Shown here: one piece after another, positions 1-64,000 of the stretch
How positions within the stretch are numbered: the first letter of the stretch is position 1
Layout of the letters: each line of letters starts with the position of its first letter
Assembly (NCBI RefSeq): GCF_017357385.1
Contig: NZ_CP071632.1
Coordinates: 1,927,501 to 1,991,500, forward strand
DNA length: 64,000 bases
From: Rhizobium sp. NZLR1
Lineage (GTDB): Bacteria > Pseudomonadota > Alphaproteobacteria > Rhizobiales > Rhizobiaceae
Direction of reading: 5' to 3'
The notes under the pieces: model-generated
The model's database searches: none
What the model saw: only the letters and a program-made list of their open reading frames with translations
Told to the model about the DNA's origin: nothing
Position numbers and translations under genes: made by a program

Positions 1-279
1 TGCGGCGGCCAGCATGGTGATCGTGTAAACGAGACGGCCGCCGTAACGCCCTGTCCAGATGCCGAGGACGATGCGCACCAGCGAGCCGGTGAGGACCGGG
101 GTGCCGACCAGTAATCCGAACTCCGCCTCGTTCAGGCCGAGATCCTGCTTGATGCGGATGCCGATGATCGCAAAGATCGTCCAGACGGCGAAACAGAGGG
201 TGAAGGCGGCTGTGGAGATCCACAATGCTTTGGCTGGTTCGCCGGCGGACATAGGCTCTGCTTTCTCGATGACGGACAT
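1..279 (-). CDS. NarK/NasA-type nitrate transporter (MFS), N-terminal part only
   Basis: Only the first 93 codons are present; the gene runs out of the window at base 1. It starts at the ATG at 279. Residues 18-40 (ALWISTAAFTLCFAVWTIF onward) form a membrane helix, and the stretch LGLNEAEFGLLVGTPVLTGS is typical of the first loop and second helix of nitrate/nitrite porters of the major facilitator family. It should import nitrate across the inner membrane. It lies downstream of nasT-nasS and behind a sigma-54 promoter and a leader with a terminator, so expression probably depends on nitrogen limitation (NtrC) and on nitrate-relieved NasT antitermination. The rest of the gene, and the reductase genes expected behind it, cannot be seen. 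Confidence 0.85.
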   Translation of the reverse strand, partial: MSVIEKAEPMSAGEPAKALWISTAAFTLCFAVWTIFAIIGIRIKQDLGLNEAEFGLLVGTPVLTGSLVRIVLGIWTGRYGGRLVYTITMLAAA

Positions 280-335
280 GGCTTCTCCGTGGCCCGACGA
301 GGTCGTGCCGATCCATTGTTGGGGGTTAAAACAAA

Positions 336-395
336 AAAGCCGCTGGCCAGGCCGCGCATACACGAGGTGCGCGAAGTATCCTGATCAGCGGCTTT
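336..395 (-). terminator. Leader terminator before the nitrate transporter gene
   Basis: On the minus strand AAAGCCGCTG (395-386) pairs with CAGCGGCTTT (345-336), followed by TTTGTTTT. The internal loop is long (about 40 nt) and has extra pairing (CAGG/CCTG). It lies inside the transcribed leader, between the sigma-54 promoter and the ATG at 279, so it is a conditional terminator rather than the end of a gene. Confidence 0.75.
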
Positions 396-401
396 GCTGG
401 T

Positions 402-421
402 GGCGCCCGTCGTTGGACGCC
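402..421 (-). promoter_or_regulatory. ANTAR-target RNA hairpin (P2-like hexaloop) in the nas leader
   Basis: The transcript GGCGUCC-AACGAC-GGGCGCC forms a 7-bp stem with a six-base loop. The loop has A at position 1 and G at position 4, the conserved pattern of RNA hairpins bound by ANTAR proteins such as NasR, EutV and NasT. It sits just upstream of the leader terminator, and the ANTAR protein NasT is encoded 1.6 kb upstream. A possible partner hairpin (TCTTC-AGATT-GAAGA, 460-446) has a five-base loop and is less convincing. Confidence 0.7.
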
Positions 422-537
422 GAATTCATGTCAGTAGGACCTACGTCTTCAATCTGAAGAGCAATGTCTCTGTTTTGCGCGAGCGCCTAATGCGCGCTCA
501 TTGTGCTGATCGTCGTTGATCTGCGCGCTAATAACCC

Positions 538-553
538 TGCAAGCTGTGTGCCA
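538..553 (-). promoter_or_regulatory. Sigma-54 (RpoN) promoter of the nitrate transporter operon
   Basis: On the minus strand TGGCACACAGCTTGCA matches the -24/-12 consensus TGGCAYRNNNNTTGCW at every fixed position. Transcription should start near base 527, giving a leader of about 250 nt before the ATG at 279. NtrC-activated transcription is the expected control of nitrate assimilation in rhizobia. No clear NtrC palindrome was found; TGCAAATTTTTTGTGC near 640-656 is at best a weak candidate. Confidence 0.8.
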
Positions 554-713
554 GATTGGTGTTTTCATATCAAGGCACTGAATAAAAACAGTATTTTTAA
601 AAGTCTGTCGTCTGCTCGTTTTTGGGGCTACTAAAAATCGTGCAAATTTTTTGTGCGTTGCGGTGGGGCGGACGGAGATCATTGCTGGCGTTTTGTGCAG
701 GCCGGCCTGTCGA

Positions 714-1997
714 TCAGGTCTCATCGCTGTGGGAAGCGAAGGGCAGGGTGCTCCGAACGGCGAAGCCCGCAACATAGTCCGGCAATCGCGTCGGATCGAA
801 GACGTGGTCGTCCATGAAGCGGTCGCCTTCGTCATTGCCTTCGATGCGGATATCGGCGTCATCGGGTGCGTTGTCGTCGCCGAGGGCTCTGCGATAAAGA
901 TCGGGGCGATAGGCGGATGCGGCGGCCCTTGCGCTGTTGAGGCTGGCCTCGGCCTGTCCCCAGCGGATCATTTGGCTGTAGATCCATAGAGCATGGCTTG
1001 GCCGGGGATAGTTGGCGAAGCCGGAATGGAACATGAAATAGTCGGCAATGACGCGGCGGTTGCCCTTTGCATCGAGGCTGAATTCGCCGGCGAGAACACG
1101 GCGAATGATCTCGACGGGGGCGGCGATATAGCGGGAATCGGCAAGTGCTGCCGCCAGCGTGTCGTGATTGTCCGGCCGGTCGCACCAGCGGGCTGCGGCG
1201 TCGAGCGCCACGATCAGCCGGGAAACGGTTTCCGGATGGCTTTCCGCCCAGTCCGGCCGCATGCCGATCACCTTTTCCGGAGCCGATGGCCAGATATCCT
1301 GTTTGGCGGCAACGATGCTGCCGAGGCCGCGCTCCGAGGCGACCATATTCCACGGCGCGCCGACGCAGAAACCGTCGATCGCGCCGGCTGCAAGCGCGTC
1401 CGAAGTCAGTGGCGGCGGCACGACGACGAGCTTGACGTCCCTGTCGGGATCGATGCCGCCAGCCGCCAGCCAGTAGCGGAATTCGTAATTATGGGAGGAA
1501 AAGGGATAAGTGACCCCGAAGGTCGGTAGCGGCTCGCCGCGCATCTTCATCGCCGCCAGTGTCTTCGCCAAAGCTTGCGCATTGTCGAGCGCATTTGCCG
1601 TTTCCGGCAATCCCGCGTCATTTCGCATCCTGTCGAAAAGTCGCGCCGACAGCGTGATCGCGTTGCCGCCGCGTCCCAGAGAAAACGGCGTGATTGTCGG
1701 CGAGGGATTGGAGCCGAGACCCAGCATGGAGGCGACTGGCATCGGCGACAGCATGTGGGCGATATCGAACTGGCGGAATGCCAGGCGGTCGCGGACAGTC
1801 GCCCAGGAGACGTCCTTGACGAGATCGAGCGTCAGGCCTTCCTTTTGCGCAAAGCCGAATTCTGCCGCCGCAATCAGCACCGATGCGTCGACGAGCGGAA
1901 TGAAGCCGGCCCGCAGCACTTTCGGCCCTTCGTTGTTCACGCGCACGGGCGAGGGCAGCCCGCCGCTAAAATTCGTCGCCTTCGTCATCATATCCAC
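714..1997 (-). CDS. nasS: NasS-like nitrate/nitrite sensor (NrtA/CmpA periplasmic-binding fold)
   Basis: A 427-residue protein of the NrtA/CmpA substrate-binding family, recognised by the opening LRAGFIPLVDASVLIAAAEF and the central region VTYPFSSHNYEFRYWLAAGG. It has no signal peptide or lipobox, which fits the cytoplasmic sensor NasS rather than a transporter component. In characterised alphaproteobacteria NasS binds the antiterminator NasT and releases it when nitrate or nitrite is present. It follows nasT by 34 bp on the same strand, so the two form an operon. The start is a GTG at 1997 with GGAGG seven bases upstream; in-frame ATG codons follow at once (MDMMTK). Confidence 0.85.
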   Translation of the reverse strand: MDMMTKATNFSGGLPSPVRVNNEGPKVLRAGFIPLVDASVLIAAAEFGFAQKEGLTLDLVKDVSWATVRDRLAFRQFDIAHMLSPMPVASMLGLGSNPSPTITPFSLGRGGNAITLSARLFDRMRNDAGLPETANALDNAQALAKTLAAMKMRGEPLPTFGVTYPFSSHNYEFRYWLAAGGIDPDRDVKLVVVPPPLTSDALAAGAIDGFCVGAPWNMVASERGLGSIVAAKQDIWPSAPEKVIGMRPDWAESHPETVSRLIVALDAAARWCDRPDNHDTLAAALADSRYIAAPVEIIRRVLAGEFSLDAKGNRRVIADYFMFHSGFANYPRPSHALWIYSQMIRWGQAEASLNSARAAASAYRPDLYRRALGDDNAPDDADIRIEGNDEGDRFMDDHVFDPTRLPDYVAGFAVRSTLPFASHSDET

Positions 1998-2031
1998 TCC
2001 GGTTCCTCCGGAAATTCACGAACGTCGGCCA

Positions 2032-2619
2032 TTACATCAACAGCCCTGCGGCGGTGACGACGCTCTGGGCGATTTCCGACATCTTCTTCTTTTCGTTCAT
2101 CGCTGTCTGGCGCAACAGGGCGAACGCCTCTTCTTCGGACAGTCCGCGCATTTTCATCAATATGCCCTTGGCGCGCTCGATGAGCTTGCGTTCCTCCAGC
2201 GCTGAGCGGGCATCGGCAAGCTCGCGCCGCAGCCGGCTGAAGGCATTGAAGCGGCTGACGGCCATGTCGAGGATCGGCTTGACACGTTCCTTCTTCAATC
2301 CGTCGACGATATAGGCCGAGACGCCGGCATCGACCGCAGCTTCGATCGAGGCCGTGTCGGAGCGATCGACGAACATGGCGATTGGCCGGCTGACCGTGCG
2401 CGTCAGCTGGAACAGATGCTCCATCATGTCGCGGTTGGGATTTTCGATATCGATGATGATTACGTCGGGCGTCAGTGTTTCGATGATTCGCGCGATGCCG
2501 TTGACCTCATGCACCACGGTGACGCGCGCATGCCCTGCCTCGCGCAGCCCTTCTTCGATGATGGAGGCGCGTATGGCATTTTCGTCGATCACCAGAATTG
2601 TCAGATCGAGATGCGTCAT
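2032..2619 (-). CDS. nasT: NasT-type ANTAR response regulator (transcription antiterminator)
   Basis: A 195-residue two-domain protein. Residues 1-120 are a CheY-like receiver (TILVIDENAIRASIIEEGL, candidate phospho-acceptor Asp57 in DVIIIDIEN). The C-terminal 60 residues are an ANTAR RNA-binding domain (LIERAKGILMKMRGLSEEEA). ANTAR proteins bind paired hexaloop hairpins and prevent formation of a terminator. The matching hairpin and terminator occur at 336-421, ahead of the transporter gene. It is first in the nasT-nasS operon and diverges from the TRAP transporter genes. NasT proteins usually act through NasS rather than a histidine kinase. Confidence 0.88.
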   Translation of the reverse strand: MTHLDLTILVIDENAIRASIIEEGLREAGHARVTVVHEVNGIARIIETLTPDVIIIDIENPNRDMMEHLFQLTRTVSRPIAMFVDRSDTASIEAAVDAGVSAYIVDGLKKERVKPILDMAVSRFNAFSRLRRELADARSALEERKLIERAKGILMKMRGLSEEEAFALLRQTAMNEKKKMSEIAQSVVTAAGLLM

Positions 2620-2875
2620 TATTCATTGATGACGCACTGCAGCAATTTTGGCAAGGTGTCGCCTGAAAAACGTGCATCAACGCAAATGCCTAAAAAACAA
2701 TCAAATGCTGCACTTTTGGGCTTCTCCATTCAACAGACCGATGTCGATAGCCCGATTTTTCTGGCCCGTTGCCGCTTGAGGAAGCGCTCCGTTTCGGCGA
2801 AAAGGCGTGACGCTCTCGACCGCGATCTTTTTGAGGATCAGGAGTGCCAGATCCTCTGGGCAGAAGGTAGGTTTA

Positions 2876-4702
2876 TTGGCCACCAGTGAAGTTCGTCCGA
2901 TCGAACGGGTCGGGGACGATGGGCTTGCGGCGCGGGCGCTGCGGGCTGTTGAAGCGATCCTCGGCATTGCCGCGGCATCCGTTCTCGCCGTGTTGCTGTT
3001 CATGGTGCTCGTCACGGTCTGCCTGCGTTATTTCCTCGGCACCGGCTTCATCGGTGCCGAGGACCTCGGAGTCTGGCTGCATGTGGCACTGATCGCACTC
3101 GGCGCGCCGCTCAGCCTCAACAGCGCGCTTGCCATGCGCCTCGACGTTTTCGTCAGGATGCTGCCGGAAAGCCTGCAGAAGGTCACGCGGATCGGCGCCG
3201 ATATCTTCACCGTGCTTTCCGCCTTGATCCTGAGTTTCGGCGGCAACCAGATCATGACGATGCTCGGCGGTATCTCGCCGACGCTCGGTCTGCCGGAATG
3301 GATCCGCTTCGGCTTCCTCGGCGCCGGCGGCGCGCTGATCCTCGTCGTATTGCTTCTGCAGCGTATCGCCGACGGCAAGGTCCTGCCGGTAACGCTTTCG
3401 CTTGCGCTGGGCGTCGCGCTCTATGCCGGCATCCCGCATATCTCAATTGATCTCGACTGGCCGCCAAGCATTTTCCTCGGGTTGATCGCGGCGATCGGTC
3501 TCGTGCTCGCCGCGCCGCTGCCGCACGCCTTTCTCGCCGCGGCCTATGTCGCCATCGCCTTCGGCAGCAGCCTGCCGGAAGCGGCGATCGTTTCCTCGAC
3601 CGTCACCGGCATATCGAAATTCCTGCTGCTCGCCATTCCCTTCTTCCTGCTAGTCGGCGGCCTGCTGACGGCTTCGGGCGTCGCCAATCAGCTCGTCCGC
3701 TTTGCTGCCGCCATGGTTGGTCATCGCCGGGCCGGACTGGCGCAGACGACGCTTTTGACCAGTGTTCTCTTTTCCGGCGCTTCCGGCTCCTCGGTCGCAA
3801 ATGCCGCTTTCGGCGCGTCGACCTTCCAGCCCGAACTGGTCAAGCACGGCTATCGACCGGCGCAGGCGGCGGCGATCATCGCCTCGACATCGGTTCTCGA
3901 CAACATCATCCCGCCGTCGATCGCATTTCTCATCCTTGCCTCGGCGACCAATCTTTCCGTCGGCGCACTGCTCGTCGGCGGCTTTTTTGCCGGCTGCCTG
4001 ATGGCCATATGCCTGGCGGTTGCCATTCACCTGACGGTCACCGAACAGGTGCCGTTGCCGCGCGCGACCGCGAGACAGCGCTGGCAATCGGCGGTCCAGG
4101 CGATCCCCGCCTTCGGCCTCGGCGTCATAGTCGTCGTCGGCATCCGTATCGGCATCGTCACGACCACGGAGGCAGCAGCACTCGCCGCCTTTTACACGCT
4201 GCTGCTCGGCATCGGTGCGCGCCTCGGTTTCCTCTCGCTCTATGTTGCCTTTCGTCAGGCGGCGGTCGAGGCAGCGGCGATCGGTCTCCTGATCGGCACG
4301 GCCGGCCCCTTCGCCTTCCTGTTGGCGGTCGATGACGTGTCCTCGCTGATCTCGCATCTGACGACGGCGCTCGGCGGCAGCGCGCTTGCCGTCATTCTTT
4401 TGTCGAACGTCATTTTGCTGGTCGTCGGTCTCGTTCTCGACATCGGTGCCGCGATCCTGCTCTTCGGCCCGATCCTGCTGCCGGCAGCGGTTGCCGCCGG
4501 CATCGATCCCATCCAGTTCGGCGTGATCATCGTGGTCAACCTGATGATCCACGGACTGACGCCGCCGCTCGGCATGCTGATCTTCGTCGTCAGCGGCGTC
4601 ACCCGCATTCCCGCCTCAGAGCTCTTCCGGGCCGTCGTTCCTTATCTGCTCGCCCTTCTGGTCTCGCTCGCAATCCTTTGCGCCTGGGCCATCATCGTCT
4701 AA
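2876..4702 (+). CDS. Fused TRAP transporter permease, DctQ-DctM type
   Basis: One polypeptide carries both membrane subunits of a tripartite ATP-independent periplasmic transporter. The N-terminal ~170 residues have four helices of the small DctQ subunit (RYFLGTGFIGAEDLGVWLHV). The remainder is the large DctM subunit with GASGSSVANAAFGA, SVLDNIIPPSIAFLI and LTPPLGMLIFVVSG. It drives sodium-coupled uptake of an organic acid delivered by the DctP protein encoded 16 bp downstream. The start is uncertain: I chose TTG at 2876 (GGTAGG just upstream), but the frame is open back to a GTG at 2807. The substrate cannot be told from sequence. Confidence 0.85.
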   Translation: MATSEVRPIERVGDDGLAARALRAVEAILGIAAASVLAVLLFMVLVTVCLRYFLGTGFIGAEDLGVWLHVALIALGAPLSLNSALAMRLDVFVRMLPESLQKVTRIGADIFTVLSALILSFGGNQIMTMLGGISPTLGLPEWIRFGFLGAGGALILVVLLLQRIADGKVLPVTLSLALGVALYAGIPHISIDLDWPPSIFLGLIAAIGLVLAAPLPHAFLAAAYVAIAFGSSLPEAAIVSSTVTGISKFLLLAIPFFLLVGGLLTASGVANQLVRFAAAMVGHRRAGLAQTTLLTSVLFSGASGSSVANAAFGASTFQPELVKHGYRPAQAAAIIASTSVLDNIIPPSIAFLILASATNLSVGALLVGGFFAGCLMAICLAVAIHLTVTEQVPLPRATARQRWQSAVQAIPAFGLGVIVVVGIRIGIVTTTEAAALAAFYTLLLGIGARLGFLSLYVAFRQAAVEAAAIGLLIGTAGPFAFLLAVDDVSSLISHLTTALGGSALAVILLSNVILLVVGLVLDIGAAILLFGPILLPAAVAAGIDPIQFGVIIVVNLMIHGLTPPLGMLIFVVSGVTRIPASELFRAVVPYLLALLVSLAILCAWAIIV

Positions 4703-4718
4703 CGAACAGGACAACCCC

Positions 4719-5717
4719 ATGGACAATCTCAACCGACGCCATTTCCTGAAGACCGCAGCGCTCGCCGGAACGGCGCTCGCGGCGCCCGCTTTCGTCCGCA
4801 CGGCCGCCGCCCGCACGACGACGATCACGATTGCCTCGCTGCTTAACGACGACAAGCCGGAAACGAAGATCTGGGTGAAGATCGGCGAACTGGTCGAAGC
4901 CAAGCTTCCCGGCCAGTTCAAGTTCAATATCGTCAGGAACGGCGCGCTCGGCGGCGAGAAGGAAGTGGCCGAGGGCGTGCGCCTCGGCTCGATCCAGGCC
5001 AGCCTCTCGACGGTCTCGTCGCTCTCCGGCTGGGCGCCGGAATTGCAGATCCTCGATCTGCCCTTCCTCTTCCGCGATGCCGACCATGTGCGCAGGACCG
5101 TCAGCGGCGATGTCGGTGCCGATCTCAAGCAGAGGCTGCAGGCGCAGAATTTCGTCGTCGGCGATTTCATCAATTATGGCGCCCGCCATCTCCTGACCAA
5201 GGAACCGGTGACGCGGCCCGAGCAACTCAAGGGCAAGCGCATCCGCGTCATCCAGAGCCCGCTGCACACCAAGCTCTGGAGCGCGTTCGGCACGACACCG
5301 ATCGGCATTCCGATCACCGAGACCTACAATGCGCTCGCAACCGGCGTCGCCGACGCGATGGACCTGACCAAATCGGCCTATTCCGGCTTCAAGCTTTATG
5401 AGGTCGTGCCTGATATGACCGAGACTGGCCACATCTGGGCATCCGGCGTCATCTATTATTCCTCGACCTTCTGGGCTGGCCTCAATGACGAGCAGAAGGC
5501 GGTGTTCCAGCAGGCTTCCAGCGAAGGCGCCACCTATTTCAACCAGCTGATCGTCGACGACGAGGTGAAGTCCGTCGAGACGGCGCTTGGCCATGGCGGC
5601 AAGCTCTTGAAGCCGGAAGCCTTCGATGAATGGCAGAAGGGCGCGCAGGGCGTCTGGGCCGATTTCGCGCCTATTGTCGGCGGCATCGACAGGATCAAAA
5701 CCGTGCAGGCGGCTTGA
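4719..5717 (+). CDS. TRAP transporter substrate-binding protein, DctP family
   Basis: A 332-residue periplasmic binding protein. It begins with a twin-arginine signal peptide (NRRHFLKTAALAGTALAAPA), so it should be exported folded by the Tat system, whose genes also lie in this window. DctP features include VAEGVRLGSIQASLSTVSSL near residue 80 and LKGKRIRVIQSPLHTKLWSA near 170, which carries the conserved ligand-carboxylate arginine region. It is the last gene of a two-gene unit with the DctQM permease. The ligand is unknown; carboxylated compounds such as C4-dicarboxylates, keto acids or sugar acids are usual. Confidence 0.88.
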   Translation: MDNLNRRHFLKTAALAGTALAAPAFVRTAAARTTTITIASLLNDDKPETKIWVKIGELVEAKLPGQFKFNIVRNGALGGEKEVAEGVRLGSIQASLSTVSSLSGWAPELQILDLPFLFRDADHVRRTVSGDVGADLKQRLQAQNFVVGDFINYGARHLLTKEPVTRPEQLKGKRIRVIQSPLHTKLWSAFGTTPIGIPITETYNALATGVADAMDLTKSAYSGFKLYEVVPDMTETGHIWASGVIYYSSTFWAGLNDEQKAVFQQASSEGATYFNQLIVDDEVKSVETALGHGGKLLKPEAFDEWQKGAQGVWADFAPIVGGIDRIKTVQAA

Positions 5718-6005
5718 ATGAGGGCAGGGCGGACCCCTGATGTTTCAGATAAGGCCGATTGAAATATCGGCCCTGTCATCGCTCGGATGCATCGGAAAAA
5801 TAATGCCGCCGTAGGCCTGAAATCGAAAGAGCATGCCTTCGGTGATCGTGGTATATGACGTACTTAAAATCCTGGAATGGGAAGTTTTTATCTTCGGCCG
5901 GTGCGATCCTGTTGACCGCAATCTCGTGACCGCTTCCGGCGGACGGATCCCATGGCCTCGATTTGAGATGATCAAGATTTAACACAAGGCTTTGGAGGGC
6001 CGACC

Positions 6006-6665
6006 ATGAGCTTACGCATCAACGATATTGCTCCCGATTTTACCGCCGACACCACACAGGGACCGGTCAGCTTCCATGATTGGATCGGCAGTGGCTGGGC
6101 CGTCCTGTTCTCGCATCCGAAGAATTTCACGCCTGTCTGCACGACCGAGCTCGGCGCCATGGCCGGCCTGGCCGGGGACTTTTCCAAGCGTGGTGTCAAG
6201 ATCATCGGCATCTCCGTCGATCCTGTGGAAAGCCATGCCAAGTGGAAGAACGACATCAGGACCGCCACCGGCTTCGACGTCGATTATCCGCTGATCGGCG
6301 ATAAGGACCTCAAGGTCGCCAAGCTCTACGACATGCTGCCGGCCGGCGCCGGCGAGAGCTCGGAAGGCCGCACGCCCGCCGACAACGCAACGGTGCGTTC
6401 GGTCTTCATCATCGGTCCCGATAAGAAGATCAAGCTGATCCTCACCTATCCGATGACGACGGGGCGGAATTTCAACGAGATCCTGCGCGCCATCGATTCC
6501 ATCCAGCTGACGGCCAAGCACCAGGTGGCGACACCGGCGAACTGGAACCAGGGCGAGGACGTCATCATCACCGCAGCGGTTTCCAACGAAGACGCAATCA
6601 CGCGTTTTGGCTCCTTCGATACGGTTCTGCCGTATCTCCGGAAGACCAAGCAACCGACGGCCTGA
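6006..6665 (+). CDS. 1-Cys peroxiredoxin (PRDX6-like)
   Basis: A 219-residue peroxiredoxin that reduces hydrogen and organic peroxides in the cytoplasm. The peroxidatic cysteine is Cys45 in NFTPVCTTELG. No second cysteine is present anywhere in the protein, so it belongs to the 1-Cys (Prx6) class and needs an external reductant. The C-terminal extension (ANWNQGEDVIITAAVSNEDA) is also typical of that class. GGAGG lies eight bases before the ATG. It is a single-gene unit, closed by a strong terminator at 6691. The 288 bp upstream (5718-6005) contain short minus-strand open frames that do not look coding. Confidence 0.92.
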   Translation: MSLRINDIAPDFTADTTQGPVSFHDWIGSGWAVLFSHPKNFTPVCTTELGAMAGLAGDFSKRGVKIIGISVDPVESHAKWKNDIRTATGFDVDYPLIGDKDLKVAKLYDMLPAGAGESSEGRTPADNATVRSVFIIGPDKKIKLILTYPMTTGRNFNEILRAIDSIQLTAKHQVATPANWNQGEDVIITAAVSNEDAITRFGSFDTVLPYLRKTKQPTA

Positions 6666-6690
6666 CCGCTGTATTCAAAGCTTTCCTGAA

Positions 6691-6722
6691 GCCGCCGCGG
6701 CCATCTGGCGCGGCGGCTTTTT
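6691..6722 (+). terminator. Rho-independent terminator after the peroxiredoxin gene
   Basis: GCCGCCGCG (6691-6699) pairs perfectly with CGCGGCGGC (6709-6717), followed by five T residues. Confidence 0.85.
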
Positions 6723-6814
6723 CGTGCGGGCATTGCGGAAATGGCAAGCTTCGCGCCTTGATCGATGCTATCTAGGATCACCGTCGCGATGGAAGTCGAA
6801 CCTGCTGAGATCCG

Positions 6815-7771
6815 ATGATAGGGCGAAAGCGTCAGTCCGGCATTGGGAGGAGAACGGCGAAGGCCATGCTTTCGCTCTGCCTTCTGTTTTCCGCCGCAGC
6901 CAGTGGAAAAGCCCAGCCGGAAGAAAGCGCTGCCGAGCCGGCCTGTCTCTACTCCGGGCCTTCGGCGTCGGGATCGGGCGAGACACTCTGCATCCGTAAG
7001 GACAATTTCAATCGCGACCTTTGCGTCGCGATCGAGCATTTCGCCAGCGCCAATCAATTGCCGCCGGATTATTTCGCCCGTCTCATCTGGCGCGAAAGCA
7101 CCTTTCGCCCCGATGCCGTGAGCTTTAAGGGAGCGCAGGGGATTGCGCAGTTCATGCCCGGAACGGCGAAACTGCGCGGCCTTGAGGACAGCTACCAGGT
7201 GCTGGAAGCCCTGCGGAAATCGGCGCAGTATCTCGATGAATTGCGCAATCGTTTCGGCAATCTCGGCCTTGCCGCCGCTGCCTACAATGCCGGCGAAAAC
7301 GGCCTTTCTTCTTACCTCGCGTCAGGAAGATTACCTTACGAGACGCGCGGCTACGTCATGGCGATCACCGCTCATACGGTGGAGGAGTGGAAGGACAATC
7401 CGCCGGAAGATGCGGCCGCCCCGCTCGACAAGGACAGGCCCTTTCTCGAGGGTTGCGTGGCGCTTGCCGAACGCCGGATATTGAAGGACACGCCTTGGCG
7501 TCCGGAGGGCGATTGGGCGCCCTGGGGCGTCCAGCTTGCCGCGAACGCGGATGTCGCGGTGGCCCGGCGTATGTTTCTCGATTCGGTGCAGGATCTGCCT
7601 GCGCCGCTCAATGCGGAGCAACCGCTGATCCTGCGACAGCGTGATCGCAGCTTCGGCTTTCGCCCGCGTTATGCTGCCCGCATCGGCCGGCAGACGCGCC
7701 CGGAAGCCAACAACCTCTGCAACCAGATCCGCAGTCACGGCGGCACCTGCCTTGTTTTCAAGAATCGATAG
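6815..7771 (+). CDS. Secreted lytic murein transglycosylase, SLT domain (family 1)
   Basis: A 318-residue exported peptidoglycan lytic transglycosylase. A hydrophobic signal segment (AMLSLCLLFSAAASGKA) covers residues 17-33. The SLT domain follows at 63-190, with the catalytic glutamate Glu94 in WRESTFRPDA, then GAQGIAQFMPGTA and AAAYNAGENGLSSYL. It cleaves the MurNAc-GlcNAc bond to give 1,6-anhydro products. The C-terminal ~110 residues have paired cysteines and resemble no domain I can name. An internal ATG at 6866 would still leave a signal peptide. Confidence 0.88.
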   Translation: MIGRKRQSGIGRRTAKAMLSLCLLFSAAASGKAQPEESAAEPACLYSGPSASGSGETLCIRKDNFNRDLCVAIEHFASANQLPPDYFARLIWRESTFRPDAVSFKGAQGIAQFMPGTAKLRGLEDSYQVLEALRKSAQYLDELRNRFGNLGLAAAAYNAGENGLSSYLASGRLPYETRGYVMAITAHTVEEWKDNPPEDAAAPLDKDRPFLEGCVALAERRILKDTPWRPEGDWAPWGVQLAANADVAVARRMFLDSVQDLPAPLNAEQPLILRQRDRSFGFRPRYAARIGRQTRPEANNLCNQIRSHGGTCLVFKNR

Positions 7772-7866
7772 CGGGGCCGCTTTCCCATCTTGGCGAAAAC
7801 TCCGCTTGCGGGATCGCGGCACGGCGCAGCATAGTCGGCGCGGATCATGCAAAGGGAGGAACGACA

Positions 7867-8820
7867 ATGCGGGTTTTGGTCATCGGGGCAACGGGCCATG
7901 TCGGAACCTATCTCGTTCCTCGTCTGGTTGAGGCGGGGCACGACGTCGTCACGATCAGCCGCGGCGCCGCCAAGCCCTACACGGAAAACCGCGCCTGGGC
8001 TGCCGTCGATCAGCGTCGGATGGATCGGGCAGCGATGGAACGGACCGGTGAATTCGGCACGGCCGTGCGTGAGTTGAAAGCCGACACCGTCATCGACATG
8101 ATCTGCTTCACGCTGGAGAGCGCGGAGCATCTGGTGACGGCACTATCGGGGCATGTCGGTCATTTCCTGCATACCGGCACGATCTGGACACACGGCCACG
8201 CCAGTGCCGTGCCGACACTGGAAGAGGCGCCGAAGTCTCCTTTCGGTGACTATGGCATCCAGAAGGCGGCGATCGAAACCTATCTGCTGCAGCAGGCAAG
8301 GCTTCACGGCTTTCCGGCAACCATCATCCATCCCGGCCATATTGTCGGTCCCGGATGGGCGCCGCTCAATCCTGCCGGTAATTTCAACCTGCAGGTCTTT
8401 TCAACCCTTGCTCGGGGAGAGACCCTGGCGCTGCCCCATTTCGGCCTGGAGACTGTCCATCACGTCCATGCCGATGACGTGGCGGCGATGTTCATGGGTG
8501 CGATCGCCAACAGGAATGCGTCGATCGGGGAAAGTTTCCACGCGGTTTCGGAGCAGGCGCTGACGCTTCGCGGTTATGCCGAAGCCATGTCGCGGTGGTT
8601 CGGGCAGGAGCCGAAGCTCACCTTCGCCCCATTCAATGCCTGGGCCAAAAGCCAGACGGCCGAAGATGCGAAGGCGACGTGGGAGCATATTGCCCGAAGC
8701 CCGAATTGCTCGATCGCCAAAGCCCGGCGCCTGCTCGGTTACACCCCCAGGTACACGTCCCAGCAGGCGGTGCAGGAGGCGGTGGGATGGCTGGTCGGGC
8801 AGGGGCGGATCAAAACCTGA
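7867..8820 (+). CDS. NAD-dependent epimerase/dehydratase-like SDR protein
   Basis: A 317-residue extended short-chain dehydrogenase/reductase. The N-terminus MRVLVIGATGHVGTYLVPRL holds the GxxGxxG dinucleotide-binding motif. The usual catalytic YxxxK appears as YGIQKAA near residue 131. PGHIVGPG and VHHVHADDVAAMF are typical of epimerases. AGGGAGGA precedes the ATG at good spacing. It stands alone between the transglycosylase and the convergent glycerate kinase gene. The sugar-nucleotide or other substrate cannot be inferred. Confidence 0.85.
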   Translation: MRVLVIGATGHVGTYLVPRLVEAGHDVVTISRGAAKPYTENRAWAAVDQRRMDRAAMERTGEFGTAVRELKADTVIDMICFTLESAEHLVTALSGHVGHFLHTGTIWTHGHASAVPTLEEAPKSPFGDYGIQKAAIETYLLQQARLHGFPATIIHPGHIVGPGWAPLNPAGNFNLQVFSTLARGETLALPHFGLETVHHVHADDVAAMFMGAIANRNASIGESFHAVSEQALTLRGYAEAMSRWFGQEPKLTFAPFNAWAKSQTAEDAKATWEHIARSPNCSIAKARRLLGYTPRYTSQQAVQEAVGWLVGQGRIKT

Positions 8821-8847
8821 TCCACCATCGCTGCCATTGGCCGGCTT

Positions 8848-10113
8848 TCAGCGGATCAGGATAGCCCTGAAATCATTGACGTTGGTTCCGGTCGGGCCGG
8901 TTTCGAAGAGGTCGCTGGTGGCCGCAAAGCCGGAATAGCTGTCATTGCCGTCGAGCAGCCGGCGCGGATCGAGCCCGGCGGCACGAAGGCGCTTGACGGT
9001 GCCACCATCGGCAAAGGCGCCGGCATTATCCTCCGAGCCATCGATCCCGTCCGTGTCGGCGGCAAGGACATGGATACCCTCCTGTCCGTCGATATCAAGC
9101 GCCATGGCGAGCGCGAATTCGCCGTTGCGTCCGCCTTTGCCGCCCTTGGCTCGGAGCGTCACCGTCGTCTCGCCGCCGGAAAGGATGACGACCGGCTTCG
9201 AAAACGGCCTGTTCCGGCCCAGCACCTCGCGGGCGATGGCCGCATGCACCCGCGCCACGTCGCGCGATTCTCCCTCGATCGCATCCGAAAGGATGGCGGG
9301 CTCGATCCCCTGCGACTTCGCCAGGGCCGCAGCGGCCTCCAGCGACACGCCGGCAGAGGCGATGATATGATGCTCGTGCCGTAGGAAGACCGGATCGTCC
9401 GGCCGCGGTGCATCGGCCTTCGGCAAGTTCAGATGGTCGAGCGCCGCCTGCGGCAGCTGCAATCCATATTGCCTGATGATCTCCAGCGCATCGTGCCGCG
9501 TCGAACCGTCAGGCACGGTCGGCCCGGAGGCGACATGCGCCGGGTTGTCGCCGGGAATGTCGGAGACGATCAGGCTGACGACCCTTGCTTTGGTTGCTGC
9601 CGCAAGTCTCCCGCCTTTGATGGTCGAGAGATGTTTGCGCACGACATTCATCGCCGAGATCGGCGCGCCTGAGGCAAGCAGCATTTCGTTGAGGGCAATC
9701 TCGTCTTCGAGGGCCAGCCCCTCCGGCGGGGCGGGCAGCAGGGCCGAGCCGCCGCCGCAGATCAGCGCGATCACCAGATCGTCTTCCGTCAGTCCGTTCA
9801 CCGTCTCCATCAGCCGCCTTGCCGCGGCAAGGCCTGCCGCATCGGGCACCGGATGGGCAGCCTCGATGATGTCGATATCGATTGTCTCGCAGCCGTAACC
9901 GTAGCGGGTGACCACCAGACCCTCGAGCGGTCTATCCCAGACGCTTTCAAGCGCCCGCGCCATCTGCGCAGCACCCTTGCCGGCGCCGATTACCACGGTC
10001 TTTCCCTTCGGCCGATCCGGCAGGTTTGCCTTGATGCCGGTTATCGGATCGGCGGCGCGAACCGCCGCGTCGAACAGGCTTTTCAGGAAATTGCGGGGAA
10101 CGGTCATCGTCAT
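8848..10113 (-). CDS. Glycerate 2-kinase (MOFRL family), formerly 'hydroxypyruvate reductase TtuD'
   Basis: A 421-residue protein that phosphorylates D-glycerate to 2-phosphoglycerate in glyoxylate, tartrate and serine metabolism. The glycerate-kinase domain shows [31 protein letters not shown] and [16 protein letters not shown]. The C-terminal MOFRL domain shows [21 protein letters not shown] and [13 protein letters not shown]. The open frame reaches back to 10164, but family members start at the equivalent of [20 protein letters not shown], so I place the start at 10113. Older annotations call homologues TtuD hydroxypyruvate reductase. Divergent from the DUF6074-like gene. Confidence 0.9.
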
Positions 10114-10312
10114 CAGTGGTCTCTGTGCCTGGAGTGTCGATCGTGACACGGACTGTCGGCGCATCGGCGTGCCGGCGTCAAGGTCGAAGGCGAGGCTGAC
10201 TGACGGCCGTGGGCTGCAAATTCTGCTTCGTCAAAAGGAACCGATACGAACGATAGAAAGCATTAACCATAGTCCCGTAGACAACGAATAGGATCAAAGG
10301 AACCTGTGTTCA

Positions 10313-10609
10313 ATGGCTACTGAAATGACCTGCCGCCCCGCCGCCCGTAGTGAAGGCAGGGTTATTGCTTTTCCCTCTGCAACCGGAACCGCCAATATCG
10401 AGCGCTGCGCCCGTGAACTCGGCCGCCGACACGGCGCAGAGGCAATAGAATTCTGGAGGGCCGAATGCCGCAGGCTCGCCGATCAGCTTCTGGCAGCCGG
10501 GATGCCGGAGAGCGACGTTGGTCAGCGGGTGCTGCAGTTTCAGCAGGATGTCCAGATCGAACTCGTCCTCAGCCATCAAAACGGGCCACTGCCCAAGTCC
10601 CAAAACTGA
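10313..10609 (+). CDS. Small DUF6074-like protein
   Basis: A 98-residue soluble protein with the pattern GRVIAFPSATG, then a helical segment (ELGRRHGAEAIEFWRAECRR), then LLAAGMPESDVGQRVLQFQQ. This resembles the small rhizobial DUF6074 family, whose function is unknown. AAAGGAA precedes the ATG by about 10 bases. Neighbours give no functional hint. Confidence 0.6.
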   Translation: MATEMTCRPAARSEGRVIAFPSATGTANIERCARELGRRHGAEAIEFWRAECRRLADQLLAAGMPESDVGQRVLQFQQDVQIELVLSHQNGPLPKSQN

Positions 10610-10686
10610 TAGCGCAATCTCGCCGGCTTCCGACGGTCATCCTGGCATGACGGCATAGCAGCCAGGGCTGCTCTCGGTCTGTCGCT

Positions 10687-11778
10687 TTACCGCAGCAGGC
10701 CGGCGGATCGAAGGGCGTCTTCAATGACCTTCTGAATGCCGCCACGGTCGCTCTCCGCGGCGAATGGAGCCGTGGCGTTTTCCGGTTGCGCAGCAGAGGA
10801 TTTGGCGACGAGTCGCTTTTCAAACGAGGGAACCAGACCCCAGGATCTGGCAATTTCCACCGTCGAGGAAATTCCGACGTCAAGCATGAAGGGGCCGCTT
10901 GCCCCGTAGCCGGTGCCGACATCGAGCGGAGTGCCGTGATCCATCCCGGCAATCGTATAAAGCTCAATCACCTCGACCCCATGAGCATCGGTCCACACCC
11001 TTCGCTGATGTCGCCCGATATCCTCGACGCGTGACGGCGATGCGTCGACGCTGTGGATATTTCTCCATTGCTCCACGATCGCATTCGCATTGGCTGGCAC
11101 GACGGTTCTGTCGGCGGTTCCCTGCCAGAGTGATAATGTCGGCCAGGGACCTTTGTGCCCTGAAGCGCTTCTCAACCGCAATTCAAGTTCTTCTGCCGTC
11201 GGACCGCCGTGGCCGCGCATTCGGTCGAATGCCTCGGGAATGGTCGCGGCGCTTGCATAGGGCAGGCCCGCAATGATCGCGCCGCCGGCAAAAACCTCCG
11301 GATAGGTGGCAAGCATGGCGGCGGCCATGGCGCCACCGGCCGAAAGCCCCGTCACGAACACGCGCCGGCTGTCGATACCGTGTTCGGCAACGAGTTTTGC
11401 GATCATCTGGCGAATGGAAGAGACCTCGCCGTGATCGCGTCTTGTGTCCTCCGGGTTAAACCAGTTGAAGCAGAGGTTTGGATTGTTTGCCCGTCGCTGC
11501 TCGGGAAACAGTAGCGCGAAGCCATAGTCCTCGGCCAATCGCGACCACCCCGACCCGATATCATAGCCGGCGGCAGTCTGGATGCAGCCGTGCAGGACGA
11601 CGACCAGCGCCATGTTTTTCCCGCGCTTCGTCGGCAGATAGGTATGGCCTCCCAAAGCACCCGGGTTTGCGCCAAACGCCTCCAAGGCGACAAGATCGGA
11701 ATTGTCCTGCGTGGGTTGGGGGCGAAGCGTTCCACGCAGCGCAGCAAGGCGTGCGAGAGTGTCTGACATAGATCTCAT
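10687..11778 (-). CDS. PHB depolymerase-like esterase (alpha/beta hydrolase)
   Basis: A 363-residue hydrolase of the poly(3-hydroxybutyrate) depolymerase/feruloyl-esterase family. The nucleophile elbow is GLSAGGA (serine nucleophile), preceded by LVVVLHGCIQTAAGYDIGSG with the oxyanion-hole HGC motif. FPEQRRANNPNLCFNWF is also characteristic. The catalytic His lies in IAGMDHGTPLDVG. No signal peptide is visible, so it is probably intracellular. The open frame extends to 12336, but the extra 186 residues are not family-like and overlap the divergent gene. GGAG seven bases before the ATG at 11778 supports this start. Confidence 0.85.
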   Translation of the reverse strand: MRSMSDTLARLAALRGTLRPQPTQDNSDLVALEAFGANPGALGGHTYLPTKRGKNMALVVVLHGCIQTAAGYDIGSGWSRLAEDYGFALLFPEQRRANNPNLCFNWFNPEDTRRDHGEVSSIRQMIAKLVAEHGIDSRRVFVTGLSAGGAMAAAMLATYPEVFAGGAIIAGLPYASAATIPEAFDRMRGHGGPTAEELELRLRSASGHKGPWPTLSLWQGTADRTVVPANANAIVEQWRNIHSVDASPSRVEDIGRHQRRVWTDAHGVEVIELYTIAGMDHGTPLDVGTGYGASGPFMLDVGISSTVEIARSWGLVPSFEKRLVAKSSAAQPENATAPFAAESDRGGIQKVIEDALRSAGLLR

Positions 11779-11913
11779 GAAAAGTCTCCGCCAATCAGCA
11801 GCCGGGATGGCGGTGATGCTTAACCAAACGTCTACACTAGCAAAAAGTTGCTGCGCTGCACAATATTTTCTGAGTTGGCCGTGTTTCCGGGTGCGCTGAC
11901 GGCTCACCGGCGA

Positions 11914-11938
11914 GGAACTTCGGCCCGGATTTGACGTT
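11914..11938 (+). promoter_or_regulatory. RpoE2/EcfG-type promoter before the small membrane gene
   Basis: GGAAC (11914-11918), an 18-base spacer, then TT (11937-11938), the last part reading CGTT. This matches the S. meliloti RpoE2 consensus GGAAC-N18/19-TT. The expected start site is about 40 bases ahead of the ATG at 11989. Confidence 0.6.
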
Positions 11939-11988
11939 GATGTTGTCGATTGACGGCATTGATGCTGCGATCCAGCGAGGCTTTTCAG

Positions 11989-12396
11989 ATGTCGAACAAA
12001 CCCAACTTCTTCTCTTCCTTTGCAACCCTCGTCGCCGATTTCTCGGGAAAGCCGTTCACCTTCGTAGCGGCGCTGGCGCTCGTACTTGCATGGGCGATCT
12101 CCGGCCCGTTTTTCGGCTATTCTGAAACCTGGCAGCTTGTGATCAATACAACCACGACCATCATCACCTTCCTGATGGTATTTGTCTTGCAGAACAGCCA
12201 GAACCGCGACGGAAAGGCGGTCCAGGCCAAGCTTGACGAACTCATCCTGACGAGCCAGGCCGCCAACAAGTTTGTCGGTATCGAAAAGCTGGAGGAGGAG
12301 GAACTCAGGGAAATGAGCAAGACGCTTGCCGCGCAAGCCGACTGCGTCGAGGAAAAAGCGGATGAAAAGTCTGCCGCAGAGGCGGCATCCGCCTGA
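11989..12396 (+). CDS. Small two-helix membrane protein, low-affinity iron permease-like family
   Basis: A 135-residue protein with two predicted membrane helices (residues ~20-40 and ~50-70) and a conserved segment LVFVLQNSQNRDGKAVQAKLDEL. This matches the family named low-affinity iron permease, although iron transport has not been shown for most bacterial members. The C-terminus is acidic and charged. GAGG lies about eight bases before the ATG at 11989; the frame extends upstream without support. A paralogue lies convergently at 12423-12794. An RpoE2-type promoter suggests stress induction. Confidence 0.75.
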   Translation: MSNKPNFFSSFATLVADFSGKPFTFVAALALVLAWAISGPFFGYSETWQLVINTTTTIITFLMVFVLQNSQNRDGKAVQAKLDELILTSQAANKFVGIEKLEEEELREMSKTLAAQADCVEEKADEKSAAEAASA

Positions 12397-12422
12397 TGCA
12401 TACCGCCTCCGTGCGACGCGCT

Positions 12423-12794
12423 TCAGTTCATTGTCTTTGAGATCTGGTCGTGGTGTTGTTGGCGCATTTCCTCGATGGCGTCGGCATCTTTCTTCTCAGC
12501 CGCAATCCAGTGATTTCTTGCCTTGCTTGATCGGATGAGTTCGTCGAGCTTTGCATGGAGCGCCATCATGTCCCGATTTTGCGAGTGCTGCACCAGCAGC
12601 AAAATGAAAAATATAATAGCTGTACCGACCATGTTGGTCAGCAGAAGCCACTGCCGCGGGAAGGAAAAACTCAGGCCGACTGCCGCCCATGTGGCTACGA
12701 AAGCGACCAGCGTGACAGGGACCACACGATGCCCTGCCCATAAGACGGCTAAGTCGGAGATCTGTCGAAAGCACCAGCGCATACGGCTCTCCAC
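12423..12794 (-). CDS. Paralogous small membrane protein, low-affinity iron permease-like family
   Basis: A 123-residue paralogue of the neighbouring convergent gene. It shares the helix-loop-helix topology and the signature LLVQHSQNRDMMALHAKLDEL followed by a charged tail (KKDADAIEEMRQQHH). Only 26 bp separate the two stop codons. It lacks the neighbour's acidic C-terminal extension and has no matching GGAAC-N18-TT promoter, so the two copies may be controlled differently. The start could be the ATG at 12794 or at 12782. Confidence 0.72.
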   Translation of the reverse strand: MESRMRWCFRQISDLAVLWAGHRVVPVTLVAFVATWAAVGLSFSFPRQWLLLTNMVGTAIIFFILLLVQHSQNRDMMALHAKLDELIRSSKARNHWIAAEKKDADAIEEMRQQHHDQISKTMN

Positions 12795-12841
12795 AGCGCA
12801 TTGGACGGAAGATGGAACAGATCGAAGCAGTTTCCATTACT

Positions 12842-12950
12842 TAATGCATGTCGCTCGGAAGTGTGCAGCGGTTCCGGGATAACGACATGCATAAAAACAA
12901 AGGACTAAAGCGCGTCGCATGAATCAAGTTTGATGCGACGCGCTTTAGTT
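12842..12950. repeat. Dispersed mosaic palindromic repeat, copy 1 (RIME-like)
   Basis: About 108 bp made of two inverted-repeat modules: ATGCATGTCG...CGACATGCAT and CTAAAGCGCGTCGCAT...ATGCGACGCGCTTTAG. A second copy with the same order and orientation lies at 30252-30359, differing by scattered substitutions and two one-base indels. Size, structure and intergenic position resemble the Rhizobium RIME1 elements. It lies downstream of katE and upstream of the minus-strand small membrane gene. Confidence 0.8.
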
Positions 12951-13033
12951 TCAATAAATTGCGTGCCTCATACGGTATAAAACCCGCGTTTACGCGGGTT
13001 TTAGATTGCGACAAATCATTCCCATGGCGGCGG

Positions 13034-15151
13034 TCAATTCCGTTTGACCGAGGGTTCGCGGCCCCAGACACGCAGTTTGCCAAGCACCTTGACGAAGGCC
13101 GATACATCCCCAGCCGCTCCGAGCGCAATCACGCCCTCATCCCGTGAATCGGCAATTCCGGCCTTCTGCATGAGTGGCAGCGCTGTTTCCACATAGCCGA
13201 TGAACTTGCAGTGCACGAAGGCATCCGACACGAAATCATGGGCCGTGGCCTCCTTCAGCAGGTCACTCGTTCCCGCCGACGAGGGGAGGAGCGCGACGGC
13301 GTCGTAGAGCACCGAGGGTCCTCCGTCGATCATCTGATGCGCCTCGATCCAATTGCCGTCCGAGAGCGTCACGCCGCCGATCTTTGGCGCGATCACTTCG
13401 AAACTTGCCCTCTGTTCGGTGATTTCAGCAAGCAGCGCCTTGAAGATAGCGGCATCGGTACCATCGCTGACAAGAATGCCGAGCTTGCGTCCTTCGAACC
13501 GCTTCGGACCGCGCTCGATAATGCTGAGCGCCGGCGACGGCTCGAGATCCTGCCGCGTCGGCATGGCGGCATCGGCAGGTTTCGGCATCGATTTGAAGCC
13601 GAGCGCGTGGCCGACCTTGCTGGCCAGGGTCTCATCGATGTTCATCAGATGCGAGACCATGCGTTCGCGAATGACAGGTGTCTCGACCTTGCTCAGTTCG
13701 AAGATCAGCGCTGCCGCGATATGGCGTTGCTCCGGCGGTGTCTGGCTGATGAAGAACTGCCTGGCCTGGCTGTAATGATCGGCAAAGCTTTCCGGCCGCA
13801 ACCGGACTTTGGGACCCTGCTCCTCGGCGGGGAAGTGACGATAGCCCTGAACCGGCGATTCTCGTGGCCCTTGATTCCAGGAGTTCGGTTGGTAATTGAC
13901 CCGCCCGACAGGATTGCGCATCGCCATATGGCCATCCTGTTGGAAATTGTGGAAGGGACATTTCGGAGCATTGATCGGCAGATGGGTGAAATTCGGACCA
14001 CCCAGACGTTTCAGCTGCGTGTCGAGATAGGAGAAGTTCCGTCCCTGCAGAAGCGGGTCGTTGCTGAAATCGATGCCGGGCGGAACGTTCTGCGTCATGA
14101 AGGCGACCTGCTCGGTCTCGGCGAAAAAGTTTTCGGGCATTCGGTCGAGCACGAGACGGCCGACCGGTTTGACCGGCAAGACCTCCTCGGGAATGATCTT
14201 CGTCGGATCGAGGATGTCGAAGTCGAACGTATCGGCGAAGTCCTGATCGAAGAGCTGGACACAGAGCTCCCATTCCGGGAAGTTTCCTGACTGGACCGAC
14301 TGCCAGAGGTCGCGGCGATGGAAGTCCGGATCCGCACCATTGATTTTGACCGCCTCGTTCCATGCGACGGATTGCAGGCCAAGTTTCGGTTTCCAATGGA
14401 ATTTGACGAAGGTCGATTCATCGGCGGCGTTGATGAAGCGGAAGGTGTGAACACCGAAACCCTCCATGAAACGAAAGGAGCGCGGGATGGCGCGGTCCGA
14501 CATGACCCACATGATCATGTGCATGCTTTCGGGGGTGAGGGTGATGAAGTCCCAGAAATTGTCATGCGCCGACTGCGCCTGCGGAAATTCCCTGTCGGGC
14601 TCCGGCTTCACGGAATGGATGACGTCGGGAAATTTGATTGCGTCCTGAATGAAGAAGACGGGAATGTTATTGCCGACCAGATCCCAATTACCCTGCTGCG
14701 TATAGAGCTTCACCGCGAAACCACGAACGTCGCGCGCCAGATCAACGGAACCCTTGCTGCCGGCAACTGTGGAAAACCGTACGAAGGCTGGCGTCTTTTC
14801 GCCAGGCCGCTGGAAAAGATCGGCCCGGGTATAGGCGGCCAGCGATTCGTATGTTTCGAAGTAGCCATGGGCGCCGTAACCGCGCGCATGGACGACCCGC
14901 TCGGGGATGCGCTCGTGGTCGAAATGAAAAATCTTCTCGCGAAAATGGAAGTCCTCGATGAGGGCGGGGCCACGGGCGCCGACGCGAAGCGTATTCTGAT
15001 CGTCGGAGACGGGGCCGCCTTGAGCCGTGGTCAACACCGGCATGCCGTCTTCGGCAAACTGATGAAGCTCACCGCCTGCACCGCGATGCAGTTTCTGATC
15101 ATGGATCGTTGCACTGTCCGAGGGCGAGATCTTGGACGTCTTCTTGGCCAT
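13034..15151 (-). CDS. katE: Large-subunit monofunctional catalase (KatE/KatC, HPII type)
   Basis: A 705-residue catalase that splits hydrogen peroxide to water and oxygen. The distal His is His88 in [13 protein letters not shown], followed by [13 protein letters not shown] and the Asn region [16 protein letters not shown]. The proximal haem tyrosine lies in [18 protein letters not shown]. The C-terminal ~150 residues ([19 protein letters not shown]) are the flavodoxin/GATase1-like domain that marks the large clade. Its length equals S. meliloti KatC, an RpoE2-dependent stress catalase. An RpoE2-type promoter lies just upstream at 15184-15208. Single-gene unit. Confidence 0.95.
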
Positions 15152-15183
15152 CTATCTTCTCCGGAAAAGGTTTGACTTAACCG

Positions 15184-15208
15184 AAGCTCAAAAATGGCCA
15201 CATGTTCC
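15184..15208 (-). promoter_or_regulatory. RpoE2/EcfG-type promoter of katE
   Basis: On the minus strand GGAAC (15208-15204), 18 bases, then TT (15185-15184). This matches GGAAC-N18/19-TT and predicts a short leader of about 25 bases to the ATG at 15151. S. meliloti katC is a known RpoE2 target. Confidence 0.6.
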
Positions 15209-15316
15209 GCTCGCCGCAAAATAAACTGCAACCTGGCGAAGGGCTGCGTTTCAAACAAGACAACATAAATAGGGCGCGCGGCCTTTCGACCCCGCGCCCC
15301 GAGTTCACCCGGGCCT

Positions 15317-16237
15317 TTAGCGCCGGGAAGTGACGATGAGATCTTCCTCTTCGTCGCGTTGCGATCCGCCAAACGCTGCGGCGGCAGAGGCGATGAAAGC
15401 CCCGATCAGAAGTGACAGCGAGCCGAGCAGGGCCGTGGTGGAGGCCGCCTTGCGTGCCTCATCGGCAGCTTTCTGGGCGGCAACCTTGGTGTCGTCGATA
15501 CGCTTCAACACCGCATCGACGCGGGTGCGTGCATCGGCTTCGGAAAGACCGGTCCGAGAAGAGACGATGGTGGCAAGATAGGCCTTGTCGTCATCGGGAA
15601 TCTTGCCCTCGGCGGCGCCGTTGAGCAGGATGCGAGACACCTCCGATGTTGCCGCGGAATCATTGGATGTGGCCGCTGCTCGCGCCTGATCGGGGCGCAG
15701 CAGTGCGTCGGTAAAATAGGAAGTGGAGAGATCCACCGGCGAAGTTGCCGACGATGCTGCTGCTGTACCGGCGGCAGTGGCAGTCGATCCCACGGCATGT
15801 GCCGCTGAACCCACGGCTTGTGCACCTGCGCCGGCCAGCGAGGTCAGCGACGATGCAAGAAAGCAGGCGACGAAGACTGTCGCCAAAGCCCAGCTCAAGA
15901 AACCATGCGCGGTGTCACGGAAGAAAACTTCATCAGTGTGGACAGCCGCCCATTTCGTCCGCAGCCGTCCGGTAATATAGCCTCCGAGCGCCGAAGAGAG
16001 CCATTGCACGAGAACGAGCCAGATTGCCGCCGTCACACCGAGTGTCCCGAGCGAACTGCTTTGTCCCGACCAGGGCGACACCATGGTCAGCCCGAGCCCG
16101 GATCCGAGCAGCAAAAGGATGAGCGTCACGCCAATGGCTGCCGCGGCTCCCCCAAAGATGGGCCCCCATGTCATAGCCGATTTGGAGGATTCGACCGGAG
16201 TGGCAATCTCTCCGGAACCTGTCATTGAAACCGACAT
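15317..16237 (-). CDS. PhnA-like multi-helix membrane protein
   Basis: A 306-residue integral membrane protein of the type annotated 'PhnA-like' in rhizobia; there is no link to phosphonate metabolism in the sequence. It has glycine-rich helices at ~20-45 (FGGAAAAIGVTLILLLLGSG), ~60-85 and ~110-135, then an Ala/Ser-rich linker, a soluble helical region (GLSEADARTRVDAVLKRIDD) and a last helix near the C-terminus. The start at 16237 has AGGAA upstream; the frame also runs on to 16303. It follows a 25-residue microprotein gene by 8 bp, and both lie behind an RpoE2-type promoter, suggesting a stress-induced envelope role. Confidence 0.75.
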   Translation of the reverse strand: MSVSMTGSGEIATPVESSKSAMTWGPIFGGAAAAIGVTLILLLLGSGLGLTMVSPWSGQSSSLGTLGVTAAIWLVLVQWLSSALGGYITGRLRTKWAAVHTDEVFFRDTAHGFLSWALATVFVACFLASSLTSLAGAGAQAVGSAAHAVGSTATAAGTAAASSATSPVDLSTSYFTDALLRPDQARAAATSNDSAATSEVSRILLNGAAEGKIPDDDKAYLATIVSSRTGLSEADARTRVDAVLKRIDDTKVAAQKAADEARKAASTTALLGSLSLLIGAFIASAAAAFGGSQRDEEEDLIVTSRR

Positions 16238-16245
16238 ATCTGTTC

Positions 16246-16323
16246 CTATCGCATAAACAGAGCCAGAAGAATGATGATAGGCAGTGGAACACCGAGCAGC
16301 CAAAGTAGAATACCGCGACCCAT
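16246..16323 (-). CDS. 25-residue hydrophobic microprotein
   Basis: The frame encodes MGRGILLWLLGVPLPIIILL plus ALFMR, essentially one membrane helix with charged ends. A near-perfect Shine-Dalgarno AGGAGG precedes the ATG at 16323 by seven bases. The stop codon is 8 bp from the start of the PhnA-like gene, and both sit behind a GGAAC-N18-TT promoter. I recall very similar short peptides (MGRGILLWLLGIP type) in many proteobacteria, usually unannotated. Function is unknown; a membrane-inserted stress peptide is a reasonable guess. Confidence 0.75.
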   Translation of the reverse strand: MGRGILLWLLGVPLPIIILLALFMR

Positions 16324-16369
16324 GAGAGACCTCCTGTCAGAAACTGACGTTACGTTGTTAATGCCACTC

Positions 16370-16394
16370 AACTTTGAACCACGGCCTTTGTTCC
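16370..16394 (-). promoter_or_regulatory. RpoE2/EcfG-type promoter of the microprotein/PhnA-like operon
   Basis: On the minus strand GGAAC (16394-16390), 18 bases, then TT (16371-16370). The predicted start site is about 38 bases ahead of the ATG at 16323. Confidence 0.6.
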
Positions 16395-16577
16395 CGGCCG
16401 GCTTGATCGTCGACGATCTTCAGGCGCGGATGATAAAGATCGACGAAATCTTGGACGCTCCCGCTAACGCCAGTCGAGCAACGCGCCTATATCTTTGGGG
16501 GCAAGATAAATTCCTCCCGCTGCTCCCAAGGGACAGGCACTCATGATGGCGTCACGGCGTAAACTGGAGAAGCATCA

Positions 16578-16757
16578 ATGAACAGATTTCGGGCATTTGT
16601 AGCAGCCGGAGCAATCAGTCTTGCCGCCATGATCTCGGCCTGCTCGACACCGCCGAATTCATATGGCACAGCATCGGGATATCAGCCGGGAGATTCCATG
16701 AATCCGGCCTGCGCCGATGGCTTCCGACCCGGCGACGGTCGTTCGTGCAGCTATTAA
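16578..16757 (+). CDS. 59-residue putative lipoprotein
   Basis: A short gene starting at the ATG at 16578 with GGAGA upstream. It encodes a signal peptide (FRAFVAAGAISLAAMISAC) with a lipobox (I-S-A-C, Cys22). The mature peptide is small and polar with two more cysteines (NPACADGF and GRSCSY). It should be lipidated and anchored in the envelope. The family is not recognised. Confidence 0.65.
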   Translation: MNRFRAFVAAGAISLAAMISACSTPPNSYGTASGYQPGDSMNPACADGFRPGDGRSCSY

Positions 16758-16863
16758 AGGCAGGCGGCTCGCGTCTGCACAGAACGGGAGTATGGGGGAG
16801 AAGTCAGGCAGGCGCTCCGTAGTCGGGAGCGTTGGCCAATAGGATCGCGATCGCGCCCGGACG

Positions 16864-17073
16864 TCATTTCCGTTTGATTGTAGCCCCAACGGCAGCGCCG
16901 AGCGCAACCCCGAACGTGATGCCAATCGCGACGTCGTCGAACAGAATCGGGCCGACCGCGGCGCCTATTCCAATTCCTATTGCCATACCGAGAGCCATGA
17001 CTGAGCCTATCCGGTTGCTGTGGCGGTAGTATGTGTTTGAAAAGGAGCTGCGAGCGCGGTTCCCACGCTCCAA
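16864..17073 (-). CDS. Small glycine-zipper membrane protein
   Basis: Up to 69 residues. The informative part starts at Met26 (MALGMAIGIGIGAAVGPILF, coordinate 16998), with GxxxG-like repeats in two helices and a basic C-terminus (GATIKRK). This pattern recalls small glycine-zipper proteins. The true start may be 16998 (44 residues), since the N-terminal part is basic and unremarkable. Neither start has a strong ribosome-binding site. Function unknown. Confidence 0.5.
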   Translation of the reverse strand: MERGNRARSSFSNTYYRHSNRIGSVMALGMAIGIGIGAAVGPILFDDVAIGITFGVALGAAVGATIKRK

Positions 17074-17362
17074 TGATCAAGAGAGAACGGCCACGTGATC
17101 TCGTGGCAGCGACGTGACGTCAATCTGCCGCCCGACCCCATTCTAAAGTTAATGGCGGTCGCGTCCTGCCTCAGCCTCTACATCATTCGACCGTCAACGC
17201 AAAGGCCGGCCGGTTCGTCGTTTCGCTTTCATTAAAGACGAACGCCAGGACGACCAGCCCCGGAGGTATCGCCGTCGATGAAGGCCGGCGCCACGAGGGC
17301 TTACACGACCGCGGCCACGCTGTTCTCTCGCGACCTGGATCTTTGGGACTATGCCAACAATG

Positions 17363-17608
17363 TCACTGGCCGTGAAGGCGCAATGCATCGATCAACTGGT
17401 GCACCTTATCGGTTGCGTAAACGATATCCTCGCGGGGCAAGTGCACCGTGATTTCGATCTGTTGCCATCGACCGCCATTGTTTTTCGCGTAACTCACGGC
17501 GGCCTGTAGAGATTTGAATTCAACCGCGGGCGCGTCGGCAATCCAGAACTGCACGGTGCAATCGGCTTCGGAATAGTCGGAGAGTGCTTTGAGTGGGTCT
17601 AGGGCCAT
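17363..17608 (-). CDS. Hypothetical 81-residue soluble protein
   Basis: An acidic, compact sequence (SEADCTVQFWIADAPAVEFK ... WQQIEITVHLPREDIVYATD) with balanced composition and alternating hydrophobic residues, as expected of a folded domain. I do not recognise the family. No operon partner; the 289 bp on its downstream side (17074-17362) hold only unconvincing short open frames. Confidence 0.55.
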   Translation of the reverse strand: MALDPLKALSDYSEADCTVQFWIADAPAVEFKSLQAAVSYAKNNGGRWQQIEITVHLPREDIVYATDKVHQLIDALRLHGQ

Positions 17609-18189
17609 GCGATGGGCTCTACACCCTTGGCGGTTCTTTGGCTACCGCAGGTGAAGCGCCGCTGCTGTTTTCGAGTCGCGCAATCCGGTGAAGACGTCTA
17701 CAATGTTATAGTGGTGCTCTGTGCTAGGGCGAAGTAGCGTCTGCCAAGTTCGCAGCATGAGAACTTTTCAGGCCTCTCAGAACGTTGCCGATCGCGGTCT
17801 CTTGATGCGGCCACGGGCCAGGAGCGAGTGGTCCACAGGAGCACGGGGTATGACTAGCTTGACCCCTGTCTTGCTTTGCTTGAACCGGATCGTGACCATC
17901 ACGATGGCAGGCGAGCGACGCCGCTTCATACGGCGCCGCGGCCGGGCGGCTCTCAGCTTTATGGGTGCGCTCGGTTCCTTTCGGCCGCTGCCCAGGCCAA
18001 CAGCGGGGGGCACTTCACGCCACATTGACGTGACCTCCGCTCCTCCAACACCGATGGCCGGCGCGATCACCACCCCATCCGACACTAGGGCGCGGCGGCT
18101 GGTGTCTTTCTGGAAATTCCACAGCGGAGAGCCGTTCATGCCAGGTTAATGCCTATTAACCCAGACTCGGAGCCTGAAAGGATGCGCCG
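17609..18189. other. 581-bp stretch without a convincing intact gene
   Basis: Overlapping open frames exist on both strands (17721-18149 plus, 17777-18139 minus), but neither has normal composition over its whole length. The minus frame carries a possible recombinase remnant, listed separately. No terminator or RNA gene is evident. Confidence 0.5.
17777..18139 (-). pseudogene. Possible remnant of a site-specific recombinase C-terminus
   Basis: The C-terminal third of this frame (VMVTIRFKQSKTGVKLVIPR, then PVDHSLLARGR) resembles the linker found near the C-terminus of large serine recombinases, where a beta-rich segment is followed by 'DPSLLKALARA'. The catalytic resolvase domain is absent and the frame stops shortly afterwards. 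If real, it is a decayed fragment in an accessory stretch near two tRNA genes. The match is weak and by eye only. Confidence 0.22.
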
Positions 18190-18522
18190 ATGAAAAAGCT
18201 TTTTCCCGCAGTCGCAGCCACAGTCTTGGCTGCATGTTTTGCCCTGCCGCTAAACGCCACGCCGATCGTCGTGCCGAAACCAGTTGCAATGCACACCGCC
18301 GACGTCGAGCAGGTCAAACACCGTCGACACGGCAATGGATATGCGTATGGCCACTGGAAGAACCGCCGGTACGCTTACCGCGACTGCCGGTACTACGGTT
18401 CGTGCTACCGTCCGCGGTATTACGGGCATCGCGACTATTACGGCTATCGCGACGATTACGGCTATCGCAACGATTACGGCTATCGTCGTCGGTCAGGTGT
18501 GACCGTGTATTTCGATTTTTAG
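18190..18522 (+). CDS. Secreted Tyr/Arg/Gly-rich repeat protein
   Basis: A 110-residue protein with a signal peptide (residues 1-23). The mature part is rich in Tyr, Arg, His and Gly, with tandem units of the form DYYGYRDDYGYRNDYGYR and ending in VTVYFDF. Such low-complexity periplasmic or surface proteins are common in Rhizobiales; some are grouped with BA14K-like proteins. GAAAGGA precedes the ATG. Function unknown. A bidirectional terminator lies downstream at 18631. Confidence 0.7.
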   Translation: MKKLFPAVAATVLAACFALPLNATPIVVPKPVAMHTADVEQVKHRRHGNGYAYGHWKNRRYAYRDCRYYGSCYRPRYYGHRDYYGYRDDYGYRNDYGYRRRSGVTVYFDF

Positions 18523-18630
18523 TCGGCAGTAACCCGGTCACAGTCGCGTCGGCCTGACCTCACCACACCACCACAGCAGCCCGTCGAGCAGCAACTCGGC
18601 GGGCGTTTGTTTCCGGCGTCTGAACAAAAA

Positions 18631-18662
18631 AAAGGTCGGGGGGAGCATTCGACCCGACCTTT
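18631..18662 (+). terminator. Bidirectional intrinsic terminator
   Basis: AAGGTCGGG (18632-18640) pairs with CCCGACCTT (18653-18661). A-tract before and T-rich tract (TTTCTTT) after. It ends the unit containing the Tyr-rich secreted protein. The remainder of 18523-18844 shows nothing else. Confidence 0.75.
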
Positions 18663-18844
18663 CTTTGATTGCATCAGCACGGTGCCAGTTCATCCGTGGT
18701 CACCAGCAAAAGCTATCCGATGGATTGAATTTATGCGTCTTGTGGATTTTCGCAAGGATTAGGGGGATGCTGATTTAGGGCTAAAAGTGAGAAGAAAGCG
18801 CCTGTCTTCGGATTTCTCAACGAAACAGGCGATTAACTTGAAAA

Positions 18845-18919
18845 TGGCTCCCCGGGCCGGATTCGAACCGGCGACCTGTCGATTAACAGTCGAATGCTCT
18901 ACCGCTGAGCTACCAGGGA
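18845..18919 (-). tRNA. tRNA-Asn (GTT)
   Basis: A 75-nt cloverleaf on the minus strand with an encoded CCA end. The acceptor stem TCCCTGG pairs with CCGGGGA, the D-arm has TAGCTCAGCGGTAGAGC, the anticodon loop is CTGTTAA (anticodon GTT) and the T-arm contains GGTTCGAATCC. Confidence 0.97.
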
Positions 18920-19036
18920 TCACTGCTTGGCGCGGTGTGAGTGGGCTAATACAAATGCTTGCCCGATTTGCCAAGCGGTTTTTTCAAAAAAATGAAATGA
19001 ACTTGTATTTGGGATGCCTGTGCCCATCTCTGGGGA

Positions 19037-19354
19037 ATGACGAATCGGAATGATCGCGAACAGACGAGGGCCGGCGAAAGGCCCAAAAAGCGGGCGGGGC
19101 GCTTCGGCATCGATCATGCAAGCGGCAGGCTTATGCTCGGCTCCTTCAGCATCGGAATGCCCCGTTCGCGCATCGCGCGGATGGCGATCGGCGTGGCCCT
19201 CATTCTTTGCGGGTTCTTAGGCTTCCTGCCAATCTTGGGATTCTGGATGCTGCCGCTCGGCCTCCTGGTGCTTTCGCACGATCTGCCTGTCGCGCGCAGG
19301 CTTCGGCGGCGGCTGGTGGTCTGGTGGCACAGGCGGCGGGACCCGGCTGGCTGA
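19037..19354 (+). CDS. Small PGPGW-like membrane protein
   Basis: A 105-residue protein. After a basic N-terminus it has two close helices (RMAIGVALILCGFLGFLPIL and FWMLPLGLLVLSHDLPVARR), then an Arg/Trp-rich basic tail. The ILGFWMLPLGLLVLS hairpin is reminiscent of the PGPGW transmembrane family. Function unknown; single gene just beyond tRNA-Asn. Confidence 0.65.
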   Translation: MTNRNDREQTRAGERPKKRAGRFGIDHASGRLMLGSFSIGMPRSRIARMAIGVALILCGFLGFLPILGFWMLPLGLLVLSHDLPVARRLRRRLVVWWHRRRDPAG

Positions 19355-19456
19355 CAGTCATCTCCAGAAAGATTTGGCGAAACCCTGAATGGCTTTTGCC
19401 TTCATGGTTTATGGATTGTAAAATGCGAAAACGCGCCAATTGGTCCAGGTGAGGAA

Positions 19457-19792
19457 ATGAAGGCATTATTTATCGTCGTTGTGTCAGCGGCGGCGATTTT
19501 TTCAAGCGTTCCTGCCGAGGCCCTCGACAGCCGGGGTTTTGACGCTCGCGGCGTCTGCCGCCGTCCCGAGGGATGCGTGATCGACCAAGGTCAAGGCGGA
19601 GGCTATAACGGACCTCGTAACTATCGCAATTTCAACGGCCGGAACGAGCGTGATGGCAGCAACGATCGCCACCGCGACGATCGCCGTTATCGCAATCAGA
19701 ACAGAACCGACAATGTCGACCCAGCAGCCAGTCGCCTTGCCGCAGGCCCAGCGATTGAGCCGGGCACGCCGCCTATGCGAATTTGGGCCTAA
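19457..19792 (+). CDS. Secreted hypothetical protein, Asn/Arg-rich
   Basis: A 111-residue protein with a clear signal peptide (MKALFIVVVSAAAIFSSVPA ending EA). The mature part has two cysteines (GVCRRPEGCV) followed by a low-complexity Asn/Arg/Asp-rich region. GTGAGGA lies just before the ATG. The stop overlaps the end of the convergent gene by four bases. Family not recognised. Confidence 0.6.
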   Translation: MKALFIVVVSAAAIFSSVPAEALDSRGFDARGVCRRPEGCVIDQGQGGGYNGPRNYRNFNGRNERDGSNDRHRDDRRYRNQNRTDNVDPAASRLAAGPAIEPGTPPMRIWA

Positions 19793-20124
19793 TTCGACCT
19801 GAGTTCGCTTTCCTCGAACACTCCACTGGGACCCGGATCGAGGCTGGTCACCATGAGGAGGCTGCAGACGGCAAGCAGGAGGACGAGCTTCAGCGCGTGG
19901 GAGACCGAGACCGGATGTCGCCCACCCCGTGATACGCGGGAAGGCGCAACATAATAACTGTAATAGAAGTGCGGATCACTCGTTTCCAGCAGGTTCTGGT
20001 AGACGTGCGGCGGAATATCCGCATGTTTCACTGGTGGAGAACCCGGGAATTTTACGTGGAGATCCCGGCTGTCGGCGTCGTATGCCGCATGCACGTGCTT
20101 CGATTTGAGGGCAGCCCAATCCAT
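19789..20124 (-). CDS. KTSC-like domain protein with C-terminal membrane helix
   Basis: A 111-residue protein starting at MDWAALKSKHVHAAYDADSR (coordinate 20124; the frame opens at 20139). Residues 1-55 resemble the KTSC fold: a Lys-Ser pair, a short 'YDADSRDLHVKF' strand pair, and 'DIPPHVYQNLL'. A helix of about 18 residues (ALKLVLLLAVCSLLMVTSL) lies near the C-terminus. KTSC domains have no firm biochemical role. A second KTSC-like gene lies 300 bp away on the same strand. Confidence 0.6.
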   Translation of the reverse strand: MDWAALKSKHVHAAYDADSRDLHVKFPGSPPVKHADIPPHVYQNLLETSDPHFYYSYYVAPSRVSRGGRHPVSVSHALKLVLLLAVCSLLMVTSLDPGPSGVFEESELRSN

Positions 20125-20384
20125 TGCAGCTCCTATCACCCTCCCGGGGGCAATATGAGGCCAACAGCACGATCGTCAAGCTGACAATTCGTTTCAAATG
20201 CAAACATTGGCAGGAAATAGGGCATCGTCACGGCCATGGAAATCCCAGCCTGCGCCCGCGCCGTTCCGGGATGGGAAAATGGCCTTTTCGGCAGCAGCGG
20301 AATGGCGTTTTTCCGAAATGCCCTCTTGCGATTTCCTTACGATCATTCTAAACGCTCGCCACGGCTCAGATAACGAGCGCGTGA

Positions 20385-20458
20385 GGCCTCGTGGCGGAGT
20401 GGTGACGCAGAGGACTGCAAATCCTTGTACCCCGGTTCAATTCCGGGCGAGGCCTCCA
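20385..20458 (+). tRNA. tRNA-Cys (GCA)
   Basis: A 74-nt cloverleaf with encoded CCA. The acceptor stem GGCCTCG pairs with CGAGGCC, the anticodon loop reads CTGCAAA (anticodon GCA) and the T-arm is CCCGGTTCAATTCCGGG. The last 22 nt overlap the end of the minus-strand KTSC-like frame. Confidence 0.97.
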
Positions 20459-20826
20459 AAATTTTCCACACGACGTATACCGCCTGGCTGCGGCCCGTTA
20501 AGCGACGACGCGTCGCGCCTGAAACGCACGGCTACCAGATCCGCGGGCGGGCCGAAAAATCGAACTGCGACGGATTGATTCCCCTGAGGCGGTAAAGCGC
20601 CTTCAGGCCGCCCGCCCTTGCGGATTTCCGCCTGATATACCAGATCGCTTGATCCAGACCCGCTACCGATTTCGGGACCAGCGCCGAGCAGCCGTCGCAT
20701 GGCCCGCGGCGAAACGCCGGTGAAGCTGCGAATGTCGCCGCTGCTGTATTTGATCAGCAGCAGGCGGGCATCGGCATTGTAGTGAAGCGCTTCTATATCA
20801 CGCGATTTTATCAGAAAGGTTTGCAT
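20437..20826 (-). CDS. KTSC-like domain protein
   Basis: A 129-residue protein starting at MQTFLIKSRDIEALHYNADA (20826; an upstream in-frame start at 20838 is possible). Residues 1-50 match the KTSC pattern (IKSRDIEALHYNADARLLLI, then SFTGVSPRAMRRLL). The C-terminal 70 residues are Gly/Pro/Arg-rich without a recognisable fold. The stop codon lies inside tRNA-Cys on the opposite strand, which suggests the natural C-terminus was lost or extended into the tRNA. Confidence 0.6.
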   Translation of the reverse strand: MQTFLIKSRDIEALHYNADARLLLIKYSSGDIRSFTGVSPRAMRRLLGAGPEIGSGSGSSDLVYQAEIRKGGRPEGALPPQGNQSVAVRFFGPPADLVAVRFRRDASSLNGPQPGGIRRVENFGGLARN

Positions 20827-21060
20827 GCGCACACCCATAGCGAAAGGTGAGGGTGCCGCAACAAAATGGTTGACGTAACGTTAATGTGCGTGAGGCGGTC
20901 GAGGCTGGAAGTGCTGGCTGCTGTTGGCAACATGCGTAGCGGGCAGCGGGGTCGCGCCGTGATTTCAAACGAACCGAGTGCAAATCAAACCGCGTCTGCC
21001 TGCATGAGATTGCCGCAGACGATATGCCGGGAATATCTCTGAGCGCCCTTCGGCGCCCAA

Positions 21061-21168
21061 TCACTTCAGGGTCGTTTCGCCGTCAAGCAGCCCGCAGCAG
21101 AATATGCCGATGAGCGCTGCGACGATGAAAAAATCGAACAGCGAGAAATATTCGAAAATCGCAGACAT
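21061..21168 (-). CDS. 35-residue membrane microprotein
   Basis: The frame from ATG 21168 encodes MSAIFEYFSLFDFFIVAALI then GIFCCGLLDGETTLK, a single membrane helix with a short polar tail. AAGGAGGAG lies eight bases before the ATG, which is strong evidence for translation. No partner gene. Family not recognised. The 222 bp between it and the KTSC-like gene hold only a low-quality open frame. Confidence 0.6.
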   Translation of the reverse strand: MSAIFEYFSLFDFFIVAALIGIFCCGLLDGETTLK

Positions 21169-21374
21169 CGCCTGCTCCTCCTTATTTCCTCCGTTGAGGA
21201 TCATAACATGACGGGGCAGGGGATTCCACGCTTGCGTTGCAGCGCTTCAATCCCCCTGTGGCGCGGAAGATGCGCCTGCCGGATTCTTTACGCCGGAGGC
21301 TGCCAAGCCTTGAAAGCATCCGTGGCGGGGATTAAGAGACGAAGGATAGGAACCGCTTTCAAGAGCCAGAGGAC

Positions 21375-22040
21375 ATGATGGATTTCGAAGCAGCGCGCGC
21401 AAAGATGGTCGACACCCAGGTTCGCACGACGGACGTTACCTCGCATTCCGTGCTGACGGCGTTTCTCTCCGTGCCGCGTGAGGCATTCGTGCCGGAGAAG
21501 GCGAAGCTGCTGGCTTACATCGACAACGATGTCGAGATATCGGCCGCAGCACCGGGAAAGCCGGCCCGGTTCCTGATGGAGGCATCGCCGCTCGCCAAGC
21601 TGCTGCAGCTGGCCGCGATCACCAAGAATGATTTCGTCCTCGAAGTCGGTTGCGGTACGGGTTACGCATCGGCGCTGCTGTCGATCATTGCCGGCTCCGT
21701 CATCGCGCTCGAATGCGATGAGACGCTGGCCGCCGAGGCGAAGGCGCAGCTTTCCGGCTATGCCAAAGTCGAAGTCGTGACCGGACCACTCGAAAAGGGC
21801 TACGCCGCCGGCGCTCCCTATGATCTGATCTTCGTCAATGGCGCAGTCGAGGAGGTTCCGGCGTCTCTTCTCGGTCAATTGCGTGATGGCGGCCGTTTGA
21901 TCACCGTCGAAGGTTACGGCAATGCTGCCCGCGCCAAGGTATTCGTCGCCGAGCGCGGCGCCGTTTCGGAAAACGTCTTCTTCAATGCCTCCGTGAAGCC
22001 GCTGCCCGGTTTCGCCAAGGCGCGAGAATTCGTTTTCTGA
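21375..22040 (+). CDS. Protein-L-isoaspartate O-methyltransferase family protein (Pcm-like)
   Basis: A 221-residue SAM-dependent methyltransferase. N-terminal pattern ARAKMVDTQVRTTDVTSHSV, PREAFVPEK, then SAM motif I LEVGCGTGYASALLS near residue 95 and FVNGAVEEVP. It resembles the Pcm repair family but differs from the second homologue at 44093, so its activity on isoaspartate is not certain. Homologues with this N-terminus usually sit ahead of tolC in Rhizobiaceae. Here the next gene is popZ after a 352-bp gap. Confidence 0.82.
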   Translation: MMDFEAARAKMVDTQVRTTDVTSHSVLTAFLSVPREAFVPEKAKLLAYIDNDVEISAAAPGKPARFLMEASPLAKLLQLAAITKNDFVLEVGCGTGYASALLSIIAGSVIALECDETLAAEAKAQLSGYAKVEVVTGPLEKGYAAGAPYDLIFVNGAVEEVPASLLGQLRDGGRLITVEGYGNAARAKVFVAERGAVSENVFFNASVKPLPGFAKAREFVF

Positions 22041-22392
22041 GGCGGTTTTGTCGATGAATTCAGCAACGGGCGTCAATGGGGCCTGTCAGACCGGCTAATA
22101 GGCCTGCCTATTTCTCCGTCGCAGATCCTCGGCACAAGGCCGAGGATGACGCCGAGTAAAGAGCAAGGCTTGTCATTAATGCTCGGTTTTTGTTCGTGCC
22201 GCTGGAAAGCCTTCACAAACATGAATTACCCTGACGCCGCCAGGTCGCAAACATCGGGTAACAAAACTGTGCATGGCCGCATTCATTTGATTCGCGATGA
22301 TTTTTTTCCCGCCTGGGGTATTCTAAGGTCGTGGTGATTCGGGTGAACGCTCCACATCATCGGGTCGTTGTTTTTGGATAACGGGGATTGAA
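22041..22392. other. 352-bp gap between pcm-like gene and popZ
   Basis: No gene is seen. It holds a hairpin-forming dyad (TCCTCGGCACAAGGCCGAGGA, 22118-22138), a T-rich segment (GATGATTTTTTTCCC) and two GATTC sites near popZ that could be CcrM methylation sites. In Sinorhizobium I recall tolC at this position. Confidence 0.5.
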
Positions 22393-23265
22393 ATGGCTCA
22401 GCCAGGTGTAGCGCGTGAACCGTCCATGGAAGAAATTCTGGCCTCCATTCGCCAGATCATCGAAAGCAATGAGCCCGGCGCCGGCAAGGCGATCTCCGCA
22501 TCCCTGCCGCCGGTCTACGGCGCCGATGAGGACGAGAACGGCTCCGAAATCCATCTGACGGTGGATGACACCTATGCCGGCGTGGAGTTCCCCGAACCGG
22601 CCATGCGCTCCTCCGATCCGCGTTTCGTCGCCGCCAATTCGGCCGGCACCGCCCCTGAAGCAGAAGTGCCGGCCCGCGCCCTGTCGCTTGCCGATGTCGC
22701 CGCCCGCGTGCGCGCCGCCTCCGAGCGCAGCGCCGTGCAGGCCGGTCAGGCACTGCGTGAGATTCCGAGCGGCTTCCGCCAGCCCGAACCGCAGCCGGCA
22801 GTGATGCCGGAGCCGCCGCGTGCAGCAGTACCGCAGCCGCAGCCGGCGCAGCCTGTTTTTCCTCCGGCTAGCGTTGCACCTGTTCCGCAGGCGGTGATCG
22901 AGCAGCCGGCCGAGCCGGTCTATGCGGAAGCACCGCGGGTACCGGTCGACGAGCCGGCGCCCACCGTCGAAACTATGCCGCCGGCTTTGGAACCCGCACA
23001 GTCCTCGGCCGAACGTTTCCTGCCGAGCGTCATGGACGAGGTCCAGCCGACGCTGCTTTCACAGGATGCCGGTCTGCAGATCAGCCGCTCTTTCGAGGAG
23101 CTCGCCGCCGCGATCGACGGTGCGGAGCGCCGCTCGCTGGACGAGATCGCCGAGGATATGCTGCGCCCGATGCTGCGCGAATGGTTGGACGACAATCTGC
23201 CGACGCTGGTCGAGCGGCTGGTGCGTGAAGAGATCGAGCGCGTGGCGCGCGGCCCGCGCCGCTGA
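22393..23265 (+). CDS. popZ: Polar organizing protein PopZ (DUF2497)
   Basis: A 290-residue polar scaffold protein. The N-terminal helix REPSMEEILASIRQIIESNE and the C-terminal oligomerisation region SLDEIAEDMLRPMLREWLDD then NLPTLVERLVREEIER are diagnostic. Between them is a long Pro/Ala/Glu-rich disordered linker (residues ~60-210), as in Caulobacter and Agrobacterium PopZ. It forms a matrix at the growing pole that binds ParB and cell-cycle regulators. It lies directly upstream of valS, the usual alphaproteobacterial neighbour, and has its own terminator. Confidence 0.9.
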   Translation: MAQPGVAREPSMEEILASIRQIIESNEPGAGKAISASLPPVYGADEDENGSEIHLTVDDTYAGVEFPEPAMRSSDPRFVAANSAGTAPEAEVPARALSLADVAARVRAASERSAVQAGQALREIPSGFRQPEPQPAVMPEPPRAAVPQPQPAQPVFPPASVAPVPQAVIEQPAEPVYAEAPRVPVDEPAPTVETMPPALEPAQSSAERFLPSVMDEVQPTLLSQDAGLQISRSFEELAAAIDGAERRSLDEIAEDMLRPMLREWLDDNLPTLVERLVREEIERVARGPRR

Positions 23266-23283
23266 TCGGATTGCTTTTTCCTG

Positions 23284-23317
23284 AAAAGCCGCTCCGGTCT
23301 CCGGGGCGGCTTTTTTA
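23284..23317 (+). terminator. Rho-independent terminator after popZ
   Basis: AAAAGCCGC then a CCGG-rich stem pairs with GGCGGCTTTTTT (ending at 23317). A strong hairpin with a run of six T residues, in the 115 bp between popZ and valS. Confidence 0.8.
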
Positions 23318-23380
23318 TTGACTTGCCGGTAGCCATCCTATTTACAAACGCCATCCTCGAACCTCGAAATTGGTCAGAAA

Positions 23381-26224
23381 ATGCTCGACAAGACCTATGA
23401 TTCAGCTGCCGTCGAACCCAAAATCGCCGCGAAATGGGATGAGGACGACGCCTTCCGCGCCGGCGCGAACGCCAAGCCCGGGGCCGAGACCTTCACCATC
23501 GTCATCCCGCCGCCGAACGTTACCGGTTCGCTGCACATGGGCCATGCGCTCAACAACACGTTGCAGGACATCATGGTTCGCTTCGAGCGCATGCGCGGCA
23601 AGGACGTGCTCTGGCAGCCGGGCATGGACCATGCCGGCATCGCCACGCAGATGGTCGTCGAGCGCAAGCTGATGGAACAGCAGCTGCCCGGCCGCCGCGA
23701 AATGGGCCGCGACGCCTTCATCGACAAGGTCTGGGAGTGGAAGGCTGAATCGGGTGGCCTGATCTTCAACCAGCTGAAGCGCCTTGGTGCCTCATGCGAC
23801 TGGTCGCGCGAACGCTTCACCATGGACGAGGGCCTGTCGACGGCCGTCCTCGAAGTTTTTGTCACACTCTACAAGGAAGGCCTGATTTACAAGGACAAGC
23901 GCCTCGTCAATTGGGACCCCAAACTCCTGACTGCCATTTCCGACATGGAGGTCGAGCAGCACGAGGTAAAGGGCCATCTCTGGCATCTGCGCTATCCGCT
24001 AGAGCCGGGTGTCACCTACCAATATCCGATTGCATTCGACGAGGAAGGCAAGCCGACCGAATTCGAGACGCGTGACTATATTGTCGTCGCGACAACGAGG
24101 CCGGAGACGATGCTGGGTGATACCGGCATTGCCGTCAACCCCGAAGACGAGCGGTATGAATCGATCGTCGGCAAGCATGTCATCCTGCCGATCGTCGGCC
24201 GCAAGGTACCGATCGTCGCTGATTCCTATGCCGATCCGACGGCCGGCACGGGCGCGGTGAAGATCACGCCTGCGCATGATTTCAACGACTTCGAGGTCGG
24301 CAAACGCGCGAAGCTGCGTACCATCAATGTCATGAATGTCGATGCCACGATTACCATCAAGGAGAACGAGGACTTCCTCGAAGGTCTCGACAATCCGGCA
24401 GCGCTGCATGGCGCCTGGGACCGTCTGGAAGGACAGGACCGTTTCTTCGCGCGCAAGATCATCGTCGAGATTTTCGAAGAGGCCGGCCTCGTCGACAAGA
24501 TCGAGCCGCACAAGCACATGGTGCCGCACGGCGACCGCGGCGGCGTGCCTATCGAGCCGCGGCTGACTGAACAATGGTTTGTCGACAACAAGACGTTGGG
24601 ACAACCCGCGCTGGAATCCGTTCGCGAGGGAAGAACCAGGTTCATTCCCAGGAACTGGGAAAACACCTATTTCAACTGGCTGGAGAACATCGAGCCGTGG
24701 TGTATTTCTCGCCAGCTCTGGTGGGGGCATCAGATTCCCGCCTGGTATGGCCCGGACGGCCAGGTCTTTGTCGAACAGACAGAGGAAGAGGCGCTGCAGG
24801 CGGCGATCCAGCATTACCTCTCGCATGAAGGACCAATGAAGGCTTATGTCGAGGACCTGCTCGAAAACTTCAAGCCGGGCGAGATCCTGACGCGGGATGA
24901 GGACGTGCTCGACACATGGTTCTCCTCCGCGCTCTGGCCATTCTCGACACTCGGTTGGCCGGACGAAACGCCGGAACTCGCACGCTATTATCCGACGAGT
25001 GTTCTGGTCACCGGTTTCGATATCATCCCGTTCTGGGTCGTTCGCATGATGCAGATGGGCCTGCATTTCATGAAGGACGAGAATGGCGATCCTGTCGAAC
25101 CCTTCCATACGATCTACATTCACGCGCTGGTGCGCGACAAGAATGGGCAGAAGATGTCGAAGTCCAAGGGCAACGTCATTGATCCCCTGGAACTGATCGA
25201 TGAATATGGCGCCGACGCGCTGCGTTTCACGCTGGCGATCATGGCGGCGCAGGGCCGCGACGTGAAGCTCGATCCGGCCCGCATCGCCGGCTATCGCAAC
25301 TTCGGCACAAAACTCTGGAACGCCACGCGCTTCGCCGAGATGAACGGTGTCAAGAGCGACCCGCATTTTGTGCCCGAGGCGGCCGAACTCACCATCAACC
25401 GCTGGATCCTGACGGAGCTTGCCCGTACGGAACGTGACGTTACGGAAGCGCTTGAAGCCTTCCGCTTCAACGATGCCGCCGGCGCGCTCTATCGCTTCGT
25501 CTGGAACGAGGTCTGCGACTGGTATCTCGAGCTCCTGAAGCCGGTCTTCAATGGTGAGGACGAGGGTGCCAAAGCCGAGGCCCAGGCCTGCAGCGCCTAT
25601 ATTCTCGAAGAGATCTACAAGCTGCTGCATCCCTTCATGCCCTTCATGACCGAAGAGCTTTGGGCCCATACGGCAGGCGAGGGCAAAGAGCGCGACACCT
25701 TGGTCTGCCATGCCGAATGGCCGTCGCCCTCCTATGCCGACGACGCGGCCGCCGACGAGATCAACTGGCTGATCGACCTCGTCTCCGGCATCCGCTCAGT
25801 ACGCGCCGAAATGAACGTACCGCCGTCGGCGACAGCCCCGCTCGTCGTCGTCAAGGCCAACAACCTGACGCGCGAACGTCTGTTCCGCCATGACGCCGCC
25901 ATCAAGCGGCTTGCCCGTGTCGAGGCAATATCGCTGGCCGACGATGCGCCGAAGGGGGCTGCTCAGATCGTCGTCGCCGAGGCTACCATCTGCCTGCCGC
26001 TCGGCAATCTGATCGACCTTTCCGCCGAAAAGGCCCGTCTCGAAAAGGCGATCGCCAAAATGGAAGGTGAGATTTCGCGCATCAACGGCAAACTCTCCAA
26101 CGAGAAGTTCGTCGCCAACGCCAATCCCGAAGTGGTCGAGGCCGAACGCGAGCGCCTCGACGAGCTGAAGGGCCAGATCGCCAGCTTGAACACTGCCCTC
26201 TCCAGGGTAAGCGAAGCCGGGTAA
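23381..26224 (+). CDS. valS: Valine--tRNA ligase
   Basis: A 947-residue class I aminoacyl-tRNA synthetase that charges tRNA-Val. The HIGH motif is HMGH (residues 52-55, in NVTGSLHMGHALN), and the KMSKS motif is in GQKMSKSKGNVIDP. The editing domain (TTRPETMLGDTGIAVNPED) and the C-terminal coiled-coil arm (LEKAIAKMEGEISRINGKLS) are present. Length is normal. Monocistronic, between terminators. Confidence 0.98.
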   Translation: MLDKTYDSAAVEPKIAAKWDEDDAFRAGANAKPGAETFTIVIPPPNVTGSLHMGHALNNTLQDIMVRFERMRGKDVLWQPGMDHAGIATQMVVERKLMEQQLPGRREMGRDAFIDKVWEWKAESGGLIFNQLKRLGASCDWSRERFTMDEGLSTAVLEVFVTLYKEGLIYKDKRLVNWDPKLLTAISDMEVEQHEVKGHLWHLRYPLEPGVTYQYPIAFDEEGKPTEFETRDYIVVATTRPETMLGDTGIAVNPEDERYESIVGKHVILPIVGRKVPIVADSYADPTAGTGAVKITPAHDFNDFEVGKRAKLRTINVMNVDATITIKENEDFLEGLDNPAALHGAWDRLEGQDRFFARKIIVEIFEEAGLVDKIEPHKHMVPHGDRGGVPIEPRLTEQWFVDNKTLGQPALESVREGRTRFIPRNWENTYFNWLENIEPWCISRQLWWGHQIPAWYGPDGQVFVEQTEEEALQAAIQHYLSHEGPMKAYVEDLLENFKPGEILTRDEDVLDTWFSSALWPFSTLGWPDETPELARYYPTSVLVTGFDIIPFWVVRMMQMGLHFMKDENGDPVEPFHTIYIHALVRDKNGQKMSKSKGNVIDPLELIDEYGADALRFTLAIMAAQGRDVKLDPARIAGYRNFGTKLWNATRFAEMNGVKSDPHFVPEAAELTINRWILTELARTERDVTEALEAFRFNDAAGALYRFVWNEVCDWYLELLKPVFNGEDEGAKAEAQACSAYILEEIYKLLHPFMPFMTEELWAHTAGEGKERDTLVCHAEWPSPSYADDAAADEINWLIDLVSGIRSVRAEMNVPPSATAPLVVVKANNLTRERLFRHDAAIKRLARVEAISLADDAPKGAAQIVVAEATICLPLGNLIDLSAEKARLEKAIAKMEGEISRINGKLSNEKFVANANPEVVEAERERLDELKGQIASLNTALSRVSEAG

Positions 26225-26257
26225 GGTTCATCGCCCGTTTTGGTATTTTATTTCAAA

Positions 26258-26286
26258 GGCGCGTCCCTCCTCGGGCGCGTCTTTTT
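26258..26286 (+). terminator. Rho-independent terminator after valS
   Basis: GGCGCGTCC (26258-26266) pairs with GGGCGCGTC (26273-26281, one G-T pair), followed by TTTTT. The rest of 26225-26623 is AT-richer promoter DNA with a possible -35 TTGACG near 26489. Confidence 0.7.
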
Positions 26287-26623
26287 CATTGGTTCGGCGC
26301 GCGTGATTCGGCCTGAAAGCGGCTGATTTCAGGCGCTGAGCCTGTGGATTACGGCTGGACGGACCTCCCGGGGGTGAAAACTGCCACTGTTGTCGGATTG
26401 ATACAGCTTCTGCAATGTTTGGAATGAAAACCCAAAAGCCCATCTTAAAACCGATAACCTGGGAATAAAATTTTATTAACCAGATTTTTTGACGTGTCCG
26501 TCAATTTCTTTACGTAAGCTAGTCGCTGCAATGCCTGGAAGCGCTGCCGTGGCGCGCGTTGCCATGTCGAGCGAACACTTACTAGAGTGACGTGACATCA
26601 ATTGCTGGAGTGGGGGAGACACA

Positions 26624-27901
26624 ATGGCATCGCGTAGGTTTTCCAAGGGCGTAACGTCGCTCGTTCTTTTTTCGTCGCTTGCATCGCCGTCCTTCGCCGG
26701 CGGTCTGGAGCGCGGCGGATACAATATCGACCTTCTCTTCGACAATTCGCGGTTCTCGGTGCAATCCGGTGCGACCTATGTCATGCCGCAGCGCAGGCTG
26801 ACGAACGTCAAGGACACCAAAGCCTCGGACGGCCTCGGCACCAACGGCATCGGCGGTGGTTCGACCACAGCGGATGAGACGGAGGATTACTGGGTCCCCT
26901 ATCTCGGGGTAAAGGTTGGTTTCGGAGACGCCATCGACTGCTTGGGCGATTATTCAACGCCCTTCGGCGCACACACCAATCCCGGCACTGATTGGCTGGG
27001 CGTCAACAACAACATCGAAACCAAGATCAGCACCCGCAACTACGGTGCCACTTGCTCCTATCGTTTCGACATGGGTCCCGGACAGCTTCGCCTGATCGGT
27101 GGCGGATTCTACCAGACGGTCGAGGGGTTCAAGACGCGCCTCGTCGCCCCGATCACCACTCTGCCGGCCGCACTAATCTATGACGGCACTGGCCGTCTGG
27201 ACCTTGCCGACCAGGCTTGGGGATGGCGGGCGGGCGTCGCCTACGAAATCCCGGAATATGCCTTTCGCGCCAGCCTGGTCTATAACAGCAAGGTCAAGTA
27301 TGACGATCTCACGGGCACGGTCGACTTGACCGAGGTGCCGAAGGCCGTCAGTCCCACCAATCCCTACCTCGGTATCGTCACACCCGTCTACGGTTCGGCC
27401 GAAGCGCCCGATTCCGTCGAGTTGAAGCTGCAGAGCGGCATTGCCCCCGACTGGCTTGCCTTCGGTTCGGTCAAGTGGACGAACTGGAGCGTGCTTCAGT
27501 CGATCGCCTTCTGCCCGAAGGCCACCAAGGGCGTCGTCGCCTGCAACGCCGGCAGCCAACTCACCTCGCTCGACCTCTTGTATCGCGACGGCTGGACGAT
27601 CAGCGGCGGCGTCGGCCACAAGTTCAACGACCAATGGGCAGGCGCCCTCAGCCTGACCTGGGATCGCGGCACAAGCCAGGGCTACGGCGCCCAAACCGAC
27701 ACGTGGACGCTTGGCGCAGGTGTTTCCTATACGCCGGTCGAAAACGTCGAATGGCGTCTGGCCGGTGCGCTCGGCATCATGACCGCCGGTGAATCCGGCA
27801 CCTTCGTCTATAACGGCAAGACTTACGGCGACGACGTCTCTTATTCCTTCGGCGACGATCTGGTGGCGGCGCTTTCCACCAGCGTAAAGATCAAGTTCTG
27901 A
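26624..27901 (+). CDS. FadL/OmpP1-family outer-membrane protein
   Basis: A 425-residue outer-membrane beta-barrel. It has a signal peptide (residues 1-25, ending SPSFA), then GLERGGYNIDLLFDNSRFS, a variant of the FadL N-terminal hatch. Alternating beta-strand pattern throughout and a final aromatic/charged strand (DDLVAALSTSVKIKF) support a barrel. FadL proteins take up long-chain fatty acids or other hydrophobic compounds. Monocistronic with its own terminator. The ligand is not predictable. Confidence 0.82.
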   Translation: MASRRFSKGVTSLVLFSSLASPSFAGGLERGGYNIDLLFDNSRFSVQSGATYVMPQRRLTNVKDTKASDGLGTNGIGGGSTTADETEDYWVPYLGVKVGFGDAIDCLGDYSTPFGAHTNPGTDWLGVNNNIETKISTRNYGATCSYRFDMGPGQLRLIGGGFYQTVEGFKTRLVAPITTLPAALIYDGTGRLDLADQAWGWRAGVAYEIPEYAFRASLVYNSKVKYDDLTGTVDLTEVPKAVSPTNPYLGIVTPVYGSAEAPDSVELKLQSGIAPDWLAFGSVKWTNWSVLQSIAFCPKATKGVVACNAGSQLTSLDLLYRDGWTISGGVGHKFNDQWAGALSLTWDRGTSQGYGAQTDTWTLGAGVSYTPVENVEWRLAGALGIMTAGESGTFVYNGKTYGDDVSYSFGDDLVAALSTSVKIKF

Positions 27902-27927
27902 CCCTGCGTCCCAAGTAGAGGTTTGAG

Positions 27928-27954
27928 AGCCCGGCAGTCTGCCGGGCTTTTTTT
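27928..27954 (+). terminator. Rho-independent terminator after the FadL-like gene
   Basis: AGCCCGGCA (27928-27936) pairs with TGCCGGGCT (27940-27948), followed by a run of T. Confidence 0.88.
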
Positions 27955-28620
27955 GAGCACTCCGTAAGACAAATTGACGTTCTGATTTGTGACGATTCAG
28001 CAACACTTTTTTACGACGATTGCCGTAAGGTGGCAGCGGGGTGAAATTGTCCATTTCCCGCCACAAAGAGGGCGCAGCGCTATTTGCGGGCAAGGTGATG
28101 GGCAGGCTTACGGTGCGTGTAAATAGTAGCATGGGTCGATTTTTTTCCGGCAACAACAGATCGCGCGATACGATTGGCAACAATCGTTTGATTGCGGCCG
28201 TTTCGCTTTCTGCACAAGGCTGTTGCGACCGCCAATCCGGTCTCACGGCGGCGCCGTCGAGCCGTTCTTTGTTGTCGTTTTCGGCCCGCTCGGATGAGCG
28301 GCACGGCTTTCCTGGAGATGTCGATACCGGTTTCGTCACATTTGTTGTTTACGATTATGGTGAAGGCGGGAAGGCGGATGCCGCAACTGTCGAAAGCCTG
28401 CCACGGAGATTGCTGTCGGGCCATGCCGTGAGCCGGGTGGTTCTGAATGATGCGCTGAAAATTCGGCCTTCGAGAGAGGGCCAGTGGGCTGGATGCGACG
28501 CGGGCAAAGGAGCCATGGAGCTCGCCGCGGGATCGCTCGCCTCGAAGAAATACATCCGCGGAATGCACAGCGCGAGCGCCGCTGCTTCCTGCCTGCGATG
28601 AGCGAAAGAAATCGGTTGAA
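27955..28620. other. Long non-coding upstream region of exoR
   Basis: 666 bp with long open frames on both strands (28041-28601 plus, 28080-28775 minus) whose residue composition looks random. It carries AT-rich promoter-like DNA near 27960-28040 with repeated TTGACG/TGACGATT-like elements. It should contain the exoR promoter and leader. No RNA family is recognised. Confidence 0.45.
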
Positions 28621-29424
28621 ATGGTGACGTCCGAGTTCAGACTGTTCAAATTCATGCTGATGGGCATGTCGATGGCCGTAGCGCTGGCGCTGTCCGGCCC
28701 GGTCCGCGCATTTGACATCAAGGCGGGCGTCAGCAAGGAATCCGGACCCTTCGACCTCTTCAAGTTCGGCTTCAAGGCCTATAAGAACGGACAGAAGGAA
28801 GAGGCGGTCGAAGCCTATAAATACGCTGCTGAAAAGGGGCACACCGGCTCACGCTGGGCGCTCGCCAATATGTATGCCGATGGCGACGGTGTCACGCAGG
28901 ATGATTTCGAAGCCTTCAAGATTTACAGCGAAATCGCCCAGCAGGGCGTCGAACCGGGCTCGGAAGATACCGGCTTCTTTGTCAACGCGCTGCTGTCGCT
29001 CGCCAATTATTACAAACACGGCATATCAGGCAGTCCGGTCCGGATCGACCTCAGCCAGGCGCGCCAGCTTTATTTTCAGGTGGCCTCCACCTTTGGCGTC
29101 CCCGAGGCGCAGTTCCAGCTGGCGCAGATGATGCTGGCCGGCGAGGGCGGCAATTCCAGCCCGCAGCAGGCGAAGAAATGGCTGAACCAGGCCCGCAAGA
29201 GCGGTCACCCAGGCGCCATGGCGGTCTTCGGCAATATTCTTTTCGACGAGGGCCAGACGGCCCGCGGCCTGGCGCTGATGACGGCCGCGCTCGACCGCTG
29301 CAAGCCCAAGGATTGCAGCTGGATGGAAGCGCTGCAGGAACAGGCCTTCTCCGTTGCCAATGAGGCCGACCGCCGCACGGCGGTATCCCTATCGCACAGC
29401 ATCGCAACTAGCTCCGACGACTAG
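28621..29424 (+). CDS. exoR: ExoR, periplasmic repressor of ExoS-ChvI signalling
   Basis: A 267-residue secreted protein with a signal peptide (LMGMSMAVALALSGPVRAFD) and Sel1-like helical repeats (KAYKNGQKEEAVEAYKYAAE, GHTGSRWALANMYADGDGV, then VPEAQFQLAQMMLAGEGG). In S. meliloti and Agrobacterium, ExoR binds the sensor ExoS/ChvG in the periplasm and holds it off. Its proteolysis at low pH or on host contact releases exopolysaccharide synthesis and represses motility. Length and sequence pattern fit closely. The tail after 'RRTAVSLSHSIATSSDD' is short and polar. Confidence 0.93.
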   Translation: MVTSEFRLFKFMLMGMSMAVALALSGPVRAFDIKAGVSKESGPFDLFKFGFKAYKNGQKEEAVEAYKYAAEKGHTGSRWALANMYADGDGVTQDDFEAFKIYSEIAQQGVEPGSEDTGFFVNALLSLANYYKHGISGSPVRIDLSQARQLYFQVASTFGVPEAQFQLAQMMLAGEGGNSSPQQAKKWLNQARKSGHPGAMAVFGNILFDEGQTARGLALMTAALDRCKPKDCSWMEALQEQAFSVANEADRRTAVSLSHSIATSSDD

Positions 29425-29441
29425 TATCAAGGCGAAAAGCC

Positions 29442-30233
29442 TCAGGCCGTGAAATCGAAATAAGCGATGACCGGTACGTGGTCGGACGGCTTTTCCCAGG
29501 CCCGCACGTGTTTTTCGATTGCAGCCGACGTCATCCGGTCGGCGGCCTCAGGCGACAGCAGCAGATGATCGATGCGGATGCCGTTGTTCTTCGGCCATGC
29601 GCCGGCTTGATAATCCCAGAAGGAATAGAGCTGCGTCGCATCCGTCGTCACGCGCACGGCATCCGTCAGCCCGAGATTTTCGAGCCGGCGGAACGCCTCC
29701 CGCGTCTGCGGCAGAAACAGCGCATCGCTTTCCCAGACCTTGGGATCGAAGCAGTCGTGCGGTTCCGGGATGACATTGTAATCGCCGGCAAGGACCAGCA
29801 TCTCCTCATAGGCCAGCCGCTCGGCTGCAAACGTCCGCAGGCGCTCCATCCAGGCGAGCTTGTAGGGATATTTTTCCGTGTCGACAGGATTGCCGTTCGG
29901 CAGGTAGAGGCAGCAGACGCGCAGGATACGTGTGTCGGGCAGGGTGAACACCGCTTCGATGAAGCGGGATTGTTCGTCCAGCGGATCGCCGGGCAGGCCG
30001 CGGTTCACTTCGGAAGGTGAACTCTTCGAGAGAATGGCCACACCGTTGAAGCCCTTCTGACCGTGCGTCTCGACGTGATAACCGAGCGCCTCGATCTCGA
30101 GCCTTGGAAAACCTTCGTCGACCGTTTTGATCTCCTGCAGGCAAACGATATCCGGATCGGAATCCTTGAGCCATTGCGTAAGATTGTCGATGCGCGCCTT
30201 GACGCCATTGATGTTCCAGGTCGCGATCTTCAT
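29442..30233 (-). CDS. xthA: Exodeoxyribonuclease III
   Basis: A 263-residue AP endonuclease / 3'-5' exonuclease of base-excision repair. Motifs: MKIATWNINGVKARI, CLQEIKTVDEGFP (metal Glu), LAGDYNVIPEPHDCFDP, and the C-terminal IRIDHLLLSPEA and KPSDHVPVIAYF (catalytic His). The frame runs 62 codons further upstream through the dispersed repeat, but that extension is repeat-derived. The family start is MKIATWN at 30233. It converges on exoR, with 17 bp between the stops. Confidence 0.95.
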   Translation of the reverse strand: MKIATWNINGVKARIDNLTQWLKDSDPDIVCLQEIKTVDEGFPRLEIEALGYHVETHGQKGFNGVAILSKSSPSEVNRGLPGDPLDEQSRFIEAVFTLPDTRILRVCCLYLPNGNPVDTEKYPYKLAWMERLRTFAAERLAYEEMLVLAGDYNVIPEPHDCFDPKVWESDALFLPQTREAFRRLENLGLTDAVRVTTDATQLYSFWDYQAGAWPKNNGIRIDHLLLSPEAADRMTSAAIEKHVRAWEKPSDHVPVIAYFDFTA

Positions 30234-30251
30234 GGCTCTGTCCCGTTGCGC

Positions 30252-30359
30252 ATAATGCATGTCGCCCAGAAATGTGCAGCGGTTCTGGATAACGGCATGC
30301 ATAAAAACAAAAGAACTAAAGCGCGCCGCATGAATCAGCTTCGAGGCGGTGCGCTTTAG
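30252..30359. repeat. Dispersed mosaic palindromic repeat, copy 2 (RIME-like)
   Basis: Same architecture and direction as the copy at 12842-12950: ATGCATGTCG...GGCATGCAT, then CTAAAGCGCGCCGCAT...GCGGTGCGCTTTAG. It lies just upstream of xthA. Open frames through it in the two copies give matching peptides (for example KLIHAARFS / NLIHATRFS), which can mislead gene callers. Confidence 0.8.
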
Positions 30360-30464
30360 TGCGCTTCTTTTATCGTGGTCTTTCGTCGTCGGACAAGACG
30401 GTAAACCGGCCGAAAGCATTATCTTCGGCCGGTTCGATGGGGAGAACGCAGTGCGTTCGGATCT

Positions 30465-30797
30465 TCAGATCGAGAAGCTGGTGCCACAACCGCAGCTTGC
30501 CACTGCGTTCGGGTTCTTGATCTGGAAGGATTGACCGAGCAGATTGTCGACGAAGTCGATCTCGGAACCCGCCATGTAGACGAGCGAAAGGCTGTCGATC
30601 AGCACCTTGGCATTGTTCTTTTCGACGACGACGTCGTCGTCATCAGCGCTGTCGGCAAGGTCGAACTTGTAGGAAAAGCCCGAGCAGCCGCCGCCTTCGA
30701 CGGAGACGCGCAGCGCGCTCTTGCCGGCCTCGGCGCCGACGATCGCAGCGATACGCTTTGCTGCGGCATCTGAAAGGGTTACACTCGTATCCGTCAT
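30465..30797 (-). CDS. erpA: Iron-sulfur cluster insertion protein, ErpA/HesB family
   Basis: A 110-residue A-type Fe-S carrier that delivers clusters to apo-enzymes. The three conserved cysteines are in GGGCSGFSYKF and the C-terminal SCGCGTSF. AGGAGG lies five bases before the ATG at 30797; the frame extends seven codons further but the extension contains that ribosome-binding site. Divergent from dgt, an arrangement common in Rhizobiales. ErpA rather than SufA is suggested by the isolated location, not by a unique motif. Confidence 0.88.
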   Translation of the reverse strand: MTDTSVTLSDAAAKRIAAIVGAEAGKSALRVSVEGGGCSGFSYKFDLADSADDDDVVVEKNNAKVLIDSLSLVYMAGSEIDFVDNLLGQSFQIKNPNAVASCGCGTSFSI

Positions 30798-31019
30798 GTT
30801 TCCTCCTGCCGGGGTCAAGATCCGGAGAGAATGGGTTTTGGCACTCGAATATTCAAATGCCTGATATCAAACAAACTTATCATGATCTTCGTAAAAAGGC
30901 CATGATGCGCCGAGGTGGTTGAGAAAGCACCTCTTTGCCGTTTCTTCGGGCTATAGGTATGAAGAGCGCAAAGCGGCGTCAATGGGCAGATGCGGCAACA
31001 TGCAGGATGACGGTGAACA

Positions 31020-32237
31020 ATGACGATCGATAGGCGTGCTTTGGGTTTCGGCAGCGGTGAAAGGGCGGTCTATGCGGCCGACCCCTGGACGACGCGCGGA
31101 CGGCTTTATCAGGAGGATGAAAGCCCGACGCGCTCCGACTTCCAGCGCGACCGTGACCGCATCGTCCATACCACCGCCTTCCGACGGCTGAAGCACAAGA
31201 CCCAGGTCTTCATCGCTCAGGACGGCGATCATTACCGTACCCGGCTCACGCACACGATCGAGGTGGCGCAGATTGCCCGCGCGCTCGCCCGCGCCCTGAA
31301 GCTCGACGAGGATCTGGCCGAGGGCGTGGCGCTCGTGCACGATTTCGGCCACACGCCGTTCGGTCATACCGGCGAGGACGCGCTGCACGAGGTGCTGCTG
31401 CCCTATGGCGGCTTCGACCACAATGCACAATCGCTGCGCATCGTGACCAAGCTGGAGCGGCGTTATGCCGAATTCGACGGCATCAACCTGACATGGGAAA
31501 GCCTCGAAGGTCTGGTCAAGCACAATGGTCCGCTGCTGACGCCCGAAGGTGTCGGCACGCGCGGTCCCGTTCCACAGCCGATCCTCGATTATTGCGAGCT
31601 GCACGATCTCGAGCTTGCAACCTATGCCAGCCTCGAGGCCCAAGTCGCGGCGATCGCCGACGACATCGCCTATAACACCCACGATATCGACGACGGCCTG
31701 CGCTCCGGCTACCTGACTTTCGATATGCTGGAGGAAATCCCGTTTCTCGCCGGGCTGATGGCCGAGGTCAGGGCGCGATACCCGCATCTGGAGCCGAGCC
31801 GCTTCACCCATGAGATCATGCGCCGGCAGATCACCCGCATGGTCGAAGACGTGATCGGCGTCGCGCAGGCACGCCTTTCCCTGCTGCGCCCCGAGAGCGC
31901 AGCCGACATTCGCGGTGCCGACCGGGTTATCGCCACGTTTTCCGATCACATGGCCGAGACCGACAGGCTGATCAAGGCGATGCTCTTCAAACGTATCTAC
32001 CGCAATCCCGATATCATGCGCATCCGTGCGGGTGCGGCGCAGATCGTCACCGATCTCTTTGCCGCCTACATGGCCAATCCCAAGGAGATGCAGAGCCACT
32101 ACTGGGTCGATCATATCGCCGGCCTGTCGGATGCGCCGAAGGCCCGCCATGTCGGCGATTATCTCGCCGGCATGACCGACACCTATGCGATCAGCGCCCA
32201 CAGGCGATTGTTTGACCAGACTCCGGATTTGCGATAG
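31020..32237 (+). CDS. dgt: Deoxyguanosinetriphosphate triphosphohydrolase-like protein
   Basis: A 405-residue HD-domain dNTPase. HD ligands are visible in [20 protein letters not shown] and [18 protein letters not shown], with a later Asp in [15 protein letters not shown]. It hydrolyses dNTPs to deoxynucleosides and triphosphate and may limit the dNTP pool. Length matches the alphaproteobacterial Dgt-like type 2 family. It is 64 bp upstream of argS and probably co-transcribed with it. Confidence 0.9.
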
Positions 32238-32301
32238 GCAGCGGTCGCCCCGCCGAAGGCCGATTTAAGCCTTTGGCACAGCCTATGCATGGAAGAGTGT
32301 G

Positions 32302-34059
32302 ATGAACCTTTTTACCGACTTCGAAGCCAGGATCAAAACCGCCCTTGAACAGATCGATCTGGTCAGGGAAAAGCGATCCGAGCTCGATTTCGGCCGCATC
32401 GCCGTCGAGCCGCCACGTGACGCGAGCCATGGCGATGTCGCGACCAATGCCGCCATGGTGCTGGCAAAACCGCTCGGAACCAACCCGCGCGCGCTGGCCG
32501 ACATCATCATCGCCAAGCTCAGGGAGGATGCCGACATCGCCGAGGTTTCGGTCGCCGGCCCGGGTTTCATCAACATCCGTCTGGCCGTCGGCTACTGGCA
32601 GCGGCTGCTCGCTGCGATGATCGGCGCCAGCATCGATTACGGCCGCTCGACGCTTGGTGAGGGCCGGAAGGTCAACGTCGAATATGTCTCGGCCAATCCG
32701 ACCGGCCCGATGCATGTCGGCCATTGCCGCGGTGCCGTCGTCGGTGATGCGCTCGCCAACCTGCTCGCCTTTGCTGGTTACGACGTCGAGAAGGAATACT
32801 ATATCAACGATGCCGGCTCGCAGATCGACGTGCTCGCCCGTTCGGTTTTCCTGCGCTATCGCGAAGCGCTCGGCGAAAAGATCGGCGAAATTCCCTCGGG
32901 TCTCTATCCAGGCGACTATCTCGTGCCCGTCGGCCAGTCGCTTGCCGCCGATTACGGCGTACGGCTGCACAACATGCCGGAAGACCAATGGATGCCGATC
33001 GTCAAGGATCGCACCATCGATGCGATGATGGTGATGATCCGCGAAGACCTGGCGGCGCTGAACGTCCATCATGACGTCTTCTTCTCCGAGCGCACGCTGC
33101 ATGCCCATGGTGCAGCCGCGATCCGCACGGCGATTAACGACCTGACCTTCAAGGGCTATGTCTACAAAGGCACGCTGCCGCCACCGAAGGGACAACTGCC
33201 TGAGGATTGGGAGGATCGCGAACAGACGCTGTTCCGCTCGACCGAAGTCGGTGACGATATCGACCGGCCACTGATCAAGTCGGATGGCTCCTACACCTAT
33301 TTCGCCGCCGACGTCGCCTACTTCAAGAACAAGTTCGACCGCGGTTTCGACGAGATGATCTATGTGCTTGGCGCCGACCATGGCGGCTACGTCAAGCGCC
33401 TGGAAGCGGTTGCACGTGGCGTTTCGGACGGTGAGGCGAAACTGACGGTGCTGCTCTGCCAGCTCGTCAAGCTCTATCGCAACGGCGAGCCGGTGAAGAT
33501 GTCGAAGCGCTCGGGCGATTTCGTTACGCTTCGGGAAGTGGTCGAGGAGGTCGGTCGTGATTCGGTGCGTTTCATGATGCTTTATCGCAAGAATTCCGAG
33601 CCGCTCGACTTCGATTTCGCCAAAGTGACGGAACAGTCGAAAGATAATCCGGTTTTTTACGTGCAATATGCGCATGCCCGCTGCATGTCGGTCTTCCGGC
33701 AGGCGAGGGAGGCTTTTGGCGACCTCGATGTTTCGGCCGCCGAACTGGCGCAAACCGTTGCAGGCATTGGCGATCCGGCCGAATTGCAGCTCGTCGCCAA
33801 GCTCGCCGAATTCCCGCGGATCGTCGAGGCTGCAGCCCAGTCACAGGAGCCGCATCGGGTCGCTTTTTACCTCTACGACCTCGCTAGTTCTTTCCATGCG
33901 CACTGGAACAAAGGTAAAGATCAGCCGGAATTACGATTTGTTAATGATAAAAACCGAGAATCAACTATTGCCAGACTTGGGCTGGTGTACGCCGTCGCGT
34001 CGGTTTTGAAGTCGGGACTTGCCATTACAGGCACTGCCGCACCGGACGAAATGCGATAA
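32302..34059 (+). CDS. argS: Arginine--tRNA ligase
   Basis: A 585-residue class I synthetase charging tRNA-Arg. HIGH motif is HVGH in [20 protein letters not shown]; the KMSK-like motif is [13 protein letters not shown]. The N-terminal additional domain ([15 protein letters not shown]) and the C-terminal anticodon-binding domain ([18 protein letters not shown]) are both present. Start at ATG 32302; an in-frame GTG directly precedes it. Confidence 0.97.
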
Positions 34060-34120
34060 CGTCACCATTTCCCCACAATGCGCTGGCAATTCAGAGTTGG
34101 CGTTTGCGAGTGGGATAGGC

Positions 34121-37100
34121 ATGGCTGATAAACAACTTGCGTATGATACGCGCGGAAAAGATGACCTGTTTGCCGACGATGATCCGTTGGCCGAACTTGC
34201 CCGTATCGTCGGCTTCGAACCCCGTGTTGCAGCAAACACGATAACCGAGCCCGCGCGGCAGGAGCCCGCCCTCGATCTCGAGGACGAGCTTGGCCGCGAG
34301 TTCGACCGTTACGATTCGCCACGTCCGCTCGCAGAGCTCGACCGGCCAGCCGAGCCGATCTCCGACGACGTCATCCCCGAAGATTACATTGAGCCCGTTC
34401 TCGATGTTTCTCCGGCTGCCGAGAGGCCGGAGGTTGCAGAGCCGGTTTCCGTCGCCTCCGTTGAGGCTGAGGAAGCAACTGTGCCTGCAGCAAGCAACTG
34501 GGATGCGCCCGCCGCCGACCCGGCGGCTTGGCCGCAGCAGCTTTCCGTCGAGCCCGCTTTCGAGACGCCGGTGCAATCGGCTATCGGCGGTGCCCGCGAC
34601 CTGATCGAGGAGCTTGAGCTGTCGATCGGTGCTGCTCCGGTCTCTTCGCTGCCGCAGCCCGCCAAGGCGCCGCAGTGGTCGGCCGCCAGCATCAGGTTGC
34701 CGCTTGCCAATTTCCACGCCGCGAAACGCGAGGAATCGGTTGTTCCGCCGAAGCCCGAACCTGTGGTCGAAGCAGCCGCAGCGCCGGTGGCTGAAGCGCA
34801 TTCCGCCGATCTGCCCGCTGCAGAGCCGCAGCCCGTAATCGAGCAGTCCGCCCCCGCCGTCGAGCAGTTGGCCCCCATCGTCGCTGCCGAGCCGTCCGAG
34901 GAATTCGAATCCGCGTCTCCGTCGCTCGGCTTCCCCGCCGAGCTCGATCGCCACGACGAGGTGATCGCGTCGGAAGAGGTTGCCGAGGTCGAGGACTTCG
35001 TCGAAATCGAAGACGATCTGGAAGATTTCGGGTCCGACGCCGGTTTCGATCTCATTGCCGCCGCCGTCGAAGGCGAGATCCAGGCCGATGCCGCGCTGAC
35101 CGAGGTCGTGCCCGACGTTCCGCACACTGCCGGCACTTTCGATCTTGACGATCTGCTCGCCGACGTCTCGCGTTATCCGGTACCGCAACGCCCCAATCCG
35201 GCGACGGTTTCGCCGCAGGCCGAATCGATCGAGGCAGCTCCCGTTGCCGCTGCATTTGTCCAGCCGCAAGTGATCGCGCCGGCACCGGTCGTCGCGGCTG
35301 CCGCTCGGCCTGCTCCGGTCTATGCTGCTGAAGCCGTAACGGTCGCGCCGCAGCTTGCCGAGGTCGCTGCACCTCAGCCTGCCGCGACGGCATATTCGCG
35401 GGCACAGCAACCTGTACCGGAAGCCGACGATCCCTTCGCCGGCCATGATTTCGAGCTGGATCTTGCCGGCATCGAGCTGGAACTCGCCGATCTCGATTTC
35501 TCCGAACCGCCAGAGCTGGCTCCGGCTGAGCCCGTGCCGCAGCTGGAGCCGGCAGTCCGTGCTCCCGAGCAGGCCGCTGCCATCTCGCCTAGGGCAGCGG
35601 CCGTTTTTGCGCCTGAGCCACAAATTCCTGCTTTCCAGCAGGCGGCTTCCGCCCCTGCACGGCCCGCTCCGGCTGTCGTTGCTGAGTCCCACGTTCGGGC
35701 TCAGGCTCAGGTTCCAACTCCGGCTCCGGCCTTCAACTGGACGCCTGTCGCTGACTCGACCGAAGACTTGCCGTTTGATCCGGCGATGATCTCCGATCCG
35801 GAGGATCGTCCTGAGGCTGTCGAGGACATGCACGTGCCGGCGCTACCGCCGGTCGAGCAGCCAGCTCCGGTCGCGAAAACTCAGGATTTCGATTTCGATC
35901 TCGACGCGGAGATCGCGAGCTTCTTCGAACCGGCCAAGCCGCGGGAAAACCCGGCGCCGGCCACGGATACGGCTGCCGCAGCGGCAAAGGTGGTCAAGCC
36001 CACCATCGCCGATGGCCTCGATGATTTCGAACGGGCGCTGGAGGAGGATTTCCGCCGCAGCGTGCGCGAGCCGGTCGAGCGCCGCGAAACCTCCGAAGTT
36101 CGGATTGAGTCGGCAAGCCAGGCGGCTGATTTCAGCCGGGCCCGGTCGATGCGCCGGCTGCTTGCCGGAGCCGTCGTGCTCGTGGTCTTCGCCGGCGTCG
36201 GTTACGGTGTCTATTCCTCCGTCTGGAACGGCGAGGGGCTCGGCATCGTCGCATCGGGCGAGCCGCGCGTGATCGCTGCGGACAAGGAGCCGGTCAAGGT
36301 CGTTCCGGAAAATCCCGGCGGCAAGACCGTGCCGAACCAGGACAAGGCGGTCTACGACCGTGTTGCCGGTTCTGCCGAGGAGCCGAAGCAGAAGGCGTTG
36401 GTTTCTTCCGACGAGGCGCCGGTCGATGTCGTCCAGCGCACGCTGACACCGGAAGCGCTGCCTGAGGACGACGAGAACGCCAACCCGAGTGATCAGGTCA
36501 CACCGACCGCAGTCGGTGAGACGGAGGATCCTCGGCTGCTGCCGAACCAGGACAATGCCGAAAACGCGCCCGCTAGCGATGCCGACAAGGCGCCGTCCGT
36601 TTCGCCGCGCAAGGTCCGCACGATGATCGTCAAGCCCGATGGCACGCTGGTCGCCCGCGAGGAACCAGCAGCCGTCGACCAGCCGGCTGCCCCGGTGACA
36701 TCGTCTGCTCAGCCGATGCCGGCGTTGACGGCCCCGTCGGCGCAATCGGCTTCGCCGGTGCCGCCGGTAGGCGGAACGGCCGCAAGCTTCCCGTCAAGCG
36801 CCGAGGTTGCTTCCGCCGATGCTCGTTCTGCAGCACCTGCCGAAACGACGCCGGCACAGCCGCCGCTGACAGGTGGCGCCGACACGCAGGCTGCAAATCC
36901 CGCCCCGGTCCAACCGCCGGTGCGCCCGGTCAAGACCGGGGCGGCGACCGATACCGCTCCGGTTCCGATCGCCCGTCCGGCCGAGCAGCCCGTCAACGTT
37001 GTCGGCACCGTGACCGAGAAGGGCAATGTCCGACCGCCGGCACAGCAGCCGAAGACGACTGAGGTCGCGGCCGCAGCACCGGTCGCCGCTCAGCCGCAGC

Positions 37101-37357
37101 AGGCCGCGTCCGCCGGCGGCTACGGCATCCAGATCGCCTCATTGCCGTCGCAAGACGAGGCGACCAAATCCTATGCCAACCTGTCGAAGAAATTCGCCGG
37201 TGTGCTTGGTGGCCGCGCACATGAGATCCGCAAGGCCGATATCGCCGGCAAGGGCACTTTCTACCGTGTCCGTATTCCTGCCGGTTCCAAGGACGAGGCC
37301 GCAGCGCTCTGCGAACAGTATCGCGCAGCGGGCGGCAGCTGCCTGATCTCCAAGTAG
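34121..37357 (+). CDS. Very long SPOR-domain membrane protein
   Basis: A 1,078-residue bitopic protein. About 675 N-terminal cytoplasmic residues are acidic and Pro/Ala-rich, mostly disordered, with repeated short acidic patches such as DFVEIEDDLEDFGSD and EDLPFDPAMISDPEDRPE. One membrane helix follows (RLLAGAVVLVVFAGVGYGVY, about 678-697). Then comes a 300-residue Pro/Ala/Thr-rich periplasmic linker and a C-terminal SPOR domain (GYGIQIASLPSQDEATKSYA ... FYRVRIPAGSKDEA). SPOR domains bind denuded septal peptidoglycan. It lies between argS and nagZ, a conserved alphaproteobacterial order, and ends with a strong terminator. Start MADKQLAYDTRGKDDLF chosen over an upstream unlikely extension. Confidence 0.9.
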   Translation: MADKQLAYDTRGKDDLFADDDPLAELARIVGFEPRVAANTITEPARQEPALDLEDELGREFDRYDSPRPLAELDRPAEPISDDVIPEDYIEPVLDVSPAAERPEVAEPVSVASVEAEEATVPAASNWDAPAADPAAWPQQLSVEPAFETPVQSAIGGARDLIEELELSIGAAPVSSLPQPAKAPQWSAASIRLPLANFHAAKREESVVPPKPEPVVEAAAAPVAEAHSADLPAAEPQPVIEQSAPAVEQLAPIVAAEPSEEFESASPSLGFPAELDRHDEVIASEEVAEVEDFVEIEDDLEDFGSDAGFDLIAAAVEGEIQADAALTEVVPDVPHTAGTFDLDDLLADVSRYPVPQRPNPATVSPQAESIEAAPVAAAFVQPQVIAPAPVVAAAARPAPVYAAEAVTVAPQLAEVAAPQPAATAYSRAQQPVPEADDPFAGHDFELDLAGIELELADLDFSEPPELAPAEPVPQLEPAVRAPEQAAAISPRAAAVFAPEPQIPAFQQAASAPARPAPAVVAESHVRAQAQVPTPAPAFNWTPVADSTEDLPFDPAMISDPEDRPEAVEDMHVPALPPVEQPAPVAKTQDFDFDLDAEIASFFEPAKPRENPAPATDTAAAAAKVVKPTIADGLDDFERALEEDFRRSVREPVERRETSEVRIESASQAADFSRARSMRRLLAGAVVLVVFAGVGYGVYSSVWNGEGLGIVASGEPRVIAADKEPVKVVPENPGGKTVPNQDKAVYDRVAGSAEEPKQKALVSSDEAPVDVVQRTLTPEALPEDDENANPSDQVTPTAVGETEDPRLLPNQDNAENAPASDADKAPSVSPRKVRTMIVKPDGTLVAREEPAAVDQPAAPVTSSAQPMPALTAPSAQSASPVPPVGGTAASFPSSAEVASADARSAAPAETTPAQPPLTGGADTQAANPAPVQPPVRPVKTGAATDTAPVPIARPAEQPVNVVGTVTEKGNVRPPAQQPKTTEVAAAAPVAAQPQQAASAGGYGIQIASLPSQDEATKSYANLSKKFAGVLGGRAHEIRKADIAGKGTFYRVRIPAGSKDEAAALCEQYRAAGGSCLISK

Positions 37358-37380
37358 TCTCGGGTTTGAATGGAATAACA

Positions 37381-37416
37381 AGAGCGGCGGGCCGGATCGG
37401 TCCGCCGCTCTTTTTT
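37381..37416 (+). terminator. Rho-independent terminator after the SPOR gene
   Basis: AGAGCGGCGG (37381-37390) pairs with CCGCCGCTCT (37402-37411), followed by TTTTTT. Confidence 0.88.
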
Positions 37417-37471
37417 GTGCATCGCTTTCGACCTTGCTCGCATTTGGCCGGGCGCCGTCTATGATTCTCAA

Positions 37472-38485
37472 ATGACCGAATCAAAAGCGATGATCCTTGG
37501 CTGCAGTGGCCTTTCCCTCACATCCGAAGAGAAAGCCTTCTATCGGGGCGAACGGCCCTGGGGCTTCATCCTCTTCGGGCGCAACATCTCGGAGGCAGGT
37601 CAGATTACCGATCTTGTCGCCGAACTGCGCGACAGCGTCGGCTGGCATGCACCGGTGCTGATCGACCAGGAGGGCGGCCGTGTCCAGCGCATCCGGCCAC
37701 CCATTCTCAAGCGTTATCCCTCAGGCCGGGAACTCGGCGATCTCTATCGCCGCGACCCAGGGCTCGGCCTGCGCGCCGCGTGGGCGATGTCGCGGCTGCA
37801 CGCCTTCGACCTTTCGAGCCTCGGCATCGATGTCGATTGTCTGCCGGTGCTCGATGTGCCGGTCGAGGGCAGCAGCAATGTCATCGGCGACCGCGCCTAT
37901 GGCGGCGATCTCGAGACCGTCATCGCGATGGGCCGGGCGGCTGCCGAGGGGCTGAAGGCCGGCGGCCTGTTGCCGGTGATGAAGCATGTTCCCGGCCACG
38001 GCCGCGGCTTTGCGGACTCACATCTGGAACTTCCTGTCGTCACCGTCTCGCGCGATGAGTTGGAAGCCCATGACTTCCCACCCTTCGTCGCGATGAAAGA
38101 CGAGTTGATGGCGATGACCTGCCACGTCGTCTTCACCGCCATCGATCCCGATAATCCGGCGACAACGTCGCGCAAAGTGACCGACGGTATCATCCGCGAG
38201 CATATCGGCTTTACCGGTCTGCTGCTCTCCGACGACAGCTCGATGAATGCTCTTTCCGGCACGATCGGTCAACGCGCGGCGAATATCATTGCAGGCGGAT
38301 GCGATATCGTGCTGCATTGCAACGGCCATATGGACGAGATGCGCGAGGTCGTGGCAAATGTTCCGCAGATCGCCGGTCAATCGCTTGTCCGCGCAAAAGC
38401 GGTGGAGGCGGGCTTCACGGCAGCAGATGCCGCCGACGAAGCGGAATTGAGGGCAGAATTCGAGGCGATGTTTGCGACGGTCTGA
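37472..38485 (+). CDS. nagZ: Beta-N-acetylhexosaminidase NagZ
   Basis: A 337-residue cytoplasmic glycoside hydrolase family 3 enzyme that removes GlcNAc from muropeptides during cell-wall recycling. Motifs: GFILFGRNI, LIDQEGGRVQRI, the catalytic loop MKHVPGHGRGFADSHLELP (Asp/His pair), and LLSDDSSMNAL with the nucleophile Asp. Start at MTESKAMILGCSG (37472). It probably shares a transcript with scpA-scpB (15-bp gap), as in many alphaproteobacteria. Confidence 0.93.
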   Translation: MTESKAMILGCSGLSLTSEEKAFYRGERPWGFILFGRNISEAGQITDLVAELRDSVGWHAPVLIDQEGGRVQRIRPPILKRYPSGRELGDLYRRDPGLGLRAAWAMSRLHAFDLSSLGIDVDCLPVLDVPVEGSSNVIGDRAYGGDLETVIAMGRAAAEGLKAGGLLPVMKHVPGHGRGFADSHLELPVVTVSRDELEAHDFPPFVAMKDELMAMTCHVVFTAIDPDNPATTSRKVTDGIIREHIGFTGLLLSDDSSMNALSGTIGQRAANIIAGGCDIVLHCNGHMDEMREVVANVPQIAGQSLVRAKAVEAGFTAADAADEAELRAEFEAMFATV

Positions 38486-38500
38486 TTGTAGAGGAGCAGG

Positions 38501-39361
38501 GTGGTGAACACGGTCAAGGGCACGGGGCGTCAGCAGGCGGCAACGCCGATGGACAAGCTGTGGCAGGAAAATGGTGCCGAGCGCGCCAGCCACGAGCCGG
38601 CGTTGGTGATCGATGTCGCCGGCTTTGAAGGCCCGCTCGACCTGTTGCTCTATCTTGCCCGCAACCAGAAGGTTGATCTGTCGCGCATTTCGGTGCTGGC
38701 GCTTGCCGAGCAATATCTGCAGTTCGTCGAAAGCGCCCGGCGCATCCGCATCGAGCTTGCCGCCGACTATCTCGTCATGGCAGCCTGGCTCGCCTTTCTG
38801 AAGTCGAGGCTGCTCATTCCCCAGCAGGCCAAGGATGACGGTCCTTCCGGCGAGGAACTGGCGGCAACGCTCGCCTTCCGGCTGAAACGCCTCGAAGCCA
38901 TGCGCCAGGCTGCGGAAGGCCTCGTCAACCGCAACCGTCTCGGCCGCGACATCTTCATGCGCGGCGCGCCCGAGCATATTCCCGACCGGCAGCAATCCGC
39001 TTATGCGGCCAGCCTCTACGATCTGTTGACCGCCTATGCGGCGCTGCGCCAGCGCAATGCGGTCACCCATGTGACGATCGAGAGACGCAGCGTCTGGTCG
39101 CTGACAGATGCCCGCGAATTGCTGACCCAGATGATCGGCGAGGTCGGCGACTGGACAGCGATGGAGCATTATCTGCTGCGCTATCTCGCAGCGCCCGAGG
39201 AACGCGTCACGGCGATCGCTAGCGCTTTTGCCGCCTCGCTAGAGCTGGTGCGCGAGGGCAAGTTGGAAATCCGCCAGGACGGCGCCTTTCAGCCGTTATA
39301 CATGCGCCGCGGTCCCAAACACGCCACGCTGCAGGTGGTGGAGCAGGAGCAGCCGGCTTGA
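38501..39361 (+). CDS. scpA: Segregation and condensation protein A
   Basis: A 286-residue kleisin subunit that, with ScpB and SMC, compacts the chromosome. Diagnostic N-terminal segment FEGPLDLLLYLARNQKVDLS and AADYLVMAAWLAFLKSRLLI, with a winged-helix C-terminus. The start is a GTG (38501, followed by another GTG) with GGAG upstream. Its stop codon overlaps the TTG start of scpB. Confidence 0.92.
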   Translation: MVNTVKGTGRQQAATPMDKLWQENGAERASHEPALVIDVAGFEGPLDLLLYLARNQKVDLSRISVLALAEQYLQFVESARRIRIELAADYLVMAAWLAFLKSRLLIPQQAKDDGPSGEELAATLAFRLKRLEAMRQAAEGLVNRNRLGRDIFMRGAPEHIPDRQQSAYAASLYDLLTAYAALRQRNAVTHVTIERRSVWSLTDARELLTQMIGEVGDWTAMEHYLLRYLAAPEERVTAIASAFAASLELVREGKLEIRQDGAFQPLYMRRGPKHATLQVVEQEQPA

Positions 39362-40074
39362 TCGATCCGAAGAGTGATGAGGATTTCGAGGACGATTTCG
39401 AAGGCAGGGGCCGCGACTTGCAGGCGGAGATCGAGGCAGAGCGCATCGCCGAGGCGCTGGTCTTCGCTTCCTCGCAGCCGGTTTCCGAGAGCTTCCTGGC
39501 TGAGCGTCTGGCTGAGAATGCTGACGTGCGCGCAATCATGCTGCGTCTGAAAGCGCAATATGCGCCGCGCGGCGTCAACCTCGTGCAGATCGAGGGCGCC
39601 TGGGCCTTCCGCACCGCGGCCGATCTGTCCTTTGTCATCCGCCGCGATGAAAACGAGGTGAAGAAGCTGTCGCGCGCCGCACTGGAAGTGCTGGCGATCA
39701 TTGCCTATCACCAGCCGGTGACCCGGGCCGAAATCGAGGATATCCGCGGCGTTCAGACCTCGCGCGGCACGCTCGACGTGCTGATGGAAGCCGGCTGGGT
39801 GCGGTTTCGCGGCCGCCGGCGCACGCCGGGCCGGCCAGTGACACTGGGCACGACACGCGATTTCCTCGACCATTTCGGTCTCGAGGAACTGCGTGACCTG
39901 CCCGGTCTCGAAGAATTGAAGGGAGCGGGCTTGCTGTCAGGCCGGATTCCGGCGAATTTCAATATTCCCTCGCCGTTGATGAACGACGAACTGACCGAGG
40001 ACGAGGACCCGATAACCCAGATGGACCTCGAGGAACTGGGGTTGCTGGCGCCGCGCGGCGCCTCCGAAGATTGA
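39358..40074 (+). CDS. scpB: Segregation and condensation protein B
   Basis: A 238-residue protein with two winged-helix domains that dimerises on ScpA. Key stretches: AEALVFASSQPVSESFLAER, LSRAALEVLAIIAYHQPVTR and IEDIRGVQTSRGTLDVLMEA. Starts with TTG at 39358; the sequence TTGA contains both this start and the scpA stop, implying coupled translation. The C-terminal tail is acidic (NDELTEDEDPITQ). Confidence 0.92.
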   Translation: MIDPKSDEDFEDDFEGRGRDLQAEIEAERIAEALVFASSQPVSESFLAERLAENADVRAIMLRLKAQYAPRGVNLVQIEGAWAFRTAADLSFVIRRDENEVKKLSRAALEVLAIIAYHQPVTRAEIEDIRGVQTSRGTLDVLMEAGWVRFRGRRRTPGRPVTLGTTRDFLDHFGLEELRDLPGLEELKGAGLLSGRIPANFNIPSPLMNDELTEDEDPITQMDLEELGLLAPRGASED

Positions 40075-40257
40075 GGGGCTTGCGTCTTGCTTTTGCCATG
40101 CATGGCGAAAACAATGGGGGCCGCCACTTTTCGACGGGTCAATGGCTTGTCACAAAGGGCGATACCGTGACATTAAGCGCAGTTCAAAAGGCGTGATGTT
40201 GGAAACGGTGTTTGAAATCCTTACATCGTGGGAACAACGAAACAGGGAGTTAGGGTA

Positions 40258-40449
40258 ATGGGTTCTTTTAGCATGTGGCACTGGTTGATCGTTCTGGTCA
40301 TAGTGCTGTTGTTGTTCGGTCGCGGCAAGATCCCGGAACTGATGGGCGACGTTGCCAAGGGCATCAAGAGCTTCAAGAAGGGCATGACGGACGAGGACGC
40401 GCCGGAAACGGCAAAGACCGTCGATCACAAGGCCGACGAAACGAAATAA
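40258..40449 (+). CDS. tatA: Twin-arginine translocase subunit TatA
   Basis: A 63-residue protein with an N-terminal membrane helix ([20 protein letters not shown]), the hinge [20 protein letters not shown] that defines TatA, and an acidic tail. It forms the size-adjusting Tat pore. Start placed at 40258 with GGGAGTTAGGG upstream; an in-frame earlier start lacks support. Followed by tatB and tatC. The window encodes a likely Tat substrate, the DctP protein. Confidence 0.95.
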
Positions 40450-40500
40450 CCAAGTCCGGGAAAAGGCGCTGCCCCCGCGCTTCCCGTCCAGGAGCCTTGC

Positions 40501-41109
40501 ATGTTCGATATTGGCTGGACCGAGCTTTTGGTCATCGCGGTGGTCCTGATCGTGGTCGTCGGTCCCAAGGATTTGCCGCCGATGCTGCGCGCTTTCGGCA
40601 AGATGACGCAGCGCGCCCGCAAGGTGGCGGGTGACTTCCGCGCGCAATTCGATGAAGCGTTGCGCGAGGCAGAGCTTGACGATGTCCGCCAGACGCTCAG
40701 CGACGCTCAGAAGCTCAACCCGGTGAATAGCCTGCGCGAGGCGATGAATCCGCTTCGCCAGATGGGCAACGAGATCAAGGCCGACCTGCAGAAGGCGACC
40801 GTGGCCCCGGAAAACAAGACCGAGGTGCCGCCTGCTGCGGTCTCAGCCCCGACGCCGTCGATGAGCCTGCCGGAAACGCCGCCGTTGGTGCCGGCGCCTG
40901 CGCAGCCTGAACCCGTCGCAGCAGCGATCGTCCAGGCCGAAACGGTTGCCGCCAAGCCGAAGGCCGTACGCAAGCCACGCGCCAAGGCCGCAGATAAGGC
41001 CGCCTTTGCCATTGCCGCGCCTGTGGAAAAGCCGAAGCGCACGACGGCAGTCAGGAAGCCTGCAACGCCGAAGACGCCGGTACAGATGAAGAAAAAGGAC
41101 GAGGCATGA
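40501..41109 (+). CDS. tatB: Twin-arginine translocase subunit TatB
   Basis: A 202-residue protein. N-terminal helix MFDIGWTELLVIAVVLIVVV with the TatB-type GPKDLPPMLRAFGKM hinge, an amphipathic helix (QFDEALREAELDDVRQTLSD), then a Pro/Ala/Lys-rich tail. With TatC it forms the receptor for twin-arginine signal peptides. Overlaps tatC by ATGA. Confidence 0.95.
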   Translation: MFDIGWTELLVIAVVLIVVVGPKDLPPMLRAFGKMTQRARKVAGDFRAQFDEALREAELDDVRQTLSDAQKLNPVNSLREAMNPLRQMGNEIKADLQKATVAPENKTEVPPAAVSAPTPSMSLPETPPLVPAPAQPEPVAAAIVQAETVAAKPKAVRKPRAKAADKAAFAIAAPVEKPKRTTAVRKPATPKTPVQMKKKDEA

Positions 41110-41933
41110 GCGGTGAGTCCGAAGATAAGCCGCAGCCGTTGATCGAGCACCTGATGGAGTTGCGCACGCGGCTGATCTGGTCGATCGGCGCGTTTTTTAT
41201 CGCCTTCATCGCCTGCTTCTTTTTTGCCAAGCATCTCTTCAACTACTTAGTCATTCCCTACAAGACAGCCGTAATATGGGCGCATCTCGACGTCGAGAAG
41301 GCCCAGCTGATCTACACCGCGCCACAGGAATTCTTCTTCACGCAGGTCAAAGTGGCGATGTTCGGCGGACTGGTGGTCGCTTTCCCGATCATTGCCGCCC
41401 AGGTCTACAAGTTCGTAGCGCCCGGCCTCTACAAGAACGAACGTCAGGCCTTCCTGCCGTTCCTGATCGCCTCGCCGGTCCTGTTCCTGATGGGCGGCGC
41501 GCTCGTCTATTTCTTCTTCACGCCGATGGTCATGTGGTTCTTCCTGTCTATGCAGCAGGCGCCGGGTCATGACGAGGTGGCGATCTCGCTGATGCCGAAG
41601 GTCTCGGAATATCTGAGCCTGATCATGACGCTTGTCTTCTCCTTTGGCCTCGTCTTCCAGCTTCCCGTCGTCACCACGCTGCTCGCCCGCGTCGGACTTC
41701 TGACGTCGCAATGGCTCGCCGAAAAGCGCAAGTTCGCCATCGTGCTTGCCTTCATCGTCGCCGCCGTGTTGACGCCACCGGATCCGATGTCCCAGATCGG
41801 CCTTGCGATACCGACGATCCTTCTCTACGAGATTTCCATCCATGCGGCGCGACTCGTAGAGCGCCAGCGTGCCCGGCAGGCGGTCGAAAAGGACACCGAA
41901 TCCGCGGACGTTGCCAAGACGGACAGCGTCTGA
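41106..41933 (+). CDS. tatC: Twin-arginine translocase subunit TatC
   Basis: A 275-residue six-helix membrane protein. Signature [20 protein letters not shown] at the N-terminus (conserved Glu of the signal-peptide site) and [20 protein letters not shown]. It recognises the twin-arginine motif. Translationally coupled to tatB. Lies ~100 bp ahead of serS. Confidence 0.97.
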
Positions 41934-42033
41934 GCGGCAATCCGGAAATCCTTTCATGAACGCCGTCTCATCCGGTCGAAGCCCGCTCAGGCTTTGGCCG
42001 GGTCACTTCTGTTGCAAACGATCTGGAACGACG

Positions 42034-43317
42034 ATGCTCGATATCAAATGGATCCGTGAGAATCCCGAAGCGCTCAATGCCGCTCTTGCCAAGCGCGGCG
42101 CGGAGCCTCTGGCCCAAAGCCTCGTCGCCCTCGATGAAAAGCGCCGCTCTGCCGTGCAGAAAGCGCAGGACTTGCTGTCTCGCCGCAATCTCGCCTCCAA
42201 GGAGATCGGCGCGGCGCTGTCCCAGAAGAATGGCGAGCTTGCCGAGAAGCTGAAGGCCGAGGTCGCCGAATTGAAGACCCTGCTGCCGGCGATCGAGGAG
42301 GAGGACCGGCTACTGACGGCCGAACTCGCCGACGCGCTCTCTCGCATCCCCAACATACCTTTCGACGATGTTCCGGTCGGCAAGGACGAGCACGACAATG
42401 TCGTCACCCGCGTCGTCGGCGAAAAGCCGCGCTGGAACCATACGCCGAAGGAGCACTTCGAAATCGGCGAGGGGCTCGGCTATATGGATTTCGAGCGCGC
42501 CGCCAAGCTCTCCGGCTCGCGCTTCACGGTTCTGACCGGGTCGCTCGCCAGGCTCGAGCGTGCGCTCGGCCAGTTCATGATCGATCTCCACACCCGTGAG
42601 CACGGTTATACCGAAGTCAGCTCGCCGCTAATGGTGCGCGCTGAAGCCCTGTTCGGCACCGGCAACCTGCCGAAGTTCGAAGAGGATCTCTTCAAGACGA
42701 CGGACGGTCGTTATCTCATTCCGACAGCCGAAGTGACGCTGACCAATCTGGTGCGCGAGGAAATCCTCGATCAGGAAAAGCTGCCGCTCCGCTTCACCGC
42801 CTTGACGCCGTCCTTCCGTTCGGAAGCGGGCTCGGCCGGCCGCGATACGCGCGGCATGCTGCGTCAGCACCAGTTCTGGAAATGCGAACTCGTCTCGATC
42901 ACCGACGCCGAAAACGCCATCGCCGAGCATGAGCGCATGACGGCCTGCGCCGAAGAAGTTCTGAAGCGCCTAGGTCTGCATTTCCGCACGATGACGCTTT
43001 GCACCGGCGACATGGGCTTCGGCTCGCGCAAGACCTACGATCTCGAAGTTTGGCTGCCGGGACAGAACGCCTTCCGCGAAATCTCCTCCTGCTCTGTCTG
43101 TGGCGATTTTCAGGCCCGCCGGATGAACGCGCGCTACCGCGACAAGGACGACAAGAGCAACAGGTTCGTCCACACGCTGAACGGCTCCGGCACCGCTGTC
43201 GGCCGCTGCCTGATCGCCGTTCTCGAAAATTATTTGAACGAAGATGGGTCCGTCACGATTCCGGACGTTTTGCTTCCCTATATGGGCGGATTGACCAAAA
43301 TCGAACGGGCGGCCTGA
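42034..43317 (+). CDS. serS: Serine--tRNA ligase
   Basis: A 427-residue class II synthetase. N-terminal coiled-coil arm (residues 25-105), then motif 2 [21 protein letters not shown] and motif 3 [18 protein letters not shown]. Start [18 protein letters not shown] at 42034; the frame extends upstream without family similarity. Five bases before surE, so probably one transcript serS-surE-pcm. Confidence 0.97.
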
Positions 43318-43322
43318 AGGCG

Positions 43323-44096
43323 ATGCGCATCCTGCTGACGAATGACGACGGAATTCACGCGGAAGGCTTGGCCGCGCTGGAGCGGATCGCCCGCACGCTG
43401 TCCGACGACGTCTGGATCGTGGCGCCCGAGACTGATCAGAGCGGCCTTGCCCATTCGTTGAGCCTGTCGGAACCTTTGCGGCTACGCAAGATTTCCGACA
43501 AGCATTTCGCCTTGCGCGGCACGCCGACCGATTGCGTCATCATGGGCATCCGGCAGGTGATGGACATCAAGCCCGATCTCGTTCTCTCCGGCGTCAATTC
43601 GGGCTCGAACGTCGCAGACGACGTAACCTATTCCGGCACTATCGCCGGCGCCATCGAAGGCACGATGCAGGGTGTGCGTTCCTTCGCGCTGAGCCAGGCC
43701 TACCTCTATGAGGACGGCGCGCGCATCGTTCCTTGGGAGGTCTGCGAGACACATGCGCCGGCCCTTCTGGAAAAGCTGATGGTTCTGGACCTGCCGCAGG
43801 GCACGTTTCTCAATCTCAACTTCCCGAACTGCGGTCCCGACGAGGTCGATGGCGCCGAGGTGACCATGCAGGGCAAGCTCGCCTTCAACCTGCAGGTCGA
43901 CGCCCGCTCCGATGGCCGGGGCTTTCCCTATTACTGGCTGAAGTTCGGCGAACGCGCCGGCGCCTTCATCGAAGGCACGGATATTCATGCCCTGAAGCAT
44001 AACAAGATTTCGGTAACGCCTTTGAAACTGGATCTGACCGATTATTCCGTGACGGACCGCGTGGCGCGGGCCTTGGGATACGGAGCACAGGTTTGA
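43323..44096 (+). CDS. surE: 5'/3'-nucleotidase SurE
   Basis: A 257-residue metal-dependent nucleoside monophosphate phosphatase. Metal ligands in [16 protein letters not shown] (Asp-Asp) and the Asn in [38 protein letters not shown] is also diagnostic. SurE and Pcm are paired in many bacteria as stationary-phase survival genes. Its stop overlaps the TTG start of pcm. Confidence 0.95.
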
Positions 44097-44746
44097 CGGC
44101 AAGACTGGCCGAGAAAGAGGGCTTTGCGGCGCTCGTCCTTAGATTGCGTGCCGAAGGCATCTCCGACCTCGATCTGCTGACGGCGGTCGAGCAGACGCAG
44201 CGCTCGCTCTTCGTGCCGCCGCAATTTTCCGATGATGCCTATTCGAGCCGGACGATACCGATCGAATGCGGCTCCTTCCTTGAAGGCATCGATTTTGTCG
44301 TCCGCATCCTGCATCACCTCAAAGTCAAACCAGGACAGCGCGTCCTCGAAATCGGCACCGGCAGCGGCTTTACCGCCGCCGTCATCGGCAGAATGGCTGA
44401 GCGTGTTCTGTCCATCGACCGCTACAAGACGCTGACATCGGCGGCACAGCGGCGCATGGAATCGCTTGGCCTGCGCAACGTTATCATCCGCCACGCCGAC
44501 GGTAGTGCCGGCATGCAGGGAGAGGGCACCTTCGACCGCATCCTGGTGACGGCGGCCTTCAATGCGATGCCGCGCTTTTATACTGACCAGCTTGTTTCCG
44601 GCGGCTCGATGATCGCGCCGTTGATGATCTCCGAAACCGAATGCCGCATGGTGCGGTTGACGAAAACCGGCAGCCGGTTCGAACGCGAAGAACTGTTCGA
44701 AGCCCCGTATCTGCCGATCGTTCCGCGCCTTGCCTCGCTGCTGTAA
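44093..44746 (+). CDS. pcm: Protein-L-isoaspartate O-methyltransferase
   Basis: A 217-residue methyltransferase that repairs isoaspartyl residues. SAM motif [21 protein letters not shown], the family segment [20 protein letters not shown] and [19 protein letters not shown] start at 44093 inside TTGA shared with the surE stop. The classic surE-pcm context makes this the more likely true Pcm of the two homologues in the window. Confidence 0.92.
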
Positions 44747-44885
44747 GCTCTACGATTTTTCACCCGTAAGCTATGGTTATCAACTTCTCAAAAATACCGC
44801 ACTGATTCCAGCATCTTAACCGCGTGGTAATACTAACGCGTTTTAATAGACTCACAAATGGTTGCGTTCTCAGTGGGTCGAGTCA

Positions 44886-46478
44886 ATGCGTTTCAGTCTT
44901 TCGCCGAAGTTCGGGAAGTCGGCCGGTAATCTTCTGGTTGTGGGTCTGTTGGCGAGTGCCGCAACAGGCTGCAGTTCTGATGTGACACGGTTTGGCGGCT
45001 TGTTTTCCTCCTCAGGGCAGGACCAGATCACCACCAGTTCCATTCCGCGCAGGGGTGGTGCTCAGGGCGATCCGGTGCCGCGCGCCGATCTCGGCGGCTC
45101 CGCCGTTGCCAGCCAGTCGGGCTACGGCGGCGGCAATGGTGCGCTGAGCCAGCCTTATCCGTCGAGCCCCAGTTATGATCCGGTCCGCACGTCGAGCGCC
45201 CGCATGGCTTCCGCACCGGTCTCGGTGCAGCGTTCCGAGCTTGCTGCGCCGACGGCTGTTGCGCCTTCCCGCCAGCGGGAAAAGGAAGTCGCGCTCGCCC
45301 AGCCTTTCCCTTCAGCGCCCCAGGCCGAAAAAAACCGATTGGTGGCCCCGGCTGCGCCGAAGCTGACGCCCGATACTCTGACGACGGGCACGACGCCGAA
45401 GGTTTCAGGCTGGTCCGGGACCAATGCCCCTTCCGTAACGCTACGTCCGGGCGAAAGTGTTGCCACGCTGTCCAGGCGCTTCGGTGTTCCGGAAAAGGAA
45501 ATCCTGCGGGTCAACAACCTGAAGACGGCTTCCGCCGCTGCGCCCGGCCAGGCGATCCTGATCCCGACCTTCAATGGCGGCAATGCCGCCAAGGCGGCGT
45601 CGCAGGCGGCCGATCTTTCCAGGCCCGGCAAGATGCCGGAACCGGTGAAGGCTCCTGAGCAGAACGTCGCCGTCATTCCCGGCGCCAATTCCGCCCGCGA
45701 CAAGACCATGGCGAGCGCCGATTCTACCGGCAAGCTTCCGGCCGGCGCCGGCAAGGATCCGAAAGCGCCTGCCGGCAGCTACGTCGTCAAGCAAGGCGAT
45801 TCGCTGGCAAAGATCGCCAAGGCGACCGGTAGCAATATCGACGATCTGAAGGCCGCCAACAAACTTTCGGCCAACTCGCTCCGGATCGGCCAGGCCCTGA
45901 AGATCCCGAACGGCACTGCCGACAATATCAAGACGGCGTCGATCCAGCCCGAGAAGGTCGATCCGAAGCCGGCTCAGACAGCGCCGGCCCAGCAGACGGC
46001 CTCCGTTCAGCCAGCGCCCTACAAGGCGCCGGCCGCCACCCAGACGGTCGACGATGTCGAAAAGAAATCTGACGTCAGCTCCGCCGCACCGGAATCGACC
46101 GGCATCGGCAAGTACCGTTGGCCGGTCCGCGGTCAGGTCATTGCTTCATACGGCGCTAACGTCAACGGCAACCGCAATGACGGCATCGACATCTCGGTTC
46201 CGCAGGGAACGCCGATCAAGGCCGCCGAAAATGGCGTCGTCATTTATGCCGGCAACGGCCTGAAGGAACTCGGCAACACGGTTCTCGTCCGTCACGACGA
46301 CGGCACCGTCACCGTCTACGGTAATGCCGATACTTTGAGCGTCGCTCGCGGCCAGAAGATCCAGCGTGGCCAAACCGTCGCCGTCTCCGGCATGAGCGGC
46401 GACGTCAAGCAGCCGCAGGTCCATTTCGAGGTGCGCAAGGACGCATCCCCGGTCAACCCGATGACTTTCCTGGAATAG
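44886..46478 (+). CDS. NlpD-like lipoprotein: two LysM domains and a degenerate LytM/M23 domain
   Basis: A 530-residue outer-membrane lipoprotein with a lipobox at ATGC (LLVVGLLASAATGCSS). LysM domains lie at about 184-228 (VTLRPGESVATLSRRFGVPE) and 297-341 (SYVVKQGDSLAKIAKATGSN). The M23 domain spans 415-527. Its first metal motif reads NDGIDI instead of HxGxD, and the HxH region is VYGNADTL, so only the final VHFE histidine remains. It therefore resembles NlpD/EnvC amidase activators rather than an active endopeptidase. A near-CtrA site (TTAA-N7-GTAA, 44816-44830) lies 56 bp before the start. Start at 44886 rather than the TTG at 44862. Confidence 0.87.
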   Translation: MRFSLSPKFGKSAGNLLVVGLLASAATGCSSDVTRFGGLFSSSGQDQITTSSIPRRGGAQGDPVPRADLGGSAVASQSGYGGGNGALSQPYPSSPSYDPVRTSSARMASAPVSVQRSELAAPTAVAPSRQREKEVALAQPFPSAPQAEKNRLVAPAAPKLTPDTLTTGTTPKVSGWSGTNAPSVTLRPGESVATLSRRFGVPEKEILRVNNLKTASAAAPGQAILIPTFNGGNAAKAASQAADLSRPGKMPEPVKAPEQNVAVIPGANSARDKTMASADSTGKLPAGAGKDPKAPAGSYVVKQGDSLAKIAKATGSNIDDLKAANKLSANSLRIGQALKIPNGTADNIKTASIQPEKVDPKPAQTAPAQQTASVQPAPYKAPAATQTVDDVEKKSDVSSAAPESTGIGKYRWPVRGQVIASYGANVNGNRNDGIDISVPQGTPIKAAENGVVIYAGNGLKELGNTVLVRHDDGTVTVYGNADTLSVARGQKIQRGQTVAVSGMSGDVKQPQVHFEVRKDASPVNPMTFLE

Positions 46479-46500
46479 GTATAGCGTACCAGGAAACGAG

Positions 46501-46527
46501 AAAAGCCCGGCAACAGCCGGGCTTTTG
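46501..46527 (+). terminator. Rho-independent terminator after the NlpD-like gene (bidirectional)
   Basis: AAAAGCCCGGC (46501-46511) pairs with GCCGGGCTTTT (46516-46526). Because it has A and T tracts on both sides, it can also serve the convergent DUF815 gene. Confidence 0.82.
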
Positions 46528-46551
46528 TCATTCAATGCATATCATTCTAAA

Positions 46552-47424
46552 TTAGACCCGGTCGATGTGAACGCGCATGCGTCCGGCCAAGTCCTGAATA
46601 TACTGCCAGGCGACACGGCCGGAGCGCGCCCCGCGCGTCGTTGCCCATTCCAGCGCTTCGGCATGCATCTTGCCGCGTTCGAGCCCGAGCTTGAAGTGAT
46701 CGGCATAGCCGTCGATCATGCCGAGATAGTCTTCCTGGCTGCATTTGTGGAAGCCGAGCCAGAGGCCGAAGCGGTCGGACAGCGAAACCTTCTCTTCCAC
46801 CGTCTCCGACGGATTGATCGCCGTCGACTGCTCGTTTTCCATCATGTGGCGCGGCAGGAGATGGCGCCGGTTCGATGTGGCATAGAAGAGTACATTGTCC
46901 GGCCGCCCCTCGACGCCGCCGTCGAGTGCTGCCTTCAGCGATTTGTAGGCGGTGTCGTCATGATCGAAGGACAGATCGTCGCAGAAGACGATCACGCGGT
47001 ACGACGTGTCCTTCAAGAGGTCGAGCAGATTGGGAAGGCTGGAGATATCCTCGCGATGGACTTCGACCAGTTTCAGCGAGACACCACTTTCGCGGCTGAC
47101 ATCCTCGTGCACGGCTTTGACCAGCGAGGATTTTCCCATGCCGCGTGCGCCCCACAGCAGCACATTGTTGGCGGCATAACCCTCGGCGAAACGCACCGTA
47201 TTCTCATGCAGAATGTCGCGCACATGATCGACGCCGCGGATGAGCTTCAACGCCACCCGGTTCGGCTTCTTCACAGGCTGCAGATGCTGGCGCAGAGGCG
47301 CCCAGACGAAACAGTCGGCAGCATCCCAGTCGTTGAGGGCAGGCGCCGGCCCGGCAAGACGCTGGAGGGCATCGGCGAGCCGTTTCAGTTCGGCAAGCAG
47401 GGCATTGTTGATTTCCTCGGTCAT
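46552..47424 (-). CDS. DUF815 AAA+-like ATPase
   Basis: A 290-residue P-loop protein. Walker A is LLWGARGMGKSSLVKAV, Walker B VIVFCDDLSFD, followed by KSLKAALDGGVEGRPDNVLF and the sensor ATSNRRHLLPRH. DUF815 proteins are widespread in alpha- and betaproteobacteria and their role is unknown. AGGAGG precedes the ATG at 47424, favouring it over the longer frame to 47484. Divergent from yajC, a common alphaproteobacterial arrangement. Confidence 0.87.
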   Translation of the reverse strand: MTEEINNALLAELKRLADALQRLAGPAPALNDWDAADCFVWAPLRQHLQPVKKPNRVALKLIRGVDHVRDILHENTVRFAEGYAANNVLLWGARGMGKSSLVKAVHEDVSRESGVSLKLVEVHREDISSLPNLLDLLKDTSYRVIVFCDDLSFDHDDTAYKSLKAALDGGVEGRPDNVLFYATSNRRHLLPRHMMENEQSTAINPSETVEEKVSLSDRFGLWLGFHKCSQEDYLGMIDGYADHFKLGLERGKMHAEALEWATTRGARSGRVAWQYIQDLAGRMRVHIDRV

Positions 47425-47628
47425 CGCAGGCCTCCTGTTTTTCGCTGCGGCAATCCGCTTTGATCTTTCGCTGCGGGGTAGCATGGCGTTTTGACGCCGG
47501 AAAGGTTATGAGGCAGCGGAATCGGTACTGTTTCCGGCTGTTTCTGTTGCATTCACCGAAGCCGTAACTATAGTCCGGCAACCTGAAAAAAGAGGCGGTG
47601 TTCCGCCGTGAAGCCTGAGGAGTTTAGC

Positions 47629-47976
47629 ATGTTCATCACCCCGGCATTCGCCCAGAGTGCGACCGACACCGCAACCGGTTTCGGTGGCTCCGGTTTCGAA
47701 ATGATCATCCTGTTCGTGCCGCTGATGGTCGTCTGGTACTTCCTGCTGATCAGGCCGCAGCGCGCGCAGGCAAAAAAGCGTGACGAGACCCTGAAGGCGA
47801 TCCGTCGCGGCGACCAGGTCGTCACCGGTGGCGGTCTTGTCGGCAAGGTTACCAAGGTCGTCGACGACAAGGAAGTCGAAGTCGAGATTGCCGACGGCGT
47901 TCGCGTACGCATCGTCCGCAGCGGCATCTCTGAAGTGCGGGTCAAGGGTGAACCCGTCAAGGCCGACGCAGCGTAA
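47629..47976 (+). CDS. yajC: Preprotein translocase subunit YajC
   Basis: A 115-residue protein with one membrane helix (MIILFVPLMVVWYFLLIRPQ), the conserved RPQRAQAKKRDETLKAIRRGD and the beta-rich domain VVTGGGLVGKVTKVVDDKEV. It is an accessory part of the SecDF-YajC complex. GAGGAG sits before ATG 47629; an in-frame GTG at 47608 is less likely. secDF follows 45 bp downstream. Confidence 0.95.
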   Translation: MFITPAFAQSATDTATGFGGSGFEMIILFVPLMVVWYFLLIRPQRAQAKKRDETLKAIRRGDQVVTGGGLVGKVTKVVDDKEVEVEIADGVRVRIVRSGISEVRVKGEPVKADAA

Positions 47977-48021
47977 CGAGCGATAACGGCAGGACCGCCG
48001 GATCGGAAGATCGTCGAGAGA

Positions 48022-50562
48022 ATGTTGCATTTTTCCCGCTGGAAAACACTTCTGATTTGGCTGGCCGCGTTTGCGGCCATCGTCATCGCTGCGCCCAATC
48101 TGCTGAGCGAGGAGCAGCGTTCCGCTCTGCCGGGCTGGTTGCGTCACGACCGCGTGACGCTCGGTCTCGATCTGCAGGGCGGCTCGCATATCGTTCTGAA
48201 GGTCGAGCGTTCCGATGTCGTCAAGGACCGCCTGGAAGAGGCGGTCGCCAATGTGCGCAATGCGCTGCGTGGCGCCGGCATCCGCTATACCGGGCTGACC
48301 GGCAATGACCAGACCGTTACTGTCCGCATCACCGATCCGGCCGAGACGCAGAAGGCGGTTGATCTCCTGACACCTTTGACGGCGACTGCCGGCAGTTTAG
48401 GGCCGGAGGTGGCGCTGCGGCGGGGCGAGGAGGGACAGCTCTCGCTGCAGATTTCCGACGCCGGCATCACAGCTGACGTCGCTTCCGCCCGGACTCGATC
48501 GCTCGATATCGTTGCCCGCCGTATCGCTGGATTCGGCCATGCGAATTTCCTTGTTCACCCCGATGGCGCCGACCGGATCGTCGTGCAGGTGCTGGGATCG
48601 GTCGATGCGGAACGGCTGAAAAACCTGCTCAACCAGCCGGCCAAGCTTTCCTTTCATCTGATCGATGCAAGCATGTCGGGGCAGGAGGCGCTGAACGGCC
48701 GTTGGCCCGCGACATCGCAAGTGCTCTATTCGCTTGATGATCCGCCGATCCCATATCTCGTCGACCGCACGGCTTTCGTCTCCGGCAGCAATATGGTCGA
48801 TATCGAGCCTGTCGTCGATCCACAGACGCAGGATACCTCGATTACTTACCGCCTCGATGCCGAAGGCACGCAGCGGCTGGCGGAGGTGACGGGGCAGAAT
48901 ATCGGCAAGCACCTTGCCATCGTCTTCGACGACCAGGTGATGTCGTCACCGGTTATCGATGCGGCGATCACTGGCGGCGAGGGCGCGATTTCGGCGAACT
49001 TCTCCGAGGATGGCGTCCGCGATCTTGCGATCATGCTGCGCGCCGGCGCCCTGCCGGCGACGCTGACGAGCGTCGAGGAACGCAGCGTCAGCCCAAGATT
49101 TGGCGCTGATTCGATCTTCAGTGGCCTTGTTGCCGGCCTCGTCGCCGTCGTGCTGGTCGCAGCACTGATGATCGCGCTCTACCGCATTCTCGGCGTCATC
49201 GCCGTCGTCTCGCTGTTTTTCAACCTGATTCTCATCGTTGCGGTGCTGAGCCTTGCCGGCGCGACGCTCACCTTGCCCGGGATTGCCGGCATCGTGCTCA
49301 TCGTCGGCATGGCGGTCGACTCGAACGTTCTGATCTACGAGCGCATCCGTGAAGAGAAGAAAACCACCCATTCCTTCGCAGAGGCCGTCGGCCGCGGTTT
49401 CACGCGCGCATTCGCAACGATCGTCGACGCAAATGTCACGATCTTTATCGCCGCGATCATCCTTTTTTACCTCGGCAGCGAATCCATCCGCGGTTTCGCG
49501 GTGACGCTGGCGGTCGGCATCCTGACGACAGTCTTCACGGCCTTCACGCTGACGCGCTCGATCGTCGCCGGCTGGCTGAAAGGCCGCCATCCCCGGCATC
49601 TGCCGAAGAGCGTTCTGACCGATCTCTTCGAACACGCCAATATCCGTTTCATGGGAATCCGCCGTTATGTCTTTACGGCGTCAGCGGTCATCTCGCTGAT
49701 TGCCATGGCCGCCTTTGCTACCGCCGGCCTGCGTCTCGGCATCGATTTCACCGGTGGCTCGCTCATCGAGGCGACGGCGAAGCAGGGCAATGCCGACCTC
49801 GCCGATCTTCAATCACGCCTCAACGATCTCAATCTAGGCGAGGTGCGTGTGGAGCGCACGGGCGGGCCGTCGAATGCGCGGATCAGCATCGCGTCCCAAG
49901 GCGGCGGCGAAAATGCCGAACAATCCGCGGCGACGCTGGTGCGCGGCGAGCTCCAGGAGGATTATGACTTTCGCCGCGTCGAGGTCGTCGGCCCCGCCAT
50001 CTCCGGCGAATTGACGATGATGGCGACGCTCGGCGTGCTTGCAGCGCTTGCGGCGATCCTCATCTACATCTGGATCCGCTTCGAATGGCAGTTTGCGGTC
50101 GGCGCCATAGTCGCAACGCTGCACGATGTCATCATCATGCTCGGTCTCTTCGTCCTTACCGGCATAGAATTCAACCTGACGAGCATTGCCGCGGTGCTGA
50201 CCATCGTCGGTTACTCCCTGAACGACACGGTCGTGGTCTATGACCGAATGCGCGAGAATCTGAAGCGATACAGGAAGATGCCGCTGCCGATCCTGATCGA
50301 TGCTTCGATCAATCAGACGCTGTCGCGCACCATTCTGACCGCCGCGACGACGCTGCTCGCCTTGCTCGCGCTCTATCTTTTCGGGGGCGATGTCATCCGC
50401 TCCTTCACCTTTATGATGCTCTTCGGCGTCGCTCTCGGCACCTTCTCTTCAATCTATATCGCCGCTCCCGTGTTGATCGTCTTTCGGCTACGCCCGGAGG
50501 CTCCCGACGGGGAAGAGAGCAACAAGACGGATGTTGGTGTAAAATCCGGCACGGTGGTTTGA
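48022..50562 (+). CDS. secDF: Fused protein translocase subunit SecDF
   Basis: An 846-residue fusion of SecD (about 1-510) and SecF (about 540-830). SecD: GLDLQGGSHIVLKV, the P1 periplasmic region, GIVLIVGMAVDSNVLIYERIREE. SecF: GIDFTGGSLIEATA, VGYSLNDTVVVYDRMREN. Twelve membrane helices are expected. It uses the proton-motive force to pull proteins through SecYEG. The fused form is usual in many alphaproteobacteria. Four bases separate it from the next gene. Confidence 0.96.
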   Translation: MLHFSRWKTLLIWLAAFAAIVIAAPNLLSEEQRSALPGWLRHDRVTLGLDLQGGSHIVLKVERSDVVKDRLEEAVANVRNALRGAGIRYTGLTGNDQTVTVRITDPAETQKAVDLLTPLTATAGSLGPEVALRRGEEGQLSLQISDAGITADVASARTRSLDIVARRIAGFGHANFLVHPDGADRIVVQVLGSVDAERLKNLLNQPAKLSFHLIDASMSGQEALNGRWPATSQVLYSLDDPPIPYLVDRTAFVSGSNMVDIEPVVDPQTQDTSITYRLDAEGTQRLAEVTGQNIGKHLAIVFDDQVMSSPVIDAAITGGEGAISANFSEDGVRDLAIMLRAGALPATLTSVEERSVSPRFGADSIFSGLVAGLVAVVLVAALMIALYRILGVIAVVSLFFNLILIVAVLSLAGATLTLPGIAGIVLIVGMAVDSNVLIYERIREEKKTTHSFAEAVGRGFTRAFATIVDANVTIFIAAIILFYLGSESIRGFAVTLAVGILTTVFTAFTLTRSIVAGWLKGRHPRHLPKSVLTDLFEHANIRFMGIRRYVFTASAVISLIAMAAFATAGLRLGIDFTGGSLIEATAKQGNADLADLQSRLNDLNLGEVRVERTGGPSNARISIASQGGGENAEQSAATLVRGELQEDYDFRRVEVVGPAISGELTMMATLGVLAALAAILIYIWIRFEWQFAVGAIVATLHDVIIMLGLFVLTGIEFNLTSIAAVLTIVGYSLNDTVVVYDRMRENLKRYRKMPLPILIDASINQTLSRTILTAATTLLALLALYLFGGDVIRSFTFMMLFGVALGTFSSIYIAAPVLIVFRLRPEAPDGEESNKTDVGVKSGTVV

Positions 50563-50566
50563 AAAC

Positions 50567-50953
50567 ATGGCAAAAGGCATAGAAATCCGCGCCGCGCATT
50601 TCCCCGGGCGCGCGCCGATCGATAGCTACGGCAATGGCGGGTTCCGCTTTGCCGATATGTCTCATCGCGGCTCGATCCTTTGTCTTCCCTCCGGCATTCA
50701 CGGTTGGGACATGGATATGTCGAAACCGCTGTCGCCTGAAAATTTTCGGCGTGTGCTCGATGAGGCTGACGAGATCGAGGTTCTGCTTGTCGGCACCGGA
50801 ACCGAGCTTCGCCGTCTGCCCGAGGAATTGAAACTGGCGCTGAAATCGCGTGGCATCTCCTCCGATCCGATGAGCACCGGCGCGGCGGTACGCACCTTCA
50901 ATATCATGCTCGCCGAGCAGCGCGCCGTCGCTGCGGCATTGATCGCGGTCTGA
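50567..50953 (+). CDS. Mth938-domain protein, NDUFAF3 homologue
   Basis: A 128-residue single-domain protein. Key parts: APIDSYGNGGFRFADMSHRG and EVLLVGTGTELRRLPEELKL, ending in GAAVRTFNIMLAEQRAVAAA. This is the Mth938 fold, shared with human NDUFAF3, a complex I assembly factor. Sits four bases after secDF and two bases before the squalene-synthase-like gene, so the three are co-translated. A complex I role in bacteria is inference. Confidence 0.85.
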   Translation: MAKGIEIRAAHFPGRAPIDSYGNGGFRFADMSHRGSILCLPSGIHGWDMDMSKPLSPENFRRVLDEADEIEVLLVGTGTELRRLPEELKLALKSRGISSDPMSTGAAVRTFNIMLAEQRAVAAALIAV

Positions 50954-50955
50954 CG

Positions 50956-51813
50956 ATGGCTGAAGCCAATAGTGCGACGAACCAGGAGATCTGCCTGGCG
51001 ATGCTCCGTGACAGCGACCGCGACCGTTATCTTGCCTGTCTTTTGTCGCCGGAGGAAAAGCGCGGCGCGCTTGCAGCTCTCTATGCCTTCAATGCCGAGC
51101 TTGCCCGCATCCGTGATCTCGTGCACGAGACTTTGCCCGGCGAGGTGCGGCTGCAATATTGGCGGGATCTGCTGGAAGGCAGCGCACACGGGTCGACGGC
51201 AGCCAATCCCGTCGCCGCCGCACTTCTGGCGGCGATCGAAACCCATCGCCTTCCGCGCAAGACGCTGATCGACATGATCGAGGCCCGCACCTTCGATCTC
51301 TATGATGATCCGATGGAAACGCGTCTTTCACTCGAAGGTTATGCCGGCGAGACGGCATCAGCCCTCATTCAGCTTGCAAGCCTCGTGCTGTCGCCTGAGG
51401 AGGCCGCACGATCGGCGAATGCTGCCGGCCACGCCGGCGTCGCCCAGGCTGTCGCTGGCCTGTTGCTGCTGATGCCGCTGCATCGCCGCCGTGGTCAGGT
51501 CTATATTCCGCTGCAGATCCTTTTCGCCACCGGGCTCGACCGCGATTCCTTCCTTGCCGGCGAAGACAGGCCACGCATCGCAGCCGCCATCGAGGCCTTC
51601 GCCGGCCTCGGTCGCGAGCATCTGGTAAAGGCGCGGGCGGCGGGGCCGATTGCGCCGGCGGTCTTTCCGGCCTTTCTGCCGGCGACCCTTGCCGAACCGG
51701 TACTCGTCAACGCGCAGAAACGCGGCGCTTTGATATTTGACCGGCCGCTGCAGTCGCCGCAATGGCGCCGCCAGTTGCAGATGGGGCTGGCCGCGGCGCG
51801 CCGCAAAATCTGA
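50956..51813 (+). CDS. Squalene/phytoene synthase-family protein, NDUFAF6-like
   Basis: A 285-residue all-helical protein of the squalene/phytoene synthase family (LACLLSPEEKRGALAALYAF, ARIRDLVHETLPGEVRLQYW, then MIEARTFDLYDDPMETRLSL). The usual DXXXD prenyl-diphosphate motifs are incomplete: one site reads ARTFDLYDDP and the second Asp-rich motif is not evident. It thus resembles the non-enzymatic NDUFAF6 group more than hopanoid-pathway HpnC/D. Its pairing with an NDUFAF3 homologue strengthens that view. Confidence 0.78.
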   Translation: MAEANSATNQEICLAMLRDSDRDRYLACLLSPEEKRGALAALYAFNAELARIRDLVHETLPGEVRLQYWRDLLEGSAHGSTAANPVAAALLAAIETHRLPRKTLIDMIEARTFDLYDDPMETRLSLEGYAGETASALIQLASLVLSPEEAARSANAAGHAGVAQAVAGLLLLMPLHRRRGQVYIPLQILFATGLDRDSFLAGEDRPRIAAAIEAFAGLGREHLVKARAAGPIAPAVFPAFLPATLAEPVLVNAQKRGALIFDRPLQSPQWRRQLQMGLAAARRKI

Positions 51814-51886
51814 CATCGGGTCAAATTCGCGCAAGTCTCGCGCGTTAGAAGGCTTGAACCGCTACCCCATTGAACGGAGACTCGGC

Positions 51887-52354
51887 GTGGGCATTATCGT
51901 CTGGTGCGTTCTTTTCACCATCGTTATCTTCTTTGCTTTTGTGGCAACGCGCATGGCTGCGCAAAACAAGGAAGACGGCCTGCACGATACAGGCCTCGCC
52001 ATCATCGAGTTCGGCCGCGCTTTTCCGACCGAGGCGATCCGCCAGTTGCAGGCAACGGAAAACGGCCAGGCCATCTTCGTGCGTCTGCACGACAACAAAG
52101 CGGGCTTCATGCGCAATATGTCACGCCACTTCGCCTGCCATCTGATCGAGCCAGGCCGCGTGCGCGTCGTCAGCTCGCAAACGGGCAGGGGCCTGGTGAT
52201 CGACTTCCTCGATGCACCCCATCACAACGGCGATTTCGAATTTGCTTCCGCTAAAGAATCCTCGGAAGTGGCGCTCTGGCTGCTCGGCAACTATATCGCC
52301 GAGCCGGATAAGGACCTGCCGCCGAGCCATATCTCGGCGGCGAACAAGCAGTAG
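51887..52354 (+). CDS. Small membrane-anchored hypothetical protein
   Basis: A 155-residue protein with an N-terminal membrane helix (GIIVWCVLFTIVIFFAFVAT) and a soluble domain beginning RMAAQNKEDGLHDTGLAIIE and including AIFVRLHDNKAGFMRNMSRH and RVRVVSSQTGRGLVIDFLDA. The start is taken as GTG 51887, with GGAG seven bases upstream; the open frame goes back to 51737 inside the previous gene. Convergent with trmFO, 7 bp apart. No named family recognised. Confidence 0.68.
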   Translation: MGIIVWCVLFTIVIFFAFVATRMAAQNKEDGLHDTGLAIIEFGRAFPTEAIRQLQATENGQAIFVRLHDNKAGFMRNMSRHFACHLIEPGRVRVVSSQTGRGLVIDFLDAPHHNGDFEFASAKESSEVALWLLGNYIAEPDKDLPPSHISAANKQ

Positions 52355-52361
52355 AAGTGCT

Positions 52362-53768
52362 TTAGCCGAGCCAGGCGGCGCAGTCTGCAAGCGCGCGGCG
52401 TGCGATCAACTGCCGTTTCATGATCGTCTTGTCCTTGCCGCGGAAACGTTTGACGCCCTCGGGCTTGACGATCGAACCCGGCTGGAGCTCCGGAAACAGC
52501 CCGAAATTGATGTTCATCGGCTGGAATGATCGTTTACCCGGCTCCTCGTCGGTGACGATATGCCCACCGGTGATATGACCGAGCAGCGAGCCCAGCGCCG
52601 TCGTCGCCGGCGGCAGCGAGATCGCCTCGCCTTTGCGTTCGGCGGCGGCGAAACGGCCGGCCATCAGCCCGACGCTGGCGCTTTCCACATAACCTTCGCA
52701 GCCGGTGATCTGGCCGGCGAAACGCAGGCCGGGCCGCGATTTCAGCGTCAGCGACGGGTCGAGCAGGGTGGGGGAATTGATATAGGTGTTCCGGTGAAGA
52801 CCGCCGAGACGGGCAAATTCCGCATTTTCCAGGCCGGGGATCATCCGAAAAATTTCCGCTTGCGCGCCATATTTCAGCTTCGTCTGGAAGCCGACCATGT
52901 TGTAAAGCGTGCCGAGCGCATTGTCCTGCCGCAGCTGCACGACGGCATAGGCCTTGACCGTCGGGTTATGCGCGTTCGTCAGCCCCATCGGCTTCATTGG
53001 CCCGTGGCGCAGGGTCTCGCGGCCGCGTTCGGCCATCACCTCGATCGGCAGGCAACCGTCGAAATAAGGCGTGCCTTCCCATTCTTTGAAACCGACCGTG
53101 TCGCCTGATATCAGCGCGTCGACGAAGGCATTGTACTGCGCCTCGTCCATCGGGCAATTGATGTAATCCTTGCCGGTGCCGCCGGGGCCGACCTTGTCGT
53201 AGCGCGACTGATACCAGCAAATATCCATGTCGATGCTCTCGCGGTACATGATCGGCGCGATGGCGTCGAAGAAGGCGAGCGAATCCTTGCCGGTTTCTGC
53301 CTGGATGGCGCTTGCGAGTGACGGCGCCGTCAGCGGCCCGGTGGCGACGATGGCAAGATCCCAGTCCCTTGGCGGCAGGCCGGTGACCTCTTCCCGCACG
53401 ACCGTGATCAGCGGGTGGTCATGGATCGCCCTCGTCACCGCCTCGGAGAAGCCATCGCGATCGACGGCGAGCGCGCCACCTGCCGGAACCTGGTGCCGAT
53501 CGGCAGTGGCCATGATCAGTGAGCCCGCCATGCGCATCTCGGAATGGATGACGCCGACGGCATTGCTGGTCGCATCGTCGGAGCGGAAGGAATTGGAGCA
53601 GACGAGTTCGGCAAGGCCGTCGGTTTTATGCGCATCCGTGCCGCGCACCCCGCGCATTTCATGCAGGATGACGGGGATGCCGGAGCTGGCGATCTGCCAG
53701 GCGGCTTCCGAACCGGCAAGCCCGCCGCCGACGACATGGATGGGGGAATAGGAGGAGATCGTGTTCAT
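52362..53768 (-). CDS. trmFO: Methylenetetrahydrofolate--tRNA-(uracil-5-)-methyltransferase TrmFO
   Basis: A 468-residue FAD- and folate-dependent enzyme that makes m5U54 in the tRNA T-loop. FAD motif [20 protein letters not shown], then [20 protein letters not shown] and the catalytic-cysteine region [12 protein letters not shown]. The C-terminal [24 protein letters not shown] stretch ([20 protein letters not shown]) and [10 protein letters not shown] are also diagnostic. It replaces SAM-dependent TrmA in this lineage. Confidence 0.95.
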
Positions 53769-53815
53769 TCCGGGCTGATATCATGTCGGCAGGTGCGATC
53801 CAACACCCCGGAATC

Positions 53816-53838
53816 AAAAACGGCGCCCTGGGGCGCCG
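53816..53838 (-). terminator. Terminator downstream of the first DUF1127 gene
   Basis: On the minus strand CGGCGCC pairs with GGCGCCG (53821-53827 and 53832-53838), followed by GTTTTTGATT. A CTCCC segment (53842-53846) lies just ahead of the stem. Confidence 0.75.
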
Positions 53839-53888
53839 TCTTGGGAGCATCACGCTCGCTATTAGCGGCCGTTATTAACGGCCGGCTA

Positions 53889-54032
53889 TTAGCGGAACGA
53901 GCGGGATGCGATATTGCGGATGTCGTAGCGGCTGACGCCGATATCGGACAGGGTCTGGTTCGAAAGGCCGCCGAGTTCATTGAGCGTACGGCGGTAGCTG
54001 AGCCAGCTTCTTGCAATGCGGATCGGGTTCAT
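53889..54032 (-). CDS. DUF1127 microprotein (first copy)
   Basis: A 47-residue basic protein: MNPIRIARSWLSYRRTLNEL then GGLSNQTLSDIGVSRYDIRN. The L(S/T)xxxLxDIGxxRxDI core identifies DUF1127. In Rhodobacter the DUF1127 protein CcaF1 is an RNA-binding factor that works with the CcsR sRNAs; in rhizobia such proteins affect central and phosphate metabolism. Upstream are two direct repeats ATTGTGCAGTG. Between gene and terminator is a near-palindrome (GCCGGCCGTTAATAACGGCC). Confidence 0.9.
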   Translation of the reverse strand: MNPIRIARSWLSYRRTLNELGGLSNQTLSDIGVSRYDIRNIASRSFR

Positions 54033-54118
54033 TGTCTTTTTCCTCTAACATATGTCCGCTGGATGGCGGGATCGCCTATCTCTCTGCGGTTGATGTTTAT
54101 ATAGGCGAGAACCGTCCT

Positions 54119-54164
54119 ATTGTGCAGTGCAAATAAAAGGCGTCTGCCATGCAATTGTGCAGTG
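54119..54164. promoter_or_regulatory. Direct repeats ATTGTGCAGTG upstream of the first DUF1127 gene
   Basis: Two identical 11-mers (54119-54129 and 54154-54164) spaced 35 bp centre to centre. The first continues as TGCAGTGCAAATAAA; almost the same element (TGCAGTGCAATAAA) recurs at 55129 before the sRNA gene. On the minus strand a TATATAA box follows about 23 bp downstream of the first copy. A LysR-type activator site is a likely reading. Confidence 0.5.
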
Positions 54165-54257
54165 TGATGCTCGTCAATTAGGCGGTGGATATTTTTTGTG
54201 CGGGCTAACGAAAGCGGCAAAACAATGCAACCGCCGCAGCAGCCGCATGCAGACAAA

Positions 54258-54290
54258 CGAAAACGCCCGCTGTGGGTACAGCGGGCGTTT
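54258..54290 (-). terminator. Terminator downstream of the second DUF1127 gene
   Basis: AAACGCCCGCTGT (54290-54278 on the minus strand, written as AAACGCCCGCTGTACC) pairs with ACAGCGGGCGTTT, followed by TCGTTTG. It closes the transcript that includes the CUCCUCCC hairpin at 54301-54327. Confidence 0.78.
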
Positions 54291-54300
54291 CAATCAGAAC

Positions 54301-54327
54301 GATCCTGCTTGGGAGGAGCAGCGGATC
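54301..54327 (-). ncRNA. CUCCUCCC hairpin in the 3' region of the second DUF1127 gene
   Basis: On the minus strand GATCC-GC-TGCT-CCTCCCA-AGCA-GGATC forms a stem-loop that exposes CUCCUCCC. It lies 8 bp after the DUF1127 stop codon and just before the terminator. This is the arrangement of cuckoo-type RNAs processed from DUF1127 transcripts, but here with one hairpin only. Confidence 0.6.
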
Positions 54328-54334
54328 GCCTGGA

Positions 54335-54481
54335 TTAGCGGGAAGAAGCCTCACGGGCAACGCGATTAATGTCCGAACGGTCGATGCCGAGATCGTGCAA
54401 TTCGCGGTTGGTCATGCGGCCAAGTTCCGTGATCGTCTGACGATACTTGCGCCAGTTATTGAAAGAGCGAGAGAAGTTCAT
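54335..54481 (-). CDS. DUF1127 microprotein (second copy)
   Basis: A 48-residue protein: MNFSRSFNNWRKYRQTITEL then GRMTNRELHDLGIDRSDINR. It shares the arginine-rich helix and the (L/M)TxRELxDLGIxRSDI core of DUF1127. GAAAGGGG lies upstream of the ATG at 54481. Its transcript continues through a CUCCUCCC hairpin to a terminator, suggesting a dual mRNA/sRNA. It is only about 45% alike to the first copy by eye, so not a recent duplication. Confidence 0.9.
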   Translation of the reverse strand: MNFSRSFNNWRKYRQTITELGRMTNRELHDLGIDRSDINRVAREASSR

Positions 54482-54910
54482 GTTAAGCCCCTTTCTGAGG
54501 GTTTCATCTGCCAGCAGCCGCCGATCGGCGCTGACCTCTATTTGATGACCAGAATATATGTTGCGGCGCGAAAGACTAAAACAGCCAAGTTTTCAGATCA
54601 CCTATGCGATGCATGCAATGCTCTAGGGGTGTTTGACGCAGATTTTCCGTTTTTTGGTCAACGAATAGGCAGAATGGCTTTCAGGAAAGCAATCCCGTTT
54701 GGAGGACCGAACCGGTGCCATTGCTCAAAAACGCCGCTGCTTCCGGCGGTTCCGCCCATATATCCGCTATAAGAACGCATTCCGCCGCCGGATCGAAGTT
54801 GCCCATCTGTCCGCAGCGTTGCCGGTGCGGTGTGACGGCAATGCGGCAGGCCGGCGCCAAACGGCGGAAATCCTCGGACCGCCAATGCTTTAATTCAGTT
54901 TTTGCCGAAC

Positions 54911-55100
54911 AAAAACGCCCGCCGGGGGAGGATCCGGCGGGCGCGTTATGGTGACCGGCAACTGGGAGGAGGAGTGTTGCCAGCCTATCGCAGCGCGCTG
55001 GGAGGAGGAGTGCGCGGCTGCGAATATCGTCACGGACCAAGAGATCCGCGGGCGTCCGGCTGAAGCCGGGCCGGGGCGCCATCCCCGTGCTTCTATGGTT
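54911..55100 (-). ncRNA. Cuckoo/alpha-r14-type small RNA with three anti-SD hairpins
   Basis: Hairpin 1 (55020-54991): CAGC-C-GCGC stem with loop ACTCCTCCTCCCA. Hairpin 2 (54981-54957): perfect GGCAAC/GTTGCC stem with the identical 13-base loop. Hairpin 3 (54942-54917): GCCCGCCGG/CCGGCGGGC stem with loop ATCCTCCC, followed by GTTTTTG as terminator. Repeated CCUCCUCCC loops can pair with Shine-Dalgarno sites and define the cuckoo family (Rhodobacter CcsR1-4; alpha-r14 sRNAs such as S. meliloti NfeR1). A TACTAT box (55112-55107) places the 5' end near 55100, giving about 190 nt. It lies beside two DUF1127 genes, the known genomic partner of cuckoo RNAs. Confidence 0.82.
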
Positions 55101-55128
55101 CGATAAATAGTATGACTAATGATTATTT

Positions 55129-55138
55129 TGCAGTGCAA
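55129..55138. promoter_or_regulatory. TGCAGTGCAA element upstream of the sRNA
   Basis: Identical to 54123-54132 upstream of the first DUF1127 gene, with matching flanks (TTTAT on one side on the minus strand). It sits about 17 bp upstream of the sRNA -10-like box, the position of an activator site. Confidence 0.5.
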
Positions 55139-55351
55139 TAAACTCATGAGTGATATGCGATCGGCGCATACCTCTCCGTCCATATGCTGATATTAGCGCT
55201 TCTGAGGTTAGCGGCCGGTTAATGCTCGGTACAAGTTAGACCAATGAGGAAGTTGTATATTTGCGCAAGAGCGTTTGCGAACACCCGTGCTGCGTCTATA
55301 ACGGCGTGAGCCGTAGCGCCGCAGCGGCGTTGCGGAAATGAGGGGTGGAGC

Positions 55352-56455
55352 ATGTATCGCGGCAGATTGGAGCGGGATCTCTCACTCTGGGTAGGCAAGG
55401 GCCTGCTGGGGCAGGAAACGGCAGGCGCGCTTCTCGCCGAATATGACAGCCGCCCGGCAAGCTTCAGCCTCGGGCGGGTGCTGATGGCGCTGGCGGCGGT
55501 ACTGCTTGCAGCCGCCATCCTGCTGGTCGTCGCCTCCAACTGGGAGGCTATTCCGCGCCTCGTCCGCGTCGGCGTCATCCTTGCCCTGATCTGGGTGGTG
55601 CATATTGCCGCCGCTCGGATGCTCGCCCGCGGTGCGACAGCGGCGGCAAGCGGCTTGCTGATCATCGGCGCGATGAGTTTCGGCGGCGCCATCTCGCTGG
55701 TCGGGCAGATGTATCATCTCTCCGGCGATGAGCAGACGGTGATGTATCTCTGGTTCGCGATTGCGACGATTTCCGCGATCCTGTTCCGTTCGGGCGCAGT
55801 GGCCGTCGTCGCCGGCTTCCTCTCCTGGGCGTCTTTCGCCGTCTATCTCGAGAATCACGACACACATTGGATAGGACTCGATCCCTGGATGGCGCCGGTT
55901 ATGGCGGTGATCATTATCGGGCTGGTGCGGTATACCGGCGCCGAGCGGGCCCGCCATCTGGCCTATCTGCTTTTGATCGGTTGGCTTGCCTGGCTCTATA
56001 CGCTTTATGAGGAAATCGCCGTGGCGCTCGCCTTCGCGATCGGCGGCATGGCGGCCTTCGTCCTGACGGCATTGCCGCTCCCGCGGATTACCTCCCTGCT
56101 CAGGAGCGCCGGTGCGGCCCCGGCCTTCTACAGCTTCCTTGTCGCTGCGATCGGCTTGCTGCTGCTGCATTTCGAAATCGAGGACGGCTGGCGGCTGGTG
56201 GTGCTCGGCCTGGCGACGCTTGCCGCTTCAGTGCTGGCGATTGCCCTGCATGGCAGGGACAACGGTGCGGTGCGTTATCTCGCCTACACCACGTTTGCCG
56301 CCGAAATGCTTTATCTCGCTTCCGTCACGGTCGGCTCGATCCTCGGCACGTCGAGCCTCTTCCTGTTCTCCGGTCTCGTGGTCGCACTGGTTGCCTGGAT
56401 CGTCATCCGTCTCGAGCGGCGTTTTTCGGCGAATGCACAGGGGGAGCGCGTATGA
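55352..56455 (+). CDS. DUF2157 multi-helix membrane protein
   Basis: A 367-residue integral membrane protein. N-terminal soluble helices (RLERDLSLWVGKGLLGQETA) followed by about ten membrane helices, the first ALAAVLLAAAILLVVASNWE, and a conserved GAMSFGGAISLVGQMYHLSG. This is DUF2157, of unknown function. It overlaps the next gene by ATGA; DUF2157 and GDYXXLXY proteins are regular partners and may form one membrane complex. Confidence 0.85.
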   Translation: MYRGRLERDLSLWVGKGLLGQETAGALLAEYDSRPASFSLGRVLMALAAVLLAAAILLVVASNWEAIPRLVRVGVILALIWVVHIAAARMLARGATAAASGLLIIGAMSFGGAISLVGQMYHLSGDEQTVMYLWFAIATISAILFRSGAVAVVAGFLSWASFAVYLENHDTHWIGLDPWMAPVMAVIIIGLVRYTGAERARHLAYLLLIGWLAWLYTLYEEIAVALAFAIGGMAAFVLTALPLPRITSLLRSAGAAPAFYSFLVAAIGLLLLHFEIEDGWRLVVLGLATLAASVLAIALHGRDNGAVRYLAYTTFAAEMLYLASVTVGSILGTSSLFLFSGLVVALVAWIVIRLERRFSANAQGERV

Positions 56456-57042
56456 GCTCGTTCATGGCAAGGCTGCAATCCGGAAAGGGCTATCTGCTTT
56501 CGGCGATCGTCGTCGCCGGCCTGCAGACCCTTATCCTCGGCACGATCATCCAGAGCCGGGCGTCAATCCTCGCCGATGGCGCCGAGGTGCTGCTGAAAAC
56601 GGCGCCGGTCGATCCGCGCGATTTCCTGCGCGGCGACTATGTCGTCTTGAACTACGACATTTCCTCGGTGCCGGTGCAGACGGTTTCCGGCGGTATTCCG
56701 GTCGAGCCCGGCGAGCGGACTTTATGGGTCCGGTTGAAGAAGCAGGAGGATGGTTTCTGGACGGTGACCGAATCGTCCTTTCACGGACTGCCACCGCTAC
56801 CGGAGACGGTGATTCTGCGCAGCCAGCCATTCTACAGTGGCGGACTGGCCGCGGCCGACAGCATCCGCGTCGAATACGGTATCGAGCGCTACTACGTTCC
56901 CGAAGGCGAGGGCAAGCCGATCGAGGAGGTTCGCACTGACGGCAATGTCGCAATCGCGGTGCGCGTTTCGCCAGCGGGAGGCGCACAAATCCGCAGTCTT
57001 CTCGTTGACGGCAAGCCGGTTTACGACGAGCCGCTTTACTGA
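56452..57042 (+). CDS. GDYXXLXY-domain membrane-anchored protein
   Basis: A 196-residue protein with an N-terminal signal-anchor helix (LLSAIVVAGLQTLILGTIIQ) and the signature RDFLRGDYVVLNYDIS near residue 60. The rest is a beta-rich extracytoplasmic domain (RVEYGIERYYVPEGEGKPIE). Function unknown. Translationally coupled to the DUF2157 gene upstream. Confidence 0.87.
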   Translation: MSSFMARLQSGKGYLLSAIVVAGLQTLILGTIIQSRASILADGAEVLLKTAPVDPRDFLRGDYVVLNYDISSVPVQTVSGGIPVEPGERTLWVRLKKQEDGFWTVTESSFHGLPPLPETVILRSQPFYSGGLAAADSIRVEYGIERYYVPEGEGKPIEEVRTDGNVAIAVRVSPAGGAQIRSLLVDGKPVYDEPLY

Positions 57043-57194
57043 TCCGGCGGCAGTTCGGAAGAAGACGGCTTCCGGGCGGGAAATCCCTGTCATTTGCCGT
57101 TCATTTTTCCTTTGCCTCGACCAAATCGGGTGATATAGAGACGCCGCGCTCCGGAAGGCCTCATGTGCAGGCATAAGCATGCGGTTTTGTGAAC

Positions 57195-57279
<85 letters not shown>

Positions 57280-57478
57280 AGCTGTTTGCAGGCGGGAGAC
57301 TAAAATCGGTTGCCGCAGGGCAGCCGAGAGTTATCCCGAATAGCCCGCGAGTGCCGTTCCCCCTTGGGCGGAATGATACAGGAATTGGGAAAAGCCACGC
57401 GCGGCACTCGGCCGGCGTCGTGCTCATTGAAACGAACGGCGTCTGGGCACGGCCGCCACGAAATGAAGGTAGGAAGAC

Positions 57479-58963
57479 ATGCAGGTTATCGAAACGCTCG
57501 CTGAAGGGCTGAAGCGCGAAATCAAGGTCGTTATCCCGGCCAAGGACATGCAAGACAAGATGAATGAGCGTCTTGCCGATGTGAAGGACAAGGTTCGCAT
57601 CAACGGCTTCCGTCCGGGCAAGGTACCCGCTGCTCACCTGAAGAAGGTCTACGGCAAGTCGATCATGGCCGACCTCGTCAACGAGATCGTCCGCGAGCAG
57701 CCGTCCGCCATCCTGTCCAGCCGCGGCGAAAAATCGGCCACGCAGCCGGAAATCGCCATGACCGAAGACAAGGATGAAGCTGACAAGATCCTCGCCGCCG
57801 AGCAGGATTTCGAATTCACGCTCTCCTATGAAGTGCTGCCGCCGATCGAACTGAAGTCGGTCAAGGGCATCAAGGTCACACGCGAAGTCATCGACATCTC
57901 GGACGACGAAGTCAACGAGCAGGTCCTGAAGGTCGCCGAAAGCGCTCGCGCCTACGAGACCAAGACCGGCAAGGCCGCGAACGGCGACCGCATCACCATG
58001 GACTACGTCGGCAAGGTCGACGGCGAAGCCTTCGAAGGCGGCACCGACCAGGGCGCCGAACTGGTGCTCGGCTCCGGCCGCTTCATTCCTGGCTTCGAAG
58101 ACCAGCTCGTCGGCGCCAAGGCTGGCGACGAGAAGACCATCACCGTGACCTTCCCGGCTGACTATCCGGCCAAGAACCTCGCCGGCAAGGAAGCGACCTT
58201 CGACGTATCGGTCAAGGATGTTGCAGCACCTGCCGCTGTCGAGATCAACGACGAACTCGCCTCGAAGCTCGGCATCGAATCCGCCGACCGCCTGAAGGAA
58301 ATCGTTCGCGGCCAGATCGAATCGCAGTACGGCTCGCTGACCCGCCAGAAGCTGAAGCGCCAGATCCTCGACCAGCTCGACGAGATGTACAAGTTCGAGA
58401 CCCCGAACTCGCTCGTCGATGCCGAATACAACGGCATCTGGAGCCAGGTGAACAACGACCTCGCCCAGTCCGGCAAGACCTTCGAGGACGAAGACACGAC
58501 CGAAGAGAAGGCACGTGAGGAATACAAGACGCTCGCCGAGCGTCGTGTCCGCCTCGGCCTCGTTCTCTCCGAAATCGGCGAAAAGGCCGGCGTCGAAGTC
58601 AGCGAAGACGAAATGCAGCGTGCGATCTACGAACAGCTGCGCCAGTATCCGGGCCAGGAAAAGCAGATCCTCGAATTCTTCCGCAGCCAGCCGGGTGCCG
58701 CCGCGTCGATCCGCGCGCCGATCTTCGAAGAGAAGGTCATCGATCACCTGCTGACCGAAATCGACGTCACCGACAAGAAGGTGACCAAGGAAGAGCTGCT
58801 CGCCGAGGAAGAAGGCGAGGCTAAGACTGAGACCAAAAAGGCCGCCCCGAAGAAGAAGGCTGCCGCCAAGGCCGAAGCTGCCGACGCCGGCGAAGGCGAG
58901 GAAGCCGCTCCGAAGAAGAAGGCTGCTCCGAAGAAGAAGGCGGCTGACGAAAGCGCCGAATAA
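57479..58963 (+). CDS. tig: Trigger factor (ribosome-associated chaperone)
   Basis: A 494-residue prolyl isomerase/chaperone. The ribosome-binding signature is [20 protein letters not shown] (about 40-60); the FKBP domain is at ~165-240 ([20 protein letters not shown]); the helical C-domain follows. The last ~45 residues are a Lys/Ala-rich extension ([20 protein letters not shown]), longer than in E. coli but usual in Rhizobiales. GGTAGGAAG precedes the ATG. Strong codon bias (AAG, CTC, GGC, ATC) fits high expression. Confidence 0.96.
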
Positions 58964-58988
58964 TCGCTTTTCAGTTCTGAAGTCTGCA

Positions 58989-59018
58989 AGGCCTCGCCAT
59001 CGTGCGGGGCCTTTTTCT
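58989..59018 (+). terminator. Rho-independent terminator after tig
   Basis: AAGGCCTCGC pairs with GCGGGGCCTTTTT (one mismatch), loop around CATCGT. Confidence 0.75.
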
Positions 59019-59137
59019 ATTATCCGGGGCCGTTCAGTCTCGAGGGTCTCCCACTATCGAGTTGTATTCCCGGCAACAGATAGTTGCGTTAAAGTATAAT
59101 TCGATGCAGATTTCGCTGACGGTGGGAGGACCGGAAA

Positions 59138-59560
59138 ATGACCGCAAAACATGACATGAAGAAATGCGTGGAAGAAATCTACGCTGTGCGCGACCGCGGC
59201 GATATCGAGGGCACGCTGGCGCTGATCGGCGAGGATTGCACCTTCCGGATGGCCGGCAATACACGGTTGGCGCCTTTTTCAACTGAATCCGGCGGGCATG
59301 CCTTTCGCCAAGTGATAGAGCAACTCATCACTGTGTGGGATCTATCCAATATCAAGACAGTCGGCATCTATGTGGACGAGGACGAGCATATGGTCTTCGC
59401 CCATCGCGAGGGTGAGGTCAGGCACATCCCATCGGGTGCGAGCTTCTATACGGAATTCGTCGACAAGATCCATTTCAGGGACGGGAAACCGGTCAAGATC
59501 GTCGAATTCGTCGACACACTGCAAGTGGCCGAGACAAGTCAGATAATCCAGGTCGCTTAG
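59138..59560 (+). CDS. NTF2-like (SnoaL-type) protein
   Basis: A 140-residue cone-shaped alpha+beta-barrel fold protein: MKKCVEEIYAVRDRGDIEGT, LIGEDCTFRMAGNTRL, then the strand pair VDEDEHMVFAHREGEVRHIP and FVDKIHFRDGKPVKIVEFVD. Such proteins are isomerases, hydrolases or simple binding proteins; the ligand is not predictable. GGAGG lies ahead of the ATG. Single gene. Confidence 0.8.
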   Translation: MTAKHDMKKCVEEIYAVRDRGDIEGTLALIGEDCTFRMAGNTRLAPFSTESGGHAFRQVIEQLITVWDLSNIKTVGIYVDEDEHMVFAHREGEVRHIPSGASFYTEFVDKIHFRDGKPVKIVEFVDTLQVAETSQIIQVA

Positions 59561-59651
59561 CGTAACGGAAGTCGGAGCTCCAGGCTTCGACTCCGTTGTC
59601 GTCAATGATTCCGGCTGACAGCGTATGAGCCGCCGCTGCAAGAGATGCCGG

Positions 59652-61436
59652 TCAATGCGCGGCAGATCGGCCGTGGGTCAGTTCCGCCACCTTGCGAATA
59701 TGGTTGACCGCCGCGGTGCCGCCAGCGGTCTTGGTGAAGAGGCTGAGTGTCTCTTCCTCATCGTCGGCGACCGGCGTCAAGGCCTGATCCATATAGGTCT
59801 TCGACTTGGCATCCCGTGAGATCAGGAATGCCGAAATCGTCAGGCCGATGATCGTACCGGCAAGCGAAGCATGTTTTCGGAAGGTTTCCCAGGCAAAGCG
59901 CGGCCAGAACACCAGCGGATTTTCGCGCGGCAGGTCCGGGCGCCGCTCCGCCGGCGTCTTCAGGCGCAGCAAGCCGCTTTGCAACGGATGCACATTTTCC
60001 AGCGGCACGGTGGTTGCGAAGGAGACGAGAACCTTGACGAGCCTTGCGAGCGGTACCCCGGTCGCCACAGCACGGCGCAGCAGGGTCTTCATGTGCTTCG
60101 GCGAATAATAGAGCGCCCAGGCCTCGTGATAGATGTCTTCCCACTCCTGCTTGCTCATCTTCGGATGTGCCGTGCAGACGTGCTCGACATCGTAGATGTT
60201 GAGATCCGCATCCATCTCGATGCCCTTCTTCCACAACACCTGATGGTCCTCGGAACCGGGCAGCGGCGTCAGGATGAAGAATTCGATGACGTCGAGCGGC
60301 AGTTCGTCCTGGATGATCGCGATGTCGCGGCGGATCGATTCCGGCGTGTCGGCGGGGAAGCCCAGGATATAACCGGCCAGCGTCATGATGCCCTGCGCCT
60401 TCCAGGCGAGCAGCATTTTGCGGTATTCGGTAATCTTGTTCTGGTTCTTCTTGGCCGCTGTCAGATTGTCCGGATTGACGTTTTCGAGGCCGATGAAGAC
60501 GCGGGTAACGCCAGCGCGCCGGGATTTCTCGATGAAATTGGGAATCTTGTGGCAGAGCGTGTCGACCTGGATCATCAGGCCGAGCGGAATGCCGTCCCGC
60601 TCCTTGAGTTCGATCAGCCTGTCGAAAATCGCCTCCCAATCCTTGTTGCGGGCGAAATTGTCGTCGGTGATGAAGAATTTGTGGATGCCCTGCGCCCAGT
60701 TCATCCGCACCAGCTTTTCGACGTCGTCAGCCGAGCGGAAGCGCGACTTGCGTCCCTGCACGTTGATGATGGTGCAGAACGAGCACTGGTAGGGACAGCC
60801 GCGTCCGGCATCGAAGCTGGTGCTGAGCCCGAGCGTGCGCTGGATATTGTCCTTCGGCAGGAACGGAACCGGCGTGCCGCCGATGCCGGGAAGGTCGTTC
60901 ATGAAATTGTAAAGCGGCTTCAGCTCGCCGGCGGCCGCATCACGCAGCACCATCTCCAGCCGCCCTTCGGCTTCACCGGCGAACATCGAGATGCCCATGT
61001 CACGGCAGGCGTCGAGCCCCACCGCCTGGCCATCCAGCATCGACAGGCAGCCGGAAACATGGAAACCACCGATGGAAACCGGCAGGCCGGCCTCGCGGAA
61101 CGGCCGGGCGATATCAAGCGCGCGCGGATACTGATTGGTCTGAACGCCGACCAGCGAGATCATGCCGAAATTGTCGTGGCGCTTGAACTGTGCGAGCAGC
61201 CCGGCGACATCGATCCGCGTATTGGTCTCGTCGATCACGGTGATATCGATCGCGGTGTCGGGCCCGAGCACCTGACGCTCGGCACATTCGGCGGCGATGC
61301 CGTAGAGCGCCGCGAGCGAATTGGAGGGAATCATCGCCCGCCACCAGCGGATGACGTAGCCGTCATCGTCATAATGCGACGGCTTGATCAGGATCAGCTG
61401 AAAACGTCGACGCGCAGCTTCCAAGACATGGGACAA
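59652..61436 (-). CDS. B12-binding-domain radical SAM protein
   Basis: A 594-residue protein. Residues ~15-180 form a Rossmann-like cobalamin-binding domain without the usual DxHxxG histidine (MISLVGVQTNQYPRALDIAR). The radical SAM core has CxxxCxxC in GRGCPYQCSFCTI (around residue 215) and FFITDDNFARNKDWEAIFDR, GLENVNPDNLTAAKKNQNKI. The C-terminal ~150 residues are basic, with a possible membrane helix (SLAGTIIGLTISAFLIS). Related enzymes modify hopanoids, Mg-porphyrins or lipids; the substrate here is unknown. Stands alone, convergent with the NTF2-like gene. Confidence 0.85.
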   Translation of the reverse strand: MSHVLEAARRRFQLILIKPSHYDDDGYVIRWWRAMIPSNSLAALYGIAAECAERQVLGPDTAIDITVIDETNTRIDVAGLLAQFKRHDNFGMISLVGVQTNQYPRALDIARPFREAGLPVSIGGFHVSGCLSMLDGQAVGLDACRDMGISMFAGEAEGRLEMVLRDAAAGELKPLYNFMNDLPGIGGTPVPFLPKDNIQRTLGLSTSFDAGRGCPYQCSFCTIINVQGRKSRFRSADDVEKLVRMNWAQGIHKFFITDDNFARNKDWEAIFDRLIELKERDGIPLGLMIQVDTLCHKIPNFIEKSRRAGVTRVFIGLENVNPDNLTAAKKNQNKITEYRKMLLAWKAQGIMTLAGYILGFPADTPESIRRDIAIIQDELPLDVIEFFILTPLPGSEDHQVLWKKGIEMDADLNIYDVEHVCTAHPKMSKQEWEDIYHEAWALYYSPKHMKTLLRRAVATGVPLARLVKVLVSFATTVPLENVHPLQSGLLRLKTPAERRPDLPRENPLVFWPRFAWETFRKHASLAGTIIGLTISAFLISRDAKSKTYMDQALTPVADDEEETLSLFTKTAGGTAAVNHIRKVAELTHGRSAAH

Positions 61437-61591
61437 GAGTATCTATCTTTCTTCAGAAGCTTTTGCCGGAGCAAAATAGTGTTGAAGCCATATATCAGGC
61501 ATGACGTATCAATGCGATTCAAGAGGTCAAACTAAGGCGTAAAAACGCGCGTTGCATGCAAAACGTTTCGCACGGCAACTTCTTCAATATA

Positions 61592-62395
61592 CTACCCGAC
61601 ATCGAGCAGCAATGCGCGGTGGTCGGAGACCTCGGGCGCCTCGACCACCTCGAACTTGACAATGTTCACCCCCGGTGTAACCAGCATGTAATCGGCAAAG
61701 CGGCCCTGCTTCAGATAGTAGGAGGTCCGCGTGTCTGCAAGGCCGTTTCCGGTGACGAGATCCGAAAGCCCTAATCTGGCGAGAATCGTAAAGGTCGCGC
61801 TGTCAGGCAATACGTTGAAATCACCGCAGACGACGAGCCCTTCGTCGCCCGGCCAGATCCGCTCGATGAGCGCCGCCAGCGCTGCGGCCTGTTCCTGGCG
61901 CGCCGCCGTATCGCCCTTGCCTGCGGGATCGCGCAGGCCATGCATGTGGGCGATGGTCACGGTAGAGGCGCGCTCATGGCTGAAGAGACGGATGCAATGG
62001 GCGTTCCGTGGCCGCGGATGTTCGCCCCAGCCATTGGCGGAAAAACTGCCATGCACGAAGTCCAGCCCTTGGGTAATGACCGAATACGATTTGCGCACGA
62101 AGGTCGCCAGCCCGAATTCGGCGGTAATGGCAGTATCGCCGTTAAACAGCTCGCCTCTCGATGTCGGGCAGAAGAAGCCGTCGTGGCCGGGCAGGGCGGC
62201 GCTGATCTCTGCAAACAGATTGGCGCGCTGGGGCAGCTCCAGTCCCGCATCCCGATAGATCGACCATCGGTCATCCGCACCCGGCGCCCGCAGCACCTCC
62301 TGCAGGCAGAGCACATCCGGATCGGCCTGCGCGACATAGTCGATCAGGGCCTCATGCAGCCTGCCGCCCCATGCATTCAGCGAAATGATGCGCAA
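61592..62395 (-). CDS. Endonuclease/exonuclease/phosphatase-family protein
   Basis: A 267-residue metal-dependent phosphoesterase fold: MRIISLNAWGGRLHEALIDY (metal Asn), VLCLQEVLRAPGADD (metal Glu), HMHGLRDPAGKGDT, VVCGDFNVLPDSATF and SDHRALLLDVG (catalytic His). It differs from the xthA gene product in this window and lacks the DNA-specific insertions, so its substrate could be a phospholipid, sugar phosphate or nucleic acid. Divergent signals not seen; 155 bp separate it from the radical SAM gene. Confidence 0.82.
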   Translation of the reverse strand: MRIISLNAWGGRLHEALIDYVAQADPDVLCLQEVLRAPGADDRWSIYRDAGLELPQRANLFAEISAALPGHDGFFCPTSRGELFNGDTAITAEFGLATFVRKSYSVITQGLDFVHGSFSANGWGEHPRPRNAHCIRLFSHERASTVTIAHMHGLRDPAGKGDTAARQEQAAALAALIERIWPGDEGLVVCGDFNVLPDSATFTILARLGLSDLVTGNGLADTRTSYYLKQGRFADYMLVTPGVNIVKFEVVEAPEVSDHRALLLDVG

Positions 62396-62457
62396 TGCCG
62401 TTCGGCTCCGTTTTGACGGCCGGATTTACACGAAAGCCCGCCGTCTATGAGAGACCC

Positions 62458-63867
62458 TCAGAGTTCCGACTTGATGTCGCCCATCCGGTTCCAGGCGTCG
62501 AGGCCGGCGATCTTGTAGGCTTCGGCGAGTGTCGGATAGTTGAAGGTGTTTTCGACGAAATATTCGACCGTGCCTTTGAGATTGAGCACCGCCTGGCCGA
62601 TATGCACCAGCTCGGTGGCGCCTTCGCCGACGATATGCACGCCGAGCAGGCGCCGCGTCTTCAGCGAGAAGATCAGCTTCAAAAGCCCGGTGTCGAGGCC
62701 CATGATATGACCGCGCGAGGTCTCGCGGAAGCGGGCGATGCCGCATTCATAGGGAATGCCGCGCTCCTTCATCTCTTCTTCGGTCAGGCCGCAGGTGGAA
62801 ATCTCCGGCACGGCATAGATACCGTAGGGGAAATATTTCGGCGGTTCCTTGGCGACCGCGCCGATTGCGACGCGGGCAGCGATGCGGCCCTGTTCCATCG
62901 AGGTCGAGGCAAGGCTCGGAAAGCCGACGACGTCGCCGGCGGCGTAGACGTTGGCAACCGATGTCTGGAAGGTTTCCGGATTGACCTTGAGACGGCCGCG
63001 GCTGTCGGCTTCGAGGCCGATGGCTGGTAGGTTCAGCGCATCGGTCGCCCCCAAGCGGCCAGCGGCGAACAGCACCATGTCGGTCGTCAGGCGCCGTCCG
63101 CTGTCGAGCGTCAGCTCGACCTTGCCGCCTTCCAGCGTCTCCACCTTGTCGGCCTTCTGGCCGAGCAGCAGCTTCATGTTGCGGTCGCGCAGCTGGTAGG
63201 TGAAATCCTCGACGATTTCCTTGTCGATGAAGTCGAGCATCGTCGCCTTCGGGTCTATCACGGTGACGGCCGTGTCGAGCGCACTGAAGATCGTCGCATA
63301 TTCGATGCCGATGACGCCGGCGCCGATGACGACCATTGAGCGCGGCAGCTCCTGGATATCGAGCAGTTCGTCGCTGTCGAGAACGGTCTTGCCGTCGAAG
63401 GGTATGTAATCGGGGCGGAACGGCTTCGTGCCGACTGCAAGCAGCACGCTGGCGCCGGTGACCTGGGTAATCTCACCGTCATCCTTGATCACCTGCAGCG
63501 TCGATGGATTGATGAAGCTCGCCTTGCCGCGAATATGCTGCACGCGGTTGCGGGCGAACTGGTGTTCCAGCACCTCGACCTCGTGGTTGAGCGTAATCAG
63601 CAGGCGTCGGCGCAGATCATCTGCACTGATCTCTTCCTTGACGCGGTAAGACCGGCCGTAGAAGCCGCGTTCGCGCCAGCCGGAAAGATTGAGCGCGGTC
63701 TCGCGCAGCGTTTTGGAGGGGATGGTGCCGGTATGCACGGACACGCCGCCGACGCGTTTGCCCTGCTCAATGACAAGCACTTTCTTGCCGAGTTTTGCAG
63801 CCTGGATCGCGCCGCGGCGCCCTGCAGGACCGCTACCCACCACAACGAGATCGTACTGAAGCATCAT
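62458..63867 (-). CDS. sthA: Soluble pyridine nucleotide transhydrogenase
   Basis: A 469-residue FAD flavoprotein that transfers hydride between NADPH and NAD, balancing the two pools. FAD motif YDLVVVGSGPAGRRGAIQAA. The usual redox disulfide of lipoamide dehydrogenases is absent: the site reads GGVSVHTGTIPSKTLRETAL, the form seen in SthA. The NAD motif is VVIGAGVIGIEYATIFSAL, and the C-terminal dimer domain is present (GEGATELVHIGQAVLNLKGT). Start taken at ATG 63867 (MMLQYD). Confidence 0.92.
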   Translation of the reverse strand: MMLQYDLVVVGSGPAGRRGAIQAAKLGKKVLVIEQGKRVGGVSVHTGTIPSKTLRETALNLSGWRERGFYGRSYRVKEEISADDLRRRLLITLNHEVEVLEHQFARNRVQHIRGKASFINPSTLQVIKDDGEITQVTGASVLLAVGTKPFRPDYIPFDGKTVLDSDELLDIQELPRSMVVIGAGVIGIEYATIFSALDTAVTVIDPKATMLDFIDKEIVEDFTYQLRDRNMKLLLGQKADKVETLEGGKVELTLDSGRRLTTDMVLFAAGRLGATDALNLPAIGLEADSRGRLKVNPETFQTSVANVYAAGDVVGFPSLASTSMEQGRIAARVAIGAVAKEPPKYFPYGIYAVPEISTCGLTEEEMKERGIPYECGIARFRETSRGHIMGLDTGLLKLIFSLKTRRLLGVHIVGEGATELVHIGQAVLNLKGTVEYFVENTFNYPTLAEAYKIAGLDAWNRMGDIKSEL

Positions 63868-64000
63868 CTGGCCCCGGATTGGAAAAGGAATCATTTGCGA
63901 CGCAAAGATGTCGCCCGTCTATCGGTAGCCGGTCAATGTTACAGATTGTTTTACGACCGCCGATTCAGCCGCCCCTGCGCTTTTCAGATCAGCTTCAGCC

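Follow-up and report, generated by a model that had tools for sequence, protein, structure and literature searches.

An αr14-type small RNA beside DUF1127 genes in Rhizobium sp. NZLR1, and its possible origin from a DUF1127 mRNA

In a stretch of 64,000 nt from Rhizobium sp. NZLR1, hereafter the window, a region on the minus strand had been predicted from its letters alone to encode a cuckoo-type RNA that displays an anti-Shine-Dalgarno (aSD) motif in three hairpins and lies beside genes for small DUF1127 proteins. The locus raises the question of what this RNA is, and of how RNAs of its kind came to be associated with DUF1127 genes. To the first part the answer is that, by its sequence, the feature is a free-standing rhizobial αr14 sRNA, a further member of a published family and, viewed as an sRNA, an unremarkable one; the family, the three-hairpin aSD design and the link to DUF1127 are already in print. 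The second part required a comparison of related loci.

The window RNA, its hairpins and its copies

The Rfam covariance model for αr14 (RF02344, ar14) matches over its full length (model positions 1-123 of 123) at window positions 55028-54910 on the minus strand, with 109.5 bits against a gathering cut-off of 58.8, so that the search proposed with the original prediction bears out an αr14/cuckoo-type RNA; elsewhere in the window, only three tRNAs score above an Rfam cut-off. The predicted fold consists of three hairpins (-60 kcal/mol, z -7.0), none of 200 shuffled sequences being equally stable; the three-hairpin sequence is present on the minus strand as first described. Loops 1 and 2 are indeed identical over 13 nt, ACUCCUCCUCCCA, and both read ACTCCTCCTCCCA (Table 1). 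The motif had been said to appear three times; all three loops do carry it, unpaired, but the terminator loop (ATCCTCCC) has CCUCCC only, leaving two copies of the full CCUCCUCCC.

Table 1. Features of the αr14 locus and the adjoining DUF1127 genes, in window coordinates
Feature	Position	Strand	Basis
LsrB-type site TGCG-N6-GCAT, one mismatch to the published NfeR1 site TGCA-N6-GCAT	55155..55168	-	sequence; published motif (PMC10746234)
Conserved box TTGCACTGCAAAA over the -35 region (CTGCAA, 55133-55128)	55126..55138	-	conserved in related loci
Predicted -10 CTATTT, 17 nt from the -35; predicted start ~55097	55105..55110	-	promoter profile
ORF-less 5' leader with three small predicted hairpins, outside the Rfam model	55029..55097	-	conserved in close species of the genus
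αr14 sRNA (RF02344), body	54910..55028	-	covariance-model match, 109.5 bits
Hairpin 1, loop ACUCCUCCUCCCA at 55011-54999	54988..55023	-	fold and covariation
Hairpin 2, loop ACUCCUCCUCCCA at 54975-54963	54953..54985	-	fold and covariation
Intrinsic terminator (hairpin 54944-54915), loop AUCCUCCC at 54933-54926, U tract	54910..54944	-	sequence, fold, covariation
DUF1127 small protein gene, 48 aa	54335..54481	-	PF06568, E 1.6e-15
3' UTR of the 48-aa DUF1127 gene: single hairpin (54332-54295), loop GCUCCUCCCA, then terminator	54260..54332	-	sub-threshold ar14 match, 34.6 bits; fold z -6.3
Related promoter/box of the second DUF1127 gene, exact TTGCACTGCACAA at 54120-54132	54096..54132	-	profile, E 4e-4
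Second DUF1127 small protein gene, 47 aa	53889..54032	-	PF06568, E 3.3e-13

By itself the 8-mer CTCCTCCC is not rare, with five occurrences in the 64-kb window against 2.3 expected, a count reached by 8 of 100 shuffles. Unlike this count, the placement of the motif in loops is beyond chance: among 91 triple arrays, selected in 151 loci solely by the spacing of their motifs, with the first array of each locus taken, 86 have all three motifs in hairpin loops, compared with none of 455 controls whose letters outside the motif had been shuffled. For covariation we aligned the array of the window, without the 3' end of its terminator, with 25 of the 91 arrays (26 rows in total), hand-picked from the clade without a DUF1127 ORF and near it and including two arrays coupled to such an ORF, and counted pairs in the consensus structure of the same sequences. 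Paired cells make up 96.2%, 106 cells are changed on both sides, none of 500 shuffles scores as high, and both-side changes occur in 21 of the 34 stem pairs. Sliding the partner by one to three columns lowers pairing to 32-51%, a comparison in which a structure taken from the same sequences somewhat favours the true register. The rows are related sequences, yet double changes in such number are hard to explain without stems. The original prediction had described conserved loops on stems unrelated in sequence, and had let its case depend on these stems covarying among related genomes; the stems do differ, yet they covary.

It had also expected standard ORF annotation to leave the region empty or to call a false protein through it. 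Two ORFs, of 133 and 97 aa, run through the region; since they have no Pfam match and the indels of the leader are not multiples of three, with no frame kept among relatives (by eye), they are very unlikely to be proteins, and we rejected a protein-coding reading.

The source genome holds six ar14 matches above cut-off and one slightly under it (56.4 bits). In a scan with stricter filters, matches at E 0.001 or better were found in all 37 sampled genomes of the genus; 9 of 24 from other families of the order have a match, and 38 of the 61 genomes overall have one above cut-off. In the family, 86 of 111 genomes contain the three-motif pattern (gaps of 15-45 nt) and 1 of 111 the reversed control. 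In a class-wide sample that had just three other genomes of the same order, the triple motif was found in 4 of 289 genomes including the source, against 2 of 289 (G305 and G396) for the reversed control; the matches in G147 and G262 look like short repeats, and the remaining one is in G394. Three αr14 copies (L004, L005 and L006, on contigs C2, C3 and C4) have four aSD-type hairpins each, with one motif shortened in C4, and their arrays begin ~200 nt past the stop of a small DUF1127 gene, after a terminator-like hairpin (by eye). As a side observation, a weak ar14 match of 33.9 bits with one CACCTCCTCCC hairpin (L010, G000:C4:284247-284346) is possibly a decayed αr14 copy.

Promoter, leader and neighbouring DUF1127 genes

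Related arrays are preceded by a recurring block made up of TGCR-N6-GCAT, then ATATTGCACTGCACAA or a similar sequence, then a CTATATT-like -10 and often TCATCG; TGCR-N6-GCAT is present in 12 listed related promoters. A profile of such promoters from 11 other genera, with the window excluded, finds its best match in the 64 kb at 55169-55100 (E 1.5e-11) and its second best at 54132-54096, ahead of the second DUF1127 gene (E 4e-4). Its matches to the other five αr14 copies of the genome are weak, at 2.4 to 7.8 bits. Within one mismatch, the TTGCACTGCAAAA box likewise occurs at only two places in the window, here and at 54120-54132. In the NfeR1 promoter of Sinorhizobium meliloti, TGCA-N6-GCAT is the LsrB site, reported at -72 to -60 (PMC10746234). 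With the start set relative to the LsrB-type site as in NfeR1, transcription is predicted to begin at ~55097, with a leader of ~70 nt that is absent from the Rfam model.

Twelve close species of the genus share this leader with good conservation and six others with less; it varies by indels and has no common frame (by eye). One of its small hairpins (55086-55073, minus strand) reads GGGG-AUGGCG-CCCC, and the aligned stretch in other members of the genus is like CGGC..GGUGGCGC..GCCG; judging from these sequences, the loop core RUGGCG seems to be kept while the stem changes. Searched with up to three mismatches, the Brucella VtlR box has no match at the αr14 locus. Across the window as a whole there are eight such near-matches against 2.5 expected, above all 100 shuffles.

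The DUF1127 genes of the window follow the αr14 array, behind its terminator. The genome has ten DUF1127 genes above cut-off. Five encode small proteins of 47-48 aa, and of the six αr14 copies four are found within ~1 kb of such a gene. A gene matching the nearer one of the window was found in 22 of 30 genus loci, window included, and 17 of these 22 retain CCTCCC in its 3' UTR (by eye). The five loci without it (L082-L086) have three full motifs in the sRNA instead of two.

Coupled and free-standing arrays upstream of trmFO

We compared the region upstream of trmFO in 72 loci, namely the window and 71 other genomes, nearly one per genus. These 71 come from 78 genomes with a trmFO match; the other seven are the source genome, for which the window itself was read, G017 of the same genus, G095, G102, G111 and G124, which are cut off upstream, and G125, which is partial. 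A DUF1127 ORF ends 19-93 nt (mostly 20-33 nt) ahead of the first hairpin in 45 of the 72 loci, which we call coupled; 15 are free-standing, G083 being so labelled only because its contig ends and G107 despite a DUF1127 ORF that ends 212 nt upstream, while two have both kinds and ten no array. The original prediction had placed cuckoo RNAs beside DUF1127 genes, which is correct here but an understatement, since in the 45 coupled loci the hairpins directly follow the ORF. Arrays of both kinds share, by eye, a recurring outer part of hairpin 1, GAATT(T)CG-CGAT, and a terminator around CGCCCGCYGG-ACCTCCTCCC-CCRGCGGGCG, and on these sequences they look homologous.

On a TrmFO tree of 71 rows, from which G079 is absent because its protein was not extracted, 13 of the free-standing rows cluster with four coupled, one mixed and two array-less rows in a single group of 20 (support 97); the free-standing rows G062 and G083 lie elsewhere. 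The labels free and coupled each require fewer changes on this tree than in all 500 shuffles, and coupled, free and mixed together require five. A second set with named species (80 loci and the window) gave 23 coupled, 15 free and 43 without an array in the fetched stretch, after L251, with a second array behind a coupled one, had been relabelled coupled, and L268, with two motifs 74 nt apart and no DUF1127, relabelled as having none. Coupled arrays occur in Phyllobacterium, Mesorhizobium, Brucella, Chelativorans, Oricola, Aurantimonas, Aureimonas, in Roseibium, Labrenzia and Pleomorphomonas, which we take to belong to other families, and in some less well-named species. Free arrays were found in Sinorhizobium, Ensifer, Rhizobium, Shinella, Pseudorhizobium, Ciceribacter and Endobacterium, as well as the window; the array-less loci include Agrobacterium, and Bradyrhizobium with DUF1127 alone. 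In this set a single change divides coupled from free, the free rows forming one side of a branch (support 92, not starred).

Several loci stand out in other ways. L237, from Agrobacterium tumefaciens, has two DUF1127 genes upstream of trmFO and no aSD array within 3 kb. In other genera we observed tandem arrays of eight or more aSD motifs upstream of trmFO (L186, L201, L205, L256, L248 and L289, with 11 in L205), possibly with a dose or sponge function. In two members of the genus (G008 and G029) trmFO and an ar14 copy share a strand but are ~5 kb apart, a distance that may reflect an insertion between them.

From these comparisons we lean slightly towards the view that the αr14/NfeR1-type sRNAs of Rhizobium and its relatives are DUF1127 mRNAs minus the ORF: the LsrB-type promoter and the 3'-UTR array would have been kept, joined by an ORF-less leader, and a sister copy in the same locus would have kept the ORF and only one aSD hairpin (window 54332-54295), thus dividing a two-function mRNA (small protein and 3'-UTR sRNA) between its descendants. 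The ORF would have been lost in the clade of Rhizobium and Sinorhizobium. Since coupled arrays are spread over the tree and, in Rhodobacter sphaeroides, processing of the 3' UTR of ccaF1, a DUF1127 gene, is reported to yield the CcsR RNAs (PMC8625941, PMC10253847), the simplest order is coupled first and loss of the ORF later. A profile of 12 free-standing promoters, window included, has matches before the coupled DUF1127 ORFs of G072 (41 bits), G105 (39), G073 (36) and G079 (31), the first three of which belong to the group of 20 with most of the free-standing rows, G079 not being on the tree. In loci outside its training, and with a threshold of 10 bits, this profile has matches before 7 of the 47 coupled DUF1127 ORFs and before 6 of 17 others, and in 0 of 1280 shuffles; that most coupled promoters do not match counts against ORF loss. 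So does the result of a search for a DUF1127 remnant in three frames of the leaders of 16 loci, which detected none (best E 0.3), so that the case for ORF loss rests on order, promoter and phylogeny. G073 was considered as a start-less intermediate and rejected, as its open frame contains an ATG.

The opposite course, in which the free-standing form is ancestral and an independent sRNA was fused to DUF1127 genes, is in our view unlikely, although it would account for leaders without an ORF remnant, for a free-standing promoter profile that matches just seven of the 47 coupled ORFs, and for the five changes on the 71-row tree. It is set against the wide occurrence of the coupled form in the named loci (with Roseibium, Labrenzia, Pleomorphomonas, Aurantimonas, Brucella and Mesorhizobium among them), to which the literature adds Rhodobacter, and against the confinement of the free form to one side of one branch among named array loci. 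If ORF loss is indeed what happened, ccaF1-CcsR of Rhodobacter and NfeR1 of rhizobia, so far studied separately, would be two states of one ancestral unit, and the locus would offer a traceable case of an sRNA born from an mRNA by loss of its ORF. Such a split of a two-function mRNA between descendants would also explain why one LysR regulator (LsrB/VtlR, which we take to be orthologues) controls both the sRNA/NfeR1 and DUF1127 genes. VtlR is reported as a positive regulator of DUF1127 genes in Brucella (PMC12595884) and as an activator of atu1667 of Agrobacterium, an orthologue of two Brucella VtlR targets (PMC7486931). Our searches of open-licence literature brought up no description of loss of the ORF as the route to these sRNAs, and the original cuckoo paper may say more.

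Proposed function and relation to known systems

Very probably the window region acts as a free-standing, trans-acting αr14/cuckoo sRNA, a unit of promoter, leader, hairpins and terminator whose loops pair with Shine-Dalgarno regions. By homology, transcription would begin at ~55097, driven by a σ70-type promoter that carries an LsrB-type activator site, run through the short ORF-less leader, two hairpins and the intrinsic terminator, and end at ~54911. The stems would hold the pyrimidine loops CCUCCUCCC open, as the covariation supports, and the loops would bind several mRNAs at their purine-rich Shine-Dalgarno regions and block their translation, as is reported for NfeR1 in S. meliloti. There, NfeR1 silences ntrB and other mRNAs via aSD seeds, its three motifs being redundant as confirmed genetically; LsrB is its activator and NtrC its repressor (PMC10746234, PMC7143759). 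NfeR1 has ~122 nt, and only one of the six copies in S. meliloti was reliably detected on Northern blots (PMC7143759).

The gene after dusB in the source genome, taken as ntrB from its position, has the start region GGGAGGCGGCATG, that is, GGGAGGCGGC-ATG. Ahead of this ATG, GGGAGGCGG is complementary to the CCUCCUCCC loops at 8 of 9 nt, a value that none of 46 crude gene starts of the window reaches, and ntrB is the best single candidate target among those looked at in the genome. The original prediction of a regulator with multiple targets would draw on the NfeR1 work in S. meliloti and on this one consistent site. A genome-wide count of perfect 9-nt complements located 3-11 nt upstream of an ATG showed no enrichment (2 sites, compared with 6 in the reversed control), and pairing would therefore need shorter or imperfect seeds.

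Two other functions deserve consideration. The repeated identical loops could mainly titrate an RNA-binding DUF1127 protein like CcaF1 rather than pair with mRNAs, in analogy to CsrB, which titrates CsrA. The persistent linkage of the arrays to DUF1127 genes would agree with such a sponge, as would the tandem arrays with nine motifs behind a DUF1127 gene in G132 and G099, and for CcaF1 both RNA binding and a contribution to the maturation of CcsR RNAs have been reported (PMC10253847, PMC8625941). We nevertheless regard titration as improbable, given the reported silencing by NfeR1 through its aSD seeds, with genetic confirmation of its redundant motifs (PMC10746234, PMC7143759), and reports that other DUF1127 proteins work by protein contacts, with RNA binding contested (PMC12501420). 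A cis-acting role, in which the structure would sit in the leader of the mRNA for the downstream DUF1127 protein as an attenuator with a uORF, appears more remote still: a DUF1127 ORF does lie ~430 nt downstream on the same strand, and an attenuator of this type has been described for a S. meliloti DUF1127 gene (PMC12218461), but the strong terminator at 54944-54915 intervenes, the leader has no common reading frame (by eye), and in 45 of 72 loci the array stands directly after the DUF1127 ORF, not before it. The trans-acting reading remains the one that we prefer.

Compared with αr14/NfeR1 (Smr14C2) of S. meliloti, the window RNA agrees in its full-length match to the model, its three hairpins with CCUCCUCCC-type loops and variable stems, and its terminator; an LsrB-type promoter site, with one mismatch to that of NfeR1, and the presence of several copies per genome are further likenesses. 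It differs from NfeR1 in the predicted leader of ~70 nt ahead of the model, in the half-site TGCG in place of TGCA, and in a third loop with CCUCCC only. The start predicted from promoter homology, ~70 nt upstream of the 123-position model, would speak against orthology with NfeR1. Another copy of the genome, L001 (C1:468306-468427), has TGCA-N6-GCAT 66 nt ahead of the model start, and it is therefore L001, and not the window copy, that resembles NfeR1 at the 5' end. On these sequence features the window RNA is probably an NfeR1 paralogue with an extra predicted leader.

The cuckoo RNAs of Reinkensmeier and Giegerich (2015) reportedly have two to four adjacent hairpins with CCUCCUCCC loops, with three- and four-hairpin members. 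They are associated with DUF1127 genes as the 'CIN1 locus', according to a paper that cites the cuckoo work (PMC10253847). The window RNA shares with them the adjacent CCUCCUCCC-loop hairpins, the third shortened, and the association with DUF1127. CcsR1-4 of the ccaF1 locus, which are counted with the cuckoo kind (PMC10253847), are likewise small RNAs tied to a DUF1127 gene. Unlike at that locus, there is no DUF1127 ORF between the promoter and the hairpins of the window, and its DUF1127 genes lie downstream, behind the terminator; the CcsR-like order, with the array after a DUF1127 ORF, is found in the Mesorhizobium, Phyllobacterium, Brucella and Roseibium loci. For an sRNA arising from an mRNA, a work of 2022 on a different gene is, by its title, a precedent.
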